From NCBI RefSeq assembly GCF_002923755.1, contig NZ_PGFZ01000013.1:1-64000 (forward strand): a DNA stretch of 64,000 nt, given 5' to 3'. This DNA is from Methylovulum psychrotolerans (GTDB lineage: Bacteria > Pseudomonadota > Gammaproteobacteria > Methylococcales > Methylomonadaceae). This document shows positions 1 to 64,000 of this stretch, piece by piece. The translations under genes were made by a program, and so were the position numbers. Position 1 is the stretch's first letter, and every line of letters starts with the position of its first letter. Below the pieces are notes generated by a model, which ran no database searches, had not been told where the DNA came from, and saw only the letters and a program-made list of their open reading frames with translations.

Positions 1-106
1 TCAGGCGGCTTCCCGTATCCGCCGCCAAGCCCGCATCCAAACCGGCGACAAAATCTTCTATGAAGGGGGCAAACTCGGTCAGTAGCATGGCGTTCAATCC
101 GGTCAT
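1..106 (-). CDS. Start of an unrecognised gene, cut by the left edge
   Basis: An open frame begins at an ATG at 106 and runs off the window (about 35 residues, start MTGLNAMLLTEFAPF). Its codon use (TTG, GCC, GCG) resembles the neighbours, and it has the same orientation as the exopolysaccharide operon upstream of it, after a 164-base gap. No clear Shine-Dalgarno sequence is seen. A short plus-strand frame ending at a TAG at 86-88 is an alternative reading. No function can be assigned. Confidence 0.3.
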   Translation of the reverse strand, partial: MTGLNAMLLTEFAPFIEDFVAGLDAGLAADTGSRL

Positions 107-270
107 TTTTTAACGCGGATTAGCTTACCTGCTTTACCACCCATTTTCAGCCATAAATTTGGCGGCTTTATGAAAAACTTGATGATCGAGTGTAAGCACT
201 GCCTTTCTATTGTATAGTAGTCGCCAGTATATTGCGTGACCCCGATGATTATTTTTGTGCACTTAAGGAC

Positions 271-1707
271 TTAGCCGCGCCATGCTTTGGCCGATAGCAG
301 GCCGCGTAACGCTAGGGCCAGATAGCGGAAATCTTGCCGGATACTGAAATTTGCCCAGTAAAACGAATCGCTGAGCAATTTTTCTTCTTCGGGCGCATCG
401 GCGGGGATAAGCAATTGGGTAGGACCAAATAATCCGGCTGGGGCTTGGTCAGCAAATTGCTCCCAATTTTCGGTGCGTTGCGCCGAGGTTTCAAGACTGA
501 CAGGCAATGCCCCTACTAGACGCAAATCACCGCTGATAACCGCCCATAGACGCGGCAGGTAACGCAACACCGGAAAACCCAACGGCAATTCCCATGCCAC
601 AAATTCCGACCGTTGCGGCAAACCAAAATCATCCAATTTAATTTTGTTGCCGCGCAAGCGATGGGCGATGGGCGAGGGATTTTTCTGTCTGGTAAGCAAA
701 ACCGCCGCCAATAGCCACAACGGTAAACTGAACACCAATATCGCCACACCTGCGCTACGGTTATAGGCATCGCCTAAGCCTTGGTGCAGGGGATTGGTGG
801 TCAAATCAGCCAGCAAAAACGTATCGGTTATCTTAAGTATCGCCCCGCTATCCACGCGGATCAGTTCATTACCGCGCACAATGGCGTTACGGACTTCCAC
901 CAATTCGCCGACATAGCTATGCGGCAGGATAACACTATCGGCAATGCTGGCACGGCGATCAATGATGACATGATCGCCTATCACGACCTCACCGCTCAAT
1001 TCCACAGACGGATGCAAACTACAATAAGCGCCAATCAGGGCAATACCCTGTTTGATGTTTTGTGGGTAAGCTTGGCTGTTACGGCCTTGCGTCATGCCTA
1101 AAGCCGTTTGCAAGCCGGGCAATAACAGCGGGATACGGCCTGCGGCGGCATCCAGATTCGCTTGATGGAAACCAGCCAAGGAATCCAGTTTGGCCACACC
1201 TCCCACCACGTCAACCGAAGGGATGGCTTCCTCGGCCAATGTCCAGTCGGCATTGGCTAAAACGTTAGGACGCAGTTCGCGGCAAAACAACATAAAACCA
1301 TTGTCTCCGCCGCAGCGGGCCTGTACGCAAGGGGCGGCCAGTACTTGTGCTTGCGCGACAAAATCACCGACCATACTGCTACGCACCACGTCGCCGCGTA
1401 AGAGCAGAAATGGCGGTTCAGGTGCTATGCTTAAGCTTGCCAACACTTGCTGCGGAGTCTCTTCGCCACGGCTGGTGCTAAAAGTCAACGCCATACCCCA
1501 GCGTTCGCCAGTACAAAAAAAATCTTTCACGGCTTCGGCATGGGGCGAAAGCACAATGTGGGCTTGGCGTAAGCCAGCTTGCACTAAAGCTTCCAAGGTA
1601 TGTTCCAAAACGCTTTTGCCAGCCAACGGCAATAACGGGATACAGGTATTATCGGTCAGCGGCAATAATTCTTGGCCTTTTCTGTCCGCTAAAATAATAA
1701 CGTCCAT
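271..1707 (-). CDS. Nucleotidyltransferase-hexapeptide-sugar transferase fusion protein
   Basis: A 478-residue composite protein of surface polysaccharide synthesis. Residues 1-220 resemble sugar-nucleotide pyrophosphorylases (start MDVIILADRKGQELLPL, a variant of the LAGGxGxRL loop). About 220-310 is a left-handed beta-helix with hexapeptide repeats (VVIGDHVIIDRRASIADSVI). After a hydrophobic helix (VAILVFSLPLWLLAAVLL), the C-terminal third keeps pieces of the bacterial sugar transferase fold, including SGDLRLVGALPV in place of the usual GDMSLVGPRP. The start at 1707 is chosen because it follows GAGGAG at good spacing and overlaps the upstream stop as TGATG; a longer frame to 1773 exists. 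The pyrophosphorylase signature is incomplete, so activity is uncertain. The gene is the last of the operon. Confidence 0.75.
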   Translation of the reverse strand: MDVIILADRKGQELLPLTDNTCIPLLPLAGKSVLEHTLEALVQAGLRQAHIVLSPHAEAVKDFFCTGERWGMALTFSTSRGEETPQQVLASLSIAPEPPFLLLRGDVVRSSMVGDFVAQAQVLAAPCVQARCGGDNGFMLFCRELRPNVLANADWTLAEEAIPSVDVVGGVAKLDSLAGFHQANLDAAAGRIPLLLPGLQTALGMTQGRNSQAYPQNIKQGIALIGAYCSLHPSVELSGEVVIGDHVIIDRRASIADSVILPHSYVGELVEVRNAIVRGNELIRVDSGAILKITDTFLLADLTTNPLHQGLGDAYNRSAGVAILVFSLPLWLLAAVLLTRQKNPSPIAHRLRGNKIKLDDFGLPQRSEFVAWELPLGFPVLRYLPRLWAVISGDLRLVGALPVSLETSAQRTENWEQFADQAPAGLFGPTQLLIPADAPEEEKLLSDSFYWANFSIRQDFRYLALALRGLLSAKAWRG

Positions 1708-2429
1708 CAGTAAGCTCCTCGGCTTAACAGCACCGCCGGAATGGTTTTCAGCAATAGCTTGATATCCAGCCACACCGATTGCGATTGGATATATTGTATA
1801 TCCAACTGAACTTGTTGCGGGAAGGGGATATTAGAACGCCCCGACACTTGCCAGATACAAGTAATCCCTGGAATAACTTCCAAACGTTGGCGGTCTTGCA
1901 GGGAATATTTGTTCACTTCGGACGGCAAAGCCGGACGCGGGCCGACGAGGGACATGTCACCCTTAAAAACATTCCACAATTGCGGCAGTTCGTCTATTGA
2001 GGCCTTACGGATGAATTTGCCGACCGGAAAGATGCGCGGGTCGTTTTTCATTTTAAACAGCACCCCTCCGGCCATTTCATTTTGCGCCTTGATTTCTTTT
2101 AGGCGTTGGTCGGCATCAAGATACATGGAGCGAAATTTCCACATTGTGAACAACTTGCCCCAACGTCCGACGCGGGTCTGCTTATAAAATACCGGGCCCG
2201 GCGAGCTTTTGTAAATCAACGCCATAATCACTGCAAACAGCGGTATCAGTAAAATCATTAATATGACCGAAGCCAGCACGTCGATCAGACGCTTGACAAA
2301 ATAAGTGCCGCTAATAACGCCATGCCATAACCAACGTTTAAGCAACATCCGAGGAGAAATGCCGCTGTTCAGATACCGCAGACGGCTATAGCGGTGCAGC
2401 AATTCATGCTGCAATTCATCGTCGTTCAT
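1707..2429 (-). CDS. Undecaprenyl-phosphate sugar phosphotransferase
   Basis: A 240-residue bacterial sugar transferase (WcaJ/WbaP C-terminal family). Such enzymes move a sugar-1-phosphate from a nucleotide sugar to undecaprenyl phosphate and so start exopolysaccharide repeat-unit synthesis at the inner membrane. Visible family marks are the KRLIDVLAS start of the domain, one membrane helix (VILMILLIPLFAVIMAL), SPGPVFYKQTRVG, MWKFRSM, the catalytic-region DELPQLWNV, GDMSLVGPRPALP and PGITCIWQVSGRS. The large multi-helix N-terminus of full-length WbaP is absent. The gene overlaps its downstream neighbour as TGATG and lies 3 bases after the upstream one, so it is translated as part of the operon. 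Confidence 0.92.
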   Translation of the reverse strand: MNDDELQHELLHRYSRLRYLNSGISPRMLLKRWLWHGVISGTYFVKRLIDVLASVILMILLIPLFAVIMALIYKSSPGPVFYKQTRVGRWGKLFTMWKFRSMYLDADQRLKEIKAQNEMAGGVLFKMKNDPRIFPVGKFIRKASIDELPQLWNVFKGDMSLVGPRPALPSEVNKYSLQDRQRLEVIPGITCIWQVSGRSNIPFPQQVQLDIQYIQSQSVWLDIKLLLKTIPAVLLSRGAY

Positions 2430-2432
2430 AGT

Positions 2433-3641
2433 TCATCCTTGTTGGCGTTGTCGCCAAACACGATAGAGAAACAAAGGGTTGCCGATCAAATAACGCCGCC
2501 ACATACGTCCAGGTTCTTGCAGCAAACGCCACGTCCATTCGATGCCGATTTCGCGCATCCAAACCGGGGCGCGGGGAATACGCCCAGAATAATAGTCGAA
2601 CAGGCCACCCACCCCCATACACACAGGCACCCGCAATTGCTCACGGTAACGCGCCAACCATAACTCCTGTTTAGGTACACCAAAACCGACCAGCAAAACG
2701 GCCGCCCCAGAGGCATTGATGGCGGCAAGCACTTGCGGTTCTTGCGCATCAGAAAAAAAACCGTCTTGGACACCGGCGATTTTTAAGCCAGGAAAGCGTT
2801 GCTGCATGGCGGTTGCCGCCTGTTCGGCAATACCCGGCAAACCGCCCAACAAAAACAGGCTGTAGCCTGCTTTAGCGGCGCGTTCGCACAAACGCGGGAA
2901 CATATCCGTGCCGTTGACATTTTCGCGTAAGTGCTGCCCCAGCAAACGGCAGGCGATTTTAATGCCGATGCCGTCCGGCAACACGCATTCGGCATTTTGC
3001 AGGACTTGGCGGTAGTCTTCATGGGTATAAGCGATATTCAGGCAAGCGGGATTGACGAAAGCCAGCAGCGAAGTGTGTGGCTTGTCGAGGCAAGCCTCAA
3101 GCCAATCTAAGGCTTCGATCATGGTAGTATTGAGAATATCGACCCCCCAAAAATGCAGCAAGGGCGGAGTAGGCCGGTCGGCATCACCCTCTAAGACCCA
3201 AGCAATGAGTCCGCGCAAGCACAAGCCAATATAGCTTTTAATCGACAGATGAGTGAAAAACGCATGGTCGGTGGCAAATTCGTCATCATAAGCCAAGCCC
3301 ACTTGCCGCTTAAGGCTGTAGGCAGACAGGACACCGGGCCGAAAATTAAAATGGTCGCTGGCCTTAGCGCCTAACTGTTCGGCTTCGGCGGGCGATAAGG
3401 CGCGGACTCCTGCCCAAGCCAAATCACCTGCCAACACATTGATCAGCACCGCTAAATTTTTGCCACTGGCGGCACCAGCGAAACTGAGGCGGTTAAACGG
3501 GCGTTGCCGATAACCCAGTTGCGGCATACGGATAAAGACCTGATGCGTACTTATCTGCCCGGCCACGACACGGTAAAACAAAAAAGGCGATAGCAACAGC
3601 AGCAACACACCACTGACCAGCACATCGAATAAACGGGTCAT
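2433..3641 (-). CDS. Degenerate sugar transferase domain fused to a WecG/TagA/CpsF glycosyltransferase
   Basis: A 402-residue fusion. Residues 1-155 have the shape of a sugar transferase, with an N-terminal membrane helix (VLVSGVLLLLLSPFLFY), a QVFIRMPQLGYRQRPF segment like VFYKQTRVG, and LAGDLAWAGVRAL at the GDMSLVGPRP position. The acidic catalytic DELPQ motif is missing. Residues 160-402 are a clear GT26 (WecB/TagA/CpsF) enzyme, which adds a UDP-activated N-acetylhexosamine-type sugar to a lipid-linked acceptor: GVDILNTT, FVNPACLNIA, VLPDGIGI, NGTDMFPRLCERA, LFLLGGLPG, VLLVGFGVPKQELWLA, MGVGGLFDYYSGRIPRAP and EWTWRLLQEPGRMWRRYLIGNPLF. The first domain probably anchors or scaffolds rather than catalyses. 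The gene lies between the serine acetyltransferase-like gene and the phosphotransferase. Confidence 0.88.
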   Translation of the reverse strand: MTRLFDVLVSGVLLLLLSPFLFYRVVAGQISTHQVFIRMPQLGYRQRPFNRLSFAGAASGKNLAVLINVLAGDLAWAGVRALSPAEAEQLGAKASDHFNFRPGVLSAYSLKRQVGLAYDDEFATDHAFFTHLSIKSYIGLCLRGLIAWVLEGDADRPTPPLLHFWGVDILNTTMIEALDWLEACLDKPHTSLLAFVNPACLNIAYTHEDYRQVLQNAECVLPDGIGIKIACRLLGQHLRENVNGTDMFPRLCERAAKAGYSLFLLGGLPGIAEQAATAMQQRFPGLKIAGVQDGFFSDAQEPQVLAAINASGAAVLLVGFGVPKQELWLARYREQLRVPVCMGVGGLFDYYSGRIPRAPVWMREIGIEWTWRLLQEPGRMWRRYLIGNPLFLYRVWRQRQQG

Positions 3642-3645
3642 GGCC

Positions 3646-4155
3646 TTATTCCTGAAGTTTGCGCGGCTTAATCACGGCGGGAACCCCCACCGCCAACGAG
3701 TTGGCAGGCACATCCTTCAGCACCACGGCATTCGCACCGATGGCGACATCGTCGCCGATGCGGATTGCGCCCAATATTTTCGCGCCTGTGCCGATGTCGA
3801 CACGGTTGCCGATCACCGGTGCCCCAGCTATCCCAGTGTGTTTCAGGCCGATGGTCACGCCGTTGCGGATCACCACATCATCACCGATGACGGTGTCGCC
3901 GCTGATGATAATGCCGCCAAAATGCTCAATGACCAAACGCCGTCCGACTTGGGTTTCACAGGGCAAATCAATGCCCGTCAGAATTTGCGACGCTAATTTT
4001 AAAAGACGGTACAACAAGGAAAACGGCAAGCGCAGCCAACGTTGTCGGATGTTATAACGCCAGCGGCCAAAACGGTAGACCACCATCACCCATAGGCCTT
4101 GGCGGCAAATGTCACCCTCATAAGCCCGCCAATCTTCTCTAATCAGTTCAAACAT
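3646..4155 (-). CDS. Serine O-acetyltransferase-like hexapeptide protein
   Basis: A 169-residue left-handed beta-helix acyltransferase of the CysE family: IEHFGGIIISGDTVIGDDVVI, GVTIGLKH, GNRVDIGTGAKILG and IGDDVAIGANAVVLKDVP. It is shorter than classical CysE (about 270 residues), and its helical N-terminus fits the compact CysE/EpsC-type forms found in polysaccharide operons. The start at 4155 (MFELIREDW) has GGTGAAGCG before it and lies 5 bases after the upstream stop; an upstream in-frame start would overlap the previous gene heavily. It may acetylate serine or a sugar; the sequence does not decide. Confidence 0.85.
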   Translation of the reverse strand: MFELIREDWRAYEGDICRQGLWVMVVYRFGRWRYNIRQRWLRLPFSLLYRLLKLASQILTGIDLPCETQVGRRLVIEHFGGIIISGDTVIGDDVVIRNGVTIGLKHTGIAGAPVIGNRVDIGTGAKILGAIRIGDDVAIGANAVVLKDVPANSLAVGVPAVIKPRKLQE

Positions 4156-4160
4156 ACGCT

Positions 4161-5126
4161 TCACCAAGGTTGGGGGGGGGACACCAAACCGCCTTGGGTT
4201 TCTGCCCAAGCTTGCGCCCATAGTTGCACAATATGCCGGGATTCGGCGGCTTTTTCGGGGGCGCGGCGGGCATTGCGCCAAGCCCGCAGCCGATGCCAAC
4301 TTTGTTCCAGACTTTTGGCAAGCCAGCTATAAACCCAGCCATGCCATTTACGGTAATAAAGCAGTTGGCTACGCATACGCCATAAGGTTAATTGTTTGCC
4401 GGCACTGGAAAACACCAGTTCATCAACAGTTTCCGACGATGCACCGCCAACATGGGTAATCAGCAAATCCGGCCAGTAGTAGACTTTAAAACCCGCTTTA
4501 CGGATGCGCTGACACAAGTCAACTTCTTCATAATAAAGGAAAAAATGCGGATCGAACAGACCGATTTGAGCCACCAAGCTACGCGGTATAATCGCAAACG
4601 CCCCAGGCACCCAATCCACATCGGCGGCTTGCAACGGGTCGGCCCAAGAGCGGTCGAATTTGCCGAAAAAACGCGAGCCCGGATAACGGTTTGCCAAACC
4701 GGACAGGGTCAGGCCATCATTCAATAAAGACGGAAATTGCCGTGCCGACGGTTGCCATTCGCCCTGCGTACCTTGCAATAACCCACCGCCCATGCCCGCA
4801 TCAGCGGTTGCTTCGATATGTTGCAGAGCCTTTGCCAGGGTATCGGGCGGCAATACCGCATCGGGGTTGAGCAGCACCAAATAGCGGCCTTGCGCTTGCG
4901 CTAATGCCAGGTTGTTGGCGTTGCCAAAGCCTAAATTGGTGTCATTAGCAAGCAAGCAGATCTGCGGATAGTCGCTGCGGACAATATCCGCCGTACCGTC
5001 CCGTGAGGCGTTATCGACGACGATAATGTCAAAATCGGCTAACGTTTGCGCCATTAGGCTGTCTAAGCACGACCGTAACAACGGCGCACTGTTGTAAGTG
5101 ACGATAAGCACCGATAATTCGCTCAT
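4161..5126 (-). CDS. GT2 family glycosyltransferase, rhamnosyltransferase-like
   Basis: A 321-residue cytoplasmic GT-A fold glycosyltransferase. The N-terminus carries LSVLIVTYNSAPLLRSCLDSL and IIVVDNASRDGTADIV, followed by NLGFGNANNLALAQAQGRYLVLLNPDAVLPPDTL with the metal-binding NPDA motif. The acceptor half contains DWVPGAFAIIPR and GLFDPHFFLYYEEVDLCQRIRKAGF, typical of WbbL-type rhamnosyltransferases. It probably adds one sugar to the lipid-linked repeat unit. It overlaps the upstream gene by 4 bases (ATGA), which indicates translational coupling. Confidence 0.9.
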   Translation of the reverse strand: MSELSVLIVTYNSAPLLRSCLDSLMAQTLADFDIIVVDNASRDGTADIVRSDYPQICLLANDTNLGFGNANNLALAQAQGRYLVLLNPDAVLPPDTLAKALQHIEATADAGMGGGLLQGTQGEWQPSARQFPSLLNDGLTLSGLANRYPGSRFFGKFDRSWADPLQAADVDWVPGAFAIIPRSLVAQIGLFDPHFFLYYEEVDLCQRIRKAGFKVYYWPDLLITHVGGASSETVDELVFSSAGKQLTLWRMRSQLLYYRKWHGWVYSWLAKSLEQSWHRLRAWRNARRAPEKAAESRHIVQLWAQAWAETQGGLVSPPQPW

Positions 5127-6304
5127 AAACCCTCCCTATCCGTCCGTTGCCATTGGGCGTTGCGCCGGGCATTACGCCACAATTTTGGCATTAAGGTCAG
5201 TTTCCAAAAAATATAAAACGGCACTGTCGCCAAGGCTTTAATTTCCGCAAAACCGCCACCGCCGCATCGGATTGCCAGCAGTACATGCCCAACAACCAGT
5301 AGTAACCCAGCCAAGGCATAATACTGCACAATAGGCAGCGGCAGCAATAAAGCCGCCACCAACAACAGCACATGAAAAGCCAGCGGTAACAACAACAATT
5401 CCGCCAACGGTTCCAACAAACGCCATTTGCCTTGTAACACCGCCATAAATAAGCGGGGGATATGTTCTGCCATGAGCCGGAAGCGTCCGCCTTCCCAACG
5501 GCTACGCTGCACGGCGGCGTTTGCGCCTTGGTTAGGCGCATCGGACAATACCGTCACGGCCTCAAGAAATCGCACCTGAAAACCCGCGTCGACAAGGCGC
5601 AAGTGATATTCCATATCTTCCGCTATAGAACCCGCTTCATAAGGCACGGCTTCGAGCACAGTACGGCTAAGGGCAAAACCGTTACCTAAAATCCCGACCG
5701 AAACGGCCAGCTTTTCGCGGCCTACCAACCGTAATTCATTAAATGCCAACCACGCGATATATTGCAGGCGGGCGCGGCGTGAGGCTTGGGGATTGGCGAT
5801 ACGGTAACGGCATTGTAGGGCTTGCTTGCCTTGGGCAAAAGCGAGTTGAAAGCTGCTGACAAAACCGCTGTCGACTCGGCTGTCGGCATCAACCACAATA
5901 AAGCCGGCAAAGTTTTCCGCTAATAAGGTTTTAAACGCATAATCGAGAGCGTAGCCCTTACCGCGTTCCGTCTCATTATGCCGTACCAGTACTCTTGCAC
6001 CTGCTGAGGCGGCAAGCGTGGCGGTGTCGTCTTGGCAATTATCGGCAATGACGATCAGTTGGCAACCGGGGGCGTATTGAAGGCTGGCATTCAGATTGGC
6101 GATACACGCACTAATACCGTCAGCTTCGTTGTGGGCCGGCATGACCACAGCCAGACGCGGCAACTCCGCAGGAGACTCAAAAAGGCTTTGCGGTCGGAGC
6201 CTATGCCCAATAGCGGCACCCGTTAAGACCAACAGCTCCAGTGTACCGGGTAATGTTAAAAGGAACAGGAGCCATGCCGACAGTGAAAGTAATGCCTGGA
6301 TCAT
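5123..6304 (-). CDS. Membrane-associated GT2 family glycosyltransferase
   Basis: A 393-residue protein with an N-terminal membrane helix (LLSLSAWLLFLLTLPGTLELLVLTGAAIG), a GT2 catalytic domain (LAVVMPAHNEADGI, QLIVIADNCQDDTA, GKGYALDYAF, FIVVDADSRVDSGFV, AEDMEYHLRL, and QRSRWEGGR as the QxxRW motif) and three or so C-terminal helices. The QxxRW motif and C-terminal helices are typical of processive or lipid-acceptor GT2 enzymes. It is the first gene of the operon on the minus strand; the 600-odd bases upstream separate it from a transposon. Confidence 0.9.
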   Translation of the reverse strand: MIQALLSLSAWLLFLLTLPGTLELLVLTGAAIGHRLRPQSLFESPAELPRLAVVMPAHNEADGISACIANLNASLQYAPGCQLIVIADNCQDDTATLAASAGARVLVRHNETERGKGYALDYAFKTLLAENFAGFIVVDADSRVDSGFVSSFQLAFAQGKQALQCRYRIANPQASRRARLQYIAWLAFNELRLVGREKLAVSVGILGNGFALSRTVLEAVPYEAGSIAEDMEYHLRLVDAGFQVRFLEAVTVLSDAPNQGANAAVQRSRWEGGRFRLMAEHIPRLFMAVLQGKWRLLEPLAELLLLPLAFHVLLLVAALLLPLPIVQYYALAGLLLVVGHVLLAIRCGGGGFAEIKALATVPFYIFWKLTLMPKLWRNARRNAQWQRTDREGL

Positions 6305-6951
6305 AAAACCTCAGTAAGCCTTGAGTGGATTTGATAGCCAATAAACAGGTGTTGCTTATGCCATTTAACGGGTTTGCTCTGCCCCCGCGCTTTGCCACAT
6401 TCCTAATGGGTACGCCGCACCTAAACTAGGCATAAAGCCTACCTGTTTTATTGATTTTATTATTATTTTTAATATACGCTTTTGTAACTAAGTGTTTTAC
6501 GCTTATCGCACAGGAAGGCGGTAATGCCTGAAACATTAACTGTTGACCGTAATACAGGCTATCACAAAAGCATTATCCTCCACGCCGTTACGCTTGTCGT
6601 AACTATTATCAATCATGCGCCCCATTCTTCTAGGACAGAAGACAAAATTTACCTATTTATGGCAATTATCGGAAGCCTTGCATCTATAAGATCTTGGGAT
6701 AAAGGAACAACCGTCAAAATAACAGTTCTCCATTTGAAAGAAACATTGTCTTTTTATTTAATAACTTGACGGACAATTATCTACTTTTGCAAAGCAGTAT
6801 ATATTTAGATTATACTAAATTTTTAATTGCTGCGGGCAAAAATACGGATATTGCAGGTCTTGCTGATTATATACGCAGTCCGCAACAAGCGCCCATTTGA
6901 CCACAAAGTGATGGCGACTCAGTCCCCCCGACCAAATTCAAAGGGCAGTCT
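6305..6951. other. Gene-poor stretch between the exopolysaccharide operon and a transposon
   Basis: The promoter of the minus-strand exopolysaccharide operon should lie in the first part, but no convincing -35/-10 pair was identified. The rest is AT-rich. A plus-strand frame at 6524-6769 (81 codons) is followed in another frame by an open stretch at 6703-6900 that has no ATG and reads like a protein C-terminus (DYTKFLIAAGKNTDIAG). The two may be remains of one broken gene, but neither is recognisable. Confidence 0.4.
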
Positions 6952-7643
6952 CTGATTGTACCGGATTATGGGGTGCGTATAAATCGGGCATTTTGTTGAT
7001 TTTATTGCCCAAGAGGAGTAATTTCAGCCCCAAAGCGTTGGGGGTGTGCCATGAAAACCAAGCCACGGAAAAACCATACGATTTGCCTTCCGTTCGAGAA
7101 AAACCGCTATGACGGCCTAATAAAAGCCCCCAAGACATTCAGGGAGTATGTTGACGGCCAATGGGTCACCCACCCTGAACTGTTCCCTGAGGGGATGGGG
7201 CTGGGCTATACCATGAAGGACATCCGCCGTTCAAAGAAACTGGGTATCGCTATCCGGCGGATAACGGTTAGTGGCACGGACTACAGCATCCGCCTGTCGT
7301 TCGCCATGCCCTATATGGGCGGGTTCGCCGCTGACGCCGAAAAGGGCCTGTATTTGCGCAAGTACGGTGTCCCCTTCCATGCGTTGGCCCACACTTGCGG
7401 GCGCATTACCTAAGCATGTGCTTGCCGACGAGAAGCACACCCGTTTGGGCGGGGGGAAGTGCTATGTCGCCACCACCGTGGCCAAGGAATGCGTTTTGGG
7501 GGTCGCGGTGGCCGAAAACGCGGGCACGGAAGCCCTGACCAAAGCTTATGGCGTGTTTGCCGAAGAGGCCAAGGCCGCCAAACCCGGTTACCGCCCCGAA
7601 ACCGTCAACACGGACGGGTGGGCGGCCACCCAGAACGCCTGGG

Positions 7644-8963
7644 CTTACAAGTGTAGGTTTTCTTACCCTCCACCCCCTTCTGCGTAAACAGCCAAAGTCA
7701 CGCCGTTGATTTCCGTCAAACCGGGCCATGCCTCAGGCCGCCCCGGTTTGACGGGCAGGGGTTGGTGGTTCAGCAAGGCGGCGACAATCAAAGACCAACC
7801 GTGTTGGAAAATGCCGACCATCCGCCAGCGCTTCCCTTGTCGCCGTGCCGCACCCGGCACTGATGGTTCCTTGATGTCCAACGGCGTGTCGGCTCCGGCC
7901 TCGGCTTCGCCACCGACGGAAAGCAGCCACCAGGTGGCGATGGCAATGGCCATCCACAGCCGCTCCGCCCGCGCCGGATCATCCATGCGCGTATGTTGCC
8001 ATTGCCAACCGCCCCGCTTGCTGTGCTTGAAGCCCTGTTCTATCCATGCCCTCAAACCGTACCAGCAGGCGTCGGCGCATTCGGGCGCCAGATCGGTCAG
8101 CACCAGCCACGGGCCGTTGTGCCCTTCGCCCCAACAGCCCAACAATGTGCAGGGCAACTGTGTCTTTTTGCCGCTGAACGCGGTGCCGCGCCCCTGCCAA
8201 CGGCGGCCTTCCGCAGGCACCAAACTGCAAAAGGGATGCCAGCGGCACCAGCCTTCGGGACGGAACGAACCTTGGACATTGACGCGCAGGAACGGATGCC
8301 ATTTCAGTTCCACGATGGCCCCGAACAGCCATTTCGCGTATAAGCCCCGGTCGGCCAGCACGATGACCGTCCAGCCCTCCGGCAACAGTCCCCGGAAACG
8401 CCCCAACAACGCCAGCCATTCCGGTTTCCAGGCGTGTTTCTCCGTGGCTTTCAGCACCTTCCAGGCGATCGGCACTGCACAGCCACGGTACACGACACTG
8501 ATGGCCAGCACGGTGAACCGATCCCCCAGGCTCGTCGCATCCATGGCGATGGCGAGCTGGCGGCCTGCCCAGCCGTCCAACACCCAGGCCAGCCACGGCG
8601 CCCAACACTCGGTGACGCAAAGGTCGGCACGCCGCCGCCCCGATTTCGCGCCCGCTTCCCGATAGGTGTCACGCAACCTTTCACGCAGCGTGTTGTACTT
8701 TTTCCCCAGCAGCGGCGACAACACGTCGGCCACGGCGGTCAGGCTGCATGAACGCGCGACGGCCATGCCAAAACTCCACAACGCCAAGCCCAATGCCTGT
8801 GGCTTGCTGAGGGACGGAAAATGCATGGCAATCGTGTCGATCCATTGGTATAGTTCTGGATGGCGGGGCATGGCGGCACCTTCGGTAAACGGATGTTGAT
8901 GACACTCATCAATTTACTCTCAACGCTTTGCCCCGTCACTTTTTAAAAACCTACACTTGTAAG
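7644..8963 (-). mobile_element. IS4-family insertion sequence (1320 bp) with 11-bp target duplication
   Basis: The ends are 18-bp inverted repeats (CTTACAAGTGTAGGTTTT at 7644-7661 and its complement at 8946-8963). They are flanked by a perfect 11-bp direct repeat, GAACGCCTGGG, at 7633-7643 and 8964-8974. One intact transposase fills the element. An 11-bp duplication fits the 10-12 bp range known for parts of the IS4 family. The intact gene and perfect duplication suggest a recent insertion into an already decaying transposon. Confidence 0.92.
7663..8871 (-). CDS. IS4-family transposase
   Basis: A 402-residue DDE transposase. Catalytic residues are visible at D111 (AIAMDATSL), D174 (VIVLADRGLYAKWL) and E278 (WIEQGFKHSKRGGWQW); the last has the spacing of the IS4 Y-(2)-R-(3)-E-(6)-K signature (YGLRAWIEQGFKHSK). 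The full length fits the family and no stop or frameshift is seen, so it may be active. The start at 8871 (MPRHPELYQW) lies about 90 bases inside the right end of the element. Long plus-strand frames across this gene are codon shadows. Confidence 0.93.
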   Translation of the reverse strand: MPRHPELYQWIDTIAMHFPSLSKPQALGLALWSFGMAVARSCSLTAVADVLSPLLGKKYNTLRERLRDTYREAGAKSGRRRADLCVTECWAPWLAWVLDGWAGRQLAIAMDATSLGDRFTVLAISVVYRGCAVPIAWKVLKATEKHAWKPEWLALLGRFRGLLPEGWTVIVLADRGLYAKWLFGAIVELKWHPFLRVNVQGSFRPEGWCRWHPFCSLVPAEGRRWQGRGTAFSGKKTQLPCTLLGCWGEGHNGPWLVLTDLAPECADACWYGLRAWIEQGFKHSKRGGWQWQHTRMDDPARAERLWMAIAIATWWLLSVGGEAEAGADTPLDIKEPSVPGAARRQGKRWRMVGIFQHGWSLIVAALLNHQPLPVKPGRPEAWPGLTEINGVTLAVYAEGGGG

Positions 8964-9675
8964 GAACGCCTGGGCCGCCCTGTTCCCCGGCATCTTGGTG
9001 CTGTGCTGCTTCCTCCATATCTTCATCAAGATGCGCGACCGCGCCAAGCTGAAATATGGCGCATTGTTCCTTGAGGCCGCCACCAAGCTGTGGAACTGCT
9101 ACCGGGCGGCCAGCAGGCCGCCTTCAGCCAACGGGTCAGAAGGCTGGTGGAATGGTGCGCGGCGCGGCCGGACTTGCCGACAGCCATTACCGGCCCCATC
9201 AGGAAACTGGGGGAAAACCGTCGGCGCTACTCCGCCGCCTACGGCCATCCGGGGTGCCACAGGACCAGCAACTGCTTGACCGGGTCATGCAGCGGATGGA
9301 CAGGCACCTTTTCGGCACCCAATACTTCCATGGCGGGCGCGCCACGGCGGAACTCAACATCCGGGGCTGGGCGCTCATTTACAACTTTGCGCCGTCAAAC
9401 CCGATGACGGTAAGGAAGCACTTGGGTAAAAAGAGTCCGGCGGAGAGGCTAAACGGCTTTTCATACCACGACAACTGGTTGGAAAACCTACTGGTTTCCG
9501 CCTCCTTGCAGGGAGTTCGAGCCTCCCCATAATACCGTACAATCAGCAGATTTTATTTAGAGGCTTAAAAAGTGCCTATTATGTAGTAATATACCCCTCG
9601 CCTAGGCTTTATTTGAAGACAAAGCTTTCCTTATTTAAAGCAGCAACCCGATAACATTACCAGATAAGCCCATTT

Positions 9676-11994
9676 ATGCCCCCAATAACCGAACAACTTT
9701 TCCAACTCCTGCAAGGTGTCGATTGCCCCGGCAATTATTACACGACGGGCATTATCGAAACCTTTCCGCCGCTGATTGAAGTCGAGGGCGTAGGGCGGGT
9801 GGCTTTGCCGTTATTGCCGGCTCAAGTGGAACCGTTGGTGGCCGCCGCCGAACGGGCGCCTTATGGGCGGGGGCAAGAAACCTTGGTCGATACACAAGTG
9901 CGCCGTACTTGGCAAATTGATGCCGTCCGCATCAGTTTGGGCGGCAAGCATTGGCAAGCCACGCTGAACAGCATCGTCAGCCGTGCCGCACAAGGTTTGG
10001 GGGTGGACGATGGCGTGGTGGCGGAACTTTATAAACTGCTGGTTTATGATACGGGCAGTTTTTTTATCAGCCATCGGGATACCGAAAAAGCGCCGGGGAT
10101 GTTCGCCACCTTGGTGATCGTCTTACCTTCGGCTTATAGCGGCGGCGAATTGGTGGTGAGGCATCAGCAAGAAGAAGTCAAGCTTGATTTACGTTGCACC
10201 GACCCGTCCGAAATGGCTTTTGCGGCATTTTATGCCGATTGCCAGCATGAAATATTGCCCATCACTGAGGGTTGCCGCCTGACCTTAATTTATAATTTGG
10301 TGCGTACCAATAAAAAATTGCCGCTGCCGACCCCGCCCGATTATCGCCAAGAGCAACACAAAGTGGCAGTATTATTGCGCCAATGGGCGGAGCAATTGGC
10401 TGATGAACAGCCAAAACCGTATGACGATGATGATACTTATACCGAAGCCCCCCTACCCGACAAGCTGCTGTATCTGCTGGAACATGCCTACACACCAGCG
10501 GAACTGAGCTTTGCTGCCCTAAAGAATGGCGATGCTGCGATTGCCGAGGTATTGGTCGCCGCTGCCGGACAAGCCGACTGCGATATTTATCTGGCTTTAG
10601 CTTCCATAGAAGAGAGCGGTACAGCCGAATATGGCGGTTATGACCGCTATCGGCGTGACTATGACTTGGAACCGGGCGAAGTCGAAGATAGTACGGAAAC
10701 CCTTGGCCATTGGCGGCGGCTTGACGGTAGCGAGCCGCCCTTACCGCAAATGCCTTTTGCCGAATACGAATGCTGCCCGCCCGATGCCTTTGCGGATATA
10801 GAACCGGACGAAGTGCAATTTGAAGAAGCGACCGGCAATGCTGGAGCTTCTTTTGAGCGGACTTACCATTGTGGGGCTTTGGTGATCTGGCCGCATAGCC
10901 GTTATTTGGCTGTGGTTAACCAAGTTGGCCTATGTGGGGCTGTGCCGATATTACAAGAGTTTTGCCAGACGCTTCCGGCGGCAGGTAGGCTAGACACCAA
11001 CACCATTATTTGGCAAGATGCCCACCGCTTAGCGGGTTATATATTACGCGACTGGATACCAGGCACATTGGGTGAACACAGCCGATACAATGATGCCAAC
11101 CTAACTGCCTTTTTAGAATGCCTATACTGTTTGCAAGATAGCGGACACAGCCGCCAATTTTGGCTAGAATTTGCCAGCTTGGGCGTTTACCACCGTGCTT
11201 ATTGCGCCAGCCTCGTGCAAATTGCCCGCCTGTTACCTTGGCCTGACGTTGTCGACGGCCTAACCCGTGCCATCAGCACCAGTGCCGAGCATCATGCCTT
11301 AGAAGCCTGTGCCGCTTTACTGCTTAATTTTTCCCAAGCCTACCCCGATCAGGCGGGTGACCTTAGCCCGGCGGCAAACATTCTACTACAAGCTTTACCC
11401 GGCGATATAGCGCGGTTTGCCCATTTGCCACCTTGGCAATATGCCAGAATCACGGTTAATGAGAGCTTGGTCGCCGATTTGTTGACAGGGTTTAGTGCCA
11501 TAGAGACGGTGCTGGCAGAAAAACTGCTTGATTATCTGTTGGCATGGCCTGAGCTTTACAAAATGGACGGCTTGTTGATACCCGCCGCCTTAAACCTGAC
11601 CGCCACGGCGGCAACCGCCGGCTTGCCCGCTATTGTCCGCTTGCGCGATGAAGTCATTGCTTACCTACAAGCGCGGGTCGCCGAAGACCTGACGCCGCCT
11701 GCCGATTGGCGCAGACCTAGCCAGCTTAATTGCGTCTGTGCAGACTGTATAGGACTGAGCCTGTTTCTTGACGACCCCAGCGAAGCGAAATGGCGTTTTA
11801 AAGCTGCCGAAAATCGCCGCCAACATATCGCAGACACCGTCAAAAGCAACCATTGCGATGTCAACTTACAGACCGGAAAAGATGGCCGGCCTTACACGTT
11901 GATTTGCACCAAGAACCAAGCCAGTTACCAGCGCAGGGTAACACAACGCCAACAAGATTTAGAGACTTTGCAGACGTTATCTGTGCCGCTATAA
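9676..11994 (+). CDS. 2-oxoglutarate/Fe(II)-dependent oxygenase domain protein
   Basis: A 772-residue protein. Residues about 85-210 form a prolyl-4-hydroxylase-like double-stranded beta-helix: iron ligands H133 and D135 (SHRDTEKAPGMFATLVIVLP), the SGGELVV strand, distal H191 (CQHEILPITEG) and a 2-oxoglutarate-binding R201 (CRLTLIYNL). Enzymes of this fold hydroxylate protein or small-molecule substrates using oxygen and 2-oxoglutarate. The remaining 560 residues are not recognised; they are helix-rich, with a cysteine group near the C-terminus (CVCADC). No signal peptide is seen, so it is likely cytoplasmic. It is monocistronic between the transposon and a palindromic repeat. The substrate is unknown. 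Confidence 0.8.
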   Translation: MPPITEQLFQLLQGVDCPGNYYTTGIIETFPPLIEVEGVGRVALPLLPAQVEPLVAAAERAPYGRGQETLVDTQVRRTWQIDAVRISLGGKHWQATLNSIVSRAAQGLGVDDGVVAELYKLLVYDTGSFFISHRDTEKAPGMFATLVIVLPSAYSGGELVVRHQQEEVKLDLRCTDPSEMAFAAFYADCQHEILPITEGCRLTLIYNLVRTNKKLPLPTPPDYRQEQHKVAVLLRQWAEQLADEQPKPYDDDDTYTEAPLPDKLLYLLEHAYTPAELSFAALKNGDAAIAEVLVAAAGQADCDIYLALASIEESGTAEYGGYDRYRRDYDLEPGEVEDSTETLGHWRRLDGSEPPLPQMPFAEYECCPPDAFADIEPDEVQFEEATGNAGASFERTYHCGALVIWPHSRYLAVVNQVGLCGAVPILQEFCQTLPAAGRLDTNTIIWQDAHRLAGYILRDWIPGTLGEHSRYNDANLTAFLECLYCLQDSGHSRQFWLEFASLGVYHRAYCASLVQIARLLPWPDVVDGLTRAISTSAEHHALEACAALLLNFSQAYPDQAGDLSPAANILLQALPGDIARFAHLPPWQYARITVNESLVADLLTGFSAIETVLAEKLLDYLLAWPELYKMDGLLIPAALNLTATAATAGLPAIVRLRDEVIAYLQARVAEDLTPPADWRRPSQLNCVCADCIGLSLFLDDPSEAKWRFKAAENRRQHIADTVKSNHCDVNLQTGKDGRPYTLICTKNQASYQRRVTQRQQDLETLQTLSVPL

Positions 11995-12029
11995 TTTTTG
12001 CAGGATGGGAATTGCAGGTTTCCAAATGC

Positions 12030-12180
12030 TAAGGAACGTGCATAAAATTAAGTAGGCGTTCTATTGCACGGGATCCCAGCTCTAGGTCTTTGGGCGAAGC
12101 CGAAGAGCCGCTCCCTTCGGCTTCGCTCAGGGAACGGCTCTTCGTCTCTACAACGGATTTTATTTCGTGCGCGTTCCTAA
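12030..12180. repeat. Palindromic intergenic repeat, copy 1 of 4
   Basis: Outer arms TAAGGAACGTGCATAAAAT (from 12030) and ATTTTATTTCGTGCGCGTT (from 12157, followed by CCTAA) are imperfect inverted repeats. Inside lies a second palindrome with 16-base arms, CGAAGAGCCGCTCCCT at 12101-12116 and its near-complement at 12129-12144, around a 12-base loop. The same outer arms recur near 17.1, 23.0 and 50.8 kb. The rest of the 11995-12310 gap holds no gene. Confidence 0.75.
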
Positions 12181-12310
12181 GCTAAAAACAACGAAAAGCC
12201 AATTTGGCATAAAATGGTTTTTAGCTATTTTATAGGTTGCCACTATGCTTTAAGACTTGGACACTCACCTATAAGGCATCGACAAAAATTGAAGGTCTTT
12301 GCAGGCCACT

Positions 12311-12640
12311 TTAGTCTGGCGGACAGCTATGTACAGCTAGCCATACCGTAGCTTCCCCCGCCGCCGTCCACGCCACCCGATGTTTGGTATGGGCAGTAAT
12401 CAGCGCATAATCGCCCGCATTTAATAGGCTGTCGGCTTGTCCTTCATAAGCGAGCCGGGCTTGGCCTTGTAGGACTAACACCCATTCATCCCAAGGCTGG
12501 TCATACCAGAAACCCTCGGCACTGGCATGGCCTTGCGAGACAATGCGCTCGATATGGACGTGCGGGTTTTTGAACAAGGTCGTGAAAAGCTCTTCTGGCA
12601 ATTGCTTGGGAATGTCGGCAAAAATATTGGCTTGGCTCAT
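12311..12640 (-). CDS. Small cupin-domain protein
   Basis: A 109-residue single-domain cupin (beta-barrel). HIERIVSQGHASAEGFWYDQ and WDEWVLVLQGQARLAYEG form motif 1, and LNAGDYALITAHTKHRVAWTA forms motif 2 with its metal-binding histidine. The start at 12640 (MSQANIFADIP) is preferred because the domain begins there; an upstream ATG at 12703 would add 21 residues of low-complexity sequence. Neither has a strong ribosome site. It may be an enzyme or a sensor; the substrate is unknown. It stands alone downstream of a structured non-coding stretch. Confidence 0.78.
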   Translation of the reverse strand: MSQANIFADIPKQLPEELFTTLFKNPHVHIERIVSQGHASAEGFWYDQPWDEWVLVLQGQARLAYEGQADSLLNAGDYALITAHTKHRVAWTAAGEATVWLAVHSCPPD

Positions 12641-12704
12641 AGGCGGGACGTTAGCTAGAGGTTTAAGGGGAGTCGCTATTTTTGCGAAAGATTGCTTCGG
12701 CATC

Positions 12705-12950
12705 CTTGCCGGTCAATCAGCAAAAATCACGCGACCGCTTATGCCTTCGGCTGCCCCAGCCGTCCTGGTCACTCGCTCGCCACCCAACAAGGGGTGGCTC
12801 ACATGCTCTCCAATGACTCGACGCGATTTCGTATAGCCTGCATTTTCACTTCCGCTTCGCTTCGTGAAAACTCAGGCACTATCGCTTCTGGGGACTACTC
12901 GACTCCTGTCTCGCAGCGAAAGTACCATTCAGTTTATCCGTCTGTTTGAC
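12705..12950 (-). other. Hairpin-rich non-coding stretch upstream of the cupin gene
   Basis: The 391-base gap 12641-13031 holds no convincing gene. Three hairpins are visible: CGGCT/AGCCG at 12748-12762, GCCACCC/GGGTGGC at 12779-12798 with a 6-base loop, and TTTTCAC/GTGAAAA at 12843-12870. The last is enclosed by GCCTG/CAGGC at 12836-12840 and 12873-12877. Repeated CGAAGCGAAGCG-like sequence fills one loop. Strand is assigned only from the cupin gene downstream. It could be a structured RNA or leader, or the remnant of a mobile element. Confidence 0.35.
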
Positions 12951-13031
12951 AATATGCTATTATCGGCTAAGCCAGCTTAAAATCTGGACGGCAGTATCAG
13001 CCCGCCCAGGCTATATTATGCTTTCGTTGCC

Positions 13032-13763
13032 TTAACCGACTGCCGACTGCTCTGCTGCTGCATCATGGCTGAAACGGACGCTGTCTTCGGCAGACCGTCC
13101 CAGGGCTTTGGCAAACCAAGGTGGCGGAGCGGCAAAAACGGCTTGGAATTCCTGCAATTGCGCCACCGCTTCGGTGACATCCGGCACTTTAATCGGATAA
13201 ATATCGGCGCGGATTACTTTTGCCGCCGCTGGCCCACCGATAGACTGCACGAATAAGACATGGCAATCTTTAATCAATTGGGCGCGGAACAAGTTACGGT
13301 CTTCGGCACTGTCGGCTTCGATGGTCGAGCGGATGTCCACTAAACGGTAATCGGTGGCCGATAATTGGTAGACCAGGAAACGGATGCACGAGCCAAAATG
13401 GCCGTTAATTAACGCACCGCTGTTCGAGCCGATGGCGACCCGGATCGATTCGGGCAGGTCGCCGTCTTGGTAGGGCATAATTTCCGGCAAATCTTCGTCT
13501 TGGTCTTCATCACCCCACAAATAGCGTACCGCCAATTTGATATTGGCCAGACCGATGCCGATGTCTTCGCCGTCTTCTTCGCCATCTAAACTGCCCAAGC
13601 CTGTTTTTAGGTTAGTGACGGTGATGGATTTGAGCTTTTCGTCAGTTAACGGCGAACCGACCCGTTCATGCAGTATGCCCAGTAATTTAGGTATATCGAT
13701 GCCGGGTAAGATGCGTGATGCCAAAGCGATGCGTAAAGCCAGTTCACGGGGTAATGCGTCCAT
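13032..13763 (-). CDS. NafY-like nitrogenase cofactor carrier protein
   Basis: A 243-residue two-domain protein. Residues 105-225 are a dinitrogenase iron-molybdenum cofactor-binding domain of the NifX/NifB C-terminal/NafY family (IRVAIGSNSGALINGHFGSC, with the conserved HFG near-motif, and VLFVQSIGGPAAAKVIRADIYPIKV). The N-terminal 95 residues are helical, like the apo-dinitrogenase-binding domain of NafY. Known relatives carry FeMo-co or its precursors and stabilise apo-nitrogenase. The start at 13763 is preceded by AGGAGCTTGAA; a longer frame begins at 13784. It lies immediately after the ankyrin gene and ends the nif-type run of genes. Confidence 0.82.
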   Translation of the reverse strand: MDALPRELALRIALASRILPGIDIPKLLGILHERVGSPLTDEKLKSITVTNLKTGLGSLDGEEDGEDIGIGLANIKLAVRYLWGDEDQDEDLPEIMPYQDGDLPESIRVAIGSNSGALINGHFGSCIRFLVYQLSATDYRLVDIRSTIEADSAEDRNLFRAQLIKDCHVLFVQSIGGPAAAKVIRADIYPIKVPDVTEAVAQLQEFQAVFAAPPPWFAKALGRSAEDSVRFSHDAAAEQSAVG

Positions 13764-13764
13764 T

Positions 13765-14217
13765 TCAAGCTCCTGGTTTAACAAGCGGGGATAAGAATTT
13801 GAGGATTTTTCGGGTTGACGCTAAGTCCACCGCAGTAAAATCATCATGGTTTTTCAGGGTCGGATCAGCCCCGCCCTGAATAAGCTGTTCGACCACCGCT
13901 TCCCGGCCACTGGAGGCGGCAAACATCAGGGCAGTCGCACCTGAGGCCGGGCTTTGGTAATCCGGGTCAATACCTGCCTGTAGCAAAGCTGCGATACACT
14001 CACCGTTTTTGGCATAACAGGCCGCCCATAAGGCGTTATTGCCATAATCATCGACGACACTCAGGTCGGCCTGTTCGGCCAGTAAAAACCTGACAACATC
14101 ACTACGGCCTTGCTGGCAGGCCAAGATTAGCGGATACAGGCCTGCACTGTTTTGTGCCGTAGGTTGGGCGATTGAAAAATAATTGTCTTGCAGCCAAGCC
14201 CATACTTCCGTTTTCAT
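13765..14217 (-). CDS. Ankyrin-repeat protein of the nif cluster
   Basis: A 150-residue protein built of about four ankyrin repeats: GLYPLILACQQGRSDVVRFLLAE, GNNALWAACYAKNGECIAAL, GATALMFAASSGREAVVEQL and FTAVDLASTRKILKFL. Such repeats bind proteins. The start at 14217 (MKTEVWAWLQDNYFSI) overlaps the rhodanese stop as TGATG, so the two are translationally coupled. The position between a rhodanese and a NafY-like gene suggests a role in nitrogenase maturation or protection, but no partner is evident from sequence. Confidence 0.85.
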   Translation of the reverse strand: MKTEVWAWLQDNYFSIAQPTAQNSAGLYPLILACQQGRSDVVRFLLAEQADLSVVDDYGNNALWAACYAKNGECIAALLQAGIDPDYQSPASGATALMFAASSGREAVVEQLIQGGADPTLKNHDDFTAVDLASTRKILKFLSPLVKPGA

Positions 14218-14531
14218 CAGGCCGCCTGAAGGGCTTCCCGCCAACTGGCATAGCCACCATCCAGGCTATAGACGGCCTTGAAACCGAAATCGCTAAAGAA
14301 TTCGGCAAGATGCTCACTGGCATGGCCGTAATAGCAATAAATCAATAGGTCACGTTGTTTATCGCCGCGTTTGATTAAGGACTCTTTCAGGCCCTCATGG
14401 ACATGCAGCGCGTCATCAATATGTCCGGCCTTATAGTCCTTGGTGTCCCGGCAGTCCAGAATCATCGGGGCGGCAGCTTGGATCAACGTTTTTGCTTCGG
14501 CAACAGAAATTTTTTTATACTTAATAGCCAT
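14217..14531 (-). CDS. Rhodanese-like sulfurtransferase of the nif cluster
   Basis: A 104-residue single-domain rhodanese. It contains ILDCRDTKDYKAGHIDDALHV, the active-site loop IYCYYGHAS with the persulfide-forming cysteine, and the closing VYSLDGGYASWREAL. It should carry sulfane sulfur in the cytoplasm. Azotobacter-type nif regions contain a similar rhodanese gene (rhdN), so a sulfur-supply role for cluster assembly is plausible. It lies 20 bases after the AAA+ gene and overlaps the ankyrin start. Confidence 0.9.
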   Translation of the reverse strand: MAIKYKKISVAEAKTLIQAAAPMILDCRDTKDYKAGHIDDALHVHEGLKESLIKRGDKQRDLLIYCYYGHASEHLAEFFSDFGFKAVYSLDGGYASWREALQAA

Positions 14532-14551
14532 TGGGCTTTCCCTCTTAAAAT

Positions 14552-16285
14552 TTACGGCAGGGCGGCTGGAGACAGTCCCCCATTAGCGGGCTGATCTAAA
14601 TCCATACCCCGAAATATGGAGCAACGGGTAAAGACATCCAACGTCGGCGGGACGTTTTTATGTTGGCAAAACTTCGCCACTAATTTGGCAAGACCTTTGA
14701 TGTCGCGGCCTGTCGCCTGCGGGAAGTTATCGGCAAGTTGGCCGATCAGGGCGGCATCGATATTCAGCTCAAACTGGGCAGCCATCACTTGCCAAATTTT
14801 CCGCCGGGCTTCAGTATCCGGCGGGTAATACTTAATCAGGGCGATACAGCGCGAGACGATAGCCTCGTCAATATCATCGACGCGGTTGGTGGTCAAAAAC
14901 AGCAGGCCATTGAAATATTCCAACACCCGCAAGAACACCCCAACCACAGCATTCATGGCGATATTGTTGTCACGGCGTTTGATATAAACATCGGCTTCAT
15001 CAATCAGCATCACCGCACCCCAACGTTGCGCACGGGTCAGCACCTCTTTCAGGGCTTTTTCCATTTCCGCGACGCTTAACCCCAATTGCCCGGAATGCAC
15101 CCGGTATAAAGGCCGTTTGATAATTTCGGAATAGACTTCAGCAGTCAGGGTTTTACCGACTCCAGCGGGGCCTGCGCATAACACGGTCGTGCCACCGGAT
15201 TTACCCGCGACAATATCATCCATTAACACATCCATTTCAGCGGTCAAAATATCAATCAGATCAATTTGTTCTTCACGCAAAATCAGCTTTTGCTTAAGTT
15301 CCGGCTGATAGCGGTAAGGCTCTATATCGTTGACATGCACCCATAAATGATGATGCAGTTCCAGATGGAACATCAATAAATAGCCGTGTACGGGCAAATC
15401 GGTGAACAGGCCTTTGGGGATTTCCGCTTGGGTGGCTTCCACGGCATTTTCGACCTTGCCGTTATAGCGGGTGCTTTTGGCGGCTTTGCGCAAATATTTC
15501 GCCAAAATATCGCCTTTAGCATCGGTGGTTAACGCCCGTTCGCTCAGGATGCTTTCATCGCAGACCAGCCGGGCATTACCGCCTTCGGTGGACAGCACCA
15601 CCACATCCTTACGCGCCCAATCGGTGTTACGGTGCGTGGCGGTAGGGTCTTCGGCGTAAAAGCCCGTGCCTTTACCGAGAAATTGGTCGCCGGATTGGCC
15701 GCACCAAGTAAAATAACGTTCGGCGGCTTCATCATAGCTGCTGATCAATTCCGGCGTTTCCTTGATATAGCCCTTGGCCAAGAAAATTTCCGTAATGGTT
15801 TTATTGGCAATATCACGGGCGCGAATGGTGACGGTGGAAATGGCCACCTTGCCTTTGGCATTGGCCTTTAATTCCAGTGTCACACGTCCGGTCTCTTCCT
15901 CGCCGGACGGCGTGTAATCCAAGCGGGTGACCAGATAAGCCATCGGCTTGCCCGCGACATTGGCTTGAAACAACCAGCCGCGCAGGGCATTATGGATAAG
16001 ATAATGGGCAATGGCGGGCAGCAACATTTCCAGATCATCTTCGGTAAACGTCACAATATCGTCGTTCATCGCTTTTTGTAGCGTCGACAATTGCGCGACA
16101 TGGCCTTGCATCGCCACACCCTCTTGCTGGTACAACACTTGCAAATAATTCAGCTCATTGTCGGAAAGTTGCTTGAAGGGAATTTCGGCCTTATTGCCAA
16201 ACCGCAATTGCTCTTTTAACGCCGCCAAGCCCGGAAACTCATCCACCATCGCTTCTACATATTTGCGTTCTATTTGCAGTTTCAT
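14552..16285 (-). CDS. AAA+ ATPase embedded in the nif cluster
   Basis: A 577-residue protein. The C-terminal 230 residues are an AAA+ module: Walker A GPAGVGKT at 372-379, Walker B VMLIDEAD at 425-432, sensor-1 TTNR near 465, an arginine-finger-like SRC soon after, and a sensor-2 region (QATGRDIKGLAKL). The N-terminal 350 residues are unfamiliar and mixed alpha/beta; they presumably bind the substrate. Single-ring AAA+ proteins of this layout usually remodel or unfold protein complexes. It precedes the rhodanese, ankyrin and NafY-like genes by 20 bases and so probably acts with them. It is not one of the classical nif genes. Confidence 0.85.
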   Translation of the reverse strand: MKLQIERKYVEAMVDEFPGLAALKEQLRFGNKAEIPFKQLSDNELNYLQVLYQQEGVAMQGHVAQLSTLQKAMNDDIVTFTEDDLEMLLPAIAHYLIHNALRGWLFQANVAGKPMAYLVTRLDYTPSGEEETGRVTLELKANAKGKVAISTVTIRARDIANKTITEIFLAKGYIKETPELISSYDEAAERYFTWCGQSGDQFLGKGTGFYAEDPTATHRNTDWARKDVVVLSTEGGNARLVCDESILSERALTTDAKGDILAKYLRKAAKSTRYNGKVENAVEATQAEIPKGLFTDLPVHGYLLMFHLELHHHLWVHVNDIEPYRYQPELKQKLILREEQIDLIDILTAEMDVLMDDIVAGKSGGTTVLCAGPAGVGKTLTAEVYSEIIKRPLYRVHSGQLGLSVAEMEKALKEVLTRAQRWGAVMLIDEADVYIKRRDNNIAMNAVVGVFLRVLEYFNGLLFLTTNRVDDIDEAIVSRCIALIKYYPPDTEARRKIWQVMAAQFELNIDAALIGQLADNFPQATGRDIKGLAKLVAKFCQHKNVPPTLDVFTRCSIFRGMDLDQPANGGLSPAALP

Positions 16286-16467
16286 GGCTACTCCATAAAG
16301 GGGGGCGTAGTGTAGACGGGTAGCCGCCGACGGATTGGCTGGCTTGCTTAAAGTTATGGTGTAGACAAATCGCTAAAGACAGCCGACGCTTGGCTTGGCC
16401 GCTATGTCCGGCAAGCCAAGCGGCACTAAAGCTTATCCTTTGATAATGCCTTAGGCTAAAGGCTAGC

Positions 16468-17037
16468 TTAAATCGCCCCTACTGACGCATCTTTGACCAC
16501 GACAAAGGTATTCGCTTGCGCTTCTTCATACGTCACCAGCGGTGCTTTGGTTTTATAGGTTTTGGCGGCGGCATAAGCGATGGCCACTTTATCTTCGGCG
16601 GATTGGTTTTTCAGCTCGCTTTTTTCGATATACAGCTCTTCTAAAATCTCGTTCCAAACCAAGCCTTCTTTGTAAGGCAACAAGATATAAGTGACCCCGG
16701 CCAATTCAACTTGCAGGCTTTTGGCGATATTTTCGACATAGACGATGGCAACACAATCGCTGGCAATGTCGGCCTGATATTTTTCTACAAAAACAGGCAA
16801 TAAATCGAGCTTAGGCAATAGGCCGTTGATAAATTTGATTTTGTCATTTTCGATAATTAACGCCGAATGGATGAACAGTGCTTCGGGCGGCTTGCGGTCG
16901 TGCGTGGTGCCTTCGCGCAACGCGCCTTCTTTCAGCACCAAATCGCCGCGATACGCATAAACGCCCGCCGTGCTGGTTTGGCCGTTGACTAAAGTGACGG
17001 TTAATAAGCCTTGGGCCTGATAAGTTTCTAATAACAT
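16468..17037 (-). CDS. Uncharacterised protein between the nif genes and the AAA+ gene
   Basis: A 189-residue protein of mixed alpha/beta character with no signal peptide or membrane helix and no recognised motif. The N-terminus reads MLLETYQAQGLLTVTL. The start at 17037 has GGAG at 8 bases; the frame extends four codons further to a TTG, but that TTG overlaps the ribosome site. It lies 182 bases upstream of the AAA+ gene, and a hairpin at 16389-16420 (12 pairs with one bulge) lies between them. Co-orientation suggests, but does not prove, a shared job with the AAA+ ATPase. Confidence 0.7.
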   Translation of the reverse strand: MLLETYQAQGLLTVTLVNGQTSTAGVYAYRGDLVLKEGALREGTTHDRKPPEALFIHSALIIENDKIKFINGLLPKLDLLPVFVEKYQADIASDCVAIVYVENIAKSLQVELAGVTYILLPYKEGLVWNEILEELYIEKSELKNQSAEDKVAIAYAAAKTYKTKAPLVTYEEAQANTFVVVKDASVGAI

Positions 17038-17069
17038 GGTTTTCTCCAATATTCAGTAAAAATAATGTG

Positions 17070-17174
17070 TTAGGAATGGGTATGAAATAAACTCATCAAT
17101 TAAGGCCTTGCAGGTTTTGGCAACCTACAAGGTCTGCCGGATTAATGCCGAAATTATTTCATGCCCGTTCCTTA
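17070..17174. repeat. Palindromic intergenic repeat, copy 2 of 4
   Basis: The arms TTAGGAATGGGTATGAAAT (from 17070) and ATTTCATGCCCGTTCCTTA (to 17174) are inverted repeats with few differences. An inner hairpin, CCTTGCAGGTT/AACCTACAAGG, lies around 17106-17132. The last three bases of the right arm (TTA at 17172-17174) are the stop codon of the adjacent minus-strand gene, so the element abuts the coding region exactly. Confidence 0.75.
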
Positions 17175-17549
17175 GGGAGTTAAGGGCAGTAATTTGGCTT
17201 CCGCTTTGATATTGTCCGCTTGTCCCCAGGCTGTGACCCCTTCAACAAACCATTGGCTTTTACGCGGATGGGGTTTGACGACATCAAATTCAGCATAAAA
17301 ACTGCCGTCGCTGTTAAATTGCAGCTTACCCAAACGTTGCTTATTGGCATGGTTAAACCAATGGCAGGCCAGATTATGCCCCCCCGTATACGGGTCTTTG
17401 ACCAGCTCGAAACGGGCTTCGTCATACTGCGGGTAAGGCAGGGCTTCGCTGGCGGCAAAACCCAGTTTGTCGATTTCCGCGCTTAGGCGCTGGCATACGG
17501 CTTCGCCTAAGGGGCGGTTGGCCGTAATCTGTGCTGTCAAATCGCTCAT
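17172..17549 (-). CDS. Conserved-type small hypothetical protein of the nif cluster
   Basis: A 125-residue soluble protein, start MSDLTAQITANRPLGEAV. It has no known catalytic motif. A tryptophan- and histidine-containing central stretch (GGHNLACHWFNHANKQRLGKL) and a C-terminal half (GSFYAEFDVVKPHPRKSQWF) suggest a beta-rich domain. It overlaps the upstream TPR-like gene by 4 bases and so is co-translated with it. Similar small open frames of unknown function accompany nif ferredoxins in other diazotrophs. The stop codon coincides with the end of a palindromic repeat. Confidence 0.75.
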   Translation of the reverse strand: MSDLTAQITANRPLGEAVCQRLSAEIDKLGFAASEALPYPQYDEARFELVKDPYTGGHNLACHWFNHANKQRLGKLQFNSDGSFYAEFDVVKPHPRKSQWFVEGVTAWGQADNIKAEAKLLPLTP

Positions 17550-18043
17550 GCCGCCATCCCCGCCGCCAAATCCATAATCACCGAAGCCCCCGAAAGGTCT
17601 TTCGGATCCAGTTGCCGTAAGTACGCCAGTACCTGTTGCGCCTCGCCGTCATAGCCTTGCCGTAATTTGATGAAGGCCAACGCTTTCAGTGTGTACAAAT
17701 AAAATAGGGCGGTATCATTGGCATACAGATCCCATTGCTTGGGCTGTTGCGCCAGTTGGCTATAATCTACCGGAAACTGGCCTTGTCTTGCCGCTTCCGC
17801 CAAACCCGCCCTGACGATGCGTTCGGCATCGGCTAGGCGTTTTTGGAAAAAATAAAACTTATACAGGGCGAAATAGGTTTGCAGGCAAGCGTTATCCAAG
17901 CTTTGCGCCTGTAAAAATAGCCTTTCCGCCCTGCTTTGGTCTACCGAACTGGCGGCGACCGCCGCTTGTAAAAGCTGGTTGACCGCTTCCGGTATATCCG
18001 GGCTAAACAGCACCCGTTCTTCAATCAGCGTAACAGCGGCCAT
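17546..18043 (-). CDS. TPR-like protein of the nif cluster
   Basis: A 165-residue all-helical protein with tetratricopeptide-like spacing: ERLFLQAQSLDNACLQTYFALYKFYF, RLADAERIVRAGLAEAARQG and TLKALAFIKLRQGYDGEAQQVL. It probably mediates protein-protein contacts. The start at 18043 overlaps the upstream ferredoxin stop as TGATG; an ATG two codons earlier is less likely. It is coupled on its downstream side to the small hypothetical gene by a 4-base overlap. Confidence 0.78.
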   Translation of the reverse strand: MAAVTLIEERVLFSPDIPEAVNQLLQAAVAASSVDQSRAERLFLQAQSLDNACLQTYFALYKFYFFQKRLADAERIVRAGLAEAARQGQFPVDYSQLAQQPKQWDLYANDTALFYLYTLKALAFIKLRQGYDGEAQQVLAYLRQLDPKDLSGASVIMDLAAGMAA

Positions 18044-18366
18044 CACCAAATCTCGGCGGGCATCAACAAATCGGCGACCGGTTCGCCGCCGAGCAAGTGT
18101 TGTTCAATGATGGTTTTGACATCGTCTTTTTGCACTTTGCCGTACATCACACCTTCAGGGTAGACCAGTACACTAGACCCCATCATGCACGGCCCCATGC
18201 AGCCGGTATTGGTCAGGCCGATTTTTTCAAATAAGTTACGCGCTTGGATTTCGTTCATGAACTCATTCATGACTTCGGCGCAACCCGACTGGGCACAAGA
18301 GCCGCGCGGATGACCCTGCGGACGGTTTTGGGTGCAAACAAACACATGTTTTTCGGGTCTGGGCAT
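18043..18366 (-). CDS. Thioredoxin-like [2Fe-2S] ferredoxin, Shethna protein I type
   Basis: A 107-residue thioredoxin-fold [2Fe-2S] ferredoxin. Cysteines C11 (HVFVCTQNR), C24 (RGSCAQSGC), C56 and C60 (TGCMGPC) are in the family positions; C29 is extra. The C-terminus VLVYPEGVMYGKVQKDDV is characteristic. Proteins of this family are encoded in nif regions of Azotobacter-like bacteria and act as small electron carriers in the cytoplasm. It lies 37 bases after fdxB and overlaps the next gene as TGATG. Confidence 0.9.
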   Translation of the reverse strand: MPRPEKHVFVCTQNRPQGHPRGSCAQSGCAEVMNEFMNEIQARNLFEKIGLTNTGCMGPCMMGSSVLVYPEGVMYGKVQKDDVKTIIEQHLLGGEPVADLLMPAEIW

Positions 18367-18403
18367 GATGAATATCCTTTAAAAAGTTACAATCGACTAG
18401 CAG

Positions 18404-18721
18404 CTAGGCAGCAATTTTATGGGTATGGGTAAAGCAAGCTTTAGGGCAAACCTTTGAGCAAGCCTCGCAACCGATACAATCAAGAGAATTTTTAATGCTC
18501 ATAACCATGCTGTTATCATCATCGTCTTCAAAATCACCGTAATCGTCGTCAAAATCCTCGGCATCCAAGGCTTCTGCCTTATCCACCAAATCAAACACAT
18601 CGCGGGGGCAGACTTTAAAGCAGCGGCCACAACCGATGCAGGTCTTTTGGTTAATGTCGGTAACGTATGCGGGAGTCCACTCCGATCCGCCAAAGGTAAC
18701 GCCGGTGACAAATTCAGCCAT
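18404..18721 (-). CDS. fdxB: nif-specific ferredoxin III (2[4Fe-4S])
   Basis: A 105-residue ferredoxin with two cluster motifs: [12 protein letters not shown] near the start and [12 protein letters not shown] near the end. The two are separated by an acidic insertion ([14 protein letters not shown]) typical of the nif-specific ferredoxin III family. It probably donates electrons to cofactor assembly or nitrogenase. The start at 18721 ([12 protein letters not shown]) matches the family N-terminus and follows a purine-rich GGAGATACATC stretch; the longer frame to 18802 is not supported. It sits 13 bases after the DUF683 gene. Confidence 0.92.
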
Positions 18722-18734
18722 GATGTATCTCCGC

Positions 18735-18947
18735 TTAGGCCGCCGCCGCTTGGGCGGCCAGCAGTTTTTGGTTAGCTTCATCCCAAGCCTTGCAGGCGGC
18801 ATAAACTTCTTCGGCTATGCCCATCAATTCACCGTAACCATCCGGTAAACGGTCTTCGATCAAGTCATGCAAGACCATCGCCTGTTCACTCGCCAAGCGT
18901 TTGGTTTTTTTGACTTCTTTTTCCAGGGTTTTTAAATCGTCAGACAT
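18735..18947 (-). CDS. DUF683/CCE_0567-family small protein of the nif cluster
   Basis: A 70-residue helical-hairpin protein ([20 protein letters not shown], then [20 protein letters not shown]). This family occurs almost only in nif operons next to the NifX-associated DUF269 protein, and a cyanobacterial relative binds metal. The order nifX - DUF269 - DUF683 - fdxB here is the common one in Proteobacteria. A second helix ends in an alanine-rich tail. The exact biochemical role is not known. Confidence 0.9.
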
Positions 18948-18958
18948 GGCAAGCCCTC

Positions 18959-19432
18959 TTAATCCGTTGCGGCAGCGTTATATTTTTCGATTAAGCCCAA
19001 CGCTTTTTCGATGACTTTGTCGGTTTTCTCACACAAGTCTTCCAAGCTGGCGAAGCCGAAACGGTGGGTGTCGCGTAAAATTTTATCGACCACAATCAGC
19101 TTACCGACCATGATTAACGCGCGGCCAAAGCCTTCGTGGCTAAGATGCACGATAGGGGCGGCCATCAATCCGGTCTTTTTTTCGATCAGGGTCGCCAACG
19201 AGTTGTAATAGGCTTTTAAACGGGCGATGGTGATTTCATCAGGGTCGCCAATAACCGGAATGCCTTGTTTGCGTTCTTTGGTCAACACAACCGGGTCGAT
19301 GATTTTAGCTTCCGACCAACCTGCATAAGTATCGTAAGTGTCAATCGCGCGTAATTGTTTAATGTAGTCTTTGACAATATCAGAACTTAAATGGACATCG
19401 TCTTCGGCTACGACTAATGCGGCAGTACTCAT
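18959..19432 (-). CDS. NifX-associated nitrogen fixation protein (DUF269)
   Basis: A 157-residue soluble protein of the NifX-associated DUF269 family. Marks include ALVVAEDDVHLSSDIVKDYIKQLRAIDTYDTY, GIPVIGDPDEITIARLKAYYN, and PIVHLSHEGFGRALIMVGKLIVVDK with DTHRFGF. The length is normal. The gene lies between nifX and the DUF683 gene, as in many diazotrophs. The role is believed to be in FeMo-cofactor assembly or insertion, but it is not defined. Confidence 0.93.
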   Translation of the reverse strand: MSTAALVVAEDDVHLSSDIVKDYIKQLRAIDTYDTYAGWSEAKIIDPVVLTKERKQGIPVIGDPDEITIARLKAYYNSLATLIEKKTGLMAAPIVHLSHEGFGRALIMVGKLIVVDKILRDTHRFGFASLEDLCEKTDKVIEKALGLIEKYNAAATD

Positions 19433-19499
19433 GGTGTTCTCTCCGTTTAATGATTAGTGGGGGGTGTTTGTGCCGGCTTGGCAATGGGCAAACGGGCAG

Positions 19500-19985
19500 C
19501 TATTCATCCCAGCCCTCATCAAGCATTTTATTGAAGCGCTCGGGATCCGGGCCTTTGTGTTGGTTAATCGCCTTCGCCAACCAGCTTGACGGGCCGGCTT
19601 TGATTTCGTTTTGCAAATCGGCAATCAGGTCTTTAATCTTGCTGCCTTCATGCACCTTGACGGGCTGGATATTTCTGGCGATCAGTTGGTTAATCGCCGA
19701 CCCGCCGACCGCTTGGCAATACACCGCCGCACAACCATCGAGCAGGTCAAGCTTGACCGACAGCTTATCTTCGTTACCGTCTTGGTTAAGTTCGCCAAAC
19801 TGCGCGGCTTCCAATAACTGCGAATTTTCCATATCCACGGCATAAATGGCGAAGGATTTCGCCGAGCCGAAATGCTGATTAACCGTGTCCATATCGGTAG
19901 TGGCGAACGCGATTTTTAAGGCGGTTTCCATAAATTTTTCCTCTTCTGTGTCAGGCACAATGTGCATTCGTCTGGTTAATGACAT
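19500..19985 (-). CDS. nifX: FeMo-cofactor biosynthesis carrier NifX
   Basis: A 161-residue NifX: LKIAFATTDMDTVNQHFGSAKSFAIYAV, YCQAVGGSAINQLIARNIQPVKV, and the C-terminal QHKGPDPERFNKMLDEGWDE. NifX binds NifB-co and the VK cluster on their way to NifEN. The start at 19985 is chosen because the extra N-terminus (RRMHIVPDTEEEKF) resembles the acidic leader of known NifX proteins. It overlaps nifN by 10 bases; an internal ATG at 19931 with AGAGGA is the alternative. It follows nifN directly in the nifE-nifN-nifX operon. Confidence 0.93.
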   Translation of the reverse strand: MSLTRRMHIVPDTEEEKFMETALKIAFATTDMDTVNQHFGSAKSFAIYAVDMENSQLLEAAQFGELNQDGNEDKLSVKLDLLDGCAAVYCQAVGGSAINQLIARNIQPVKVHEGSKIKDLIADLQNEIKAGPSSWLAKAINQHKGPDPERFNKMLDEGWDE

Positions 19986-21373
19986 GGCTGTGGCCGGTCG
20001 GTAAGTTCACTGGCGGGTTTTTGCGCGTACACGGAGTGGTACACAGGAATTTCTTCATGCGAATAATTGATGACCAAGTTAGCCAAATCAAACAAGGTTT
20101 GCCGTGTGCCCCGATAACCGACCCAGGTTTTCTGGTAGCCGCCGATAATGTCGTACAAGGGGAAACCCGCGCGTAAAATTGGCGTACCCAGCCGTTCGGC
20201 GGTATCTACCGCATGGGAGTTACCAATGACCAATTGCACTTTGTTTGCCCGGCCCATCAGTTCCATGTCTTCCAGATCGCCAATTTTGATACTGGCGACC
20301 GGAATTTTCGCCAACAGCGGCGTATTGCAGGAAGTCACTGCCGCCACCACATCCGCACCCATTTCCTGTACCAAATCAATAAACGCCGCCAACAAATCGG
20401 CATCGGCGGCAATGGCGACCCGCAATTGCCCAAGCATAAAATGGGTGTCGAGCATGGCATCCTGCAACTGGGCGCGTTGCCGTTCGATGCGTTCCGGCAC
20501 GGCGTTGCCACTGATCTTTGCCAAGGCGCACATCAGCGCGTCATTGGCTTTTAAGCCATAGAGGTGGGGTAGGGGATAGGTAGGCACACCCGTTTTGGCC
20601 TCCAACAGTTCGGCGGCCTTGCTTAAGGAGTCGCCAATCACGATGGTTGCCAACGCATCACCTAAGGTCGCCATTTCCGAGATAAGTGTGCCGCCGATTG
20701 TCACGGGGCTAAAATCATCATCGGTCAAACAACCGTCTAAGGAATCCGATAAATCAGGGACAAATACAGGCCGCAGCTGGAATTGCTCAAAAATATCGCG
20801 TAACGCCTCCAAATCACCCGGAGTCAGCATATAACTCGCCAAGACATTGACCTGACGCTTCCGTTTGCCCGGATAGGTGCCGGCGGTTTGGGCATCCGGC
20901 ACCAAAGCGCGGATAATCTCCACCAATGTCGCTGCATAACCCGTCTCGACACTGCCGGTAAAATCAGGGGTATTGACCGCGACCACGGCGACATCGGCAA
21001 ATTCTGGATTGGCCTCGCGGAACTCGCGGACATTACGGTGGACATCCGCCCCTTGCGTTTCGGCCAAGCCTGTCGTCAAAATCGTAATCAGCGCGGGATT
21101 GGATTTTTCGGCAATATTACGGATACCTTCGCGGACATTCTCATCCGCCCCCAGCACCGAACTGGCCTGATCCATAGCCGTGCTTTGCAACGGAATAGGC
21201 TCGCGGAAATGCCGGACAAAAAACACCTTGGCAAATGCGGTGCAACCTTGCGAGCCGTGTAGCATCGGCATAGCGCGATTAAAGCCTAAGGTTGCCAAAG
21301 AGCCGCCTATCGGTTGACTGGCTTTTAGCGGGTTAACCGAGAGCGCCTTATTGCGCTTTAAAATATCAGCCAT
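19976..21373 (-). CDS. nifN: Nitrogenase FeMo-cofactor scaffold subunit NifN
   Basis: A 465-residue NifN, the beta-type subunit of the NifEN scaffold on which the FeMo-cofactor precursor matures. The N-terminus [20 protein letters not shown] and MPMLHGSQGCTAFAKVFFVR are diagnostic; C44 is the P-cluster-site cysteine. VVAVNTPDFTGSVETGY and SYMLTPGDLEALRDIFEQF follow. The start at 21373 overlaps the nifE stop as TAATG. The length is normal and no frameshift is seen. It should assemble with NifE in the cytoplasm. Confidence 0.97.
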   Translation of the reverse strand: MADILKRNKALSVNPLKASQPIGGSLATLGFNRAMPMLHGSQGCTAFAKVFFVRHFREPIPLQSTAMDQASSVLGADENVREGIRNIAEKSNPALITILTTGLAETQGADVHRNVREFREANPEFADVAVVAVNTPDFTGSVETGYAATLVEIIRALVPDAQTAGTYPGKRKRQVNVLASYMLTPGDLEALRDIFEQFQLRPVFVPDLSDSLDGCLTDDDFSPVTIGGTLISEMATLGDALATIVIGDSLSKAAELLEAKTGVPTYPLPHLYGLKANDALMCALAKISGNAVPERIERQRAQLQDAMLDTHFMLGQLRVAIAADADLLAAFIDLVQEMGADVVAAVTSCNTPLLAKIPVASIKIGDLEDMELMGRANKVQLVIGNSHAVDTAERLGTPILRAGFPLYDIIGGYQKTWVGYRGTRQTLFDLANLVINYSHEEIPVYHSVYAQKPASELTDRPQPCH

Positions 21374-22767
21374 TACGCCGCCTCCGGAAAAGCCGCCAAC
21401 GTTTTCCACGGTGCGGGAGCCCTAACGGCCTGCCAGACGGGGCTTTCAATGGTCAAAGCCAATTGCCGCACCAATTCCAACATGCCTTGATAGCCTTCAT
21501 AACCAAATTCGCGCTCTTGGTTAATGTCCAAGAAAGGGATTTTCGCTTTTAAAGCCGTGTACATATTCCGGCCTCCGGCAATCAGAATATCGGCCTTATA
21601 ATCATGGACGACTTTTAACAAGGCTTTCGGACTACCGTCATTGATCATCAGGGTATCCTCACCCATCAGTTCCCGAATCCGCGCCTTATCCTCTTCAGTG
21701 GATTTGTTCGTACCTGTCGCCACCACCACCATGCCTAAATCTTGCAGCGCCGAAATCACCGACCAACTTTTTACCCCACCCGTAAACAACAGCACCCGCT
21801 TGCCTTTCAGCCGCGCCTTCCACGGCTCCAATTCGGCACGGATGCGGCTTTCTTCGCGGGCAATCACTTGCTCGGTGCGGGCGGTCAAATCGTCATCACC
21901 CAAAGCTTTGGCAAAATCCCGCAAGGCTTGGCTAGTGTCGGTAATACCGTAAAAACTGCCTTCAAACCACGGTGTCCGGTAGCTTTGCTGCAACTTCCGC
22001 GCGACATTAACCATCGCCTTGGAGCAAACCATCATATTGACTTCCGCTTTGTGCATCGTTTGCACTTCCCGGAACCGGGCATCGCCGGACAAAGTACACA
22101 GCACCCGCAAGCCTAATTCGTCTAACAGCGGCAACACATGCCAAAACTCGCCCGCGATGTTGTATTCGCCAATCAGATTCACGTCATGGATGGTGATAGG
22201 GCTGTTGATGGGTAAGGGGTCAGGGTCGCGTGTGCCGATAACATATTTAACCATCGCATCGCCAGCAATCCGGTTGCCCAGGTTTTTTGTGCCATAAAAG
22301 CCCGCGCTGTCTATCGGCACCACAGGTACACCCCACAGTTCTTGGGCAGATTTACAGACAGCGTTGATATCGTCGCCGATTAAGGCGGGCACACAAGTGT
22401 TATAAACAAACACGGCAGGCGGCGAGTAAGTGTCTATCGCCTGTTTAATGGCATGGAACAAGCGTTTTTCCGCCCGACCCATGACAATATCCTGCTCGGT
22501 CAGGTCGGTGGTCATGCCGATACGGTATAAGTCCGCGCCGGAAGAACGTGTCCCGCGGTTATCCCACGAACTGCCCGCGCAAGCGATAGGCCCGTGGACA
22601 ATATGGGCGACATCGGCAATGGGCAACAGGGCAATCTGCGCCCCGTCAAAAGCACAGCCACCCGCCGCCGACCCCGGCTTAGGCTTGGCACAACCGGATT
22701 TTTCCTTTTTGTTATGCTCGCAAGCAGGTTCGTCCAGCAACGCTGCAATGTCTTTTGTCGATTTCAT
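21373..22767 (-). CDS. nifE: Nitrogenase FeMo-cofactor scaffold subunit NifE
   Basis: A 464-residue NifE, partner of NifN. Cluster-binding cysteines are in family positions: C38 ([11 protein letters not shown]), C63 ([15 protein letters not shown]) and C125 ([14 protein letters not shown]). Further marks are [36 protein letters not shown] and [20 protein letters not shown]. It is the first gene of the operon. A sigma-54 promoter lies about 40-55 bases before the start and a NifA activator site further up, so expression is expected only under nitrogen-fixing conditions. Confidence 0.98.
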
Positions 22768-22804
22768 GGCTTTTGACCTGATAGCTTTGTTTGTTAAGCT
22801 AAAA

Positions 22805-22819
22805 GCAAACAGTGTGCCA
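22805..22819 (-). promoter_or_regulatory. Sigma-54 promoter of nifE
   Basis: Read on the minus strand, TGGCACACTGTTTGC has the -24 GG and -12 GC at exact spacing (consensus TGGCAC-N5-TTGC). It lies 37-52 bases upstream of the nifE ATG, which puts transcription start near 22793. Confidence 0.92.
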
Positions 22820-22863
22820 TTTATTATCCCATTGAATTATAATATATTTTAATGGATTTATTT

Positions 22864-22879
22864 TGTAGGGAACCTGACA
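22864..22879 (-). promoter_or_regulatory. NifA upstream activator sequence for nifE
   Basis: TGTAGGGAACCTGACA is a perfect TGT-N10-ACA site. Its centre is about 60 bases upstream of the sigma-54 promoter, a little closer than the usual 80-150 bases. Confidence 0.8.
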
Positions 22880-22991
22880 ATTTGGTGGTGGAGGGTGTGA
22901 CAAGGCTGGAACAGGCGGGCAGTGCAGCCCGATGATCATGTTTTTCATAAAGCCATCCCAAATTTGTCGCTAACCACTGGGTGGGAAATAG

Positions 22992-23114
22992 GTAAGGAAT
23001 GCAAAATAATCTCGGCGTAATCCGTATCGTGAAACGGGTCTTGGCACACGGCCATCTTGCCAATACACCAAGATCCGTACCCATTAGCATTTACCTGAAT
23101 TATTTGCGCCTTAC
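22992..23114. repeat. Palindromic intergenic repeat, copy 3 of 4
   Basis: The outer arms GTAAGGAATGCAAAATAAT (from 22992) and ATTATTTGCGCCTTAC (to 23114) are imperfect inverted repeats of the same type as the other three copies. An inner palindrome, ACGGGTCTTGG at 23034-23044 and CCAAGATCCGT at 23068-23078, differs from perfect by one base. It lies between the nifE promoter region and the divergent TetR gene and separates the two regulatory zones. Confidence 0.7.
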
Positions 23115-23167
23115 AAAAACAAGCTACGGCGAAAAAAAACTTTTACACAATATATTAACAATGTTAA

Positions 23168-23182
23168 ATTAACGTCGTTAAT
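23168..23182 (+). promoter_or_regulatory. Probable TetR-family operator
   Basis: ATTAACGTCGTTAAT is a perfect palindrome with 7-base arms around one central base. It lies 17 bases before the start of the TetR-family regulator gene, the usual place for an autoregulatory operator. Confidence 0.6.
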
Positions 23183-23199
23183 AAAATAATCTATTGCCC

Positions 23200-23841
23200 A
23201 TGCCCCCTAAAATTAAATCCGAACAAGACCGCGAACAGCTACGCACCCTGATCCTTGATGCCGCCCGCAGCTTATTTGTCGAGCGCGGGATAGAAGCGGT
23301 GTCAATGCGGGAAATCGCCAAGCAAATCAAGTATTCCGCTACGACGCTATATAACTATTTCCAAGATAAAGAAGCCTTATTACAAGCGGTCTGTGATGCC
23401 GATTTTTTGGCCTTAGCTTCTGGGATGCGCGAGATTATGCAAATCCCTGATCCTATCCAACGTATCCAGGCATTGTGCCGGGGGTATGCCAAGTTCGCGC
23501 TACACCATCCCGGCCATTACCGCTTTATGTTCATGACTCCGCGCGGGCCTTGCAACATGGACATTACCCATATCGAACAGGGCAATACCGAACAAGATGC
23601 CTATGCGCAACTGCAAGCCGTCGTGCAGGCGGCTTTTGATGCAGAACTGTTCAGGGCTGACCTTAACGATAGCGAACTGATTGTCCAAACCTTATGGGCG
23701 GGCGTACACGGAGTTTGTTCCTTACAAATCGCCCTAGGTAATGAGATTTGGATGCAATGGACTGACATTGATGCCCGACTCAGCTTAATGCAAAACGCCC
23801 TTTTACGCGGCCTGCTCCGCCAACCTGACAGGATTTTTTAA
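23200..23841 (+). CDS. TetR/AcrR-family repressor of the RND efflux operon
   Basis: A 213-residue TetR-family regulator. The N-terminal helix-turn-helix domain is clear: ILDAARSLFVERGIEAVSMREIAKQIKYSATTLYNYFQDKEALLQAV. The C-terminal ligand domain is divergent (HPGHYRFMFMTPRGPCNM). It probably represses itself and the efflux genes that follow until an inducer binds. The ATG at 23200 is preferred; a TTG two codons earlier is possible. The stop is immediately followed by the adaptor ATG, so the four genes probably form one operon. A palindromic operator lies just upstream. Confidence 0.9.
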   Translation: MPPKIKSEQDREQLRTLILDAARSLFVERGIEAVSMREIAKQIKYSATTLYNYFQDKEALLQAVCDADFLALASGMREIMQIPDPIQRIQALCRGYAKFALHHPGHYRFMFMTPRGPCNMDITHIEQGNTEQDAYAQLQAVVQAAFDAELFRADLNDSELIVQTLWAGVHGVCSLQIALGNEIWMQWTDIDARLSLMQNALLRGLLRQPDRIF

Positions 23842-24918
23842 ATGCGACATTTACTCTTTGGATTATTGGCCTTAATTTTATTGGTAGCTTGTGACAAACC
23901 TGTAGAGCCGCCCCCGCCCCCGCGTCCGGCTTTGGTCATGCAGGTGGCTGACAGCGCTACAGAAACGGCAATGAGTTTGATCGGGCAAGTGCAGCCCCGT
24001 TATGAATCTGCCCAAGGTTTCCGTATTGCCGGCAAAATTATTGAGCGGCGCGTGGAAATGGGCGCTAGAGTCAGTAAAGGCCAAGTTATCGCGCGGCTGG
24101 ATGCCACCGATAGCCAGCTTAATGCGGCGGCGGCGGCGGCGGAAGTGGCTTCGGCGGAAGCCAGCCATGCCTTGGCGGTGGCGGAAGTCGCCAGACAACG
24201 GCAATTGTTCGCCAAAAAATTCATTTCCGCCTCGGCCTTGGATATTAAGGAGTCGGAGTTGAAAGAATCCAGCGCCCGCTTGGCGAAAGTCAAAGCCCAA
24301 GCCAATATCTCCGGCAACCAAACCCAATACACCACCTTGACCGCCGACCGGGACGGGGTAGTCAGCTTTATCCAGGCCGAACCGGGGCAAGTGGTTGCGG
24401 CAGGTGACGTTATTGTGCGTATCGCCGACATCCATACCGTCGACGTGCTGGTTGCCGTGCCGGAATCGCGGATGGCGGAAGTCAAGCTGCAAGCTCCAGT
24501 GCTATTAAAAATGTGGGCGGATCAGCAAAAAACCTATACCGGGATCGTGCGGGAAATTGCCCCGACGGCGGACGCGGCGACCCGCACATTTAACGTGCGC
24601 ATCACCTTGGAAAATACCGATGCTGCCGTTAAATTCGGCATGACCGCTGGAGTCCGGTTTGCTGCCCCAAGCGCCACTAATGACAGTAGTGTATTGATAC
24701 CCAGCCGTGCTTTAACCGCCAATAACGGCAAAAGCCAAGTCTGGGTGATTGATGCTAATAACCATGCACAACCACGCGCGGTTGAAACGGGGGAGTTTCG
24801 GGAAGATGGCGTAGTGATCCGCAGCGGCTTAAGCACGGGCGAAACTATCGCCATCGCGGGTGTCCATACCCTTACTAAAGACCAACTGGTGCGTCCGGTT
24901 ATGGAGACAAAACCATGA
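23842..24918 (+). CDS. RND efflux periplasmic adaptor lipoprotein
   Basis: A 358-residue membrane-fusion protein linking an inner-membrane RND pump to TolC. The signal peptide ends in a lipobox (LALILLVAC, lipidated at the cysteine), followed by a proline-rich linker (PPPPPRP). Next come the first lipoyl half (GKIIERRVEMGARVSKGQVIARLDATD), an alpha-hairpin of about 70 residues, the second lipoyl half (DGVVSFIQAEPGQVVAAGDVIVRIAD) and the beta-barrel and membrane-proximal domains. It overlaps the pump gene by 4 bases (ATGA). Confidence 0.93.
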   Translation: MRHLLFGLLALILLVACDKPVEPPPPPRPALVMQVADSATETAMSLIGQVQPRYESAQGFRIAGKIIERRVEMGARVSKGQVIARLDATDSQLNAAAAAAEVASAEASHALAVAEVARQRQLFAKKFISASALDIKESELKESSARLAKVKAQANISGNQTQYTTLTADRDGVVSFIQAEPGQVVAAGDVIVRIADIHTVDVLVAVPESRMAEVKLQAPVLLKMWADQQKTYTGIVREIAPTADAATRTFNVRITLENTDAAVKFGMTAGVRFAAPSATNDSSVLIPSRALTANNGKSQVWVIDANNHAQPRAVETGEFREDGVVIRSGLSTGETIAIAGVHTLTKDQLVRPVMETKP

Positions 24919-27900
24919 ATAAGACTCCTGAACACGAAACCGCCAATACGGGCTTTAACTTAACCGACTGGGCATTGAAGCACCAGACCTTAGTTTTGTA
25001 CTTAATGTTGGTGCTGACGGTGGCCGGTTTTATGGGCTATACCAAACTAGGGCAATCGGAAGATCCGCCGTTTACCTTTAAAGTCATGCTGGTACACGCC
25101 ACTTGGCCGGGGGCGAGTGCTGAGGAAATGGCCGAGCAAGTCACCGACAAGCTGGAAAAGAAAATCCAAGAATTGCCGCACCTTGACATTATCAGCAGCT
25201 TTTCGCGGCCTGGCGAGACCATGATTTTTGTCATCATTAAGGACGACACCATGTCGTCGGCCATTCCTGAGTTGTGGTACCAGCTACGGAAAAAAGTCGG
25301 CGACATCCGCAATACCCTGCCGCAACAATTGGAAAGCCTGACTTTTAACGATGAATTTAGTGACGTGTACGGCAGTATGTATGCCCTGACGGGCGACGGT
25401 TTTGCTTATGCCGACCTCAAAAAACACGCCGAACTAATCCGTACCGAACTGCTTAAGGTCAAAGATGTCGCCAAAGTGGAATTTTTTGGCGAACAAAAAC
25501 AGCGCTTATTTATCGAAATAGCCAATGCCAAACTGGTGACATTAGGCATCAGCACCCCAGAGCTGATCCAAACTTTGCAAAACCAAAACACCGTCGTGCG
25601 GGGCGGCACTTATGATTCCGCCGACGAACGTATCCGTATTGCGGTATCCGGGCGTTATACTGATTTGGAAGATTTGCGGGAGCTGCGCTTGCGTTCGCAC
25701 CAGCATGATTTCCGCCTAGGGGATGTGGCAAAAATTTATCGCGGTTATGAAGACCCGCCCCATGACCGTGTCCACTATCAGGGCAAAGAAGCTTTATTGC
25801 TGGGCGTGAGCATGACCGACGGCGGCGATGTGATTGAACTGGGCCATAACCTCGATAAGGCCATTGCCGGTATCAAACAAAATTTGCTGGTCGGTTTGGA
25901 ACTGAACACCGTCACCTCACAACCGGAAATTGTCACCCGTTCGGTCAGTGATTTTGTCCATTCCTTGGCCGAAGCTTTGGTGATTGTGCTGGGGGTCAGC
26001 CTGTTATCACTGGGCTGGCGTAGCGGTATCGTCGTTGCCATCACCATTCCGGTGGTACTGGCGACAACGTTCCTGGTCATGCAGCAACTGAATATCGGCC
26101 TGCATAAAATCTCGCTGGGTGCGTTGATTCTGGCCTTGGGGCTGCTGGTTGACGATGCAATTATCGCCGTGGAAATGATGTCGGCGAAAATGGAGCAGGG
26201 TTGGGATAGGCTGAAAGCCGCTTCGTTCGCCTACACCTCCACCGCCATGCCGATGCTGACCGGTACCTTAGTCACTGTGGCGGGGTTTTTGCCGATTGCC
26301 ACCGCCGCTTCGTCCACAGGCGAATACACGCGGTCAATTTTTCAGGTCTCGGCGATTGCCCTGTTAGTGTCATGGTTTGCGGCGGTGATTTTTGTACCGT
26401 ACTTAGGCTACCATCTGCTACCTGATTACGGCCAAGCCCCACAGCCCTCAAAATTGGGCAACTGGTGGCGGGCAACGCTGAAACTGACACCGAAAGTACC
26501 CCAAGCCCACCACCACGACATTTATAACTCGGCTTTTTACCACGTTTTCCGAAAAGTCGTCACTGCCTGTGTGCGCTACCGTAAGACCGTCATTGCCATT
26601 ACCCTTGCCTTGTTTGTGTTCGCGATTATCGGCTTCGGCAAAGTGCAGCAACAATTCTTCCCCGATTCGACCCGTCTGGAATTGATTGTCGACTTGCGCC
26701 TGACGGAAGGCGCGTCTTATACGGCGACCGAAAGCCAAGCGAAAAAGCTGGAACAATGGCTGCTCGAATGGAATACCCAACATCAGGGCATTGATAATTT
26801 TGTCGCGTATATCGGCAGCGGTGCGCCGCGCTTTTATTTGCCTCTGGACATCCAATTGCCGCACCGTGGTTTTGGCCAGTTTGTCATCCTAAATAAAACC
26901 CTGGCCGACCGCGAAGCTTTACGCAAAGATTTGCTGACCTTATTTGCCAATGACTTTCCGGCTCTGCGGGCTTCGGTGCTGCGTCTGGAAAATGGCCCGC
27001 CTGTCGGTTTTCCGGTGCAATTTCGGGTCAACGGCAGCAATATCCCTGAAATACGCACAATTGCCCGGCAAATTGCCGACATTATGCGGGCCAATAGTAA
27101 CCTGACTAACGTTCAGCTGAGTTGGGATGAACCCAGCAAAGTGATTAAGGTCAGTGTCGATCAAGCTAAAGCCCGCTTGCTAGGCATCAGTTCGGCGGAT
27201 ATTGCCACGGTGTTGAATGGCGGGGTTCAAGAGCTATATATCACCGAATTTAGGGAGGGTATCGAGCGCATTGATTTGGTCGCCCGTGGCACGACCGAAC
27301 AGCGTACCCGCCTGTCGCATTTGCCGGATCTGATGATTAACACACAAACAGGTGTGGGTGTGCCGCTGGCGCAAATCGCCACTATCAGCTACGAATTTGA
27401 AGAAGGTGTGATTTGGCGGCGCAACCGTATACCGTCCATTACTGTACGCGGTAATTTGCAAGGCGATTTGCAAGCCCCTGTAGTATCCGGGCAAGTGGAA
27501 GAAAAATTAGCCGAGTTGAAAAGCCACTTGCCGCTAGGGATCAGTATCGAAACAGGCGGTGCGGTCGAGGAATCCGCGAAAGGCGGCGCCTCCGTAGCAG
27601 TGGGCTTCCCGCTGTTTCTCATCGCGGTGCTGACCATCCTAATGATACAGTTACAAAGCTTCGCACGGGTCATATTGGTGGTGCTGACTGCGCCTTTGGG
27701 GCTTATCGGGGTCACCCTGGCCTTATTACTGTTCGATAAGCCGTTCGGTTTTGTCGCCATGCTCGGCACTATTGCCCTGTCGGGGATGATTATGCGCAAC
27801 TCGGTGATTTTGGTCGATCAAATCGACCAAGATAGGGCAGGGGGAATGGCACCGTGGCAAGCGGTGGTCGAATCGACCATCCGCCGTTTCCGCCCCATCG

Positions 27901-28085
27901 TACTGACAGCGGCAGCGGCGATTCTGGCGATGATACCGTTGACCCGCAGCGTCTTTTTCGGACCCATGGCGGTCGCTATTATGGGCGGTCTGGCCGTGGC
28001 GACCTTATTGACGGTGCTGTTTTTACCCGCCTTATATGCGGCATGGTTTAGGGTAAAAATGCCTGAGGCACTGGATGAGGCCTGA
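24915..28085 (+). CDS. RND-family efflux pump, inner-membrane subunit
   Basis: A 1056-residue RND permease of AcrB/HAE1 type. It has twelve expected membrane helices in two halves and two large periplasmic loops. Proton-relay aspartates are visible in helix 4 (ALGLLVDDAIIAVE), along with TGTLVTVAGFLPIATA in the first half and SVILVDQIDQDRAGG in the second. It should expel hydrophobic or amphiphilic compounds driven by the proton gradient. The substrate cannot be read from the sequence. It works with the preceding adaptor and following TolC protein. Confidence 0.95.
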   Translation: MNKTPEHETANTGFNLTDWALKHQTLVLYLMLVLTVAGFMGYTKLGQSEDPPFTFKVMLVHATWPGASAEEMAEQVTDKLEKKIQELPHLDIISSFSRPGETMIFVIIKDDTMSSAIPELWYQLRKKVGDIRNTLPQQLESLTFNDEFSDVYGSMYALTGDGFAYADLKKHAELIRTELLKVKDVAKVEFFGEQKQRLFIEIANAKLVTLGISTPELIQTLQNQNTVVRGGTYDSADERIRIAVSGRYTDLEDLRELRLRSHQHDFRLGDVAKIYRGYEDPPHDRVHYQGKEALLLGVSMTDGGDVIELGHNLDKAIAGIKQNLLVGLELNTVTSQPEIVTRSVSDFVHSLAEALVIVLGVSLLSLGWRSGIVVAITIPVVLATTFLVMQQLNIGLHKISLGALILALGLLVDDAIIAVEMMSAKMEQGWDRLKAASFAYTSTAMPMLTGTLVTVAGFLPIATAASSTGEYTRSIFQVSAIALLVSWFAAVIFVPYLGYHLLPDYGQAPQPSKLGNWWRATLKLTPKVPQAHHHDIYNSAFYHVFRKVVTACVRYRKTVIAITLALFVFAIIGFGKVQQQFFPDSTRLELIVDLRLTEGASYTATESQAKKLEQWLLEWNTQHQGIDNFVAYIGSGAPRFYLPLDIQLPHRGFGQFVILNKTLADREALRKDLLTLFANDFPALRASVLRLENGPPVGFPVQFRVNGSNIPEIRTIARQIADIMRANSNLTNVQLSWDEPSKVIKVSVDQAKARLLGISSADIATVLNGGVQELYITEFREGIERIDLVARGTTEQRTRLSHLPDLMINTQTGVGVPLAQIATISYEFEEGVIWRRNRIPSITVRGNLQGDLQAPVVSGQVEEKLAELKSHLPLGISIETGGAVEESAKGGASVAVGFPLFLIAVLTILMIQLQSFARVILVVLTAPLGLIGVTLALLLFDKPFGFVAMLGTIALSGMIMRNSVILVDQIDQDRAGGMAPWQAVVESTIRRFRPIVLTAAAAILAMIPLTRSVFFGPMAVAIMGGLAVATLLTVLFLPALYAAWFRVKMPEALDEA

Positions 28086-28179
28086 TAAGCCTCCTCATGA
28101 ACCCATCCGTACAGGCGGCCTAACAAGCCGTATCCTAGACGGCGACATCATTTTTTGCGCGTAATAAAGGTTATCCACT

Positions 28180-29547
28180 ATGCGACATCCCAGCATTTTT
28201 GTTACTACACTGATTGCCGCTACGGCGGCGTGGGGCACCCCTGCGGTGGCCGAAACCAGCCCCCAGTCTTTACTGGATATTTACCATCAGGCGGTGGCAC
28301 ATGACCCAACCTTAGCCTCGGCCTTAAGCGCCAACAGCGCAGCGCAAGAATTGATCGAACAAGCCAAAGCTTTATACCGCCCGGTCATCAGTTTCAGTGC
28401 GGGCGGTAGCGCCTCGCAGTCCGATGTCCATTATCAAGGTATGGGTGTACCTTTCCCCAATGGCGTACGCTCTTATCAAGGCTACCAATACGGGGTGGAA
28501 GCGCGGCAACCGCTGTTCCGCCAACAGAATCTGGTGCAAATGGAACAACTGCGCACCCAAGTCAGCCAAGCCGACAAGCAACTGCATTTAACCTTACAAA
28601 ATCTGATGCTGCGCACCACCCAACACTATTTTGATGCCCTGATAGCCCAAGATAAACTGGCTTTGATTACCGCGCAAAAAGCCGCCATCTTAAGCCAATT
28701 GGAGCAAGCAAAATCTAAATTCGATGTCGGCAACGCCACAGTTACCGACGCGAATGAAGCCCAAGCACGCTATGATTTGGTTATCGCCCAAGAAATAGCC
28801 GCCGAAAACGCCATTGAAATTGCCAAACGCGCGGTACAGTCAATCACCGGAGAGTTGCCCCAGCAGCTAGCGACGGTAAAACCCAGCCTGAAACCCAATA
28901 CCTTGGCACAGACCATGGATCAATGGCTGAAAGTGGCGGCGGACAGTAATTTAAGCATTCAAATCCAACAGGATCTGGCAAAACTGTCTAGCCAAGAAAT
29001 CGAACGCAACCAAGCCGAACATCTGCCGACAGTGGACGCAGTCGCCAGTTATACCGAATCGTCCGCTAACGGCAGCACCTTCGGGTTTGGCAGCGACATT
29101 AACACAGGTACGATCGGCGTACAATTGCAAGTCCCGCTCTATCAAGGCGGGGCGACCAGCTCGCGCATCCGTCAAGCCGTGCTGAACAAGCAAAAAGCCC
29201 AAGATGATGTCGAAATTGCCCGCCGCCAGACCGAACTGGAAACCCAACGGGCGTATTTGAACCTCAACTCCAGTATTGCCCAAGTCAAAGCCTACGAACA
29301 GGCCTTAAGCAGCAGCCAAACCCAGTTGGAATCGACGCAAACCGGCTACGATGTCGGGATACGCACCAGTGTTGATGTCTTGAACGCCCAACAACAATTG
29401 TTCGCCGCCAAACGGGATCTGCTCGAAGCCCGCTACCAGTATCTGATGAACATTATCCGCCTGAAATCGGCGGCAGGGGTGGTTAGCGATACGGACTTGG
29501 CTGATATTAACCAGCAATTGGAACTCCCGCCAAAGAGCCGTAGTTAA
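28180..29547 (+). CDS. TolC-family outer-membrane efflux protein
   Basis: A 455-residue TolC-type trimeric channel subunit. The signal peptide MRHPSIFVTTLIAATAAWGTPAVAE is followed by duplicated outer-membrane factor domains: LLDIYHQAVAHDPTLASALS, GVEARQPLFRQQNLVQM, KFDVGNATVTDANEAQARYDL, IGVQLQVPLYQGGATSSRI and TGYDVGIRTSVDVLNAQQQL. The FDVG and YDVG repeats are typical. It starts 95 bases after the pump gene in the same direction and completes a tripartite efflux system. Confidence 0.94.
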   Translation: MRHPSIFVTTLIAATAAWGTPAVAETSPQSLLDIYHQAVAHDPTLASALSANSAAQELIEQAKALYRPVISFSAGGSASQSDVHYQGMGVPFPNGVRSYQGYQYGVEARQPLFRQQNLVQMEQLRTQVSQADKQLHLTLQNLMLRTTQHYFDALIAQDKLALITAQKAAILSQLEQAKSKFDVGNATVTDANEAQARYDLVIAQEIAAENAIEIAKRAVQSITGELPQQLATVKPSLKPNTLAQTMDQWLKVAADSNLSIQIQQDLAKLSSQEIERNQAEHLPTVDAVASYTESSANGSTFGFGSDINTGTIGVQLQVPLYQGGATSSRIRQAVLNKQKAQDDVEIARRQTELETQRAYLNLNSSIAQVKAYEQALSSSQTQLESTQTGYDVGIRTSVDVLNAQQQLFAAKRDLLEARYQYLMNIIRLKSAAGVVSDTDLADINQQLELPPKSRS

Positions 29548-29567
29548 ACTATCTACCCCGTGACACA

Positions 29568-29595
29568 GCAAGCCTTCGTGGTGAAGAGGGCTTGC
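29568..29595. terminator. Hairpin between convergent tolC-type and slipin genes
   Basis: GCAAGCC at 29568-29574 pairs with GGCTTGC at 29589-29595 around a 14-base loop. It sits between two convergent genes. There is no clear T-run, so termination here is only probable. Confidence 0.4.
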
Positions 29596-29604
29596 CAATC
29601 GCCA

Positions 29605-30393
29605 CTACTGATTTTCGGCGGGGGGCTGGGGGTTGTTATGGGTATCTTGCCTGATTGTTGCAATGGCTTCCTGTACGGTCGTCATGAATTGCGCGGGGAA
29701 AATAATGGTGGAATTCTTTTCCGTGGCGATTTCGGCCATAGTCTGGAGGGTGCGAAGCTGGAGGGCGACGGGGTGCAGGGCAATAATATCCGCCGCCTCG
29801 CCCAATTTCACCGCCGCCTGGAACTCGCCTTCGGCGGCGACGATTTTAGCCCGGCGTTCACGTTCGGCCTCGGCTTCTTTCGCCATTGCCCGCTGCATAT
29901 TTTCGGGCAGCGTAATATCCTTAATTTCCACCGCCGTCACTTCCGCGCCCCAAGGTTCGGTATGGCCGTCAATGACATTTTTTATCTGTAAATTGATACT
30001 GCTGGTTTGAGAAAGCAATTGGTCTAGCGAAAACTGCCCGACCACATTGCGCACGGTGGTCTGGCTGATCTGGTTGACGGCACTGGTAATATCCTCAATG
30101 GCAATGACCGATTTTTGCGGGTCAATAATTTTGTAATAAGCGACGGCGGCAATGTCGATGGATACATTATCCTTAGTGATAATTTTCTGCGACGGGATGT
30201 TCATGGTAATGGTGCGCAGGGTCACTTTCGTCATCTGTTCAAAAACAGGGATAAGCAAAATCAGCCCAGGGCCGCGTACGCCAGTGACCTTGCCCAGAAA
30301 GAAAATAACCCCACGGTCATACTCCTTGACAATGCGGATTGCCATGAAAATCAGCATTAAGATGAAGAAAACGAGTACATTAACTAAAGACAT
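29605..30393 (-). CDS. Slipin (SPFH/stomatin-family membrane protein)
   Basis: A 262-residue SPFH-domain protein. One N-terminal membrane helix ([17 protein letters not shown]) precedes [24 protein letters not shown], the SPFH core ([27 protein letters not shown]) and a helical tail with charged repeats ([24 protein letters not shown]). Slipins form oligomeric rings on membranes and often pair with NfeD proteases, but no nfeD gene is adjacent here. The C-terminus is proline-rich. It is transcribed alone, convergent with the TolC gene. Confidence 0.93.
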
Positions 30394-30580
30394 ACAGTAC
30401 TCCTGTGGCTAAGCTGTCGCGAAGGACTGGATGCCTCCGGCTCACGGCTATTAGACCCCACAATCAAGCTAAAGTTTGTACAGGGTAGCTATTTTTCAAA
30501 TTTTCGCCCAAGCCACCTGCAACGGCAAATCGCCTATATGCCTATACCTCCTATTTACAACAGACTTCCAGCAACTCGCC

Positions 30581-31288
30581 CTAGGCAGTCTCCTTAAGCA
30601 AAACCTCATATAATTTCTCCCCTAAAGCAAAATCATCCTCCCAATCAACATCGAAACCATACAAAGGCGGGGTTTCAAATAAGAAGGGGTTTTGGCCGAC
30701 GCGGTCTTGCAGGGCAACCAGCAATGGCTGTTCAATCACAAACAAAGCGCTGTTGACGAGTTGTATCTTCTCCAAATCTTGGGTACGCGGCCAGCGTTTG
30801 ATGGTGCTGTCATGACTAATCCATGCCCCGGAACGCAAAGCGAAGGTTTGCGCGACATCAACCGACATGAGACTATCGGCGCTGTGGTCTTGTTTGGCCT
30901 GAAAATACGCGTAAAGCGCCGCGTCATATAACGGCGCGTCAAACAGCGGCGAGGTGACATGAGTCCAGGCGATAATATCGGTGTCTACCGTTGCCCCAAG
31001 ATAACCGATCAGACCTTGCAGGGAATCGTCAGCGGCATATTGGTCAGGCCGCCGATCAAGAATGATGGGTTTGTTCAAGGTTGGCCGCACTTCTTCAATA
31101 TAGGCAATGACGACCGGGTCATTGGTGGTGACAAAAATATCGTCTATCGCTGTAGATGCGGTGAGCTGCTGTAGCTTTAACTCCAACAGGCCATGATTAA
31201 AGCCCGCAAAGGGGCGGGTGTTTTTGTTGACGACGCGCTGGCTACCCTTACGGCAGGGAATAATCGCAGTGACTTTGGCAGTGTTCAT
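30581..31288 (-). CDS. CMP-sugar synthetase-like cytidylyltransferase (acylneuraminate type)
   Basis: A 235-residue nucleotidyltransferase of the NeuA/CTP_transf_3 family. The CTP-binding loop reads AIIPCRKGSQRVVNKNTRPF, followed by ITTNDP-like FVTTNDPVVIAY, and WTHVTSPLFDAPLYDAAL, which corresponds to the conserved TSPL region. It activates an acidic keto-sugar or similar compound as the CMP derivative. It is the last gene of a five-gene minus-strand unit with an aldolase-like enzyme and a HAD phosphatase, the pattern of a dedicated sugar-acid route. The natural substrate is not known. Confidence 0.85.
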   Translation of the reverse strand: MNTAKVTAIIPCRKGSQRVVNKNTRPFAGFNHGLLELKLQQLTASTAIDDIFVTTNDPVVIAYIEEVRPTLNKPIILDRRPDQYAADDSLQGLIGYLGATVDTDIIAWTHVTSPLFDAPLYDAALYAYFQAKQDHSADSLMSVDVAQTFALRSGAWISHDSTIKRWPRTQDLEKIQLVNSALFVIEQPLLVALQDRVGQNPFLFETPPLYGFDVDWEDDFALGEKLYEVLLKETA

Positions 31289-31338
31289 AGATGGATACCT
31301 TGGATAGATAAGGGGAGTAAAGGGCGGGTAAGTCTCTG

Positions 31339-32001
31339 TTATAGCGAATATTCCGGCAATAACTCATAAAGGTCAGGCAATACATTGATGACGGGCAAAC
31401 CGGTTCCTTCAATCAGTAGCGACATCTCGGCGGGAGCCGCCGCAAAACGCCGCATATAGACAAAATCGCACCAGTGGTGGCGTTGCGCCGCCTCCAAATC
31501 CGCTTTGGCATCCCCGACAAATAATGCCCGGCGGGCAGATTTAGGCGCAAGAGCCGTTAAAATATCGGCTTTACTTTGCGGCGAACCATAAATGCCGGTG
31601 AAATAACCGCTCAGTGAGCGTTGCTCCATAACCCAGCGCAATTCCGTTTGGTCAGAACCGGAAGCGATATACACCGGCCCAAAGCCGGCAAGATAGACCA
31701 AGGTTTCGATACAGCCGGGCGTAAGCGGCACATCCAAATAAGCCGAGCGGACAATCGCCGCATAACGGTCAAGCAAGTGCTCAAGCTCGCCCGCTTCTGG
31801 CTCGCGTTCCAAAAATTTAAAAAAATCCTTAAATAAAACATACCGCGAACGGCCAAAATTACGGGCCTGATAAGCCGAAAAACGCGCGACAACGCCTTCA
31901 GGATAGGCAGCCAACGTAGTGCGGAAAGCGGCTATTTTCATAGTATTGGAATCAAGCAACACACCGTCGCAATCAAGTATGGTAAGGCTAGGCGATAACA
32001 T
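31339..32001 (-). CDS. HAD-family hydrolase, probable sugar phosphatase
   Basis: A 220-residue HAD superfamily protein. Motif I is ILDCDGVLLDSN with the nucleophilic aspartate, motif II is VYIASGSDQTE, and motif III/IV is KADILTAL followed by ALFVGDAKADLEAA. The helical cap between residues 20 and 90 fits subfamily IA phosphoglycolate-phosphatase-like enzymes. It probably dephosphorylates an intermediate made by the neighbouring aldolase-like enzyme before CMP activation. It lies 11 bases after the aldolase gene. Confidence 0.88.
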   Translation of the reverse strand: MLSPSLTILDCDGVLLDSNTMKIAAFRTTLAAYPEGVVARFSAYQARNFGRSRYVLFKDFFKFLEREPEAGELEHLLDRYAAIVRSAYLDVPLTPGCIETLVYLAGFGPVYIASGSDQTELRWVMEQRSLSGYFTGIYGSPQSKADILTALAPKSARRALFVGDAKADLEAAQRHHWCDFVYMRRFAAAPAEMSLLIEGTGLPVINVLPDLYELLPEYSL

Positions 32002-32012
32002 GGCGGTCTCCT

Positions 32013-33602
32013 TTAACAGGCTTGTACCATCGCATACAGCGACCGTACCGGAATGCGGTATAAGGTCGGCGCAAGGCTGACTAAATACGGAACATTGGCG
32101 ACCGCCAAATAATCGGCAATAGTGCTGGCATTCTCATCATGTTTGGCATGGGAAGACTCCCCATCATCAGCATAGCCGTCAAAACCTATCAGCATGACTT
32201 CATCGGCCCCGCATTCGACTGCTGCCGTTAACCCCAATTGCAAGGGGCTAGGCACGGAAACGTCGGCAATCTCCGTAATCAGGAACAGGGATGCCGGGTT
32301 CACTTGGCACACTTCACCGATTTCGGGAACACTGCCCGAAAAACGCGGCGGTGGGGCGATCACCCAGCAAGCAATGGCTTGTGCCAAAGTATGCAGGCGC
32401 GTTTCGGGTATCTTTTGGATTTCATGGCCGGACAGGGCAATACAATGCCCGTTTAAATCGGTGAAATAATCCGTCGATTTAAGGCTGGTATGTAAAATAA
32501 CAGTATCATCCAAATCAAAATGTCCGATAGTCGAGGCCGCCCGCCGCGCACTTTCACCACTGCCGATCAGAATGAAACGGCTACGGCCTGTTGCCGCCGG
32601 AAAATCCGCCAGCTTAGCAAAAGCTTTGTCGTCCAGACTGCCTTGCACCACCAGCTTATTTTGCAAAGCCCCCATAACCACTGATGGGTCAAAACGGTCT
32701 TTAATCAGCCAATCCATCACCTTGCCTTGCTCCTGCCCGGACAAGCTGGAATACATATACGGCAAAGACGTTCCCCATTGGTAAAGTTCATGCAGTTTGG
32801 CCATTTTGTCCATAAACTTGCTCAGTTCAAAATAGGGGATTTCCGTACCCGTAGCAATACCGATATAGGTCAGCATCAGCTCGGTTTTCAGATTGCCGGC
32901 ACCGCGCCCCATCCCCATAAACGTCGCGTCAATCGACAAACCTCCAGCCGCCAAGGCCGCCAAAGCATTGGCAAACGCCAAGCCCGCGTTATCATGACCA
33001 TGAAAACCGACATTACCCGGAAAAATGGTGCAGGCCAAATTTACTGCCCGTCCCACCTCTTCAGGAAAACAGCCGCCGTAACTATCCACTAAGGCTAGGC
33101 AATCCAGATTATCAAGCCCTTGGAAAGGCGCCAGCACCTCTTCAACCCGATGGCTCCATTTGCTCAAGTGCATAATATTCAAGGCACAGGCAAAACCGTG
33201 GGCGACGACTTTTTCATGCAGACGCAAGGCGCGGGCTATTTCACCCGGTGCGACGGCAAAGCGGATCAAGTCAACAATCCCTTCAATATCGTCAAGAAAA
33301 CCGTCGATGCTGTCTTCATGGACATCTTTGAGGTTAAACATCAACGCCAAACGTTGGTCAGGGCGTAACTGCTGTTTAGCTTCGCGCAACTGCTGTTGCG
33401 ACAGGTAAAAATACTGGCCAAAATAACTGTCTTTTTCAGGGCTGCGGTAACCTATTTCAATATCGTGTATCGGGCTACGCGCGACCAGTTCCAAATATTC
33501 GCTGACAAAGTCCGCCGCAAACTCCCATTGGGTATAATAGCCGCCATCACGCAAGGTGCAGTCGAGTAGCCGCGTTTTGTTCGATAAGGTATTCATGGGC
33601 AT
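32013..33602 (-). CDS. DRE-TIM aldolase (HMGL-like) with an extra C-terminal domain
   Basis: A 529-residue two-domain protein. Residues 1-310 form a DRE-TIM metallolyase barrel: LLDCTLRDGGYYTQWEF carries the D-R-D signature, FHGHDNAGLAFANALAAL carries the metal-binding HxHDN motif, and MGMGRGAGN follows. Relatives join or split 2-oxo acids and aldehydes. Residues 330-529 start with a nucleotide-binding-like RFILIGSGESARRAAS and contain CGADEVMLIGFDGYADDGES. They resemble the MptE/DUF115-type domains of glycan clusters, an assignment that is tentative. The start was placed at 33602 (MPMNTLSNKTR), 10 bases after the upstream stop; ATG 33596 is equally possible. It probably forms a 2-oxo acid sugar. 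Confidence 0.8.
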   Translation of the reverse strand: MPMNTLSNKTRLLDCTLRDGGYYTQWEFAADFVSEYLELVARSPIHDIEIGYRSPEKDSYFGQYFYLSQQQLREAKQQLRPDQRLALMFNLKDVHEDSIDGFLDDIEGIVDLIRFAVAPGEIARALRLHEKVVAHGFACALNIMHLSKWSHRVEEVLAPFQGLDNLDCLALVDSYGGCFPEEVGRAVNLACTIFPGNVGFHGHDNAGLAFANALAALAAGGLSIDATFMGMGRGAGNLKTELMLTYIGIATGTEIPYFELSKFMDKMAKLHELYQWGTSLPYMYSSLSGQEQGKVMDWLIKDRFDPSVVMGALQNKLVVQGSLDDKAFAKLADFPAATGRSRFILIGSGESARRAASTIGHFDLDDTVILHTSLKSTDYFTDLNGHCIALSGHEIQKIPETRLHTLAQAIACWVIAPPPRFSGSVPEIGEVCQVNPASLFLITEIADVSVPSPLQLGLTAAVECGADEVMLIGFDGYADDGESSHAKHDENASTIADYLAVANVPYLVSLAPTLYRIPVRSLYAMVQAC

Positions 33603-33612
33603 AGACTCACAA

Positions 33613-34695
33613 TTAAGGTTGGTCTTTATAGGTCTGCATGGTTTGCAAAACTTGTTCGAAAAACGGTGGCGTGTGTTTTTTACAACATTCAAACCGCTCA
33701 AAAATATTTCGGAAATCAATTTTCAGTTTGGCAGGGGATTTACCCGACGCAAACCGCGACTGGGGTGGCAATTGGTCTTTGCTGCAAGCCATGGCGGCGC
33801 AATAAGCCGCTTCGATATAACCTAACAGGTGGTGGCAATCGCTGATCTGGCCTAGCAACCAATTATTTTGTGGGTGCAATAAGTCGATCATGCCATAACG
33901 TCCGGCATTAACAGCACTGATGAACAAACTGGTGGCTTCGTCAAAACGTTGGTTCCAGACCTTAATCAAGCCGCCTTGGAATAACAGCAGGGTAAAATTT
34001 TGATGTACCATAGGATTAAAACCCGGATGGACAATCGTTTTTAAGGCCGTTTCAACCACATTACTGGCTTGGGCAATCGAGCCGACCGACAGCAACACCG
34101 TAGCTAACGCGCTGGAACAGGACACAAACCATCGGAAAGCAATGGCATCATGGGTCTGGACAACTTCCCGATATTGCCGATAGGTTGCATAGACGTTATC
34201 AAGCAAATCGCCCCGTTCGTCTAATTTGTCGGCAATACGGTAAGATAAGACCGTTATCAGCCCGCCGAAATTTTGATTTTCTAGCGGTATGCTCTTTAAG
34301 TACGCATAAGTCACGACAAACAAATCATCAGGCGAAAAATCCCGCGCCGAAGCGTTAAAAATCGTATGCGTCAAATAGGCATTATCATTAAGCTTATTTT
34401 TATTAAGCTGATAGCGCAAAAATACCGGACTAATATCCAAACTGTCACCTGCGACCAGCAAATAGGCTTTGGCTAGCGACGGGATATGAATAGCTTGAAT
34501 CGGCACACTTAAGGTTAATTTGCCGTGCAAGCTAGTTTGGACATCAACGGCAACTAATGCCTCGCTACGGTCATGGCTGACTATCTTAAGTTCATATTGG
34601 CCAACCACAGCAGGATCGGACAGTTCCAATTCCAGCACAAATGCCAAGCCACGCACTTTAACAGCGGGTTGCTGGATGATGGTTATTGCATTCAT
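33613..34695 (-). CDS. Uncharacterised protein of the molbindin-aldolase-CMP-sugar operon
   Basis: A 360-residue protein. The N-terminal 100 residues look like a beta-sandwich (VRGLAFVLELELSDPAVVGQYELKI, then KLTLSVPIQAIHIPSLAKAYLL). The rest is helical with weak TPR-like spacing (IVHPGFNPMVHQNFTLLLFQGGLIKVWNQRFDEATSLFISAV) and a CC pair near the C-terminus (FECCKKHTPP). No known motif is seen. It lies 14 bases after the molbindin gene and 10 before the aldolase gene, so the operon membership is firm although the function is not known. Confidence 0.72.
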   Translation of the reverse strand: MNAITIIQQPAVKVRGLAFVLELELSDPAVVGQYELKIVSHDRSEALVAVDVQTSLHGKLTLSVPIQAIHIPSLAKAYLLVAGDSLDISPVFLRYQLNKNKLNDNAYLTHTIFNASARDFSPDDLFVVTYAYLKSIPLENQNFGGLITVLSYRIADKLDERGDLLDNVYATYRQYREVVQTHDAIAFRWFVSCSSALATVLLSVGSIAQASNVVETALKTIVHPGFNPMVHQNFTLLLFQGGLIKVWNQRFDEATSLFISAVNAGRYGMIDLLHPQNNWLLGQISDCHHLLGYIEAAYCAAMACSKDQLPPQSRFASGKSPAKLKIDFRNIFERFECCKKHTPPFFEQVLQTMQTYKDQP

Positions 34696-34708
34696 AAACC
34701 CACCACAC

Positions 34709-34924
34709 TTACGGTTTTGCTAACGCAAACTGGGTGGTTTTCACTAACGCCACCGCCTCTTGCCCAACTGCCAATCCTAATGTTTTTAATGAGCTGGTGG
34801 TGATAATAGACGTAATGATACCGGCGGCAGTATCCAGTTCGATTTCGGAAAGGACATCACGGGTGTGGATAGTCCGTATTTTGCCTTTAATTTGGTTATG
34901 GCCATTAACCTCAGACGTATTCAT
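34709..34924 (-). CDS. Molbindin (single TOBE/Mop domain, molybdate-binding)
   Basis: A 71-residue single Mop/TOBE domain: NQIKGKIRTIHTRDVLSEIELDTAAG, then ITSIITTSSLKTLGLAVGQEAVALVKTTQFALAK. Molbindins form hexamers that store molybdate or tungstate in the cytoplasm; a diazotroph with Mo-nitrogenase would benefit. The start at 34924 has AAGGGA about 7 bases upstream; the frame running on to 34960 is less likely. It heads the operon of the aldolase and CMP-sugar genes, an unexpected neighbourhood. Direct repeats upstream may be regulatory. Confidence 0.88.
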   Translation of the reverse strand: MNTSEVNGHNQIKGKIRTIHTRDVLSEIELDTAAGIITSIITTSSLKTLGLAVGQEAVALVKTTQFALAKP

Positions 34925-35041
34925 AAGCTTTTCCCTTAAGTAGTTGGATAGTTGTTGCACATAAGGACTAAAAGCAACAACAATGCCATATCAAAAAGAA
35001 AATAAAAATCAATGTGTTATTTTGTTTTATCAGAATAATAG

Positions 35042-35091
35042 GTGTTGATATATCAGCAGAAGCTGTTGATTTAGTGTTGATATATAAGCAG
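35042..35091. repeat. Pair of 18-bp direct repeats upstream of the molbindin gene
   Basis: GTGTTGATATATCAGCAG (35042-35059) and GTGTTGATATATAAGCAG (35074-35091) differ at one base and start 32 bases apart, about three helical turns. The first contains the perfect palindrome TGATATATCA. A partial third TGTTGAT lies between them at 35064. This spacing suggests a regulator-binding region. The rest of the 34925-35468 gap has no gene. Confidence 0.65.
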
Positions 35092-35307
35092 CAATCTGAT
35101 TGAAGGTGATCGGATAATGCTAAGGTTTTTTGATAATCCGCAAAATGGACGTGCTATTCGTTTGGCAAAAAAACGCCCCAAGCACCCGACATACCCCGCT
35201 GCCTGTCAAGATAATGGGCTATTTTCAGCGACTGGTAAAAACTTAGACGATCTAATCATTTACCATTAACTTCAAATGATTAGCATTTAATATGACCGAT
35301 TTTCAAC

Positions 35308-35338
35308 AAAGTTATCCACAGAAAATGTGGATAACTTT
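35308..35338. promoter_or_regulatory. Inverted pair of perfect DnaA boxes
   Basis: TTATCCACA at 35312-35320 and its complement TGTGGATAA at 35326-35334 are both exact consensus DnaA boxes, facing each other across GAAAA. The palindrome extends to 13-base arms (AAAGTTATCCACA). It lies about 130 bases upstream of tamA. No dnaA, gidA or AT-rich iteron array is near, so a DnaA-titration or regulatory site is more likely than a replication origin. Confidence 0.6.
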
Positions 35339-35468
35339 TCCACCCCCGCACATTCTTTGTTTCTTCTGTGGACGTATACGGCTACACTTTGGGGTAACCT
35401 TGCTAAAATAATAGGTAAACCTAGCCTAACCACCTCCCATAAACACTAAAATACCCCACAATGCCGTT

Positions 35469-37322
35469 ATGAAACTCGTATTTGCTTTGCGGATAAACGG
35501 TTGGATTTTATGCCTGACACTGCTGGCAATAACGGCGGCTTATGCCGCCGACCCCCAGCCTTATGCCGTGACTATTGCCAAAACTGGCGATACCGAGTTA
35601 GACGGGATGCTTGCGCAAGTCTGCACCTTAATCAGCCTCAAGGAAGTCGCTCCGGTTGGCTCGTTTGCCATGGTGGCACGGGCACGGGCGGATGTGGGAC
35701 GGTTTACGGCGGCCTTGCAAAGTTTGGGCTATTACCAAGGCAAAGTGCAGGTGCGCATTGCCGACCGACCCTTAGATGACCGGGGCATTTACGACACCAT
35801 TGACTACTCCCCCGCCAGCCCGCCTATACCCGTACAAATAACGGTAGAGCCAGGGGCATTGTTCCATGTCCATAATGCGGTTATTGAAGGCTCCGCCCCT
35901 AGTGAGGCTAAGCAATGGTTAGGCTTAAAGGCCAATGCCCCTGCCCGCGCGGCGGATCTCCAGCAAGCGGCGGAAAAATTAATGCTGGCCTTGCAAGATC
36001 ATGGCTATGCCTTGGCAAAAGTCGAAGAGCCGATAGGGCAATTATTGCCTGACAGCCACGAGTTGGATGTAAGTTATCGCGTGGTGGCGGGTGAGCCAGT
36101 GACCTTAGGCAAGGTCAGTGTGCAGGGTTTGGCTAAGGTAAACCCGGCTTTTGTCGACCGCCGCTTAAAAATCGCCTCAGGGCAGCCGTTTAAATTGTCC
36201 GATATTGAAAAAGACCGCCAGAGCTTACAGGCAACCGGGGTTTTTTCGACGGTACGGGTGCGTTTGGGTGAGGGGCAGAACCCACAGAAACTCGATCTCC
36301 AACAGCATCTGCCAGTCACCTTTGTGGTCGGGGAAAGGTTACGCCATACTATCCATTTAGGGGCAGCATATTCCACCGATTTAGGGGGCAGCCTTAACAA
36401 TTATTGGCAACATCACAACTTATTCGGTTATGGCGAACAGCTTAACCTGACCGCCGGAGTCACCCAGTTGGGCGGCAACAGTACCACCGGCGTCGGCTAT
36501 AATGTCGCCGCCAATTTCATTAAGCCGGATTTTTTACAAATCGGCCAATCCTTACTGGTCAATGTGGCGAATATCCGGCAAAATTTAATCACTTATAATG
36601 AAGATGTGTTTCTTGCCGAAGTTCAGCTCAGCCGGAAATTAAGCCCTGTTTGGACAGGAACTGTTGGCATAAGCCCAGAGCAAGCGAGTATCACCCAACA
36701 GGGTGAGACCCGTGATTACACCCTAGCCAGCTTGCCGCTAAGCCTCAAATATGACAGCACCAACAATCTGCTAGACCCCACGCACGGCAATCTGGCGACA
36801 GCGGCGCTGACACCGATTGAATCCCTACAGGGGTCAGAACTGCATACTTTTGTGATTATGCAATTGTCGGCGGCCAGCTATCTGGATTTTCACACCGAAG
36901 GCCGGAGTGTCTTGGCCGTGCATGGCTTGCTGGGTAATATTGCAGGGGCAGGGCGCTTTGACCTGCCGCCGGATAAACGCTTTTATGCCGGAGGCAGCGC
37001 GACGGTGCGCGGCTACCGTTACCAATCCATAGGACCGCAATTTAACGACGGTAACCCCCAAGGCGGTAAGGGGATCGCCACCGCCACGGTAGAGTTCCGC
37101 CAACGTCTGTTTGAACATTATGGCGTAGTGGCATTTACCGATGCCGGACAAGTTAGCCCTGATACCTTGCTAGCCTCGGGCGATTGGCGGATGGGGGCGG
37201 GGTTGGGCCTACGCTATTACACCAGCTTCGGGCCTTTGCGTTTGGATGTGGCGTTACCGCTCAACCCACAATCCAATAGCGGTTCTTTTGAGCTTTATTT
37301 AGGTCTTGGGCAGGCGTTCTGA
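35469..37322 (+). CDS. tamA: TamA, outer-membrane subunit of the translocation and assembly module
   Basis: A 617-residue Omp85-family protein. The signal peptide (LCLTLLAITAAYAAD) is followed by three POTRA domains up to about residue 290 (VSVQGLAKVNPAFVDRRLKIASGQPF is the third). A 16-stranded barrel follows, with GGSATVRGYRYQSIGP as the family VRGY/F loop motif and a terminal LYLGLGQAF strand ending in aromatic F. With TamB it helps insert autotransporters and other proteins or lipids into the outer membrane. The stop overlaps the tamB start as TGATG. Confidence 0.95.
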   Translation: MKLVFALRINGWILCLTLLAITAAYAADPQPYAVTIAKTGDTELDGMLAQVCTLISLKEVAPVGSFAMVARARADVGRFTAALQSLGYYQGKVQVRIADRPLDDRGIYDTIDYSPASPPIPVQITVEPGALFHVHNAVIEGSAPSEAKQWLGLKANAPARAADLQQAAEKLMLALQDHGYALAKVEEPIGQLLPDSHELDVSYRVVAGEPVTLGKVSVQGLAKVNPAFVDRRLKIASGQPFKLSDIEKDRQSLQATGVFSTVRVRLGEGQNPQKLDLQQHLPVTFVVGERLRHTIHLGAAYSTDLGGSLNNYWQHHNLFGYGEQLNLTAGVTQLGGNSTTGVGYNVAANFIKPDFLQIGQSLLVNVANIRQNLITYNEDVFLAEVQLSRKLSPVWTGTVGISPEQASITQQGETRDYTLASLPLSLKYDSTNNLLDPTHGNLATAALTPIESLQGSELHTFVIMQLSAASYLDFHTEGRSVLAVHGLLGNIAGAGRFDLPPDKRFYAGGSATVRGYRYQSIGPQFNDGNPQGGKGIATATVEFRQRLFEHYGVVAFTDAGQVSPDTLLASGDWRMGAGLGLRYYTSFGPLRLDVALPLNPQSNSGSFELYLGLGQAF

Positions 37323-40300
37323 TGCGTAAATATGTGTTTTGGCTCTTAGGTTTAATTTTCGGCTTGCCTTTGGCGGCCATCGTCTTGGTGCTGGTTGCCG
37401 CCAATACCTCAACAGGGCGGACATTTATCACCGATTCGGCCCATACCCTGAGCCAGCAGCGCTTAACCCTGTCTGAACTGACGGGGCATTTCCCCGAACA
37501 AGTGCGGGTCGGGCGGGTGATTTGGCAAGATAGCCAAGGTGTGCTGACCATTGAGCAATTACAAGTCGCTTGGCAACCTTGGCAATTATTCACAGGCCTG
37601 GCCGACATCCGACAAGTGGAGGCGGCGCATCTTAGTTTTGTCGCCACCCCGAATGCCCCCCCTCCGCCCCCAAGCCCGCCGTTTGATTTTGCTTCGCTCA
37701 ACTTACCGCTAACTGTTAAGCTTGGGCAGTTACATATCGGGCAAATTGACCTGACGGCCATGAGCGGCCAAACCCTCGGTTTGACGCTGGATGGCCAAGC
37801 GCAGCTTCGCTCCTTGCAACAAGGTGATTTGCACCTGTCGGTCAAAGACACCCAACACCAAGGTAGCTATACCCTAACCAGCCATATTGACGCTAACCGC
37901 CTATCTGTGCAGGCTAGCGTACAAGAACCTGCACAAGGGCTGCTATCGCAACTGCTCAACTGGCAAGATGCCAAGCCCTTAGTGTTGGAAGCCAGCGTTG
38001 ACGGCCCCTTAGACCAATTGACTACCCGGCTTGACCTTGATTGGGATTTGCTGAAAGCCAAAATGGCAGGCACATTCAACGCCAAAAACCAGCAAATCGA
38101 CTGGCAAATCAACGCCCAATCCCCCGCCATGCAAGCCCATGCCGACTTAGCTTGGCAGCAATTGGCCATCAATGGCAAACTGCAAGGCGCACTGACCCAA
38201 CCGACGCTGGATGGCCATATCGACATCCAAACCTTACGCGTTGCCAAAACGGTTATCAGACAACTGCACCTATTGGCACAAGGTGATAGCGGCCAACTGC
38301 ACCTGAGCGGAACCTTAGCGGGGCTGACCTTAGCCGAAGGCCAGCAAGACGTTTTACAAGCCCAACCCATCAACCTACAGGCGGCACTGCGCATGGATCA
38401 AGCGGCGCATCCCCTGACGCTGGCGCTCCAGCATCCGCTGTTTAGCGTGACAGGCACTGCCGCCACCGCCCCGCCCAACGCTACCATGCAGGTTAACTTA
38501 CCGCATTTGCAAGCCTTGGCGGCGTTGGCAGGGGTAGATATGGCAGGTACGGCCAGCGCCACCCTACAGGCACGGCAACAGGGTGACAAAACAGAAATCA
38601 ATCTGGACGGGCAGGTGGCTATGACGGGCGGCCCGGCAGCGTTAGTCAATCTGCTCGGTAAACAAGCCGATTTTGGCGTTACCTTGCTCGCCAGTGTGAC
38701 CGAACAAAGCTTATCGCGCTGCCAAGTGCGGGGCAAAGCCATCACCTTACAAGCCAGCGGCAGCTTGAAAGACCAACTGAGCCAATTGGATTGGCAACTG
38801 GGCATTAATGATTTGGGGGCGGTTATCGCCAAAGCGCAAGGTAAGCTAAACGCAAAAGGCCAGCTTAGCGGCCCACTAACCGACATGAGCGCCGTTGCCG
38901 AGATAAACGGCGAATTCGGCATGGGGGTTTGGCCGCGTAAACCGATCACCGCACAACTCAAAGCCGACCATCTGCCGCAGCAGGCCAGCGGCCAATTCAC
39001 TGCCCACACGGTGTGGCTAGGTGCGCCGATGGAGCTGGCGGCAGAAGTCAAACCCTTACCGAACCAAGCCCGGCAGATCAGCATCAACCGTGCTGATTGG
39101 AAAAGCCTCCATAGCCAAGGCCTGTTTGTGCTGCCTCCCGCCAGCGCATGGCCAACCGGAACACTGGACATCAGCATCAAACGCTTAGAGGATTTGCGCG
39201 GCATTGTGGACGTGCCGATAACTGGCGCAGTAACGGCGAACCTAAAAACCAATCCCGCCAATAGCGCCGAGATCAACGTTACCTTACGCAGCCTCGGTGT
39301 CGCAGCAACTACCCGCATCGACCAAGGCAAGCTGACGCTAACCGTACAAAACGCATTGGCTAAGCCGCGCTTGCATGGGCAATTGGCTCTACAGGGCTTA
39401 ACTGCCGGAACTCTGGCGGGTACTGCGCAAATGGATGTGGACGGCACTCTGGAACACCTGGCCATACAAGCCAGCAGCCATTTCGATAAGCCGCTGGATA
39501 CCTCCGTAAACATCAACAGTACCGGCTTTTATTCGGCCAGCACCCAAGCCTTGGAACTGGCGACCTTAACGGCGCAGTGGCAAAAGCAAGAGTTACGCTT
39601 ATTAGCCCCAGCCAGTATTAGCTTGGGCAAAACCCTTAGCGTCGCGCATTTACAGGCAGGTTGGGGCGAAGCCCGGTTGCTGGCCGACGGGCAGCTTAGT
39701 CCAGCTTTAGCACTCAACGCGCAAGTGCGGCAACTGAATCTTGATAGCGTCAAGTTGCTCATTCCCAGCCTGCCGATAAGCGGCAAAGTTTCGGCGGAAG
39801 CGCAATTACAAGGCAATCTATCCCAACCGACCGGAACACTGACCCTGAATGCCGAACAACTACGCCTTGTTGGCGGTAACGCCAACGCACTTCCCCCTGC
39901 CCACCTGAACACCACGGTTACTCTTGATGGCTTGCTTGCCCACCTACAGGCCCAGCTTAAAGCCGGAGACAATGCCAATCTGCAAATCACCGGCACTGCC
40001 CCGCTTAAACCGGATGGACTTTTGGACTTAAAAGTGAAAGGCTTACTGGAGCTAAAGCTATTCGATGCCTTACTCAGCACCAACGGGCGACGGAGCCGTG
40101 GCCAAATTAGCCTTGATGGCGGTTTGGCAGGGACATTAGCGCAACCACTGGTGACAGGCACCGCAACCTTAAACAAAGTGGAAGTGCGTGATTACGCCAT
40201 CGGCGCGAACATCACCGCCATTAACGGCATCATCAGGGCAAAAGACCAGCAATTACTGATAGAAAAACTGGTAGGTACTGCCGGAGAAGGTACGGTTGCC

Positions 40301-41293
40301 GTGACTGGCAGCATTGACGTATTGAAGGCGGGAATTCCGGTCAACCTAAAAATCACCGCTAACAAAGCCAAACCCTTGGCAAGTGACCGCTTGGCAGTTG
40401 ACTTAAACGCCGACCTGACCTTGCGCGGCTCGGCGACGGAACATTTGCTGCTATTAGGAGCGATTCAAATCAACCGCGCCGATATCCGCATTCCCGAACA
40501 CTTGCCCGCCAATCTCGCCGTACTTAAGCTAAAAACCCCCGGCCAACGCGAAGTGCCCGAAGCCAGCACAGCACCAATGGATCTCAATTTAGTGATTACC
40601 GCCATTGACGAAATTTTTGTCCGAGGACGGGGGGTTGAAGCCGAACTGGCAGGTACAGTACAAGTACACGGTACTGCCAACGCACCCGAACCCGCCGGAG
40701 GCTTTAGCTTACGGCGCGGCCAATATAATTTAGCCGGCAAGACTCTGACGTTCTCACAAGGCCGGGTCAGTTTTGACGGCGGCAAACTGACTGACCCCTC
40801 GCTCAATTTCATTGTCACTAACACTAAAAATAGCTTTACCACCACCCTGACTATCGGCGGTACGGCCAGTAATCCGAAAATAACCTTAAGCAGCGTCCCC
40901 GAACTGCCGCAAGATGAAATTCTGGCCCGTCTGCTGTTTGGCCAAAGCGCCAGTAGTTTGAGCGTGCTGGAAATGGTACAAATTGGCTCTGCGGTAGCCT
41001 CCTTATCAGGTGCCACCTCAAGCATGGGCGACCCTTTGGATAAGATCCGCAGTAGCCTAGGCCTAGATAGGCTCTCGGTCGGCGGCCAAAATACCTCCCT
41101 GGAAGCCGGACGCTATGTTGTCCCAGGCGTTTACCTCGGCACCCGGCAAGGGTTAACGGGTACGCCACAAGCCACCATCCAAATTGACCTGACCAAGCAC
41201 ATCAAGCTGGAAGCCGCTGTAGGGGCGACCAGCAGCACCAGCAAAAACGCCAACCCTAACAGCTTAGGGATTATTTATGAATTTGATTATTAA
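37322..41293 (+). CDS. tamB: TamB, periplasm-spanning subunit of the translocation and assembly module
   Basis: A 1323-residue AsmA-like TamB protein. A single N-terminal membrane anchor (VFWLLGLIFGLPLAAIVLVLVAA) is followed by more than 1000 residues of repetitive beta-strand sequence that should form a hydrophobic taco-like groove across the periplasm. The C-terminal DUF490 domain is clear (GGFSLRRGQYNLAGKTLTFSQGRVSFDGG, PQDEILARLLFGQSAS and SLGIIYEFDY). It is translationally coupled to tamA. Several long minus-strand frames across it are shadows. Confidence 0.95.
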   Translation: MRKYVFWLLGLIFGLPLAAIVLVLVAANTSTGRTFITDSAHTLSQQRLTLSELTGHFPEQVRVGRVIWQDSQGVLTIEQLQVAWQPWQLFTGLADIRQVEAAHLSFVATPNAPPPPPSPPFDFASLNLPLTVKLGQLHIGQIDLTAMSGQTLGLTLDGQAQLRSLQQGDLHLSVKDTQHQGSYTLTSHIDANRLSVQASVQEPAQGLLSQLLNWQDAKPLVLEASVDGPLDQLTTRLDLDWDLLKAKMAGTFNAKNQQIDWQINAQSPAMQAHADLAWQQLAINGKLQGALTQPTLDGHIDIQTLRVAKTVIRQLHLLAQGDSGQLHLSGTLAGLTLAEGQQDVLQAQPINLQAALRMDQAAHPLTLALQHPLFSVTGTAATAPPNATMQVNLPHLQALAALAGVDMAGTASATLQARQQGDKTEINLDGQVAMTGGPAALVNLLGKQADFGVTLLASVTEQSLSRCQVRGKAITLQASGSLKDQLSQLDWQLGINDLGAVIAKAQGKLNAKGQLSGPLTDMSAVAEINGEFGMGVWPRKPITAQLKADHLPQQASGQFTAHTVWLGAPMELAAEVKPLPNQARQISINRADWKSLHSQGLFVLPPASAWPTGTLDISIKRLEDLRGIVDVPITGAVTANLKTNPANSAEINVTLRSLGVAATTRIDQGKLTLTVQNALAKPRLHGQLALQGLTAGTLAGTAQMDVDGTLEHLAIQASSHFDKPLDTSVNINSTGFYSASTQALELATLTAQWQKQELRLLAPASISLGKTLSVAHLQAGWGEARLLADGQLSPALALNAQVRQLNLDSVKLLIPSLPISGKVSAEAQLQGNLSQPTGTLTLNAEQLRLVGGNANALPPAHLNTTVTLDGLLAHLQAQLKAGDNANLQITGTAPLKPDGLLDLKVKGLLELKLFDALLSTNGRRSRGQISLDGGLAGTLAQPLVTGTATLNKVEVRDYAIGANITAINGIIRAKDQQLLIEKLVGTAGEGTVAVTGSIDVLKAGIPVNLKITANKAKPLASDRLAVDLNADLTLRGSATEHLLLLGAIQINRADIRIPEHLPANLAVLKLKTPGQREVPEASTAPMDLNLVITAIDEIFVRGRGVEAELAGTVQVHGTANAPEPAGGFSLRRGQYNLAGKTLTFSQGRVSFDGGKLTDPSLNFIVTNTKNSFTTTLTIGGTASNPKITLSSVPELPQDEILARLLFGQSASSLSVLEMVQIGSAVASLSGATSSMGDPLDKIRSSLGLDRLSVGGQNTSLEAGRYVVPGVYLGTRQGLTGTPQATIQIDLTKHIKLEAAVGATSSTSKNANPNSLGIIYEFDY

Positions 41294-41307
41294 AGCCGTT
41301 CGGCTTT
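41292..41307 (+). terminator. Short hairpin after tamB
   Basis: AAAGCCG at 41292-41298 pairs with CGGCTTT at 41301-41307 with a 2-base gap, directly after the tamB stop. The T-run is short, so this is a weak terminator candidate. Confidence 0.4.
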
Positions 41308-41486
41308 GTGTAATACCCTATGCCTTGTTGGCGGTTCGTTGCTATGATAGCGATACCGTCACTCATTGAGCGATAAATAGTGGCGTGCAATGGCCTAACC
41401 GAGTGTGCCGACATTTAGCCCGTCATTTTCTCAATACCGGACTCTTCTAAGCTATTCTATCCCCTTACCAACCCTACCGCTAAGCC

Positions 41487-42119
41487 ATGACCGCCATTGT
41501 TACCGACCCGCCCTTAAAAGCTCTGACCGGGCAGACCATCCGCCATTACGAAGCCAATGCCCAAGCCTTTTGGGAAGGCACCAAAGACCATGATGTCTCG
41601 CAAAACCTCGCCGCGTTTTTAGGGGCTTGTAAAACGGGCAGCAGCTTGGATATTCTCGACCTGGGTTGCGGGCCGGGGCGGGATGTGCGCTATTTCCAAT
41701 CTATCGGCCACCGCCCCGTCGGCTTAGACGGCAGCGCCGCTTTTTGCCAAATGGCCGCACAACTGACCGGTTGCCCGATATGGCAACAAGATTTTCTCGA
41801 CCTGGACTTGCCCGCCCAAGCCTTCGACGGCATCTACGCCAACGCCTCGTTATTCCACGTCCCACGGCAACGCCTACCGGATGTACTCGCCACCCTGCAC
41901 CAAGCCCTAAGGCCGGACGGGGTATTGTTTACCTCCAACCCGCGCGGCCACGGCGAACAAGTACACGGACAACGCTACGGGCATTATATGGAACTGGCGG
42001 ACAGCGCGGCATTTCTCAACGCAGCACGTTTTGGCATCGTAGAACACTACTACCGTCCCCAAGGCCTACCCTGCAACCAACAGCCGTGGCTAGCGATTGT
42101 CAGTAGGCGTTTGGGGTGA
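41487..42119 (+). CDS. Class I SAM-dependent methyltransferase
   Basis: A 210-residue soluble Rossmann-fold methyltransferase. Motif I is LDILDLGCGPGRDVRYF, with PVGLDGSAAFCQMA as the acidic strand-2 end, DFLDLDLPAQAFDGIYANASLFHV as motif II region, and LRPDGVLFTSNPRG further on. The N-terminus (IRHYEANAQAFWEGTKDHDV) is typical of small-molecule methyltransferases of the UbiE/Tam type. The acceptor substrate is unknown. It is monocistronic, followed by palindromic repeats. Confidence 0.9.
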   Translation: MTAIVTDPPLKALTGQTIRHYEANAQAFWEGTKDHDVSQNLAAFLGACKTGSSLDILDLGCGPGRDVRYFQSIGHRPVGLDGSAAFCQMAAQLTGCPIWQQDFLDLDLPAQAFDGIYANASLFHVPRQRLPDVLATLHQALRPDGVLFTSNPRGHGEQVHGQRYGHYMELADSAAFLNAARFGIVEHYYRPQGLPCNQQPWLAIVSRRLG

Positions 42120-42129
42120 AGGGCTACTC

Positions 42130-42246
42130 GTGCAATGGCTAAAGACCATTGCACTCCGCTCAGAGCGGCCATCCCGTGGAGTGCAAAGGTCTTTAGCCTT
42201 TGCACAATGGCCTTACCCCCCCGTGCGGGCAAGATGCCCGCGCTCC
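42130..42246. repeat. Nested palindromes and a REP-like unit before the STAND gene
   Basis: Two 28-base arms, at 42130-42157 and 42178-42205, are inverted repeats matching at 26 positions, and each arm is itself a hairpin (GTGCAATGG-CTAAAGA-CCATTGCAC). They are followed at 42224-42246 by GCGGGCAAGATGCCCGCGCT, which matches one arm of the perfect palindrome inside the repeat at 50.9 kb. Such units are REP-like and probably dispersed in this genome. Confidence 0.75.
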
Positions 42247-42335
42247 ATCATGGCAACCGCGCCTGTTTTGCAACAATGGATTACTTTTGTCATAATAACG
42301 GCTGACAATACCCCGACAACCGCCAAGGATGACCT

Positions 42336-45098
42336 ATGTCCGCCCAAGCTTCGCCGCAACTGCTCCAAACCTACCATATCTTCCTCGCCTCCCCAGGGGA
42401 TATGAATGACGAACGCCAAATGGTAAGGGAGTTCTTCCAAGACTATAACCGCACCACCGCCAACCACCAAGGGCTTGAGTTTAAGGTGATAGACTGGCAA
42501 AACTACAGCCATGCGGGTGTCGGCAGGGCGCAAAAGCTGATTACCGAACAAACCCTAACCCAGTACCAAGGCTCCTTAGTCTTACTGGTCGGCCTATTAG
42601 GCCAACGCTTTGGCACACCGACGGACATTTACGAATCCGGCACCGAAGAAGAGTTTCAAACCGCTATGAAGTTTCGGGCAGAGCAGGGCGGTTGGCCGGA
42701 AATAAAATGGTTTTTTCGCCAAGAGTGGGGCAAACAAGGGCCACCAAATAATCCCCAGCAGTTAATGATAGCCAGCAATCAATGGCAAAAAGTCCTCGAT
42801 TTTAAAAGCCAACTGCAAACTAAAAAGCCGTTATTCTTAACCGCAGACTTTGCCAGCACAGACGATTTTAAAGACATTTTCAGTCATGACCTGCTGCTTT
42901 GGCTACACGACCCCGCCCGCCCGTGGCACAAACAAAAAAACCTCCCCAGCCCAGATCCCGCACTAACCGCCCAAGACTCCCCTTACTTGACGGTTTGGCT
43001 TAAGCTGGTACGCGATGAATGCGCCCAATTGCCCTTACCAATTCTGGACGGGCGTATGGGCATGGCCTCAGCCTCGCCGATTGAATTGCCGGATATTTTT
43101 GTGCCGTTAAAAACCATTCCCCCCAGCAAAACCTGGCAAGAAACCACGGCGGAGACTATCGCTTTAGCCCGAACAATGATGCAGGACGGGCAACAAGATC
43201 CCCAACCGATTTTAGACCTGTTGCAAGACCAACGCTTGGCGGTGGTGATTGGCGACCCAGGATCAGGCAAATCAGCGTTAATTAACCAACTCACTTGCCT
43301 GTTGCTCACCGATAATCTTACTCACCTCCTGCCCGATTCTTTACAAGGCCGCATCCCCCTGCGCATCATCCTACGCCGCGTACAAATCCCCGCCCACCTT
43401 GACGCGACCGCCCAAGGCCAAGCCGCTTGGCTTTGGGAGAGCGTCAAAGCCGACATCCGCGCAACGTTAAGCAATAGCCAACAGGCAGAACATCAGGCAG
43501 AAGCGGTATTCAGCACCTTACAGCACCAACTGATGCAGCCTCCAGGCGGTTTAATCCTGTTGGACGGTTTAGACGAAGTCCCCGCTGCCGACCAACGCCG
43601 GGTGCATTTATTACAGGCGATCCGCGCCTTAGTGTCGTCATTGCCGACACATACCCGTTTTATCATCACCGCCCGCCCTTATGCCTATACCGACCCCTGC
43701 TGGCGGCTGAAAGGATTTAGCGAGTTTTTCCTGACCCCCTTTGATAAAGAGCAAAGGACACAGTTTATTAAGGGCTGGTATAACACCGCGCGTAGCCGTT
43801 TTGCCTTATACGCAACCGACCTTAAACAACGGGTAGAAGATTTGCTGGATAGGGTCGAACACCAGCCGCATTTACAAGAGCTGGCCGAGCGGCCTTTATT
43901 GTTGACCCTGATTGCCATTTTACACGCCAGCGGTGGCCGCTTACCCGAAGATAGGGTCAAACTCTACGAAGAAAGCGTCGATTTATTGCTCTACCGTTGG
44001 CGGCAAGAGGCGTTTCGGGATAGCGACGGACAACAATTACGCTTGGATAAAAAAGACCTGCTGGCTTGCCTGCAAAGCCTTGCCTATAACGCCCATAAGG
44101 CACAACAACAGCAACAGGCCGATAATCGGCACACGGCAGATATTAGCACGGCGGCGATCTATACGGCTTTTGACCCTACCCGCCAACGCCTATACGTCTT
44201 GGCGGGTTTGGCGTTAATGGAACTTAACATCAGCAAAACCGATGCCTTAACTAAACCCGTGCGGCAAGCGCTAGTCAAGCTTTTGGCGGATGCCCAAGCC
44301 TTAAATGTCAGTGAACGTGCAGAAGCGGGGCGGGTGTTATCGGGCTTAGGCGACCCGCGTCCGGGGGTAGGCCTTAACCCCCAAGGCTGGCCGGATATAG
44401 ATTGGGTGAAGGTGCCTGGAGGTGTGGTGGTTTTGGAAGATAAGGCAGGTACTGTTCACGTCACGCCATTCTGTCTGGCCCGTTATCCGGTCACCAACGT
44501 CCAATTCCAAGCGTTTCTTGATGATGCGGACGGCTACACCAACCCGCACTGGTGGAAAGGATTGGATGCAACACCCGGAACACCTGAACTACCGCGCTGG
44601 ACAGAGGCCAACCACCCTCGCGAAAGCGTGTCTTGGTTTGAGGCCATAGCCTTTTGCGCTTGGCTGTCGGCGCGGCTAGGCTACACAATCACCTTGCCCA
44701 CCGAAGGGCAGTGGCAACAGGCGGCTTGTAGCGCCCAGGCGGGCTTTGTTTACCCTTGGGGCAAAAAATACCTGACAGGCTTTGCAAATATTAATGAAAC
44801 TATAGGCAATGCCGGTCCACATTGTTTGGAACGGACGACTGCTGTGGGTATTTACCCGCAAGGCGATTCCCAGCAAGGCATTAGCGATTTGAGCGGCAAT
44901 GTCTGGGAATGGTGTCTGAACAGTTATGAAGATCCCAGCAACACGGCATTATCAGGGACGTTTTCCCGCATGTTGCGCGGCGGTGCTTGGGACATCAATC
45001 AAATCAGCACATATGCCTCGTGTCGCAGTTTTCACTTCACACCCAATTTCAGCCACAGCCCTATCGGTTTTCGTGTGTGCTGTGCGTCACCCATCTGA
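42336..45098 (+). CDS. STAND NTPase: DUF4062-NACHT-FGE protein, possible DGR target
   Basis: A 920-residue protein in three parts. Residues 10-100 form a DUF4062-type effector or recognition domain (YHIFLASPGDMNDERQMVREF). Residues 300-560 are a NACHT NTPase: Walker A GDPGSGKS at 306-313, Walker B LILLDGLDEVP at 406-416, sensor FIITARP. Residues 690-920 are a formylglycine-generating-enzyme/C-type-lectin fold (FCLARYPVTNVQFQAFL, LPTEGQWQQAA, SGNVWEWC, MLRGGAWDINQ and IGFRVCC). STAND proteins of this build act as sensors in conflict or signalling, with the FGE part binding the ligand. Ten codons in the last 30 are of the kind that arise from AAC by adenine mutagenesis, as in diversity-generating retroelements. 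No reverse transcriptase is in the window. The start codon is in doubt only slightly. Confidence 0.88.
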   Translation: MSAQASPQLLQTYHIFLASPGDMNDERQMVREFFQDYNRTTANHQGLEFKVIDWQNYSHAGVGRAQKLITEQTLTQYQGSLVLLVGLLGQRFGTPTDIYESGTEEEFQTAMKFRAEQGGWPEIKWFFRQEWGKQGPPNNPQQLMIASNQWQKVLDFKSQLQTKKPLFLTADFASTDDFKDIFSHDLLLWLHDPARPWHKQKNLPSPDPALTAQDSPYLTVWLKLVRDECAQLPLPILDGRMGMASASPIELPDIFVPLKTIPPSKTWQETTAETIALARTMMQDGQQDPQPILDLLQDQRLAVVIGDPGSGKSALINQLTCLLLTDNLTHLLPDSLQGRIPLRIILRRVQIPAHLDATAQGQAAWLWESVKADIRATLSNSQQAEHQAEAVFSTLQHQLMQPPGGLILLDGLDEVPAADQRRVHLLQAIRALVSSLPTHTRFIITARPYAYTDPCWRLKGFSEFFLTPFDKEQRTQFIKGWYNTARSRFALYATDLKQRVEDLLDRVEHQPHLQELAERPLLLTLIAILHASGGRLPEDRVKLYEESVDLLLYRWRQEAFRDSDGQQLRLDKKDLLACLQSLAYNAHKAQQQQQADNRHTADISTAAIYTAFDPTRQRLYVLAGLALMELNISKTDALTKPVRQALVKLLADAQALNVSERAEAGRVLSGLGDPRPGVGLNPQGWPDIDWVKVPGGVVVLEDKAGTVHVTPFCLARYPVTNVQFQAFLDDADGYTNPHWWKGLDATPGTPELPRWTEANHPRESVSWFEAIAFCAWLSARLGYTITLPTEGQWQQAACSAQAGFVYPWGKKYLTGFANINETIGNAGPHCLERTTAVGIYPQGDSQQGISDLSGNVWEWCLNSYEDPSNTALSGTFSRMLRGGAWDINQISTYASCRSFHFTPNFSHSPIGFRVCCASPI

Positions 45099-45119
45099 AC
45101 GTTGTCCACTGAATCCTCC

Positions 45120-45149
45120 GCCGCGTTAGCGGCGGGCGATTTTTTTTGC
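45120..45149 (+). terminator. GC-rich hairpin and T-run after the STAND gene
   Basis: CCGCCGC (45120-45126) pairs perfectly with GCGGCGG (45131-45137) across the 4-base loop GTTA. It is followed by GCG, A and eight T residues. It has the form of an intrinsic terminator. Its place 21 bases after the stop also matches the short-stem, 4-base-loop hairpin that lies downstream of retroelement variable regions. Confidence 0.85.
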
Positions 45150-45266
45150 AGGACTAAGGGGAAATTAAGCCAAGCATTAACACTGAGCATCCAGTTCGGT
45201 AAAGCTTATACCACCAAACATCCCCACATCCGTTTAGTATTTTAAACAAACCTACCCCTAAATCCC

Positions 45267-46268
45267 ATGCAAACCCTCGCCCTATTAGCCATTGGTTTTT
45301 CCCTAGGCACTGCCGTGTTACTGATGCTCGGCAATCTCCTGCAACCCCAAACCCCGCAATGCCCACTTGCCAAAGCCGCCGGATTTTTATTGCTGATCGG
45401 TTTGGCAAGTATCCAAATATTGCACTTAGGTGTGTTGACCGGGCAAGCCGATGGTTTCCATACCGTTTTGTATACCGCCATACTGTACGGCATAGCCCCC
45501 AGTTTTTATTTTTACAGCCGTCAATTAGTGCAGGCCGATAGCGTTGACCCACAGCATAACCTTTATCATGGCATCCCCTTGCTGGTCGGGGTGTTGTTGC
45601 CGCAGTCCTTAGGGGTTCCGGGGGCATTTTTGGTGGGTAGCGCTTATGTGGCATGGTTGGCGCGGGTGGTGTATGGCTTGCGCGGGCAACGCCAACGCTT
45701 CCGCTTGGAGCTGTTGGCGTTGGCGACTTTGTTTGCTATCGCCCTTGCCGTGTTGCTGCTGGGCTTTATCTGGCCGCTATTAGATGAACGCGCGTTTATC
45801 ATCAGCTATAGCCTGCTTATCGGCTTGGCATTGTTTGCCACGACCCTGACCTTATTACGCTTCCCATCCATCACTGCCGATGTCTCGGAAGCCGTACAAG
45901 CGGCATATACCGAATCGACGCTGAAAAACATCGACAAATCGGCGGTACTCGCGCAGTTGGCGGTGTTAATGGCGCAAGATAAGCTCTATAAACTGGAAAC
46001 CTTAAATCTGGGATTGTTAGCGGAGCAGTTGGGCTTAAGTCCGCACCAATTGTCCGAATTGATTAACACCGAATTCCAACAAGGCTTTTCCCGCTACATC
46101 CGCCAATTGCGCGTGGAAGAGGCCAAACGCCTGTTACTAGCGGAACCCCAAGCCTCGGTCTTAGCCATCGGCCTATCGGTGGGCTTTAACACCCAATCCA
46201 ATTTCTATGCCGCCTTCCGGGAGTGTGTCGGTATGGCACCTGGGCAGTACCGTAAAAATGCCGCATAG
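45267..46268 (+). CDS. Membrane-bound AraC-family transcription regulator
   Basis: A 333-residue protein. The N-terminal 215 residues contain about seven hydrophobic helices (from TLALLAIGFSLGTAVLLMLGN to YSLLIGLALFATTLTLL). The C-terminal 100 residues are an AraC-type double helix-turn-helix (LNLGLLAEQLGLSPHQLSELINTEFQQGFSRYIRQLRVEEAKRLL, and SVLAIGLSVGFNTQSNFYAAFRECVGMAPGQYRK). It should sense a membrane or periplasmic signal and act on DNA directly. The operon that begins 220 bases downstream in the same direction is the natural target, but no operator was identified. Confidence 0.9.
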   Translation: MQTLALLAIGFSLGTAVLLMLGNLLQPQTPQCPLAKAAGFLLLIGLASIQILHLGVLTGQADGFHTVLYTAILYGIAPSFYFYSRQLVQADSVDPQHNLYHGIPLLVGVLLPQSLGVPGAFLVGSAYVAWLARVVYGLRGQRQRFRLELLALATLFAIALAVLLLGFIWPLLDERAFIISYSLLIGLALFATTLTLLRFPSITADVSEAVQAAYTESTLKNIDKSAVLAQLAVLMAQDKLYKLETLNLGLLAEQLGLSPHQLSELINTEFQQGFSRYIRQLRVEEAKRLLLAEPQASVLAIGLSVGFNTQSNFYAAFRECVGMAPGQYRKNAA

Positions 46269-46487
46269 GTTGCTTGTCTTTCCCATCCACTATTCCTATC
46301 TTATCTTTTTGTATATCCATAAAGGCTATGCAAGACAATCACTTACAACGTAGATAAAAATGAGTTATTCCATTTTTATCAAATTGGAAGCTGACCCCGC
46401 TTGTCTGCCCTAAGCTATTGCCAAGGCTTTAGGCTATGGAAGCTTAAAGGCCTTTTAGCCATGTTCTAAACAATAAGGAGTGTCTCT

Positions 46488-46916
46488 ATGTTATCTCCCT
46501 CTTATCCGCCTGGCCTCCAGTGCGGTGATAAAGTCGTGCTGTTTGATGGTGAATGTAAGCTTTGTCATGCTTGGGCGCGGTTTTTAATCGCCTTTGATAA
46601 GCAGCGTGTCTTCAAATTGGCATCGGTGCAATCTGCCGCTGGTAAGGCCATTTTGCAATGGTATGGTTTGCCTACCGATTATTACGAAACCATGCTGGTG
46701 GTGGATGATACGGTGATGTACCAAAAATCCTCGGCATTTATTCAGGTGATGCTGGGCTTACCGTGGCCGTGGCGTTTGGCGGCGGTGTTTTGGCTTATTC
46801 CCACACCCCTACGCGATTGGCTTTATGACCGTATCGCCCTGAACCGCTATAGGCTGTTCGGCAAATATGACCGCTGCATAATTCCGACTCCTGACCATTT
46901 GCAGGTATCTGCATGA
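46488..46916 (+). CDS. DCC1-like thiol-disulfide oxidoreductase family protein (DUF393)
   Basis: A 142-residue protein of the DCC family: VVLFDGECKLCHAWARFLIAFD carries the D-G-x-C-x-x-C motif near the start, followed by FKLASVQSAAGKAIL and the C-terminal YDRIALNRYRLFGKYDRC. A redox role is predicted from the CxxC, without a known substrate. It starts a five-gene operon and overlaps the next gene by 4 bases. GGAG about 10 bases before the ATG serves as ribosome site. Confidence 0.88.
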   Translation: MLSPSYPPGLQCGDKVVLFDGECKLCHAWARFLIAFDKQRVFKLASVQSAAGKAILQWYGLPTDYYETMLVVDDTVMYQKSSAFIQVMLGLPWPWRLAAVFWLIPTPLRDWLYDRIALNRYRLFGKYDRCIIPTPDHLQVSA

Positions 46917-47302
46917 CTAATAACAGCCTTATTTTACACATCTGCCGCCATAGCATCGCCTTGGTTTGGCTGTATCAAGGGCTAATACCCAAATTGCTGG
47001 GGCCGCATCACGATGAAATAGCGATGAGTAGGGCGTTGGGCATCAGTGCCGAGGCGGCGACTGCATTGGCGTATATCGGCGGTGGCCTAGAAATGCTGTT
47101 GGGGGTACTGGTCATGGTGTTTTACCAACGCGCGTGGCCTTTTCTGCTGACGATTTTGGCGATGGTGAGCTTGTGGGTTTTTACTGCCCTGTATGCGCCA
47201 TGGTTTGTGCAGGCGGCTTTTAACCCGACGACGGCTAATTTAGCGGTGGCCGCTTTGGCTATGATTGCCTTGGTATGCCTAAAACACAACCTTAAAGCCT
47301 AA
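46913..47302 (+). CDS. DoxX-like membrane protein
   Basis: A 129-residue integral membrane protein with four predicted helices (LALVWLYQGLIPKLL, AYIGGGLEMLLGVLVMVFYQ, LLTILAMVSLWVFTALYAP and TANLAVAALAMIALVCL). The spacing and IALVWLYQGLIPKLLG fit the DoxX-like family. Its role is not known. The start overlaps the DCC gene stop (ATGA), and the NAD-binding gene follows after 10 bases. Confidence 0.85.
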   Translation: MTNNSLILHICRHSIALVWLYQGLIPKLLGPHHDEIAMSRALGISAEAATALAYIGGGLEMLLGVLVMVFYQRAWPFLLTILAMVSLWVFTALYAPWFVQAAFNPTTANLAVAALAMIALVCLKHNLKA

Positions 47303-47312
47303 GGAGACGCAA

Positions 47313-48602
47313 ATGAAGATTTTTCTTACCGGTGCCAGCGGTTTTATCGGCCATGCCCTGTTACTGGCTTTAGTGCGGCAAGGCCATGAGATTACCGCTG
47401 GTTGCCGCCACCCCGAACGCTTGCTAGGCCTATCCGCCCAAGTTAAGCCGTTGTCCATTGACTTTGCTGCCATGCATTCGCCTGAACAATGGTTGGCACA
47501 CCTGCACGGTATCGAAGTGATTATCAATTGTGTGGGGATAATCGCCGAAAGCCCAAGCCAACGCTTTGCGCAAGTGCATAGCCACGCGCCGATAGCTTTA
47601 TTTACGGCAGGGGTACAGGCAGGGGTGGCAAAAATCATCCAGATTTCCGCTTTAGGGGCGGATGGGCAGGCGCAGTCGGCTTACCATCTATCAAAACGCG
47701 CCGCTGATGAAGCCTTACGGCATTTGCCTGTGGTGGGTTTGGTGTTGCAGCCGTCGCTAGTCTATGGCGATCGCGCCCAAAGTATGGCCTTGTTACAGGC
47801 TTTAGCGGCACTGCCTGTGCACCTGTTGCCGGATGGCGGTAAGCAGTTATTACAACCTATCCATGTCGATGATGTGGCTGCGGCGGTTTGCCAATGCCTT
47901 AATCCGGCGGTTAACGCCAGTGCCACGCTACATTTAGTCGGCCCTACGCCGATTTCTTATGCGGTGTTATTGCAAGGGCTTCGGCAGCGGCTGGGCAAAC
48001 CTGCGGCTTTAGCGTGGGCAGTGCCGCTGCGCTATCTGAGTACCGCCGCGAGTTTAGGCAAATTCTTCGGTGAGCCGATTTTATCTAAGGACAGCATTGC
48101 CATGCTCAGCCGGGGCAATCGTGCCGATGCCACCGACATTACCGCCTTATTAGGCCGCCCACCTATCGGTATAGCCCAACAATTATGGCAAAAACCTGCA
48201 TCACAAGTCGAACGTTGGCACACGCAATTGTATTTGATAAAGCCGTTATTAAGGGTGGTGATCGCTTTGGTCTGGTTATGGAGCGGTATCACTTCGTTGT
48301 GGTTTTATCCGCATTCGCTCAGTTATGAACTGCTGGCGGCAACGGGGGTGACGGGCAACGCCGCGCCGTTGCTGCTTTATGGTTTGGCATTTTTAGATAT
48401 GGTGTTAGGAGTAGCGACCTTATGCCGCTACCGCCCGGTAGCACTAATGACCGGGCAGTTAATGATGGTGGCGTTTTATACCGTCGTGGTCAGTGTCGCT
48501 TTGCCGGAATTTTGGTTCCACCCGTTCGGGCCGCTGTTAAAAAATCTGCCGTTTTTAATGACGCTCTCTATTTACCAACAATTGGAAGGAGAAGGTGCAT
48601 GA
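47313..48602 (+). CDS. NAD(P)-binding SDR-like protein fused to a DoxX-like membrane domain
   Basis: A 429-residue fusion. Residues 1-290 are an atypical short-chain dehydrogenase/NmrA-like Rossmann domain: MKIFLTGASGFIGHALLLALVRQGH is the dinucleotide-binding motif, with INCVGIIAESPSQRF and the YHLSKRAADEAL catalytic-like YxxxK segment. Residues 305-429 contain four hydrophobic helices (VVIALVWLWSGITSLWF and others) of DoxX type. The pairing with a separate DoxX gene suggests a membrane-bound redox unit. It overlaps the next gene by 4 bases (ATGA). Confidence 0.88.
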   Translation: MKIFLTGASGFIGHALLLALVRQGHEITAGCRHPERLLGLSAQVKPLSIDFAAMHSPEQWLAHLHGIEVIINCVGIIAESPSQRFAQVHSHAPIALFTAGVQAGVAKIIQISALGADGQAQSAYHLSKRAADEALRHLPVVGLVLQPSLVYGDRAQSMALLQALAALPVHLLPDGGKQLLQPIHVDDVAAAVCQCLNPAVNASATLHLVGPTPISYAVLLQGLRQRLGKPAALAWAVPLRYLSTAASLGKFFGEPILSKDSIAMLSRGNRADATDITALLGRPPIGIAQQLWQKPASQVERWHTQLYLIKPLLRVVIALVWLWSGITSLWFYPHSLSYELLAATGVTGNAAPLLLYGLAFLDMVLGVATLCRYRPVALMTGQLMMVAFYTVVVSVALPEFWFHPFGPLLKNLPFLMTLSIYQQLEGEGA

Positions 48603-49072
48603 TGTATTTAACGCTTAAAGTGCTGCATATTTTCAGCGCGATTATTTTATTTGGCTTAGGGATGGGGACGGTGTTTTACAAAATTATGGCCGATAAGACC
48701 CGCAACCATGCCGCGATTGCCGTCACTAGCTGCCATGTTGTGCTGGCGGACTGGTGGTTCACCACGCCGACAGTGCTTATCCAACCGCTGACAGGCTATT
48801 TTTTGGCGGGGCAAGTGTCTGCCCCGTTCAGTGACGGTTGGTTATTCTGGTCGCTGTTGCTTTATGCTGTGACGGGCTTGTGTTGGTTGCCTGTGGTCTG
48901 GCTACAAATCCAGATGCGGGATTTGGCGGTGATTTCTTTAGAGCAGCAGCAAGCTTTACCCGCGCAGTATTTCTATTACAGTAAGCTTTGGTTATGGCTG
49001 GGTGTGCCAGCCTTTTTCGGCATGGTCAGTATCACCACGCTGATGGTGTTCCACAATTCACTTTGGAGTTAA
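48599..49072 (+). CDS. DUF2269-family membrane protein
   Basis: A 157-residue membrane protein with four helices: LTLKVLHIFSAIILFGLGMGTVFYKIMA, HVVLADWWFTTPTVLIQPLTGYFLA, WLFWSLLLYAVTGLCWLPVVWLQIQM, and LWLWLGVPAFFGMVSITTLMVFH. The histidine and length fit the DUF2269 family, whose function is unknown. The start at 48599 is set by the ATGA overlap with the upstream gene; a longer upstream frame lies inside that gene. Confidence 0.85.
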   Translation: MMYLTLKVLHIFSAIILFGLGMGTVFYKIMADKTRNHAAIAVTSCHVVLADWWFTTPTVLIQPLTGYFLAGQVSAPFSDGWLFWSLLLYAVTGLCWLPVVWLQIQMRDLAVISLEQQQALPAQYFYYSKLWLWLGVPAFFGMVSITTLMVFHNSLWS

Positions 49073-49075
49073 CGT

Positions 49076-49705
49076 ATGAATGCTTATTTATTGTCCAAAA
49101 CGGTAGGAAGCGCTTGGCAAACTTTGCCGCCTGTCATCCAACGCCATTATGCGGTGCAGGAGGGACAGGGCAGTAGCTTGGTTGGGGTTATGACCATTGC
49201 CTACCCCCATTTTATGTTACCGCTAATCGGCTTGATCAGTTGTTTCGGCGGACTGGTGTTCCGGCGCGGCAGCAATGTCCATACCCGTGTCGAGAAAACC
49301 GCTGATACCGAAGGTGTCTTACATTGGCACAGGACGCTACGTTTTCCTGACGGTAAAACAGCACATTTCCGCTCGCAAATGACGTATCAGACCGAACATG
49401 AACTGATCGAAACCATCCGCTATGGTTTCGGTATCCGGTTGCGGGCAGAAGCGGAAGACGGGCGCTTGGTCTACCGTAGCCAAGGCCATTGCTGGCAAGG
49501 CGCGGGGCTACGCATCACCTTGCCCGATTGGCTGCTGTTAGGCACGGCGACCATCAGCGAACAGGCCTTATCAGCCGATAACTTCCGCTTAGATTTTACC
49601 ATCCGGCATCCGTGGTGGGGCGAAACCTATAGCTATCGCGGGGATTTCCGTTATGCCAAAACAGAAGTAGAGAGCAAAGGCATGAAGCCTTTGCCGATAG
49701 CTTAA
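49076..49705 (+). CDS. DUF4166-family protein
   Basis: A 209-residue protein: WQTLPPVIQRHYAVQEGQGSSLVGVMTI at the start, one hydrophobic stretch (MLPLIGLISCFGGLVF), and a beta-rich remainder (VLHWHRTLRFPDGKTAHFRSQM, then DFTIRHPWWGETYSYRGDFRY). This matches DUF4166, which often follows NAD-binding and DoxX genes. The function is unknown. It begins 3 bases after the DUF2269 stop and ends the operon. Confidence 0.85.
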   Translation: MNAYLLSKTVGSAWQTLPPVIQRHYAVQEGQGSSLVGVMTIAYPHFMLPLIGLISCFGGLVFRRGSNVHTRVEKTADTEGVLHWHRTLRFPDGKTAHFRSQMTYQTEHELIETIRYGFGIRLRAEAEDGRLVYRSQGHCWQGAGLRITLPDWLLLGTATISEQALSADNFRLDFTIRHPWWGETYSYRGDFRYAKTEVESKGMKPLPIA

Positions 49706-49834
49706 CAGCGCGGATGATTTTCAGGGGATCTGTAAAACGGCCAAAAAACCGGGCAACCATTTAATACCCACAAAGAAAACCTGTTATTCGTTATAATAGC
49801 CGCTTGCCTTAAAAATAATAATAACAGGAATACT

Positions 49835-50785
49835 ATGAGCTATTTAACTGATACTGCAAAACTCTGCCAACGCCGTTTGGAAGACCAATTTGTCCGCTTG
49901 CAAGCCACTGCCTCTTACCAACAATGGCTGGCCATGCCGCCGCTACAGCGTTGGCTGGCGGTGGTGGGGTTATTTTTGCTCTCACAGCTGTTAGTGTTCG
50001 GCAGCCTGTACCTGATATTTGGTAAAGTCGTTGTCATCGGCTTTCTTGCCAGTGTCCTGGCTGGCTTGGCGACTGGGGCAGGGGCGTTGCCCGCACTGTT
50101 TTTTAAAAATATTTCTAAGAACGTCTTCAACAGCATGTTAGGCGCGGCGGCGGGGGTCATGTTGGCGGCGACCGCTTTCTCGTTGCTGGTGCCGGGTATG
50201 AATTACGGCAACTTGATTTGGCCGGGGCGGGGCATTTATGTCGTGTCTATCGGCATGTTGATCGGGGCGCTGTTTTTACACTTTGCCGACCGCCAGTTGC
50301 CGCATGTGCATTTTGACAGCGTACCGGATACCCAGTTAGATTCGTTCAATAAAGTCTGGTTGTTTATCATCGCCATCACTATCCATAACTTTCCTGAAGG
50401 CATGTCGGTCGGGGTCAGCTTTGGTTCGGGCGAGTTAAATAACGGCGTGGTGTTGGCCGTAGCGATTGCCTTGCAAAACATCCCCGAAGGTTTGGCGGTG
50501 GCTTTGCCTTTAGTCGGTTTGGGTTATAAACCTTGGCGGGCGGTGGCAATCGCCACCTTAACCGGCTTGGTCGAACCCGTCGGCGGCTTGTTAGGCATTA
50601 CCATGGTGACGGTCTTTACCTCCATCTTGCCGATAGCAATGGGCTTTGCCGCTGGGGCAATGCTGTTTGTCATCAGTGAAGAAATCATTCCCGAAACCCA
50701 TGCTAATGGCCGTTCACGCTATGCGACTTTTGCCCTGATGATCGGCTTTATTGTGATGATGATTTTGGATAATGCTTTGGGTTAA
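49835..50785 (+). CDS. ZIP-family metal transporter
   Basis: A 316-residue ZIP (Zn/Fe permease) family protein with about eight membrane helices. The metal-binding helix 4 motif ITIHNFPEGMSVGVSFGSGE and helix 5 motif IALQNIPEGLAVALPLVGLG are present, and FVISEEIIPETHANG completes the family. It is of the GufA/ZupT-type length. It should import divalent metal such as zinc or manganese. The first 100 residues carry a soluble N-terminus and an extra helix. It is monocistronic. Confidence 0.92.
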   Translation: MSYLTDTAKLCQRRLEDQFVRLQATASYQQWLAMPPLQRWLAVVGLFLLSQLLVFGSLYLIFGKVVVIGFLASVLAGLATGAGALPALFFKNISKNVFNSMLGAAAGVMLAATAFSLLVPGMNYGNLIWPGRGIYVVSIGMLIGALFLHFADRQLPHVHFDSVPDTQLDSFNKVWLFIIAITIHNFPEGMSVGVSFGSGELNNGVVLAVAIALQNIPEGLAVALPLVGLGYKPWRAVAIATLTGLVEPVGGLLGITMVTVFTSILPIAMGFAAGAMLFVISEEIIPETHANGRSRYATFALMIGFIVMMILDNALG

Positions 50786-50835
50786 TGCCGCTTTACGGTA
50801 TAGCCGTCGCTTCATAAATCTGGCACGATGCTTTC

Positions 50836-50980
50836 TTAGGAACGCACATAAAATAACATCGGCATAATCGCAATTTTCTCTTGGGAGCGCGGGCATCTTG
50901 CCCGCCTTTGCGGACAAGATGCCCGCGCTCCCAAGCCTATGCCCCTTTGCGTTTGCCAGAATTATTTCTTGCCTTCCTTA
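50836..50980. repeat. Palindromic intergenic repeat, copy 4 of 4
   Basis: The outer arms TTAGGAACGCACATAAAATA (from 50836) and ATTATTTCTTGCCTTCCTTA (50961-50980) are imperfect inverted repeats of the family. The interior is a perfect palindrome with 21-base arms at 50880-50900 and 50915-50935 (CTTGGGAGCGCGGGCATCTT plus one base) around 14 bases. Related GCGGGCAAGATGCCCGC sequence occurs alone at 42224. It separates the ZIP gene from the GDT1-type gene. Confidence 0.78.
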
Positions 50981-50999
50981 ACCAGACCTAACCTTCATC

Positions 51000-51695
51000 A
51001 TGGATACTTTTCTACAATCTTGGCAAGCTTTTGTCACCTACGTTGCAGCGGCTGATTTTTTAGGGCTATGGCAACAAGGGCTAGCACAGCTCAGCCTACA
51101 CAATATCAGCACATTGGCGACAACCTCGGCCACCAGTTTTGCCCTGATTGCCGCTGCCGAAATCGGTGATAAAAGCCAGTTGGTATGCATGACCCTAGCG
51201 GCGCGGCATAAACCGCTACCCGTATTGCTGGGGGCTATCGCAGCCTTTATGTTGCTCAATAGCTTAGCGGTGGTGTTCGGCGTGGCAATTGCCAGTTGGC
51301 TGCCCACCTATATAGTGGCCGCTGGTGTCGCGTTATTATTTGGCGTTTTTGGTGTCCATGCGTTGCGGGTACAAGAAGAGGATGCCGATGCGGATGTCAC
51401 CGAAAAAAGTGGCCGCAATATTTTTCTGACCACATTTTTATTGATTACGGTCGCGGAATTTGGTGACAAAACCCAATTGGCGGTAGTGGCTTTAAGCAGC
51501 ACATCCGCTCCGGCAGCGGTGTGGCTAGGCTCGACCTTAGCTCTAGCGTTCACCTCCGCCTTGGGCATTATCGCCGGGCGCACGGTACTGCAAAAAATCC
51601 CCTTAAACTTATTGCATAAAATCAGCGGCGGGATTTTTTTGTTGTTAGCGGCGGTAGCCGCTTATCAGGCGTATCTTAGCTATTTTAAGGGCTAA
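51000..51695 (+). CDS. GDT1/TMEM165-family (UPF0016) cation exporter
   Basis: A 231-residue membrane protein with the two family signatures EIGDKSQLVCMTLAAR and EFGDKTQLAVVALS, one in each inverted half, and about six helices. Bacterial members export manganese in exchange for protons or calcium. No yybP-ykoY riboswitch was found upstream; a palindromic repeat occupies that space. The stop overlaps the convergent P-type ATPase stop by 4 bases. Confidence 0.92.
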   Translation: MDTFLQSWQAFVTYVAAADFLGLWQQGLAQLSLHNISTLATTSATSFALIAAAEIGDKSQLVCMTLAARHKPLPVLLGAIAAFMLLNSLAVVFGVAIASWLPTYIVAAGVALLFGVFGVHALRVQEEDADADVTEKSGRNIFLTTFLLITVAEFGDKTQLAVVALSSTSAPAAVWLGSTLALAFTSALGIIAGRTVLQKIPLNLLHKISGGIFLLLAAVAAYQAYLSYFKG

Positions 51696-53626
51696 AAATC
51701 CGACAACGTTTTAGGCGGGATTGCCGCCCTTAGGGCATTTAACACCGCCAACACATCAATCAGCTCTTGTGCCACTGCCCCAGTAACTGGACTGAGATAG
51801 CCAAAACCCGCAAAGCCCATGCCGATCAAGCTTAAAACCATACCGCCCACGGCACTTTGCAAGGCGATTTTGCGCATTCTCGCGCCGATATGAAACAGCT
51901 CATCAACCTTTAATAAAGAACTGTCCATAATCACCGCATCAGCGGCTTCGCCTGTTATATCGCTGTTTTGCCCAAAGGCTATGCCGATGGTGGCGGCGGT
52001 TAAGGCGGGGGCATCGTTAATGCCGTCACCCAAAAATACGGTTTTTGCCGCTTGCGTTTCCTGACGCACCAAGGCCAGTTTTTGCTCAGGGCTTTGGCTG
52101 AAATAGACGTGCTGTATGCCGACCTGCTCAGCCAGATAACGCACTTCTGACTCCCTATCGCCAGAGACCAGCATCACTTTATTAAATAAATGGTTAGGCC
52201 GCAGATGGTTAATAAACGACGAACTGTCGCTACGCACTTCGTCACGGAATTGCAGAACAGCGGCATACTCGCCACCAATCAACACCAAGCATTCCAATCC
52301 GCCGCTTAGGGCGGGCAGTTCCACAGGCACAGCGGTGGCTTGGGCGGTAAAATGTTTGCGGCTAATCACTTGCACTTGTTTGCCGCCCACCACCCCTTGC
52401 AACCCTGCGCCAGGCAATTCGCTAATCTCCGTCACAGGCAATAGTGCCAAGCCTTTGGCTTCGGCGGCTTTAATAATACTCACCGCTAACGGATGTTTGG
52501 AATAGCGTTCCAGACTTGCTGCCAGTGCCAGCACTTGCGCCTGCTCATGTTGTGGACTGGTTAGTATTGCGGTTAATGCGGGGCGGCCATAAGTGAGCGT
52601 GCCGGTCTTGTCAAAAATCGCCGTGCGGCAAGTGCCGATGGTTTCTAAGATCGCCGGATTTTTGATGATAATTTCCCGCCGTGCCGCCAAAGAAATGGAA
52701 CTGATAATCGTCACCGGAATACCGATTAACAAAGGGCAGGGGGTTGCAATCACCAGCACTGCCAAAAACCGTACCACCTCGCCGCTCATTCCCCAAGCCA
52801 CCAGCGCCAAGCTAACCGCCAATGGCGTATACCATGCGCCCAGTTGGTCGCCCAAGCGGCGTAAGTATGGGCGGTGCTGGTCGGATTCGCGCATCACCGT
52901 CATAATTTTCGCGTAACGGGAATCAACCGCCAACTTATCGGCACGGATCACCAATAAGGTATCACCGTTGACCGCCCCCGACATGACGGTGGAGCCGCTG
53001 GTTTTTGACATCAAATACGGCTCCCCGGTCAGATAAGACTCGTCCATGGTGCTGGAACCCGCCAACACCGTGCCATCTACCGGACAAATCTCATGCGGCA
53101 AGATGGACAAGGTGTCACCGACTTGCACTTGCCCGATAGTAATATCTTCTAAGGCATCCTTATTTTTCCGATGCGCCACCGACGGCATCCGTTTAGCCAG
53201 CGCCTCCAGTACCGACGAGGCTTTGCGCACCGCGTAAGCTTCCAGCACCGAGCCGCCAGACAGCATTAAGATCACCAACGTCCCCGCCAAATATTCATGC
53301 AGCATGACAGCGGTGACAATGGCAATGCCCGCCAGCAAATCCGCCCCCCAATTACCGTGCAATAGCTTCACCAGTAATTGGCCGATAATCGGTACGCCTC
53401 CCAACAGCAAAGCGACCAGCAACGGTAAGTCCAGCACCGAGACGCTAAAATTAAGTTGGAGTTGGTAAAGTACCGTCTGCTCGGACAGCAAAGCGTAATA
53501 CCCGTCCACCGTATAAGGCGGCAGATTTAAGGCCATTCCGTAGCGTAATAACAAATAAGTGCCAATAGCCAACAGGCTTAAGGCAACAATGCTTTTATCA
53601 AGCCCAGAGGAAGCGGGGCTAGTCAT
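51692..53626 (-). CDS. P1B-type heavy-metal-transporting ATPase
   Basis: A 644-residue metal-pumping ATPase. The actuator motif is DESYLTGEPYLM, the metal-binding helix carries ATPCPLLIGIP (TPC class rather than the CPC of copper pumps), the phosphorylation site is IFDKTGTLTYG, and the hinge is FLGDGINDAPALTAA. No N-terminal HMA domain or histidine-rich stretch is present; the protein starts directly with membrane helices. Metal specificity cannot be given. The start overlaps the upstream cytochrome b gene by 4 bases, so the two are co-translated. Confidence 0.93.
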   Translation of the reverse strand: MTSPASSGLDKSIVALSLLAIGTYLLLRYGMALNLPPYTVDGYYALLSEQTVLYQLQLNFSVSVLDLPLLVALLLGGVPIIGQLLVKLLHGNWGADLLAGIAIVTAVMLHEYLAGTLVILMLSGGSVLEAYAVRKASSVLEALAKRMPSVAHRKNKDALEDITIGQVQVGDTLSILPHEICPVDGTVLAGSSTMDESYLTGEPYLMSKTSGSTVMSGAVNGDTLLVIRADKLAVDSRYAKIMTVMRESDQHRPYLRRLGDQLGAWYTPLAVSLALVAWGMSGEVVRFLAVLVIATPCPLLIGIPVTIISSISLAARREIIIKNPAILETIGTCRTAIFDKTGTLTYGRPALTAILTSPQHEQAQVLALAASLERYSKHPLAVSIIKAAEAKGLALLPVTEISELPGAGLQGVVGGKQVQVISRKHFTAQATAVPVELPALSGGLECLVLIGGEYAAVLQFRDEVRSDSSSFINHLRPNHLFNKVMLVSGDRESEVRYLAEQVGIQHVYFSQSPEQKLALVRQETQAAKTVFLGDGINDAPALTAATIGIAFGQNSDITGEAADAVIMDSSLLKVDELFHIGARMRKIALQSAVGGMVLSLIGMGFAGFGYLSPVTGAVAQELIDVLAVLNALRAAIPPKTLSDF

Positions 53627-54192
53627 AGCTTATCGTCTAAGGATTTTTTACTGCCCTGTATCATCGCTTTGGCGAGATTTTCTTTATGTATGACACTTTC
53701 AAGAATGACCCCGGCAATATGTAAAACGATCAGGACAACGCTAAAATTGGCAAAAAACTCATGTATTTCTTCCCAGAGTTCTTCGTTATCCGAGCCTATC
53801 CCTGCTAATGGCCCCGCCCCTTGGTCAGCACCGTACACAGCAAAACCGCTCAACGTTGTCGCTAACAAGCTGAGCAGTAACAGTACAATCATTGCCGCCC
53901 CTGCGGGGTTATGCCCTAAATAGCGTTTGGCTTTGGCAGCAAGCAAGTCTTTAATATAGGCAATTGAGGCGAGTGGGCTGCATAGAAACTGGCTAAACCT
54001 AGCATAAGGCGAACCGATAAAGCCCCACACCAGCCGAAACGCCAACAAAGCAAAGACCAAATAACCGGCCCAAACATGGATGTCCAATAATTCATCTTCA
54101 GTCAGATAAGCAACCGTAAACCCCAGTACCAACAGCCAATGAAAAATTCTTAACGGTAAATCCCAAACTTTAATTAAGGCGGGCATGTTCAT
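53623..54192 (-). CDS. Cytochrome b561-type membrane protein
   Basis: A 189-residue four-helix cytochrome b of the Ni/Fe-hydrogenase/b561 type: VWDLPLRIFHWLLVLGFTVAYL, LDIHVWAGYLVFALLAFRLVWGFIGSPYARF, MIVLLLLSLLATTLSGFAVYG and FSVVLIVLHIAGVILESVIH. Histidines in helices 1, 2 and 4 (FHW, IHVWAG, LHIAG) can ligate two hemes. It probably passes electrons through the inner membrane; no partner cytochrome c is adjacent. It is coupled to the downstream P-type ATPase by a 4-base overlap. Confidence 0.9.
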   Translation of the reverse strand: MNMPALIKVWDLPLRIFHWLLVLGFTVAYLTEDELLDIHVWAGYLVFALLAFRLVWGFIGSPYARFSQFLCSPLASIAYIKDLLAAKAKRYLGHNPAGAAMIVLLLLSLLATTLSGFAVYGADQGAGPLAGIGSDNEELWEEIHEFFANFSVVLIVLHIAGVILESVIHKENLAKAMIQGSKKSLDDKL

Positions 54193-54962
54193 AGCGTTTC
54201 CTCTTATAGGCCAATTATGGCGGATTCATTTCCATAAACTATGTAAGTTTATTCTGGTTACTATACACGCACCACAATATAAAGCCTAGTGATCAGTCCG
54301 TTGAATCCCCGATAGCTAAAACTCAGATACTACCGTGAAAAACCGGATGTGAGGGTTGAAAAACCGCACCAACACCAAAGGGTTCATTGAAGTACGGCAA
54401 CAGTAAAATGCAGCGCTTTCCGTGGCAAGATAATTGGACAAATACAAGCCACAGCTTCCAATTAGGTTAAGTCTTATCTCGACAAGATATTTCCATTCGA
54501 CCTAATAATCGCTTGTAAAACCCTGCCATTGGTATTAACGCGAAAAAACCATTTTATCTATACATGGATGCTTATTATCGTATTGGATTCAGATTAGATT
54601 CATAACTACAAGTCAAAATAACACCGCCACAGCCTTTTTATGATCTTAATTTGACTAACCAAGGAAGTATTAGCTATTATAATTCACTAATTTTATATCA
54701 AAGAACAAATTTATTCTTTTAAAGAAATTAATTTATGAATAAAATGTGAAAAACTACCTTTTTCTTTGGTAAGTTAAAAATTAGAAACGTTACTGATTAG
54801 TAGGTATTTTTGCTATATCCACTCCCTAGAGTACAGATAAAAATAGAGCCATGGATTACTTTTAAATAGGCTTTAAGAAATTCCAAAAATGAGTGGCCAT
54901 TAAGATGGCTAGGCGTTATTTAACCGAAGTTCCTTTATCAACCAAACAATAAGGCAATTCAG
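54193..54962. other. Long AT-rich intergenic region with no gene seen
   Basis: This 770-base gap contains no open frame with good codon use, no tRNA and no recognisable riboswitch. It should carry the promoter of the cytochrome b/P-type ATPase pair on its left and that of the large secreted protein on its right. GTTTATTCTGGTTACTATAC near 54250 is AT-rich but not a clear promoter. The last part, from 54600, is notably AT-rich. Horizontal acquisition of the downstream gene is possible. Confidence 0.5.
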
Positions 54963-57900
54963 ATGACGAACAAGAAAACAACAGCAATGGCGGTGAGCGA
55001 TAACTTAGTTGTGGTGACGACACCCGTGTATGAATCGGCGGCAGCGAATGTGCCGTTACCGACTTCGGGGGTGAATACCGCGCCAAGGTTTTCGTCCAGT
55101 TTTAAAGTTTTCGCGACGACAGATTTTGGTGGCACTGATGATGGTCGGGCACTTGCCATACAAGCTGATGGCAAATTCGTGGTGGCGGGTTCCGGCAATG
55201 GCGACTTTGCCTTGGCGCGTTACAACACCGACGGCAGTTTGGACACCAATTTTGATGGTGACGGTAAGGTCACCACCGATTTTACTGGTTTTCAAGACAC
55301 TATTAATGCGATGGTTTTGCAGACAAATGGTAAAATTTTGGTCGCTGGTTCTAGCGTTAATGGCTTTTACAGGGATTTCGCCTTAGCGCGTTACAATGCC
55401 GACGGTAGTTTGGACACCAGTTTTGACGGTGACGGTAAGCTCACCACCGATTTTTCAGGCGATAACGATAGTATCAATTCCCTGGTTGTCCAAGCTGATG
55501 GCAAAATCCTAGCTGCAGGGAAGAGCTTTTCTAACAGCATTTTTGGTGGTTATGATAACTTTGCTTTGGCCCGTTACAATACTGACGGTAGCTTGGATGT
55601 CAGTTTTAGTGGTGACGGCAAACTCACCACCCAGTTTTCGTTTAATGCCAGCATTAACTCTGTCAACTTACAATCCGACGGTAAAATTTTAGTAACGGGT
55701 GATAGCAATGCAGGTGCAAATACTTATAGTGACTTCGCATTAGCCCGTTATAACGCTGACGGCAGCTTAGACACCAGTTTTGGTGGTTCCGGCAAACTCA
55801 CCACTTCTCTTTCGGCTTATCACGACGGTATAAATGCGACTACCCTTTTAGCGGGCGGCAAAATTTTAGTTGCAGGTTATAGTAATAATTACAGTACTTT
55901 TGCTTTGGTACGCTACAACAGCAATGGCAGCTTGGACACCAGTTTTAATGGTAGCGGCACAGTGACCACCGACTTTTCGGGTTTTCAAGACATCGTCAAT
56001 TCTATCACTGTGCAAGCGGATGGTAAGATCCTCGTGGCGGGTTGGAGTTACACTACTGCTACCGGTGCGGATTTCGCTTTGGCACGCTATAACACCGACG
56101 GCAGCTTGGACACCAGTTTTGATGGCGACGGCAAACTCACTACCGACCTTTCGGGTAAGAACGATTATGGCAACTCCGTTGCTGTACAAGCCAATGGCCA
56201 AATTGTGGTGGCGGGTAACAGTGACGGTAACTTTGCCTTAACATTATACAATTCTGATGGTAGCTTGGCGAATAAATCGCCGGCGGGAAGTTATGTTGAA
56301 AATGGTGCGGCAGTTAAGCTGGATAATTTTTTACAGCTCAACGACGATTCTCTCGACAGCCTCAATAACTACAGCGGTGCCACCGTTACCTTGGCACGGC
56401 AAGGTGGGGCCTCTAGCGATGATGTGTTCACTTTAGATGCTACGGGCACGTTATTTACCGTATACCAAAATTTTCTTTTATCGAATGGCGAAATTTTTGC
56501 CGATTTCACCAGCAGCAACGGTGTGCTGACCCTGCATTTTTCCAGCCTAGGTACGCCTGCAACCCAAGCCTTAGTCAAGGGCGTTCTGCAGCATGTCACT
56601 TACAGTAACACAGCCGGGGTATTACCCGCCAAGGTGTTGCTGGATTGGACGGCGAATGACGGCAATACGGGTAGCCAAGGCAGTGGCGGCGCTTTAAGCA
56701 CTGTATACACCAGTACGGTGAATATGGTGGCAGTCAACGATGCCCCTACAGGAACCGATAAGATCGTCAATACGCCTATCAATACCGCTTATACGGTGAC
56801 GGTCAACGATTTTGGCTTTTCTGATCCAAACGACAGCCCGGCGAATACGTTAAACAAAGTCATTATCAGCCAATTGCCGACGGTGGGTAGCTTGACCTTA
56901 CTGGGTACTGCCGTGACCGTAGGTCAAGCCGTCTCGGTCACCAATATTACGGCGGGCTTGCTGAAATTTACGCCTGCCACTGGCGCAAGCGGTGCCCATT
57001 ACGCGCAAATCGGTTTTAAAGTGCAAGATAATGGCGGCACAGCAAACGGCGGTGTTGATACCGATACTGTCAGCCGCTTTTTGACGGTCAATGTCGGGTT
57101 CAGCAACCACGCACCGACCGGAACGGTAACCATCAGCGGCCTTGCCACACAAGGCCAAGTGCTGACGGCCAGCAATTCGTTAGCTGACGTGGACGGTTTG
57201 GGGCCTATCACTTACACCTGGAAATCCGGCGCTACCGTATTAGGCACAGGCAACACTTACACACTGAAAGCAACAGATATCGAGACCAAAGTGACGGCAA
57301 CAGCAAGTTACACTGACCTTGCCGGAACGGCGGAAAGTGTCATCAGCGCGGCAACAGTGCTGGTCGGTGCCGCAACGACGGGTACGGCCAATGCCGATGT
57401 CTTGCTCGGCTCGGCGGGTAACGACATGTTACTCGGCGCGGCAGGCAATGATGTTTTGGTAGGGGATCTGGGCGATGACCTGTTAGATGGCGGCAGCGGC
57501 ATAGATACACTGGTAGGCGGGGCGGGCAATGATACTTATATCGTCGATAACGCCGCCGATATCGTTGCCGAACTTAACAAAGGCGGCACAGATACGGTCG
57601 ATGCCTCAGTTAGCGTGACCTTAACCCTCAATGTCGAAAATTTGGTGTTGACAGGGACGGCGGCACTGAACGGTACAGGTAATGGCTCTAACAATGACCT
57701 GCTCGGCAATGCCGCCGCCAACGTCTTGTCGGGTGGAGCGGGCAACGATACGATTAATGGTGGGGCAGGCAACGATAACTTAACAGGCGGTACGGGTAAA
57801 GATACCTTTATCTTTAACAGCCCGTTGACGGCGAATGCCGATACCATCACCGACTTTAAGGTCGTTGATGACACCATCCAATTGGAAAATGCCGTATTTA

Positions 57901-58106
57901 CCCAGCTAACCGCAACCGGGGTTTTAAATGCCGCTAATTTAAAGATAGGTACTGGGGCATCTGATGCCAATGATTTCATTGTCTACAATCCCTCTACAGG
58001 CGCGTTATTTTATGATGCTGACGGTAGCGGGGCAGGGGCGGCGGTACAAATTGCCACTGTGGGTGTGAATTTGGCAATGACCAATGCGGATTTTATGGTC
58101 AGTTAG
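54963..58106 (+). CDS. Large secreted protein with delta-60 and RTX repeats (type I secretion substrate)
   Basis: A 1047-residue protein without an N-terminal signal peptide. Residues 50-435 hold seven delta-60 repeats (each with FALARYNTDGSLDTSF-like sequence), probably a beta-propeller. Residues 435-590 are a cadherin-like segment (SYVENGAAVKLDNFL), 590-690 another, and 715-800 an Ig-like domain (PTGTVTISGLATQGQVLTAS). From 800 on are RTX calcium-binding nonapeptides (GSAGNDMLLGAAGNDVLVGD, GGAGNDTINGGAGNDNLTGG). The C-terminus (GALFYDADGSGAGAAVQIA) is the form used as type I secretion signal. No transporter gene is in the window. It may be an adhesin or surface-layer-like protein. Confidence 0.85.
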   Translation: MTNKKTTAMAVSDNLVVVTTPVYESAAANVPLPTSGVNTAPRFSSSFKVFATTDFGGTDDGRALAIQADGKFVVAGSGNGDFALARYNTDGSLDTNFDGDGKVTTDFTGFQDTINAMVLQTNGKILVAGSSVNGFYRDFALARYNADGSLDTSFDGDGKLTTDFSGDNDSINSLVVQADGKILAAGKSFSNSIFGGYDNFALARYNTDGSLDVSFSGDGKLTTQFSFNASINSVNLQSDGKILVTGDSNAGANTYSDFALARYNADGSLDTSFGGSGKLTTSLSAYHDGINATTLLAGGKILVAGYSNNYSTFALVRYNSNGSLDTSFNGSGTVTTDFSGFQDIVNSITVQADGKILVAGWSYTTATGADFALARYNTDGSLDTSFDGDGKLTTDLSGKNDYGNSVAVQANGQIVVAGNSDGNFALTLYNSDGSLANKSPAGSYVENGAAVKLDNFLQLNDDSLDSLNNYSGATVTLARQGGASSDDVFTLDATGTLFTVYQNFLLSNGEIFADFTSSNGVLTLHFSSLGTPATQALVKGVLQHVTYSNTAGVLPAKVLLDWTANDGNTGSQGSGGALSTVYTSTVNMVAVNDAPTGTDKIVNTPINTAYTVTVNDFGFSDPNDSPANTLNKVIISQLPTVGSLTLLGTAVTVGQAVSVTNITAGLLKFTPATGASGAHYAQIGFKVQDNGGTANGGVDTDTVSRFLTVNVGFSNHAPTGTVTISGLATQGQVLTASNSLADVDGLGPITYTWKSGATVLGTGNTYTLKATDIETKVTATASYTDLAGTAESVISAATVLVGAATTGTANADVLLGSAGNDMLLGAAGNDVLVGDLGDDLLDGGSGIDTLVGGAGNDTYIVDNAADIVAELNKGGTDTVDASVSVTLTLNVENLVLTGTAALNGTGNGSNNDLLGNAAANVLSGGAGNDTINGGAGNDNLTGGTGKDTFIFNSPLTANADTITDFKVVDDTIQLENAVFTQLTATGVLNAANLKIGTGASDANDFIVYNPSTGALFYDADGSGAGAAVQIATVGVNLAMTNADFMVS
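55110..56270 (+). repeat. Intragenic tandem delta-60 repeats
   Basis: Seven degenerate units of about 165-190 bases encode GDFALARYNTDGSLDTNFDG-like segments. Units two, four and six are most alike at DNA level (GACGGTAGTTTGGACACCAG and close variants). High similarity at DNA level could promote expansion or contraction by recombination. Confidence 0.8.
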
Positions 58107-58113
58107 GCAAGTC

Positions 58114-58144
58114 GGCGTTTGGGGTTGGTAAACTCCCAAACGCC
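58114..58144 (+). terminator. Terminator-like hairpin after the secreted-protein gene
   Basis: GGCGTTTGGG at 58114-58123 pairs perfectly with CCCAAACGCC at 58135-58144 around an 11-base loop, 8 bases after the stop codon. TTATCTTAA follows, a poor T-run. Confidence 0.65.
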
Positions 58145-58183
58145 TTATCTTAAGTATCGGCCCTACGTTTCAAGCTATACCAA

Positions 58184-58222
58184 AAACCCCTGTCTGCACA
58201 GACGCTGAGCGGACAAGGGTTT
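58184..58222 (-). terminator. Terminator of the rtcB operon
   Basis: Arms AAACCCCTGTC (58184-58194) and GACAAGGGTTT (58212-58222) pair with one wobble. Read on the minus strand the hairpin ends in GGGGTTTTTGG. It lies 9 bases beyond the rtcB stop. Confidence 0.65.
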
Positions 58223-58230
58223 ATTTCTGC

Positions 58231-59427
58231 TTAACCCTTAATACATAAAACCTGCCTTAAAGTATGCACGATTTCCACCAAGTCGCTTTGGTGCGCCATG
58301 ACTTGGTCGATGTCTTTGTAAGCTGCCGGAATTTCATCAACCACGCCGCTGTCTTTGCGGCATTCAATCCCGCGCGTTTGCGCGTCGACATCATCGCTGT
58401 CAAAGCGTTTTTTGGCGGCACTGCGGCTCATCACCCGACCTGCACCATGGGAGCAGGAGCAGAAGGACTGCGGGTTGCCTTTGCCGCGCACGATATAGGA
58501 TTTTGCCCCCATACTGCCGGGGATGATGCCCAACTCACCTTCACCCGCCCGGATTGCGCCTTTGCGGGTGATCCAGACCGACTTGCCGAAATGTTCTTCC
58601 CGCACCACATAATTGTGGTGGCAGTTAATGGCTTCTTTGGTGATACCGAACTTGGGCAGTTTTTTGCGCAAGGCTTCGCAAATCAAATACATCATCTCGC
58701 GGCGATTAGCCAGCGCGTAATCTTGCGCCCAACCCACCGCCTCCAAATAGTCGTCATAATGCGCCGCCCCTTCACTGAAGTACGCCAAATCTTTATCCGG
58801 CAGGTTAATCAAGTGCTGGCCCATATCTTTTTTCGCCAAGGCGATAAAGTATTCGCCCATGACATTACCGATACCCCGGCTACCCGAATGCAGCAACACC
58901 CAAACGTCGTCATTTTCATCCAAACATAATTCGATGAAATGGTTGCCGCCGCCTAAAGTACCCAATTGCCGCACCCAAGTCTGGTAAGGTTTTTTCTGCA
59001 TGGTATTGAGCTTGCGGTGCTTGCCCAAAATGCTGTGCAAGCCTACCGCTAAGGCGGTGACGGTAGATTGCCTCGCCCGGTCTTGTTTGTGCATAGCAAA
59101 GCCCACTGGAATCGCCGCTTCGATAAACAGGCGCAAAGAGCGCAAGTTATCGGGCAAATCATGGGCTTTAATCGATAAGCGCAAGGCATTCATGCCGCAA
59201 CCTATATCGACCCCCACTGCCGCCGGGATAATCGCCCCGGCAGTCGGAATGACCGAGCCGACCGTCGCGCCTTTGCCGCAGTGCACATCCGGCATCACGG
59301 CGATATGGCTATGGATGAACGGCAGTTGCGAGAGGTTATAGAGTTGCTGGAATGCCGCCGATTCAACCTCATCGGTATAAATTTTCACCGGCACTTTGCC
59401 TTTGGTCATAACGGTTTGAATAGGCAT
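58231..59427 (-). CDS. rtcB: RtcB RNA ligase
   Basis: A 398-residue RtcB, which joins RNA 2',3'-cyclic phosphate or 3'-phosphate ends to 5'-OH ends using GTP and manganese. Metal and active-site motifs are all present: MPDVHCGKGATVGSVIP, VGVDIGCGMNALRL, TLGGGNHFIELCLDE, LLHSGSRGIGN, CHHNYV, PGSMGAKSYIVRG, and SHGAGRVMSRSAAK with the histidine that is guanylylated. The start at 59427 (MPIQTVMTKGKVPVKIYTDE) overlaps the upstream gene stop as TGATG. No rtcA or rtcR gene is in view. The role would be RNA repair. Confidence 0.96.
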   Translation of the reverse strand: MPIQTVMTKGKVPVKIYTDEVESAAFQQLYNLSQLPFIHSHIAVMPDVHCGKGATVGSVIPTAGAIIPAAVGVDIGCGMNALRLSIKAHDLPDNLRSLRLFIEAAIPVGFAMHKQDRARQSTVTALAVGLHSILGKHRKLNTMQKKPYQTWVRQLGTLGGGNHFIELCLDENDDVWVLLHSGSRGIGNVMGEYFIALAKKDMGQHLINLPDKDLAYFSEGAAHYDDYLEAVGWAQDYALANRREMMYLICEALRKKLPKFGITKEAINCHHNYVVREEHFGKSVWITRKGAIRAGEGELGIIPGSMGAKSYIVRGKGNPQSFCSCSHGAGRVMSRSAAKKRFDSDDVDAQTRGIECRKDSGVVDEIPAAYKDIDQVMAHQSDLVEIVHTLRQVLCIKG

Positions 59428-59852
59428 CAGCCAGCCCTCCCGTCTAAAATACCGACATAACAAAAGCTTAAAGTCGGCGTGTGTTTACGGTGTAAGGCCT
59501 GGGCCAAGGCCGAACGCAATAACCCTTGGATACGGTTTAAGGCTGCCAGCACTTCGGTTTCGGATACCGGCGTATCGGCGGCATATTGCCCGACGGTGAC
59601 GCGGATACATTGCCCGTCGCCGTCCGGCTCTACCGATAACACCACTAAATCCCGCACTAAAGGCTGTTGCGCTTCGCCTGTTAAGACTAACGGCACGATA
59701 CGCGCTGCTTCTTTACACAGTTGCAGATGTTTGCGCGGCGTTTTTTTCCGTGCCTGTTTAGCGGCTAAATAGCGCGGGTCGATACCGTCTTCCGCGCCGA
59801 TGTCGGCACACAGGCGTGCCGCGTTTTTTGTCCAACGATGTTGGGTATTCAT
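59427..59852 (-). CDS. RbfA-like protein translationally coupled to rtcB
   Basis: A 141-residue protein. It contains RIVPLVLTGEAQQPLVRDLVVLSVEPDGDGQCIRVTVG, then EVLAALNRIQGLLRSALAQALHRKHTPTLSFCYV; the last stretch closely resembles the end of ribosome-binding factor A (LR..LA..L..R.TP.L.F). The basic helical N-terminus (QARKKTPRKHLQLCKEA) is unlike classical RbfA, so this is a paralogue rather than the housekeeping factor. The start at 59852 has GGGAG 8 bases before it. Its stop overlaps the rtcB start as TGATG, so it may guide RtcB to ribosomal RNA. That role is inference. Confidence 0.78.
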   Translation of the reverse strand: MNTQHRWTKNAARLCADIGAEDGIDPRYLAAKQARKKTPRKHLQLCKEAARIVPLVLTGEAQQPLVRDLVVLSVEPDGDGQCIRVTVGQYAADTPVSETEVLAALNRIQGLLRSALAQALHRKHTPTLSFCYVGILDGRAG

Positions 59853-59960
59853 ACAGACTCCCACTGACCAAACTTTAGGCAAAGCAAAGCCCTACCGTGT
59901 CCGGTTGTGTTAAAAAAATGGATTTTTTTGTGGAAGCCCCGACCCGTAAGATCGGACAGA

Positions 59961-60011
59961 TTACCGAGGAATAACGGAGACGAGGCTGGATTTCATTACA
60001 CTATCTAACAT
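59961..60011 (-). CDS. Possible 16-residue leader peptide upstream of the rtcB pair
   Basis: A short open frame (MLDSVMKSSLVSVIPR) has a very strong ribosome site, AGGAGGCTGCC, directly before its ATG at 60011. It lies 108 bases upstream of the RbfA-like start on the same strand. AAAAAAATCCATTTTTTT lies between them. The arrangement looks like a leader, but no regulatory codon run is present. The rest of the 59853-60218 gap shows no gene. Confidence 0.35.
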   Translation of the reverse strand: MLDSVMKSSLVSVIPR

Positions 60012-60218
60012 GGCAGCCTCCTAAATGCAGGTAAATGGATGGAAAGCGCGGCAATCTACGCGCTTTGCGCCGGTTTGTCAACTTATTTAATACTCAGGCC
60101 AATCCTAAGTAGCCGCCTGACAACCATACGGTGTGGCTGGCCGGGGGATTTATGAACAACGTAAGCCGTCATTATTGGAGCCATGTAAAAGCTTGCTGGG
60201 CTCTGTAGAGCCCAAAGG

Positions 60219-61127
60219 CTAATTGGCCAGGTCTTTTGCGATACTTTCCCGGACATTTTTTCTTATGGTTGCAGACATCTCCGGTTTCATTAATTTTGGA
60301 CACGAATAGGTGTAACTATTTAAGATAATCTCGCAATTTTTGTTAAAGTCGATTTCGTCAATAGCCTGTTCTTTGGTATTCACCAGCGCACTCAGCGACG
60401 CTTTATTGCCATTGCGCACTTCAAAAGTGACCGTAATCGTATCCGTGCAGCCAGTCCGATAAACAATAAACTCGCCACCAGAGCGGCTGTCTATACGCTG
60501 ATTTTCACAACTACCGTCTTTAGGCATAACAACATCATTAAAATGTATCCCTTGTTTTTTTAAATCATTAAAAACTTCCCAGGCATATTTTCTATAGTAT
60601 TTTTCTAGCTTTGCTTTGGCGGCCATAATCAAGTTACGGTTATTTTCTTGCTCTTGTTCTTTATGCTGATTCTCTTTATCGGCTTTTTTGAGGCGGGCGG
60701 CAATGGATAAGATAGGATCTGAACTGGTTTTATCCTCATCTGCCGCTGGGCTTGCTTCACGGCTTTTATTTTTCAATAACGCCGCTTGATGCAATTCACA
60801 GGCCTTTATGTTATCAAAATAAAAATAATCGATATTTTCATTGTTGACGCTATCATAGCGATGGGCTGAAAAGACCCGGCCACTTTTTTTCTGCGGTGAT
60901 ATTTCTGCATCCACTAATTCATTGCCATATTTTTGAAGCAATTTGTTGCGTTGCTCTTCTAGCGAAGGGGTATCGAAATGTTTACAGAGTTCGGTGCCGG
61001 CTGCAATAGCTTCAGCAGTAGCCGCCCAATAAATGCCGCCTTGCGGTTTTTTTTGTTGGGCATGACCTGTACCCGCCATAACCAATAGGGCAAGTCCCCC
61101 AACCGCTAGAAAACAATCCGAACGCAT
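60219..61127 (-). CDS. Secreted protein of unknown function
   Basis: A 302-residue protein with a clear signal peptide (CFLAVGGLALLVMAGTGHAQ) and probable cleavage after GHA. The mature part has a charged, lysine- and glutamate-rich linker at about 125-165 (KKADKENQHKEQEQENNRN) between an N-terminal and a C-terminal domain. The C-terminal domain contains four cysteines (GSCENQR, RTGCTD, NKNCEI, YSCPK), which can form disulfides in the periplasm. No family is recognised. The AT-richer composition differs from its neighbours. A 133-base gap separates it from the upstream EF-hand protein gene. Confidence 0.75.
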   Translation of the reverse strand: MRSDCFLAVGGLALLVMAGTGHAQQKKPQGGIYWAATAEAIAAGTELCKHFDTPSLEEQRNKLLQKYGNELVDAEISPQKKSGRVFSAHRYDSVNNENIDYFYFDNIKACELHQAALLKNKSREASPAADEDKTSSDPILSIAARLKKADKENQHKEQEQENNRNLIMAAKAKLEKYYRKYAWEVFNDLKKQGIHFNDVVMPKDGSCENQRIDSRSGGEFIVYRTGCTDTITVTFEVRNGNKASLSALVNTKEQAIDEIDFNKNCEIILNSYTYSCPKLMKPEMSATIRKNVRESIAKDLAN

Positions 61128-61260
61128 AGTTACTCCAAAGAATGTTAAGTTAAAAACGCAAGTTTAGAGCAGCTGCGTACTAATGCAAGTTTTTTGGTGT
61201 ATCTTAACGGCAACCGTGTTTGCTGACGGGATAGCCATTTGAAGAGGGATAAACCAGACT

Positions 61261-63513
61261 TTAGTTTTTGGCCGGAGCAACGGCTGAAGCTGGAGTTGGA
61301 ACAGGCGCAACAACCGCAGGTGGCACGACTTTTTCGGCAACTTCTTGCTTAACGGGTTTAACGCTTTTATGTTGAAACAGATTTTGTTGCCAAGCACCCA
61401 CCAATGCCCCCAGAATAATGCCAATGACCAAGAAACTGCGCCACGGGGCTTTTTTCGTGGCAAACGGGTCAAGCAATTGACGCTCGGCATTTTTCGGCAA
61501 TTTTGCCGTACTGGTCAACAAATGCCCGAACGGAATATTAATATAAGCCTTGGTGTTAATCGCCCATCCACTGGCATCAAGGATAGGGGCGAGATTGCGG
61601 CGGTGTAGCTTGAAAGAAGCGATCAGCATCGAAGGACCAGAAATGAATAATAAGATCCCCAACAATGATAAGGGCATCTGCCACCAGACCAGCGATAAAA
61701 AGCCGCTGACAATAGAAGCGATGGCTGCGCCTATCGCACCTATCGCCAAACCAATAGCGGCAAAAATGCCTGCAAATTTACCTGCATCAAACGGTACGGG
61801 CGCGGCCTCAGTGGCACTGATAGCGGCTGTACTGCCTGCCAAGGTTTTCGCTTGGGCTTCTTTATCACGGGCGGCGGCAAACTTTTCAATTTGTTCGGCG
61901 AGCATTTTGCCTAAGCGTTGATAAGGCGACCAAAACGCTTGGCCGATGCTGATCGGATGGTCGATAATTTTCACAATCGTGGCATCCCAATCGCCGCCTT
62001 GCCGGTCATAAAAAATCCCGTTACGCCCAACCAACAAATTATCCGCATCCCCGCCTGTAAAGGCGGCGGCAATGGTCATTTTTTCTTGTGTGCCGGGGCG
62101 GGTACAGTCGCAATAGGCCAAAAAAATCAGGCTGGAACTTGCCAAAGCACTATGCTTGGCAATGTCCGTCACTCTGATACATAAGCTACAGCTTCTGCCG
62201 TCTAAAAATAAAGTGCCGGCCTGAAAAATGCTGTGCGGGTTGGACGAATAAAAATCCCGGAAAGAGACGAAATTATTCAGCAAACGGTATAAGTCGCGGT
62301 AGTAATAAATTAATCGCTCGACCGATTCAATCGCCTCGGCTTCCGCCGCCAACGCTTGGTCTTTAGCAATCAAAAGGCTGAGCTGGTGCTGATAATCGCC
62401 CGCTAATAAAGCCTGTAGACGCTCTATGCTTAAGCGTTCAACGGCTTCGGCCGGTTTACTTTGCAGCCACAGGTCATAGCCGACAAACTTCGCTTTGGCT
62501 TCTTGCCATTGCGCCCAACTTAAAGACTCCAACCTACCCAGTAAAGGCAAGAAAACCGCTTGGTTTAACTGGCTTATCTGCACTGCCCAAGCCGGATTTA
62601 AACCTTTATTTAAAGGTAGCGGCTTATTGGCGGCGATACTTGCCAAGGGCAAGGCAAGCAGGGCTAAATCGGTCGCTGACAAATCATGCAAAGCCAGTTG
62701 TTCATATTGGGCGATTGAAGGGTTTAACAAGGTTGCCGCTTGCGGGTCAAATTCCGCCAGTTGGCAACGGGTGAAATAGTCGTCAATTTTCGGCTTAAGC
62801 TGCTTAAAGTTTTCTACGGCGATTAACGCATCCTCTCCTAGTAGCAGATTGTGGGTATTATCGTCAGTATCGACATGCCACCAGTCAATATAGGCCTGCA
62901 CTTGACTGAAAAAGTCATCGACTTTTGCTTGGGTCACACCCAACTCGCCGCAACGGTCCGGCTCCCCGCCCACACAACTCAAAATGTCGGCAATCACCTG
63001 CTGGTAAGTCTCGTCATCGACGGCTTGGACGGGTATCACACCATCACCGTTAAACGGGGTTTGGGCAAAAATCTGGGCAATATCGGTAACATCGTCAACC
63101 GAAATTTCGTTGGCTTCCGGCTTATTGATGATTTTTAGGATTTCACGAGCCGAAGCCAAGAGTTTCGCACCTTCGGGGTGGGATTGGTCAATCGCCGCCA
63201 AAGGCAAAACACTATGGCCCGCTTTGATGTCCAAGGGGTTAATCAGCCGTGCGGTTGTCCATTGTAAAGCGACAACAATTTCCGGCGCGCGGATACGGCC
63301 ATCTTTATCGGTATCCAGCAAGGCCAAGGTGCGGGGATCAAAATACAGGCCTTGGGTCGGGCAGCTGAGCGCTGTCCAGAGTTTTTGGTCTAACTCCGCC
63401 AACGCAATCAAATCTTCCGTGCGCTCCAACTTCACTTGATCAAAGCCTCCCACGCGGACAAATTGCCATTGGTGCGTTTTTTTCTCGGTGCTGGTATCGG
63501 CGACTGTGGGCAT
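61261..63513 (-). CDS. Membrane protein with an EF-hand-like calcium site, unknown function
   Basis: A 750-residue protein. An EF-hand loop lies at residues 67-78 (LDTDKDGRIRAPEI). A second, weaker loop is FNGDGVIPVQAVDDE, and HVDTDDNTHN is nearby. The middle is mostly helical. Near the C-terminus are a pair of hydrophobic segments (FAGIFAAIGLAIGAIGAAIASIV and LSLLGILLFISGPSMLIASF) and a third (SFLVIGIILGALVGAW), followed by a valine-, proline- and alanine-rich tail. No signal peptide is seen, so most of the protein is likely cytoplasmic. No known family was identified. The start at 63513 follows a GAGAGG ribosome site. Confidence 0.78.
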   Translation of the reverse strand: MPTVADTSTEKKTHQWQFVRVGGFDQVKLERTEDLIALAELDQKLWTALSCPTQGLYFDPRTLALLDTDKDGRIRAPEIVVALQWTTARLINPLDIKAGHSVLPLAAIDQSHPEGAKLLASAREILKIINKPEANEISVDDVTDIAQIFAQTPFNGDGVIPVQAVDDETYQQVIADILSCVGGEPDRCGELGVTQAKVDDFFSQVQAYIDWWHVDTDDNTHNLLLGEDALIAVENFKQLKPKIDDYFTRCQLAEFDPQAATLLNPSIAQYEQLALHDLSATDLALLALPLASIAANKPLPLNKGLNPAWAVQISQLNQAVFLPLLGRLESLSWAQWQEAKAKFVGYDLWLQSKPAEAVERLSIERLQALLAGDYQHQLSLLIAKDQALAAEAEAIESVERLIYYYRDLYRLLNNFVSFRDFYSSNPHSIFQAGTLFLDGRSCSLCIRVTDIAKHSALASSSLIFLAYCDCTRPGTQEKMTIAAAFTGGDADNLLVGRNGIFYDRQGGDWDATIVKIIDHPISIGQAFWSPYQRLGKMLAEQIEKFAAARDKEAQAKTLAGSTAAISATEAAPVPFDAGKFAGIFAAIGLAIGAIGAAIASIVSGFLSLVWWQMPLSLLGILLFISGPSMLIASFKLHRRNLAPILDASGWAINTKAYINIPFGHLLTSTAKLPKNAERQLLDPFATKKAPWRSFLVIGIILGALVGAWQQNLFQHKSVKPVKQEVAEKVVPPAVVAPVPTPASAVAPAKN

Positions 63514-63686
63514 TAAAATCCTCTCCTAGTTAATGGGTAAGAAATTGTGGCGGCTAGCCACGACAATTTAATTGGATCACTATTTTCACAAGTTTACTGC
63601 TTTTGCTTATATGAAGCCACTTGGCAATGCTTTGGATTTGATCACGCGCCGTCATTTTCTTCAAGCCCGTCTTAACGTGGCCGTTT

Positions 63687-63702
63687 TGTCAGGTTTATGA
63701 CA
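63687..63702 (+). promoter_or_regulatory. NifA upstream activator sequence for nifV
   Basis: TGTCAGGTTTATGACA is a perfect TGT-N10-ACA site. Its centre lies about 100 bases before the sigma-54 promoter of nifV, the normal distance. The rest of the 63514-63843 gap shows no gene. Confidence 0.85.
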
Positions 63703-63786
63703 ATCCCCCCATACCTCCACGGTATTGTCCTGTCAGCATTACACCAATAACCCACCAGACCCCGCAATTCCTGTGACTTAAGCAGT

Positions 63787-63802
63787 TGGCAAGCGTTTTG
63801 CT
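63787..63802 (+). promoter_or_regulatory. Sigma-54 promoter of nifV
   Basis: TGGCAAGCGTTTTGCT has the -24 GG and -12 GC at exact spacing (TGGCA-N6-TTGC type). Its end lies 41 bases before the nifV ATG. Confidence 0.88.
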
Positions 63803-63843
63803 TTATCTCTGTTAAACGCTTTTTGACCTTGATAATCCTAGCC

Positions 63844-64000
63844 ATGAAAAATCCCAACCGCCAGATCATCATTGACGATACCACGCTAAGAGATGGCGAG
63901 CAATCGGCGGGCGTGGCTTTTTCCCTAGACGAAAAGCTAGCGATAGCCACCCAACTGGCAGCGTTAGGCGTACCTGAATTGGAAATTGGCATTCCGGCCA
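63844..64000 (+). CDS. nifV: Homocitrate synthase NifV, 5' part cut by the window edge
   Basis: The first 52 residues of a DRE-TIM acyltransferase. [20 protein letters not shown] carries the D-R-D signature of the homocitrate/isopropylmalate synthase family, and [20 protein letters not shown] follows. NifV condenses acetyl-CoA and 2-oxoglutarate to homocitrate, the organic ligand of FeMo-co. The upstream NifA site and sigma-54 promoter distinguish it from leuA or a lysine-pathway enzyme. The gene continues to the right. Confidence 0.93.

Follow-up and report, generated by a model that had tools for sequence, protein, structure and literature searches.

An AAA+ ATPase almost confined to diazotrophs, and its candidate partner, in the nifENX block of Methylovulum psychrotolerans

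The nifENX block of the methane-oxidising bacterium Methylovulum psychrotolerans includes genes for an AAA+ ATPase and for a protein of 189 residues, hereafter u189, and the orthologue families of both occur almost exclusively in diazotrophs, including where they are unlinked from nifENX. These proteins look like unrecognised helpers of nitrogenase. On balance, we favour the view that the ATPase is a NifA-controlled remodeller dedicated to nitrogen fixation, which would act without threading its clients on a complex involved in nitrogenase assembly or protection, with u189 as its likely partner. Diazotroph-restricted genes of this kind, which are not classical nif genes, may explain how aerobic cells sustain a fragile, oxygen-sensitive nitrogenase, and may be missing parts when nitrogen fixation is transferred to other hosts.

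Gene order, distribution and putative regulation

In the window, i.e., the whole stretch of 64,000 nucleotides that was analysed, all genes of the nif block are on the minus strand and run from nifE (22767) to the gene of a NafY-like protein (13032) in the order nifE, nifN, nifX, DUF269, DUF683, ferredoxin III, [2Fe-2S] ferredoxin, TPR-like, u125, u189, AAA, rhodanese, ankyrin and NafY (Table 1); nifHDK is located on a separate contig (C18). The first-pass annotation had placed an ATPase of 577 residues and a protein of 189 residues between the nifENX-ferredoxin and the rhodanese-ankyrin-NafY genes; both open reading frames were found at these positions, and its opinion that neither is a classical nif gene is supported. 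The 20-base gap between the AAA and rhodanese genes and the overlap of the rhodanese and ankyrin genes that it described were likewise confirmed on the sequence; the overlap is of 1 base (TGATG) with the ATG start of the ankyrin gene and of 28 bases with the TTG start, and the ATG of NafY is found 1 base past the ankyrin stop. Because of these short gaps and overlaps, AAA, rhodanese, ankyrin and NafY look like one tightly packed unit. For u189 an alternative TTG start at 17049 would yield 193 residues. The genes of the TPR-like protein and of u125 (17172-18049) recur beside the [2Fe-2S] ferredoxin and AAA genes in distant gammaproteobacteria. About 4 kb past the NafY end of the block there is a transposase-like ORF, named by its look.

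Table 1. Features of the nif block, its surroundings and the AAA+ ATPase (nucleotide positions in the window; residues where indicated)
Feature	Position	Strand	Basis or remark
Transposase-like ORF, 402 aa	7663-8871	-	named by look
NafY-like protein (DIMCO_N + Nitro_FeMo-Co)	13032-13763	-	
Ankyrin-repeat protein	13765-14217	-	ATG start; TTG start at 14244 possible
Single-domain rhodanese, GlpE-like	14217-14531	-	active-site loop CYYGHA
AAA+ ATPase, 577 aa	14552-16285	-	ORF + Pfam
u189, 189 aa, family unassigned	16468-17037	-	ORF, ATG at 17037
u125, 125 aa, without assigned family	17172-17549	-	nifENX block
TPR-like protein, 167 aa, without assigned function	17546-18049	-	
[2Fe-2S] thioredoxin-like ferredoxin	18043-18366	-	
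nif-specific ferredoxin III	18404-18802	-	
DUF683-type small protein	18735-18947	-	position and resemblance, no family search
NifX-associated protein (DUF269)	18959-19432	-	
nifX	19500-19985	-	
nifN	19976-21409	-	
nifE	21373-22767	-	
Sigma-54-like site ATGGCACACTGTTTGCT, upstream of nifE	22804-22820	-	sequence scoring
NifA-type site TGT-N10-ACA, upstream of nifE	22864-22879	-	
AAA+ ATPase, N-domain	residues ~1-200		
AAA+ ATPase, linker region			invariant histidines
AAA+ ATPase, AAA module			C-terminal
Walker A	residues 372-379		AAA module
Walker B	residues 425-430		AAA module
Sensor 1	N467		AAA module
Arg finger	R479		AAA module
GRD	residues 526-528		AAA module

The distribution of the ATPase was determined in a sample of the class (369 genomes, 32 of them with nitrogenase genes, scored as nifD). 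A full-length orthologue (65-100% identity) was found in eight genomes that belong to eight different families, and all eight have nifD (hypergeometric p about 1e-9); below the orthologues, the next matches in the class fall to 47% identity or less. The other 24 of the 32 diazotroph genomes do not have the orthologue. In a scan of 84,980 species, the best 80 loci are 67-93% identical to the ATPase; among 49 genomes examined that hold copies of 67-88% identity, 48 have nifD/nifE matches, 43 of these over the nifD cut-off, and matches to the nifD profile at about 310-320 bits are NifE-like and come from incomplete assemblies. The sole genome without a nitrogenase match is a MAG (L103). In a separate sample of the phylum (299 genomes), the four new genomes with an orthologue all have nifD or nifE, and in one genome the AAA gene is 180 kb away from nifD. 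By these three counts, the orthologues form a diazotroph-specific gene family.

Conservation of the gene order in other diazotrophs, proposed as a check in the first-pass annotation, was only partial: synteny with nifENX and NafY is kept in the Methylobacter/Methylovulum group, whereas elsewhere the AAA gene often lies away from nifENX. For most of the loci L081-L129, nifENX was not seen in the flanking DNA retrieved around the AAA gene. In Gallionellaceae, Xanthobacteraceae and Tepidiphilus the AAA gene adjoins a rhodanese-ankyrin pair, in different orientations. Outside nif blocks, the recurrent neighbours in L081-L129 encode GST-like proteins (10 loci), FAD amine oxidases (10), SelO-like proteins (9) and fumarylacetoacetate hydrolase-like proteins (6), and these are possibly more unrecognised genes of the nif regulon. 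One orthologue on a MAG contig (L076:10001-11686) has its frame broken after about 126 codons, either by a frameshift or by an assembly error. The 89.6-kb plasmid of Methylococcus sp. EFPC2 (NZ_CP070492.1; L152/L156) carries an AAA gene with 71% identity and a relative of u189, together with nifHDKEN, nifL, isc, nifV, nifW, rnf and ferredoxins, and represents a natural portable, self-contained nitrogen-fixation module. In this plasmid the AAA gene is downstream of nifV-nifW-ferredoxin-TPR-2Fe2S-grxD-bolA, and the TPR-like protein of the window is 44% identical to a protein encoded upstream of the AAA gene.

Regarding the expression of these genes, the sigma-54-like site upstream of nifE, a textbook example, is likely the head promoter of the block. 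No sigma-54 site was detected directly in front of the AAA gene of the window, and its expression presumably relies on read-through from the nifE promoter. In 48 AAA loci, mostly unlinked, a sigma-54-like site (threshold of 9.5 or more in a home-made scoring) is present within 200 bases upstream in 19, versus 0.6 in dinucleotide shuffles (maximum 3 in 200), and the motif TGT-N10-ACA is present within 500 bases upstream in 17, versus 2.7 in shuffles. A cruder control based on the remaining gene starts in these loci gave 26% for AAA versus 13% over 500 bases. The direction of the enrichment is clear, and its magnitude is uncertain, because the cruder control is less favourable and the loci are related and not fully independent. 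In two close relatives (L062 and L066) the AAA-rhodanese pair has moved out of the nifENX block, no nifENX is found within 10 kb, and a sigma-54 site and two NifA sites lie just upstream. As a group, the unlinked AAA copies have the putative upstream sites of a NifA/sigma-54 regulon.

Co-occurring proteins and a possible role in protection

With genomes treated as independent of phylogeny, and with p values uncorrected for the several partners tested, u189 is present in 7/8 of the AAA-bearing diazotrophs of the class versus 4/24 of those without AAA (Fisher p=0.0007); the two genes co-occur mostly unlinked, often on different contigs. In the same 32 genomes no association was detected between AAA and NafY (3/8 vs 6/24, p=0.65), which the first-pass annotation had suggested as a partner, and no significant association with the [2Fe-2S] ferredoxin. 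A nif-bearing relative of the same family (G249), which offers a natural example of this operon without AAA, has u189, rhodanese and NafY in tight linkage and lacks an AAA orthologue; at this locus (L137:9684-11292), which shows a TAATATG junction, neither an AAA nor an ankyrin gene is found between them. Since G249 keeps u189, rhodanese and NafY without AAA, the latter can be considered a removable cassette, hence accessory. An obligate partnership with NafY is ruled out by the co-occurrence data as well as by G249, and u189 is the better candidate.

No match for u189 was found in Pfam, NCBIfam, PADLOC or the PDB sequences, and its identity with PnfA was ruled out, given that PnfA is a UspA-like protein of 31.7 kDa (PMC2820453). 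The structural model of u189 is confident (pLDDT 92), and its fold had no match in the PDB among the matches listed (best E 0.011, TM 0.19-0.30). Homologues are present in 11/369 genomes of the class, all 11 with nifD, and, where checked, all relatives come from diazotrophs or nif plasmids; there are 10 plasmid records with u189, at least 7 of them also among the nifE matches listed, a tally that also counts exactly two Cupriavidus records. The alignment contains no invariant Cys or His, therefore a metal site is unlikely and a role as adaptor or client would be more plausible.

The genomic context of the u189 relatives bears on the main alternative, i.e., that the ATPase and u189 serve to inactivate nitrogenase reversibly, to shield it or to repair it during oxygen, nitrosative or energy stress, instead of participating in its maturation. 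These relatives are often divergent from nifH, beside genes for a truncated globin, a Rieske protein and a nitrogenase-associated ArsC-like protein, and in one genome the operon includes a DraT-like protein followed by an ADP-ribosylglycohydrolase-like (DraG-like) ORF. Such operons, the co-occurrence of AAA with u189, and the aerobic or microaerobic lifestyle of many AAA-bearing genera are consistent with protection; nevertheless, the names DraT and DraG reflect a resemblance judged by reading, with no match in NCBIfam, the aa3 oxidase, taken as a proxy of aerobic lifestyle, is not associated with AAA among the 32 diazotrophs of the class (5/8 vs 9/24, p=0.25), and in the window both genes sit within a cofactor-assembly block. 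We regard a role restricted to protection or switch-off as possible, though doubtful.

Architecture of the ATPase and its wider family

Residues 1-320 of the ATPase gave no convincing Pfam or NCBIfam family. The AlphaFold model has fair confidence over residues 1-200 (block pLDDT 72-93), and no fold match was found for the N-domain among the matches listed. The first-pass annotation considered the N-terminal half as novel; this holds in the sense that it matches no family, but it is common to a wider unnamed family that occurs in non-diazotrophs. Proteins of the same architecture with 33-41% identity were found in genomes without nitrogenase (G160, G648 and G654) as well as on plasmids of enterobacteria, Paraburkholderia, Variovorax and others; the architecture is thus general and not nif-specific, and the orthologue clade is nif-restricted. 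A predominance of homologues in non-diazotrophs, which that annotation had set as a refutation of its proposal, is true of this wider family and not of the orthologue clade. Members such as Variovorax QRF61265.1 ('ATP-binding protein', about 540-560 residues) align with this identity along some 80% of the sequence, and the Variovorax protein has the same LG-x pore-loop region and the conserved cysteines that precede Walker A and follow the Arg finger; in contrast to the orthologues, members of the wider family are encoded in genomes or plasmids without nitrogenase, beside unrelated genes. In the tree, a long branch sets the nif clade (56 rows, support 100/98) apart from the wider family; the position of the outgroup (L017), which itself sits on a very long branch, is unsure.

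The existence of this family, with members on enterobacterial and Paraburkholderia plasmids, and the dispensability of the AAA gene in G249 could be accounted for if an AAA+ protein with a general stress or housekeeping function had been moved along with nif islands by shared mobility. We consider this very unlikely, in view of the long, supported branch of the orthologue clade, of the permanence of AAA in nitrogenase-bearing genomes even at 180 kb or on other contigs, and of the putative NifA/sigma-54 sites that the unlinked copies have of their own.

The C-terminal region matches the Pfam AAA family (PF00004) at residues 368-480 (62.3 bits vs a cut-off of 21.2, E 8e-17), and the motifs GPxGVGKT, MLIDEAD, TTNR and SRC are fully or almost fully conserved in 47 aligned orthologues. 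Given that Walker A, Walker B, the sensor-1 Asn and the Arg finger are kept, the protein should hydrolyse ATP. Two cysteines, C370 just ahead of Walker A and C480 directly behind the Arg finger, are invariant among the 47 orthologues and recur in the Variovorax relative, and it is conceivable that they make the ATPase redox-sensitive. The AlphaFold model of the AAA module is poor (pLDDT about 30) because the alignment is shallow and highly conserved; a fold search with this low-confidence model yielded generic AAA matches or bad superpositions (rmsd above 20), and a PDB profile search with our alignment (A1) at E 1e-20 gave no match. Pore loop 1 reads L-N/S-V-A, with L-S-V-A aligned to KWVG of a VCP-like ATPase; its aromatic residue is absent in 47/47 orthologues, where this column contains N (42) or S (5). 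The aromatic-hydrophobic-Gly pore loop 1 of threading unfoldases of the CDC48, FtsH or PAN type is therefore missing, and this argues against classical threading. A classical unfoldase that threads its clients, or a defence ATPase that acts like the anti-phage IetA, is hardly credible, even though IetA/IteA and TRIP13 are the best named profiles outside Pfam AAA, with CDC48 and PAN also matched (NCBIfam/PADLOC), and CDC48-like ATPases are the best PDB matches, since all these named profiles cover only the AAA module and are far under their cut-offs, where cut-offs exist (37.8 bits vs 510 for the full-length IetA/IteA equivalog), and no protease partner was seen among the neighbouring genes in the window.

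According to the reading that we favour, a dedicated non-threading remodeller, the ATPase would be produced under NifA/sigma-54 control, as the putative sites suggest, and would probably form a ring that hydrolyses ATP, like other AAA proteins. The unmatched N-domain would dock a client, and the conformation or the partners of this client would be altered without conventional threading, a mode proposed in view of the absent pore-loop-1 aromatic. Its client would likely be a complex for nitrogenase assembly, Fe-S delivery or protection, and the most likely functional partner or adaptor would be u189. The function would be accessory and conditional, outside the minimal nitrogenase pathway. This proposal is directly testable, given that the AAA carriers include growable Methylobacter, Methylovulum, Sulfuriferula and Azomonas, and one small nif plasmid.

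Comparison with known systems

A literature search for AAA ATPases in nif clusters, in which subscription journals were mostly not covered, found no paper describing one, and the Tn-seq and methanotroph nif papers retrieved do not mention this protein. A likeness is found, by description only, with azo3791 of Azoarcus sp. BH72, a 'conserved hypothetical ATPase' located outside the nif cluster that belongs to a set of only 8 genes in which RpoN and NifA sites occur together (PMC3916325). Accessory, non-essential proteins of the nif regulon are an established kind, which includes PnfA, NafU, NifW and NafY; the pnfA mutant, for example, has a partial phenotype, with 23% activity (PMC2820453). Judged from their descriptions, PnfA (UspA-like) and NafU (a membrane protein) are unrelated to the ATPase and u189.

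The likeness to IetA and TRIP13/Pch2 is limited to the AAA module; the N-terminus is different and the AAA gene does not show a defence context. On the other hand, CbbX, CbbQ, NorQ, MoxR and Rubisco activase are AAA+ remodellers dedicated to metalloenzymes, and by analogy the arrangement described here may follow the same principle, i.e., one operon-linked AAA+ ATPase for each difficult enzyme. The ATPase differs from all of these in that there is no family-level sequence match, and its N-domain is unlike any of theirs. To our knowledge, no AAA+ remodeller devoted to the maturation or repair of nitrogenase has been described, and the papers covered by the search name none. In a bolder version of the proposal, which we think improbable, the ATPase and u189 would constitute an unrecognised nitrogenase 'activase' or repair machine, ATP-driven and non-threading, by which nitrogenase, its assembly scaffold or its reductase would be freed or re-activated after damage or inhibition, a role that would be comparable to that of Rubisco activase.
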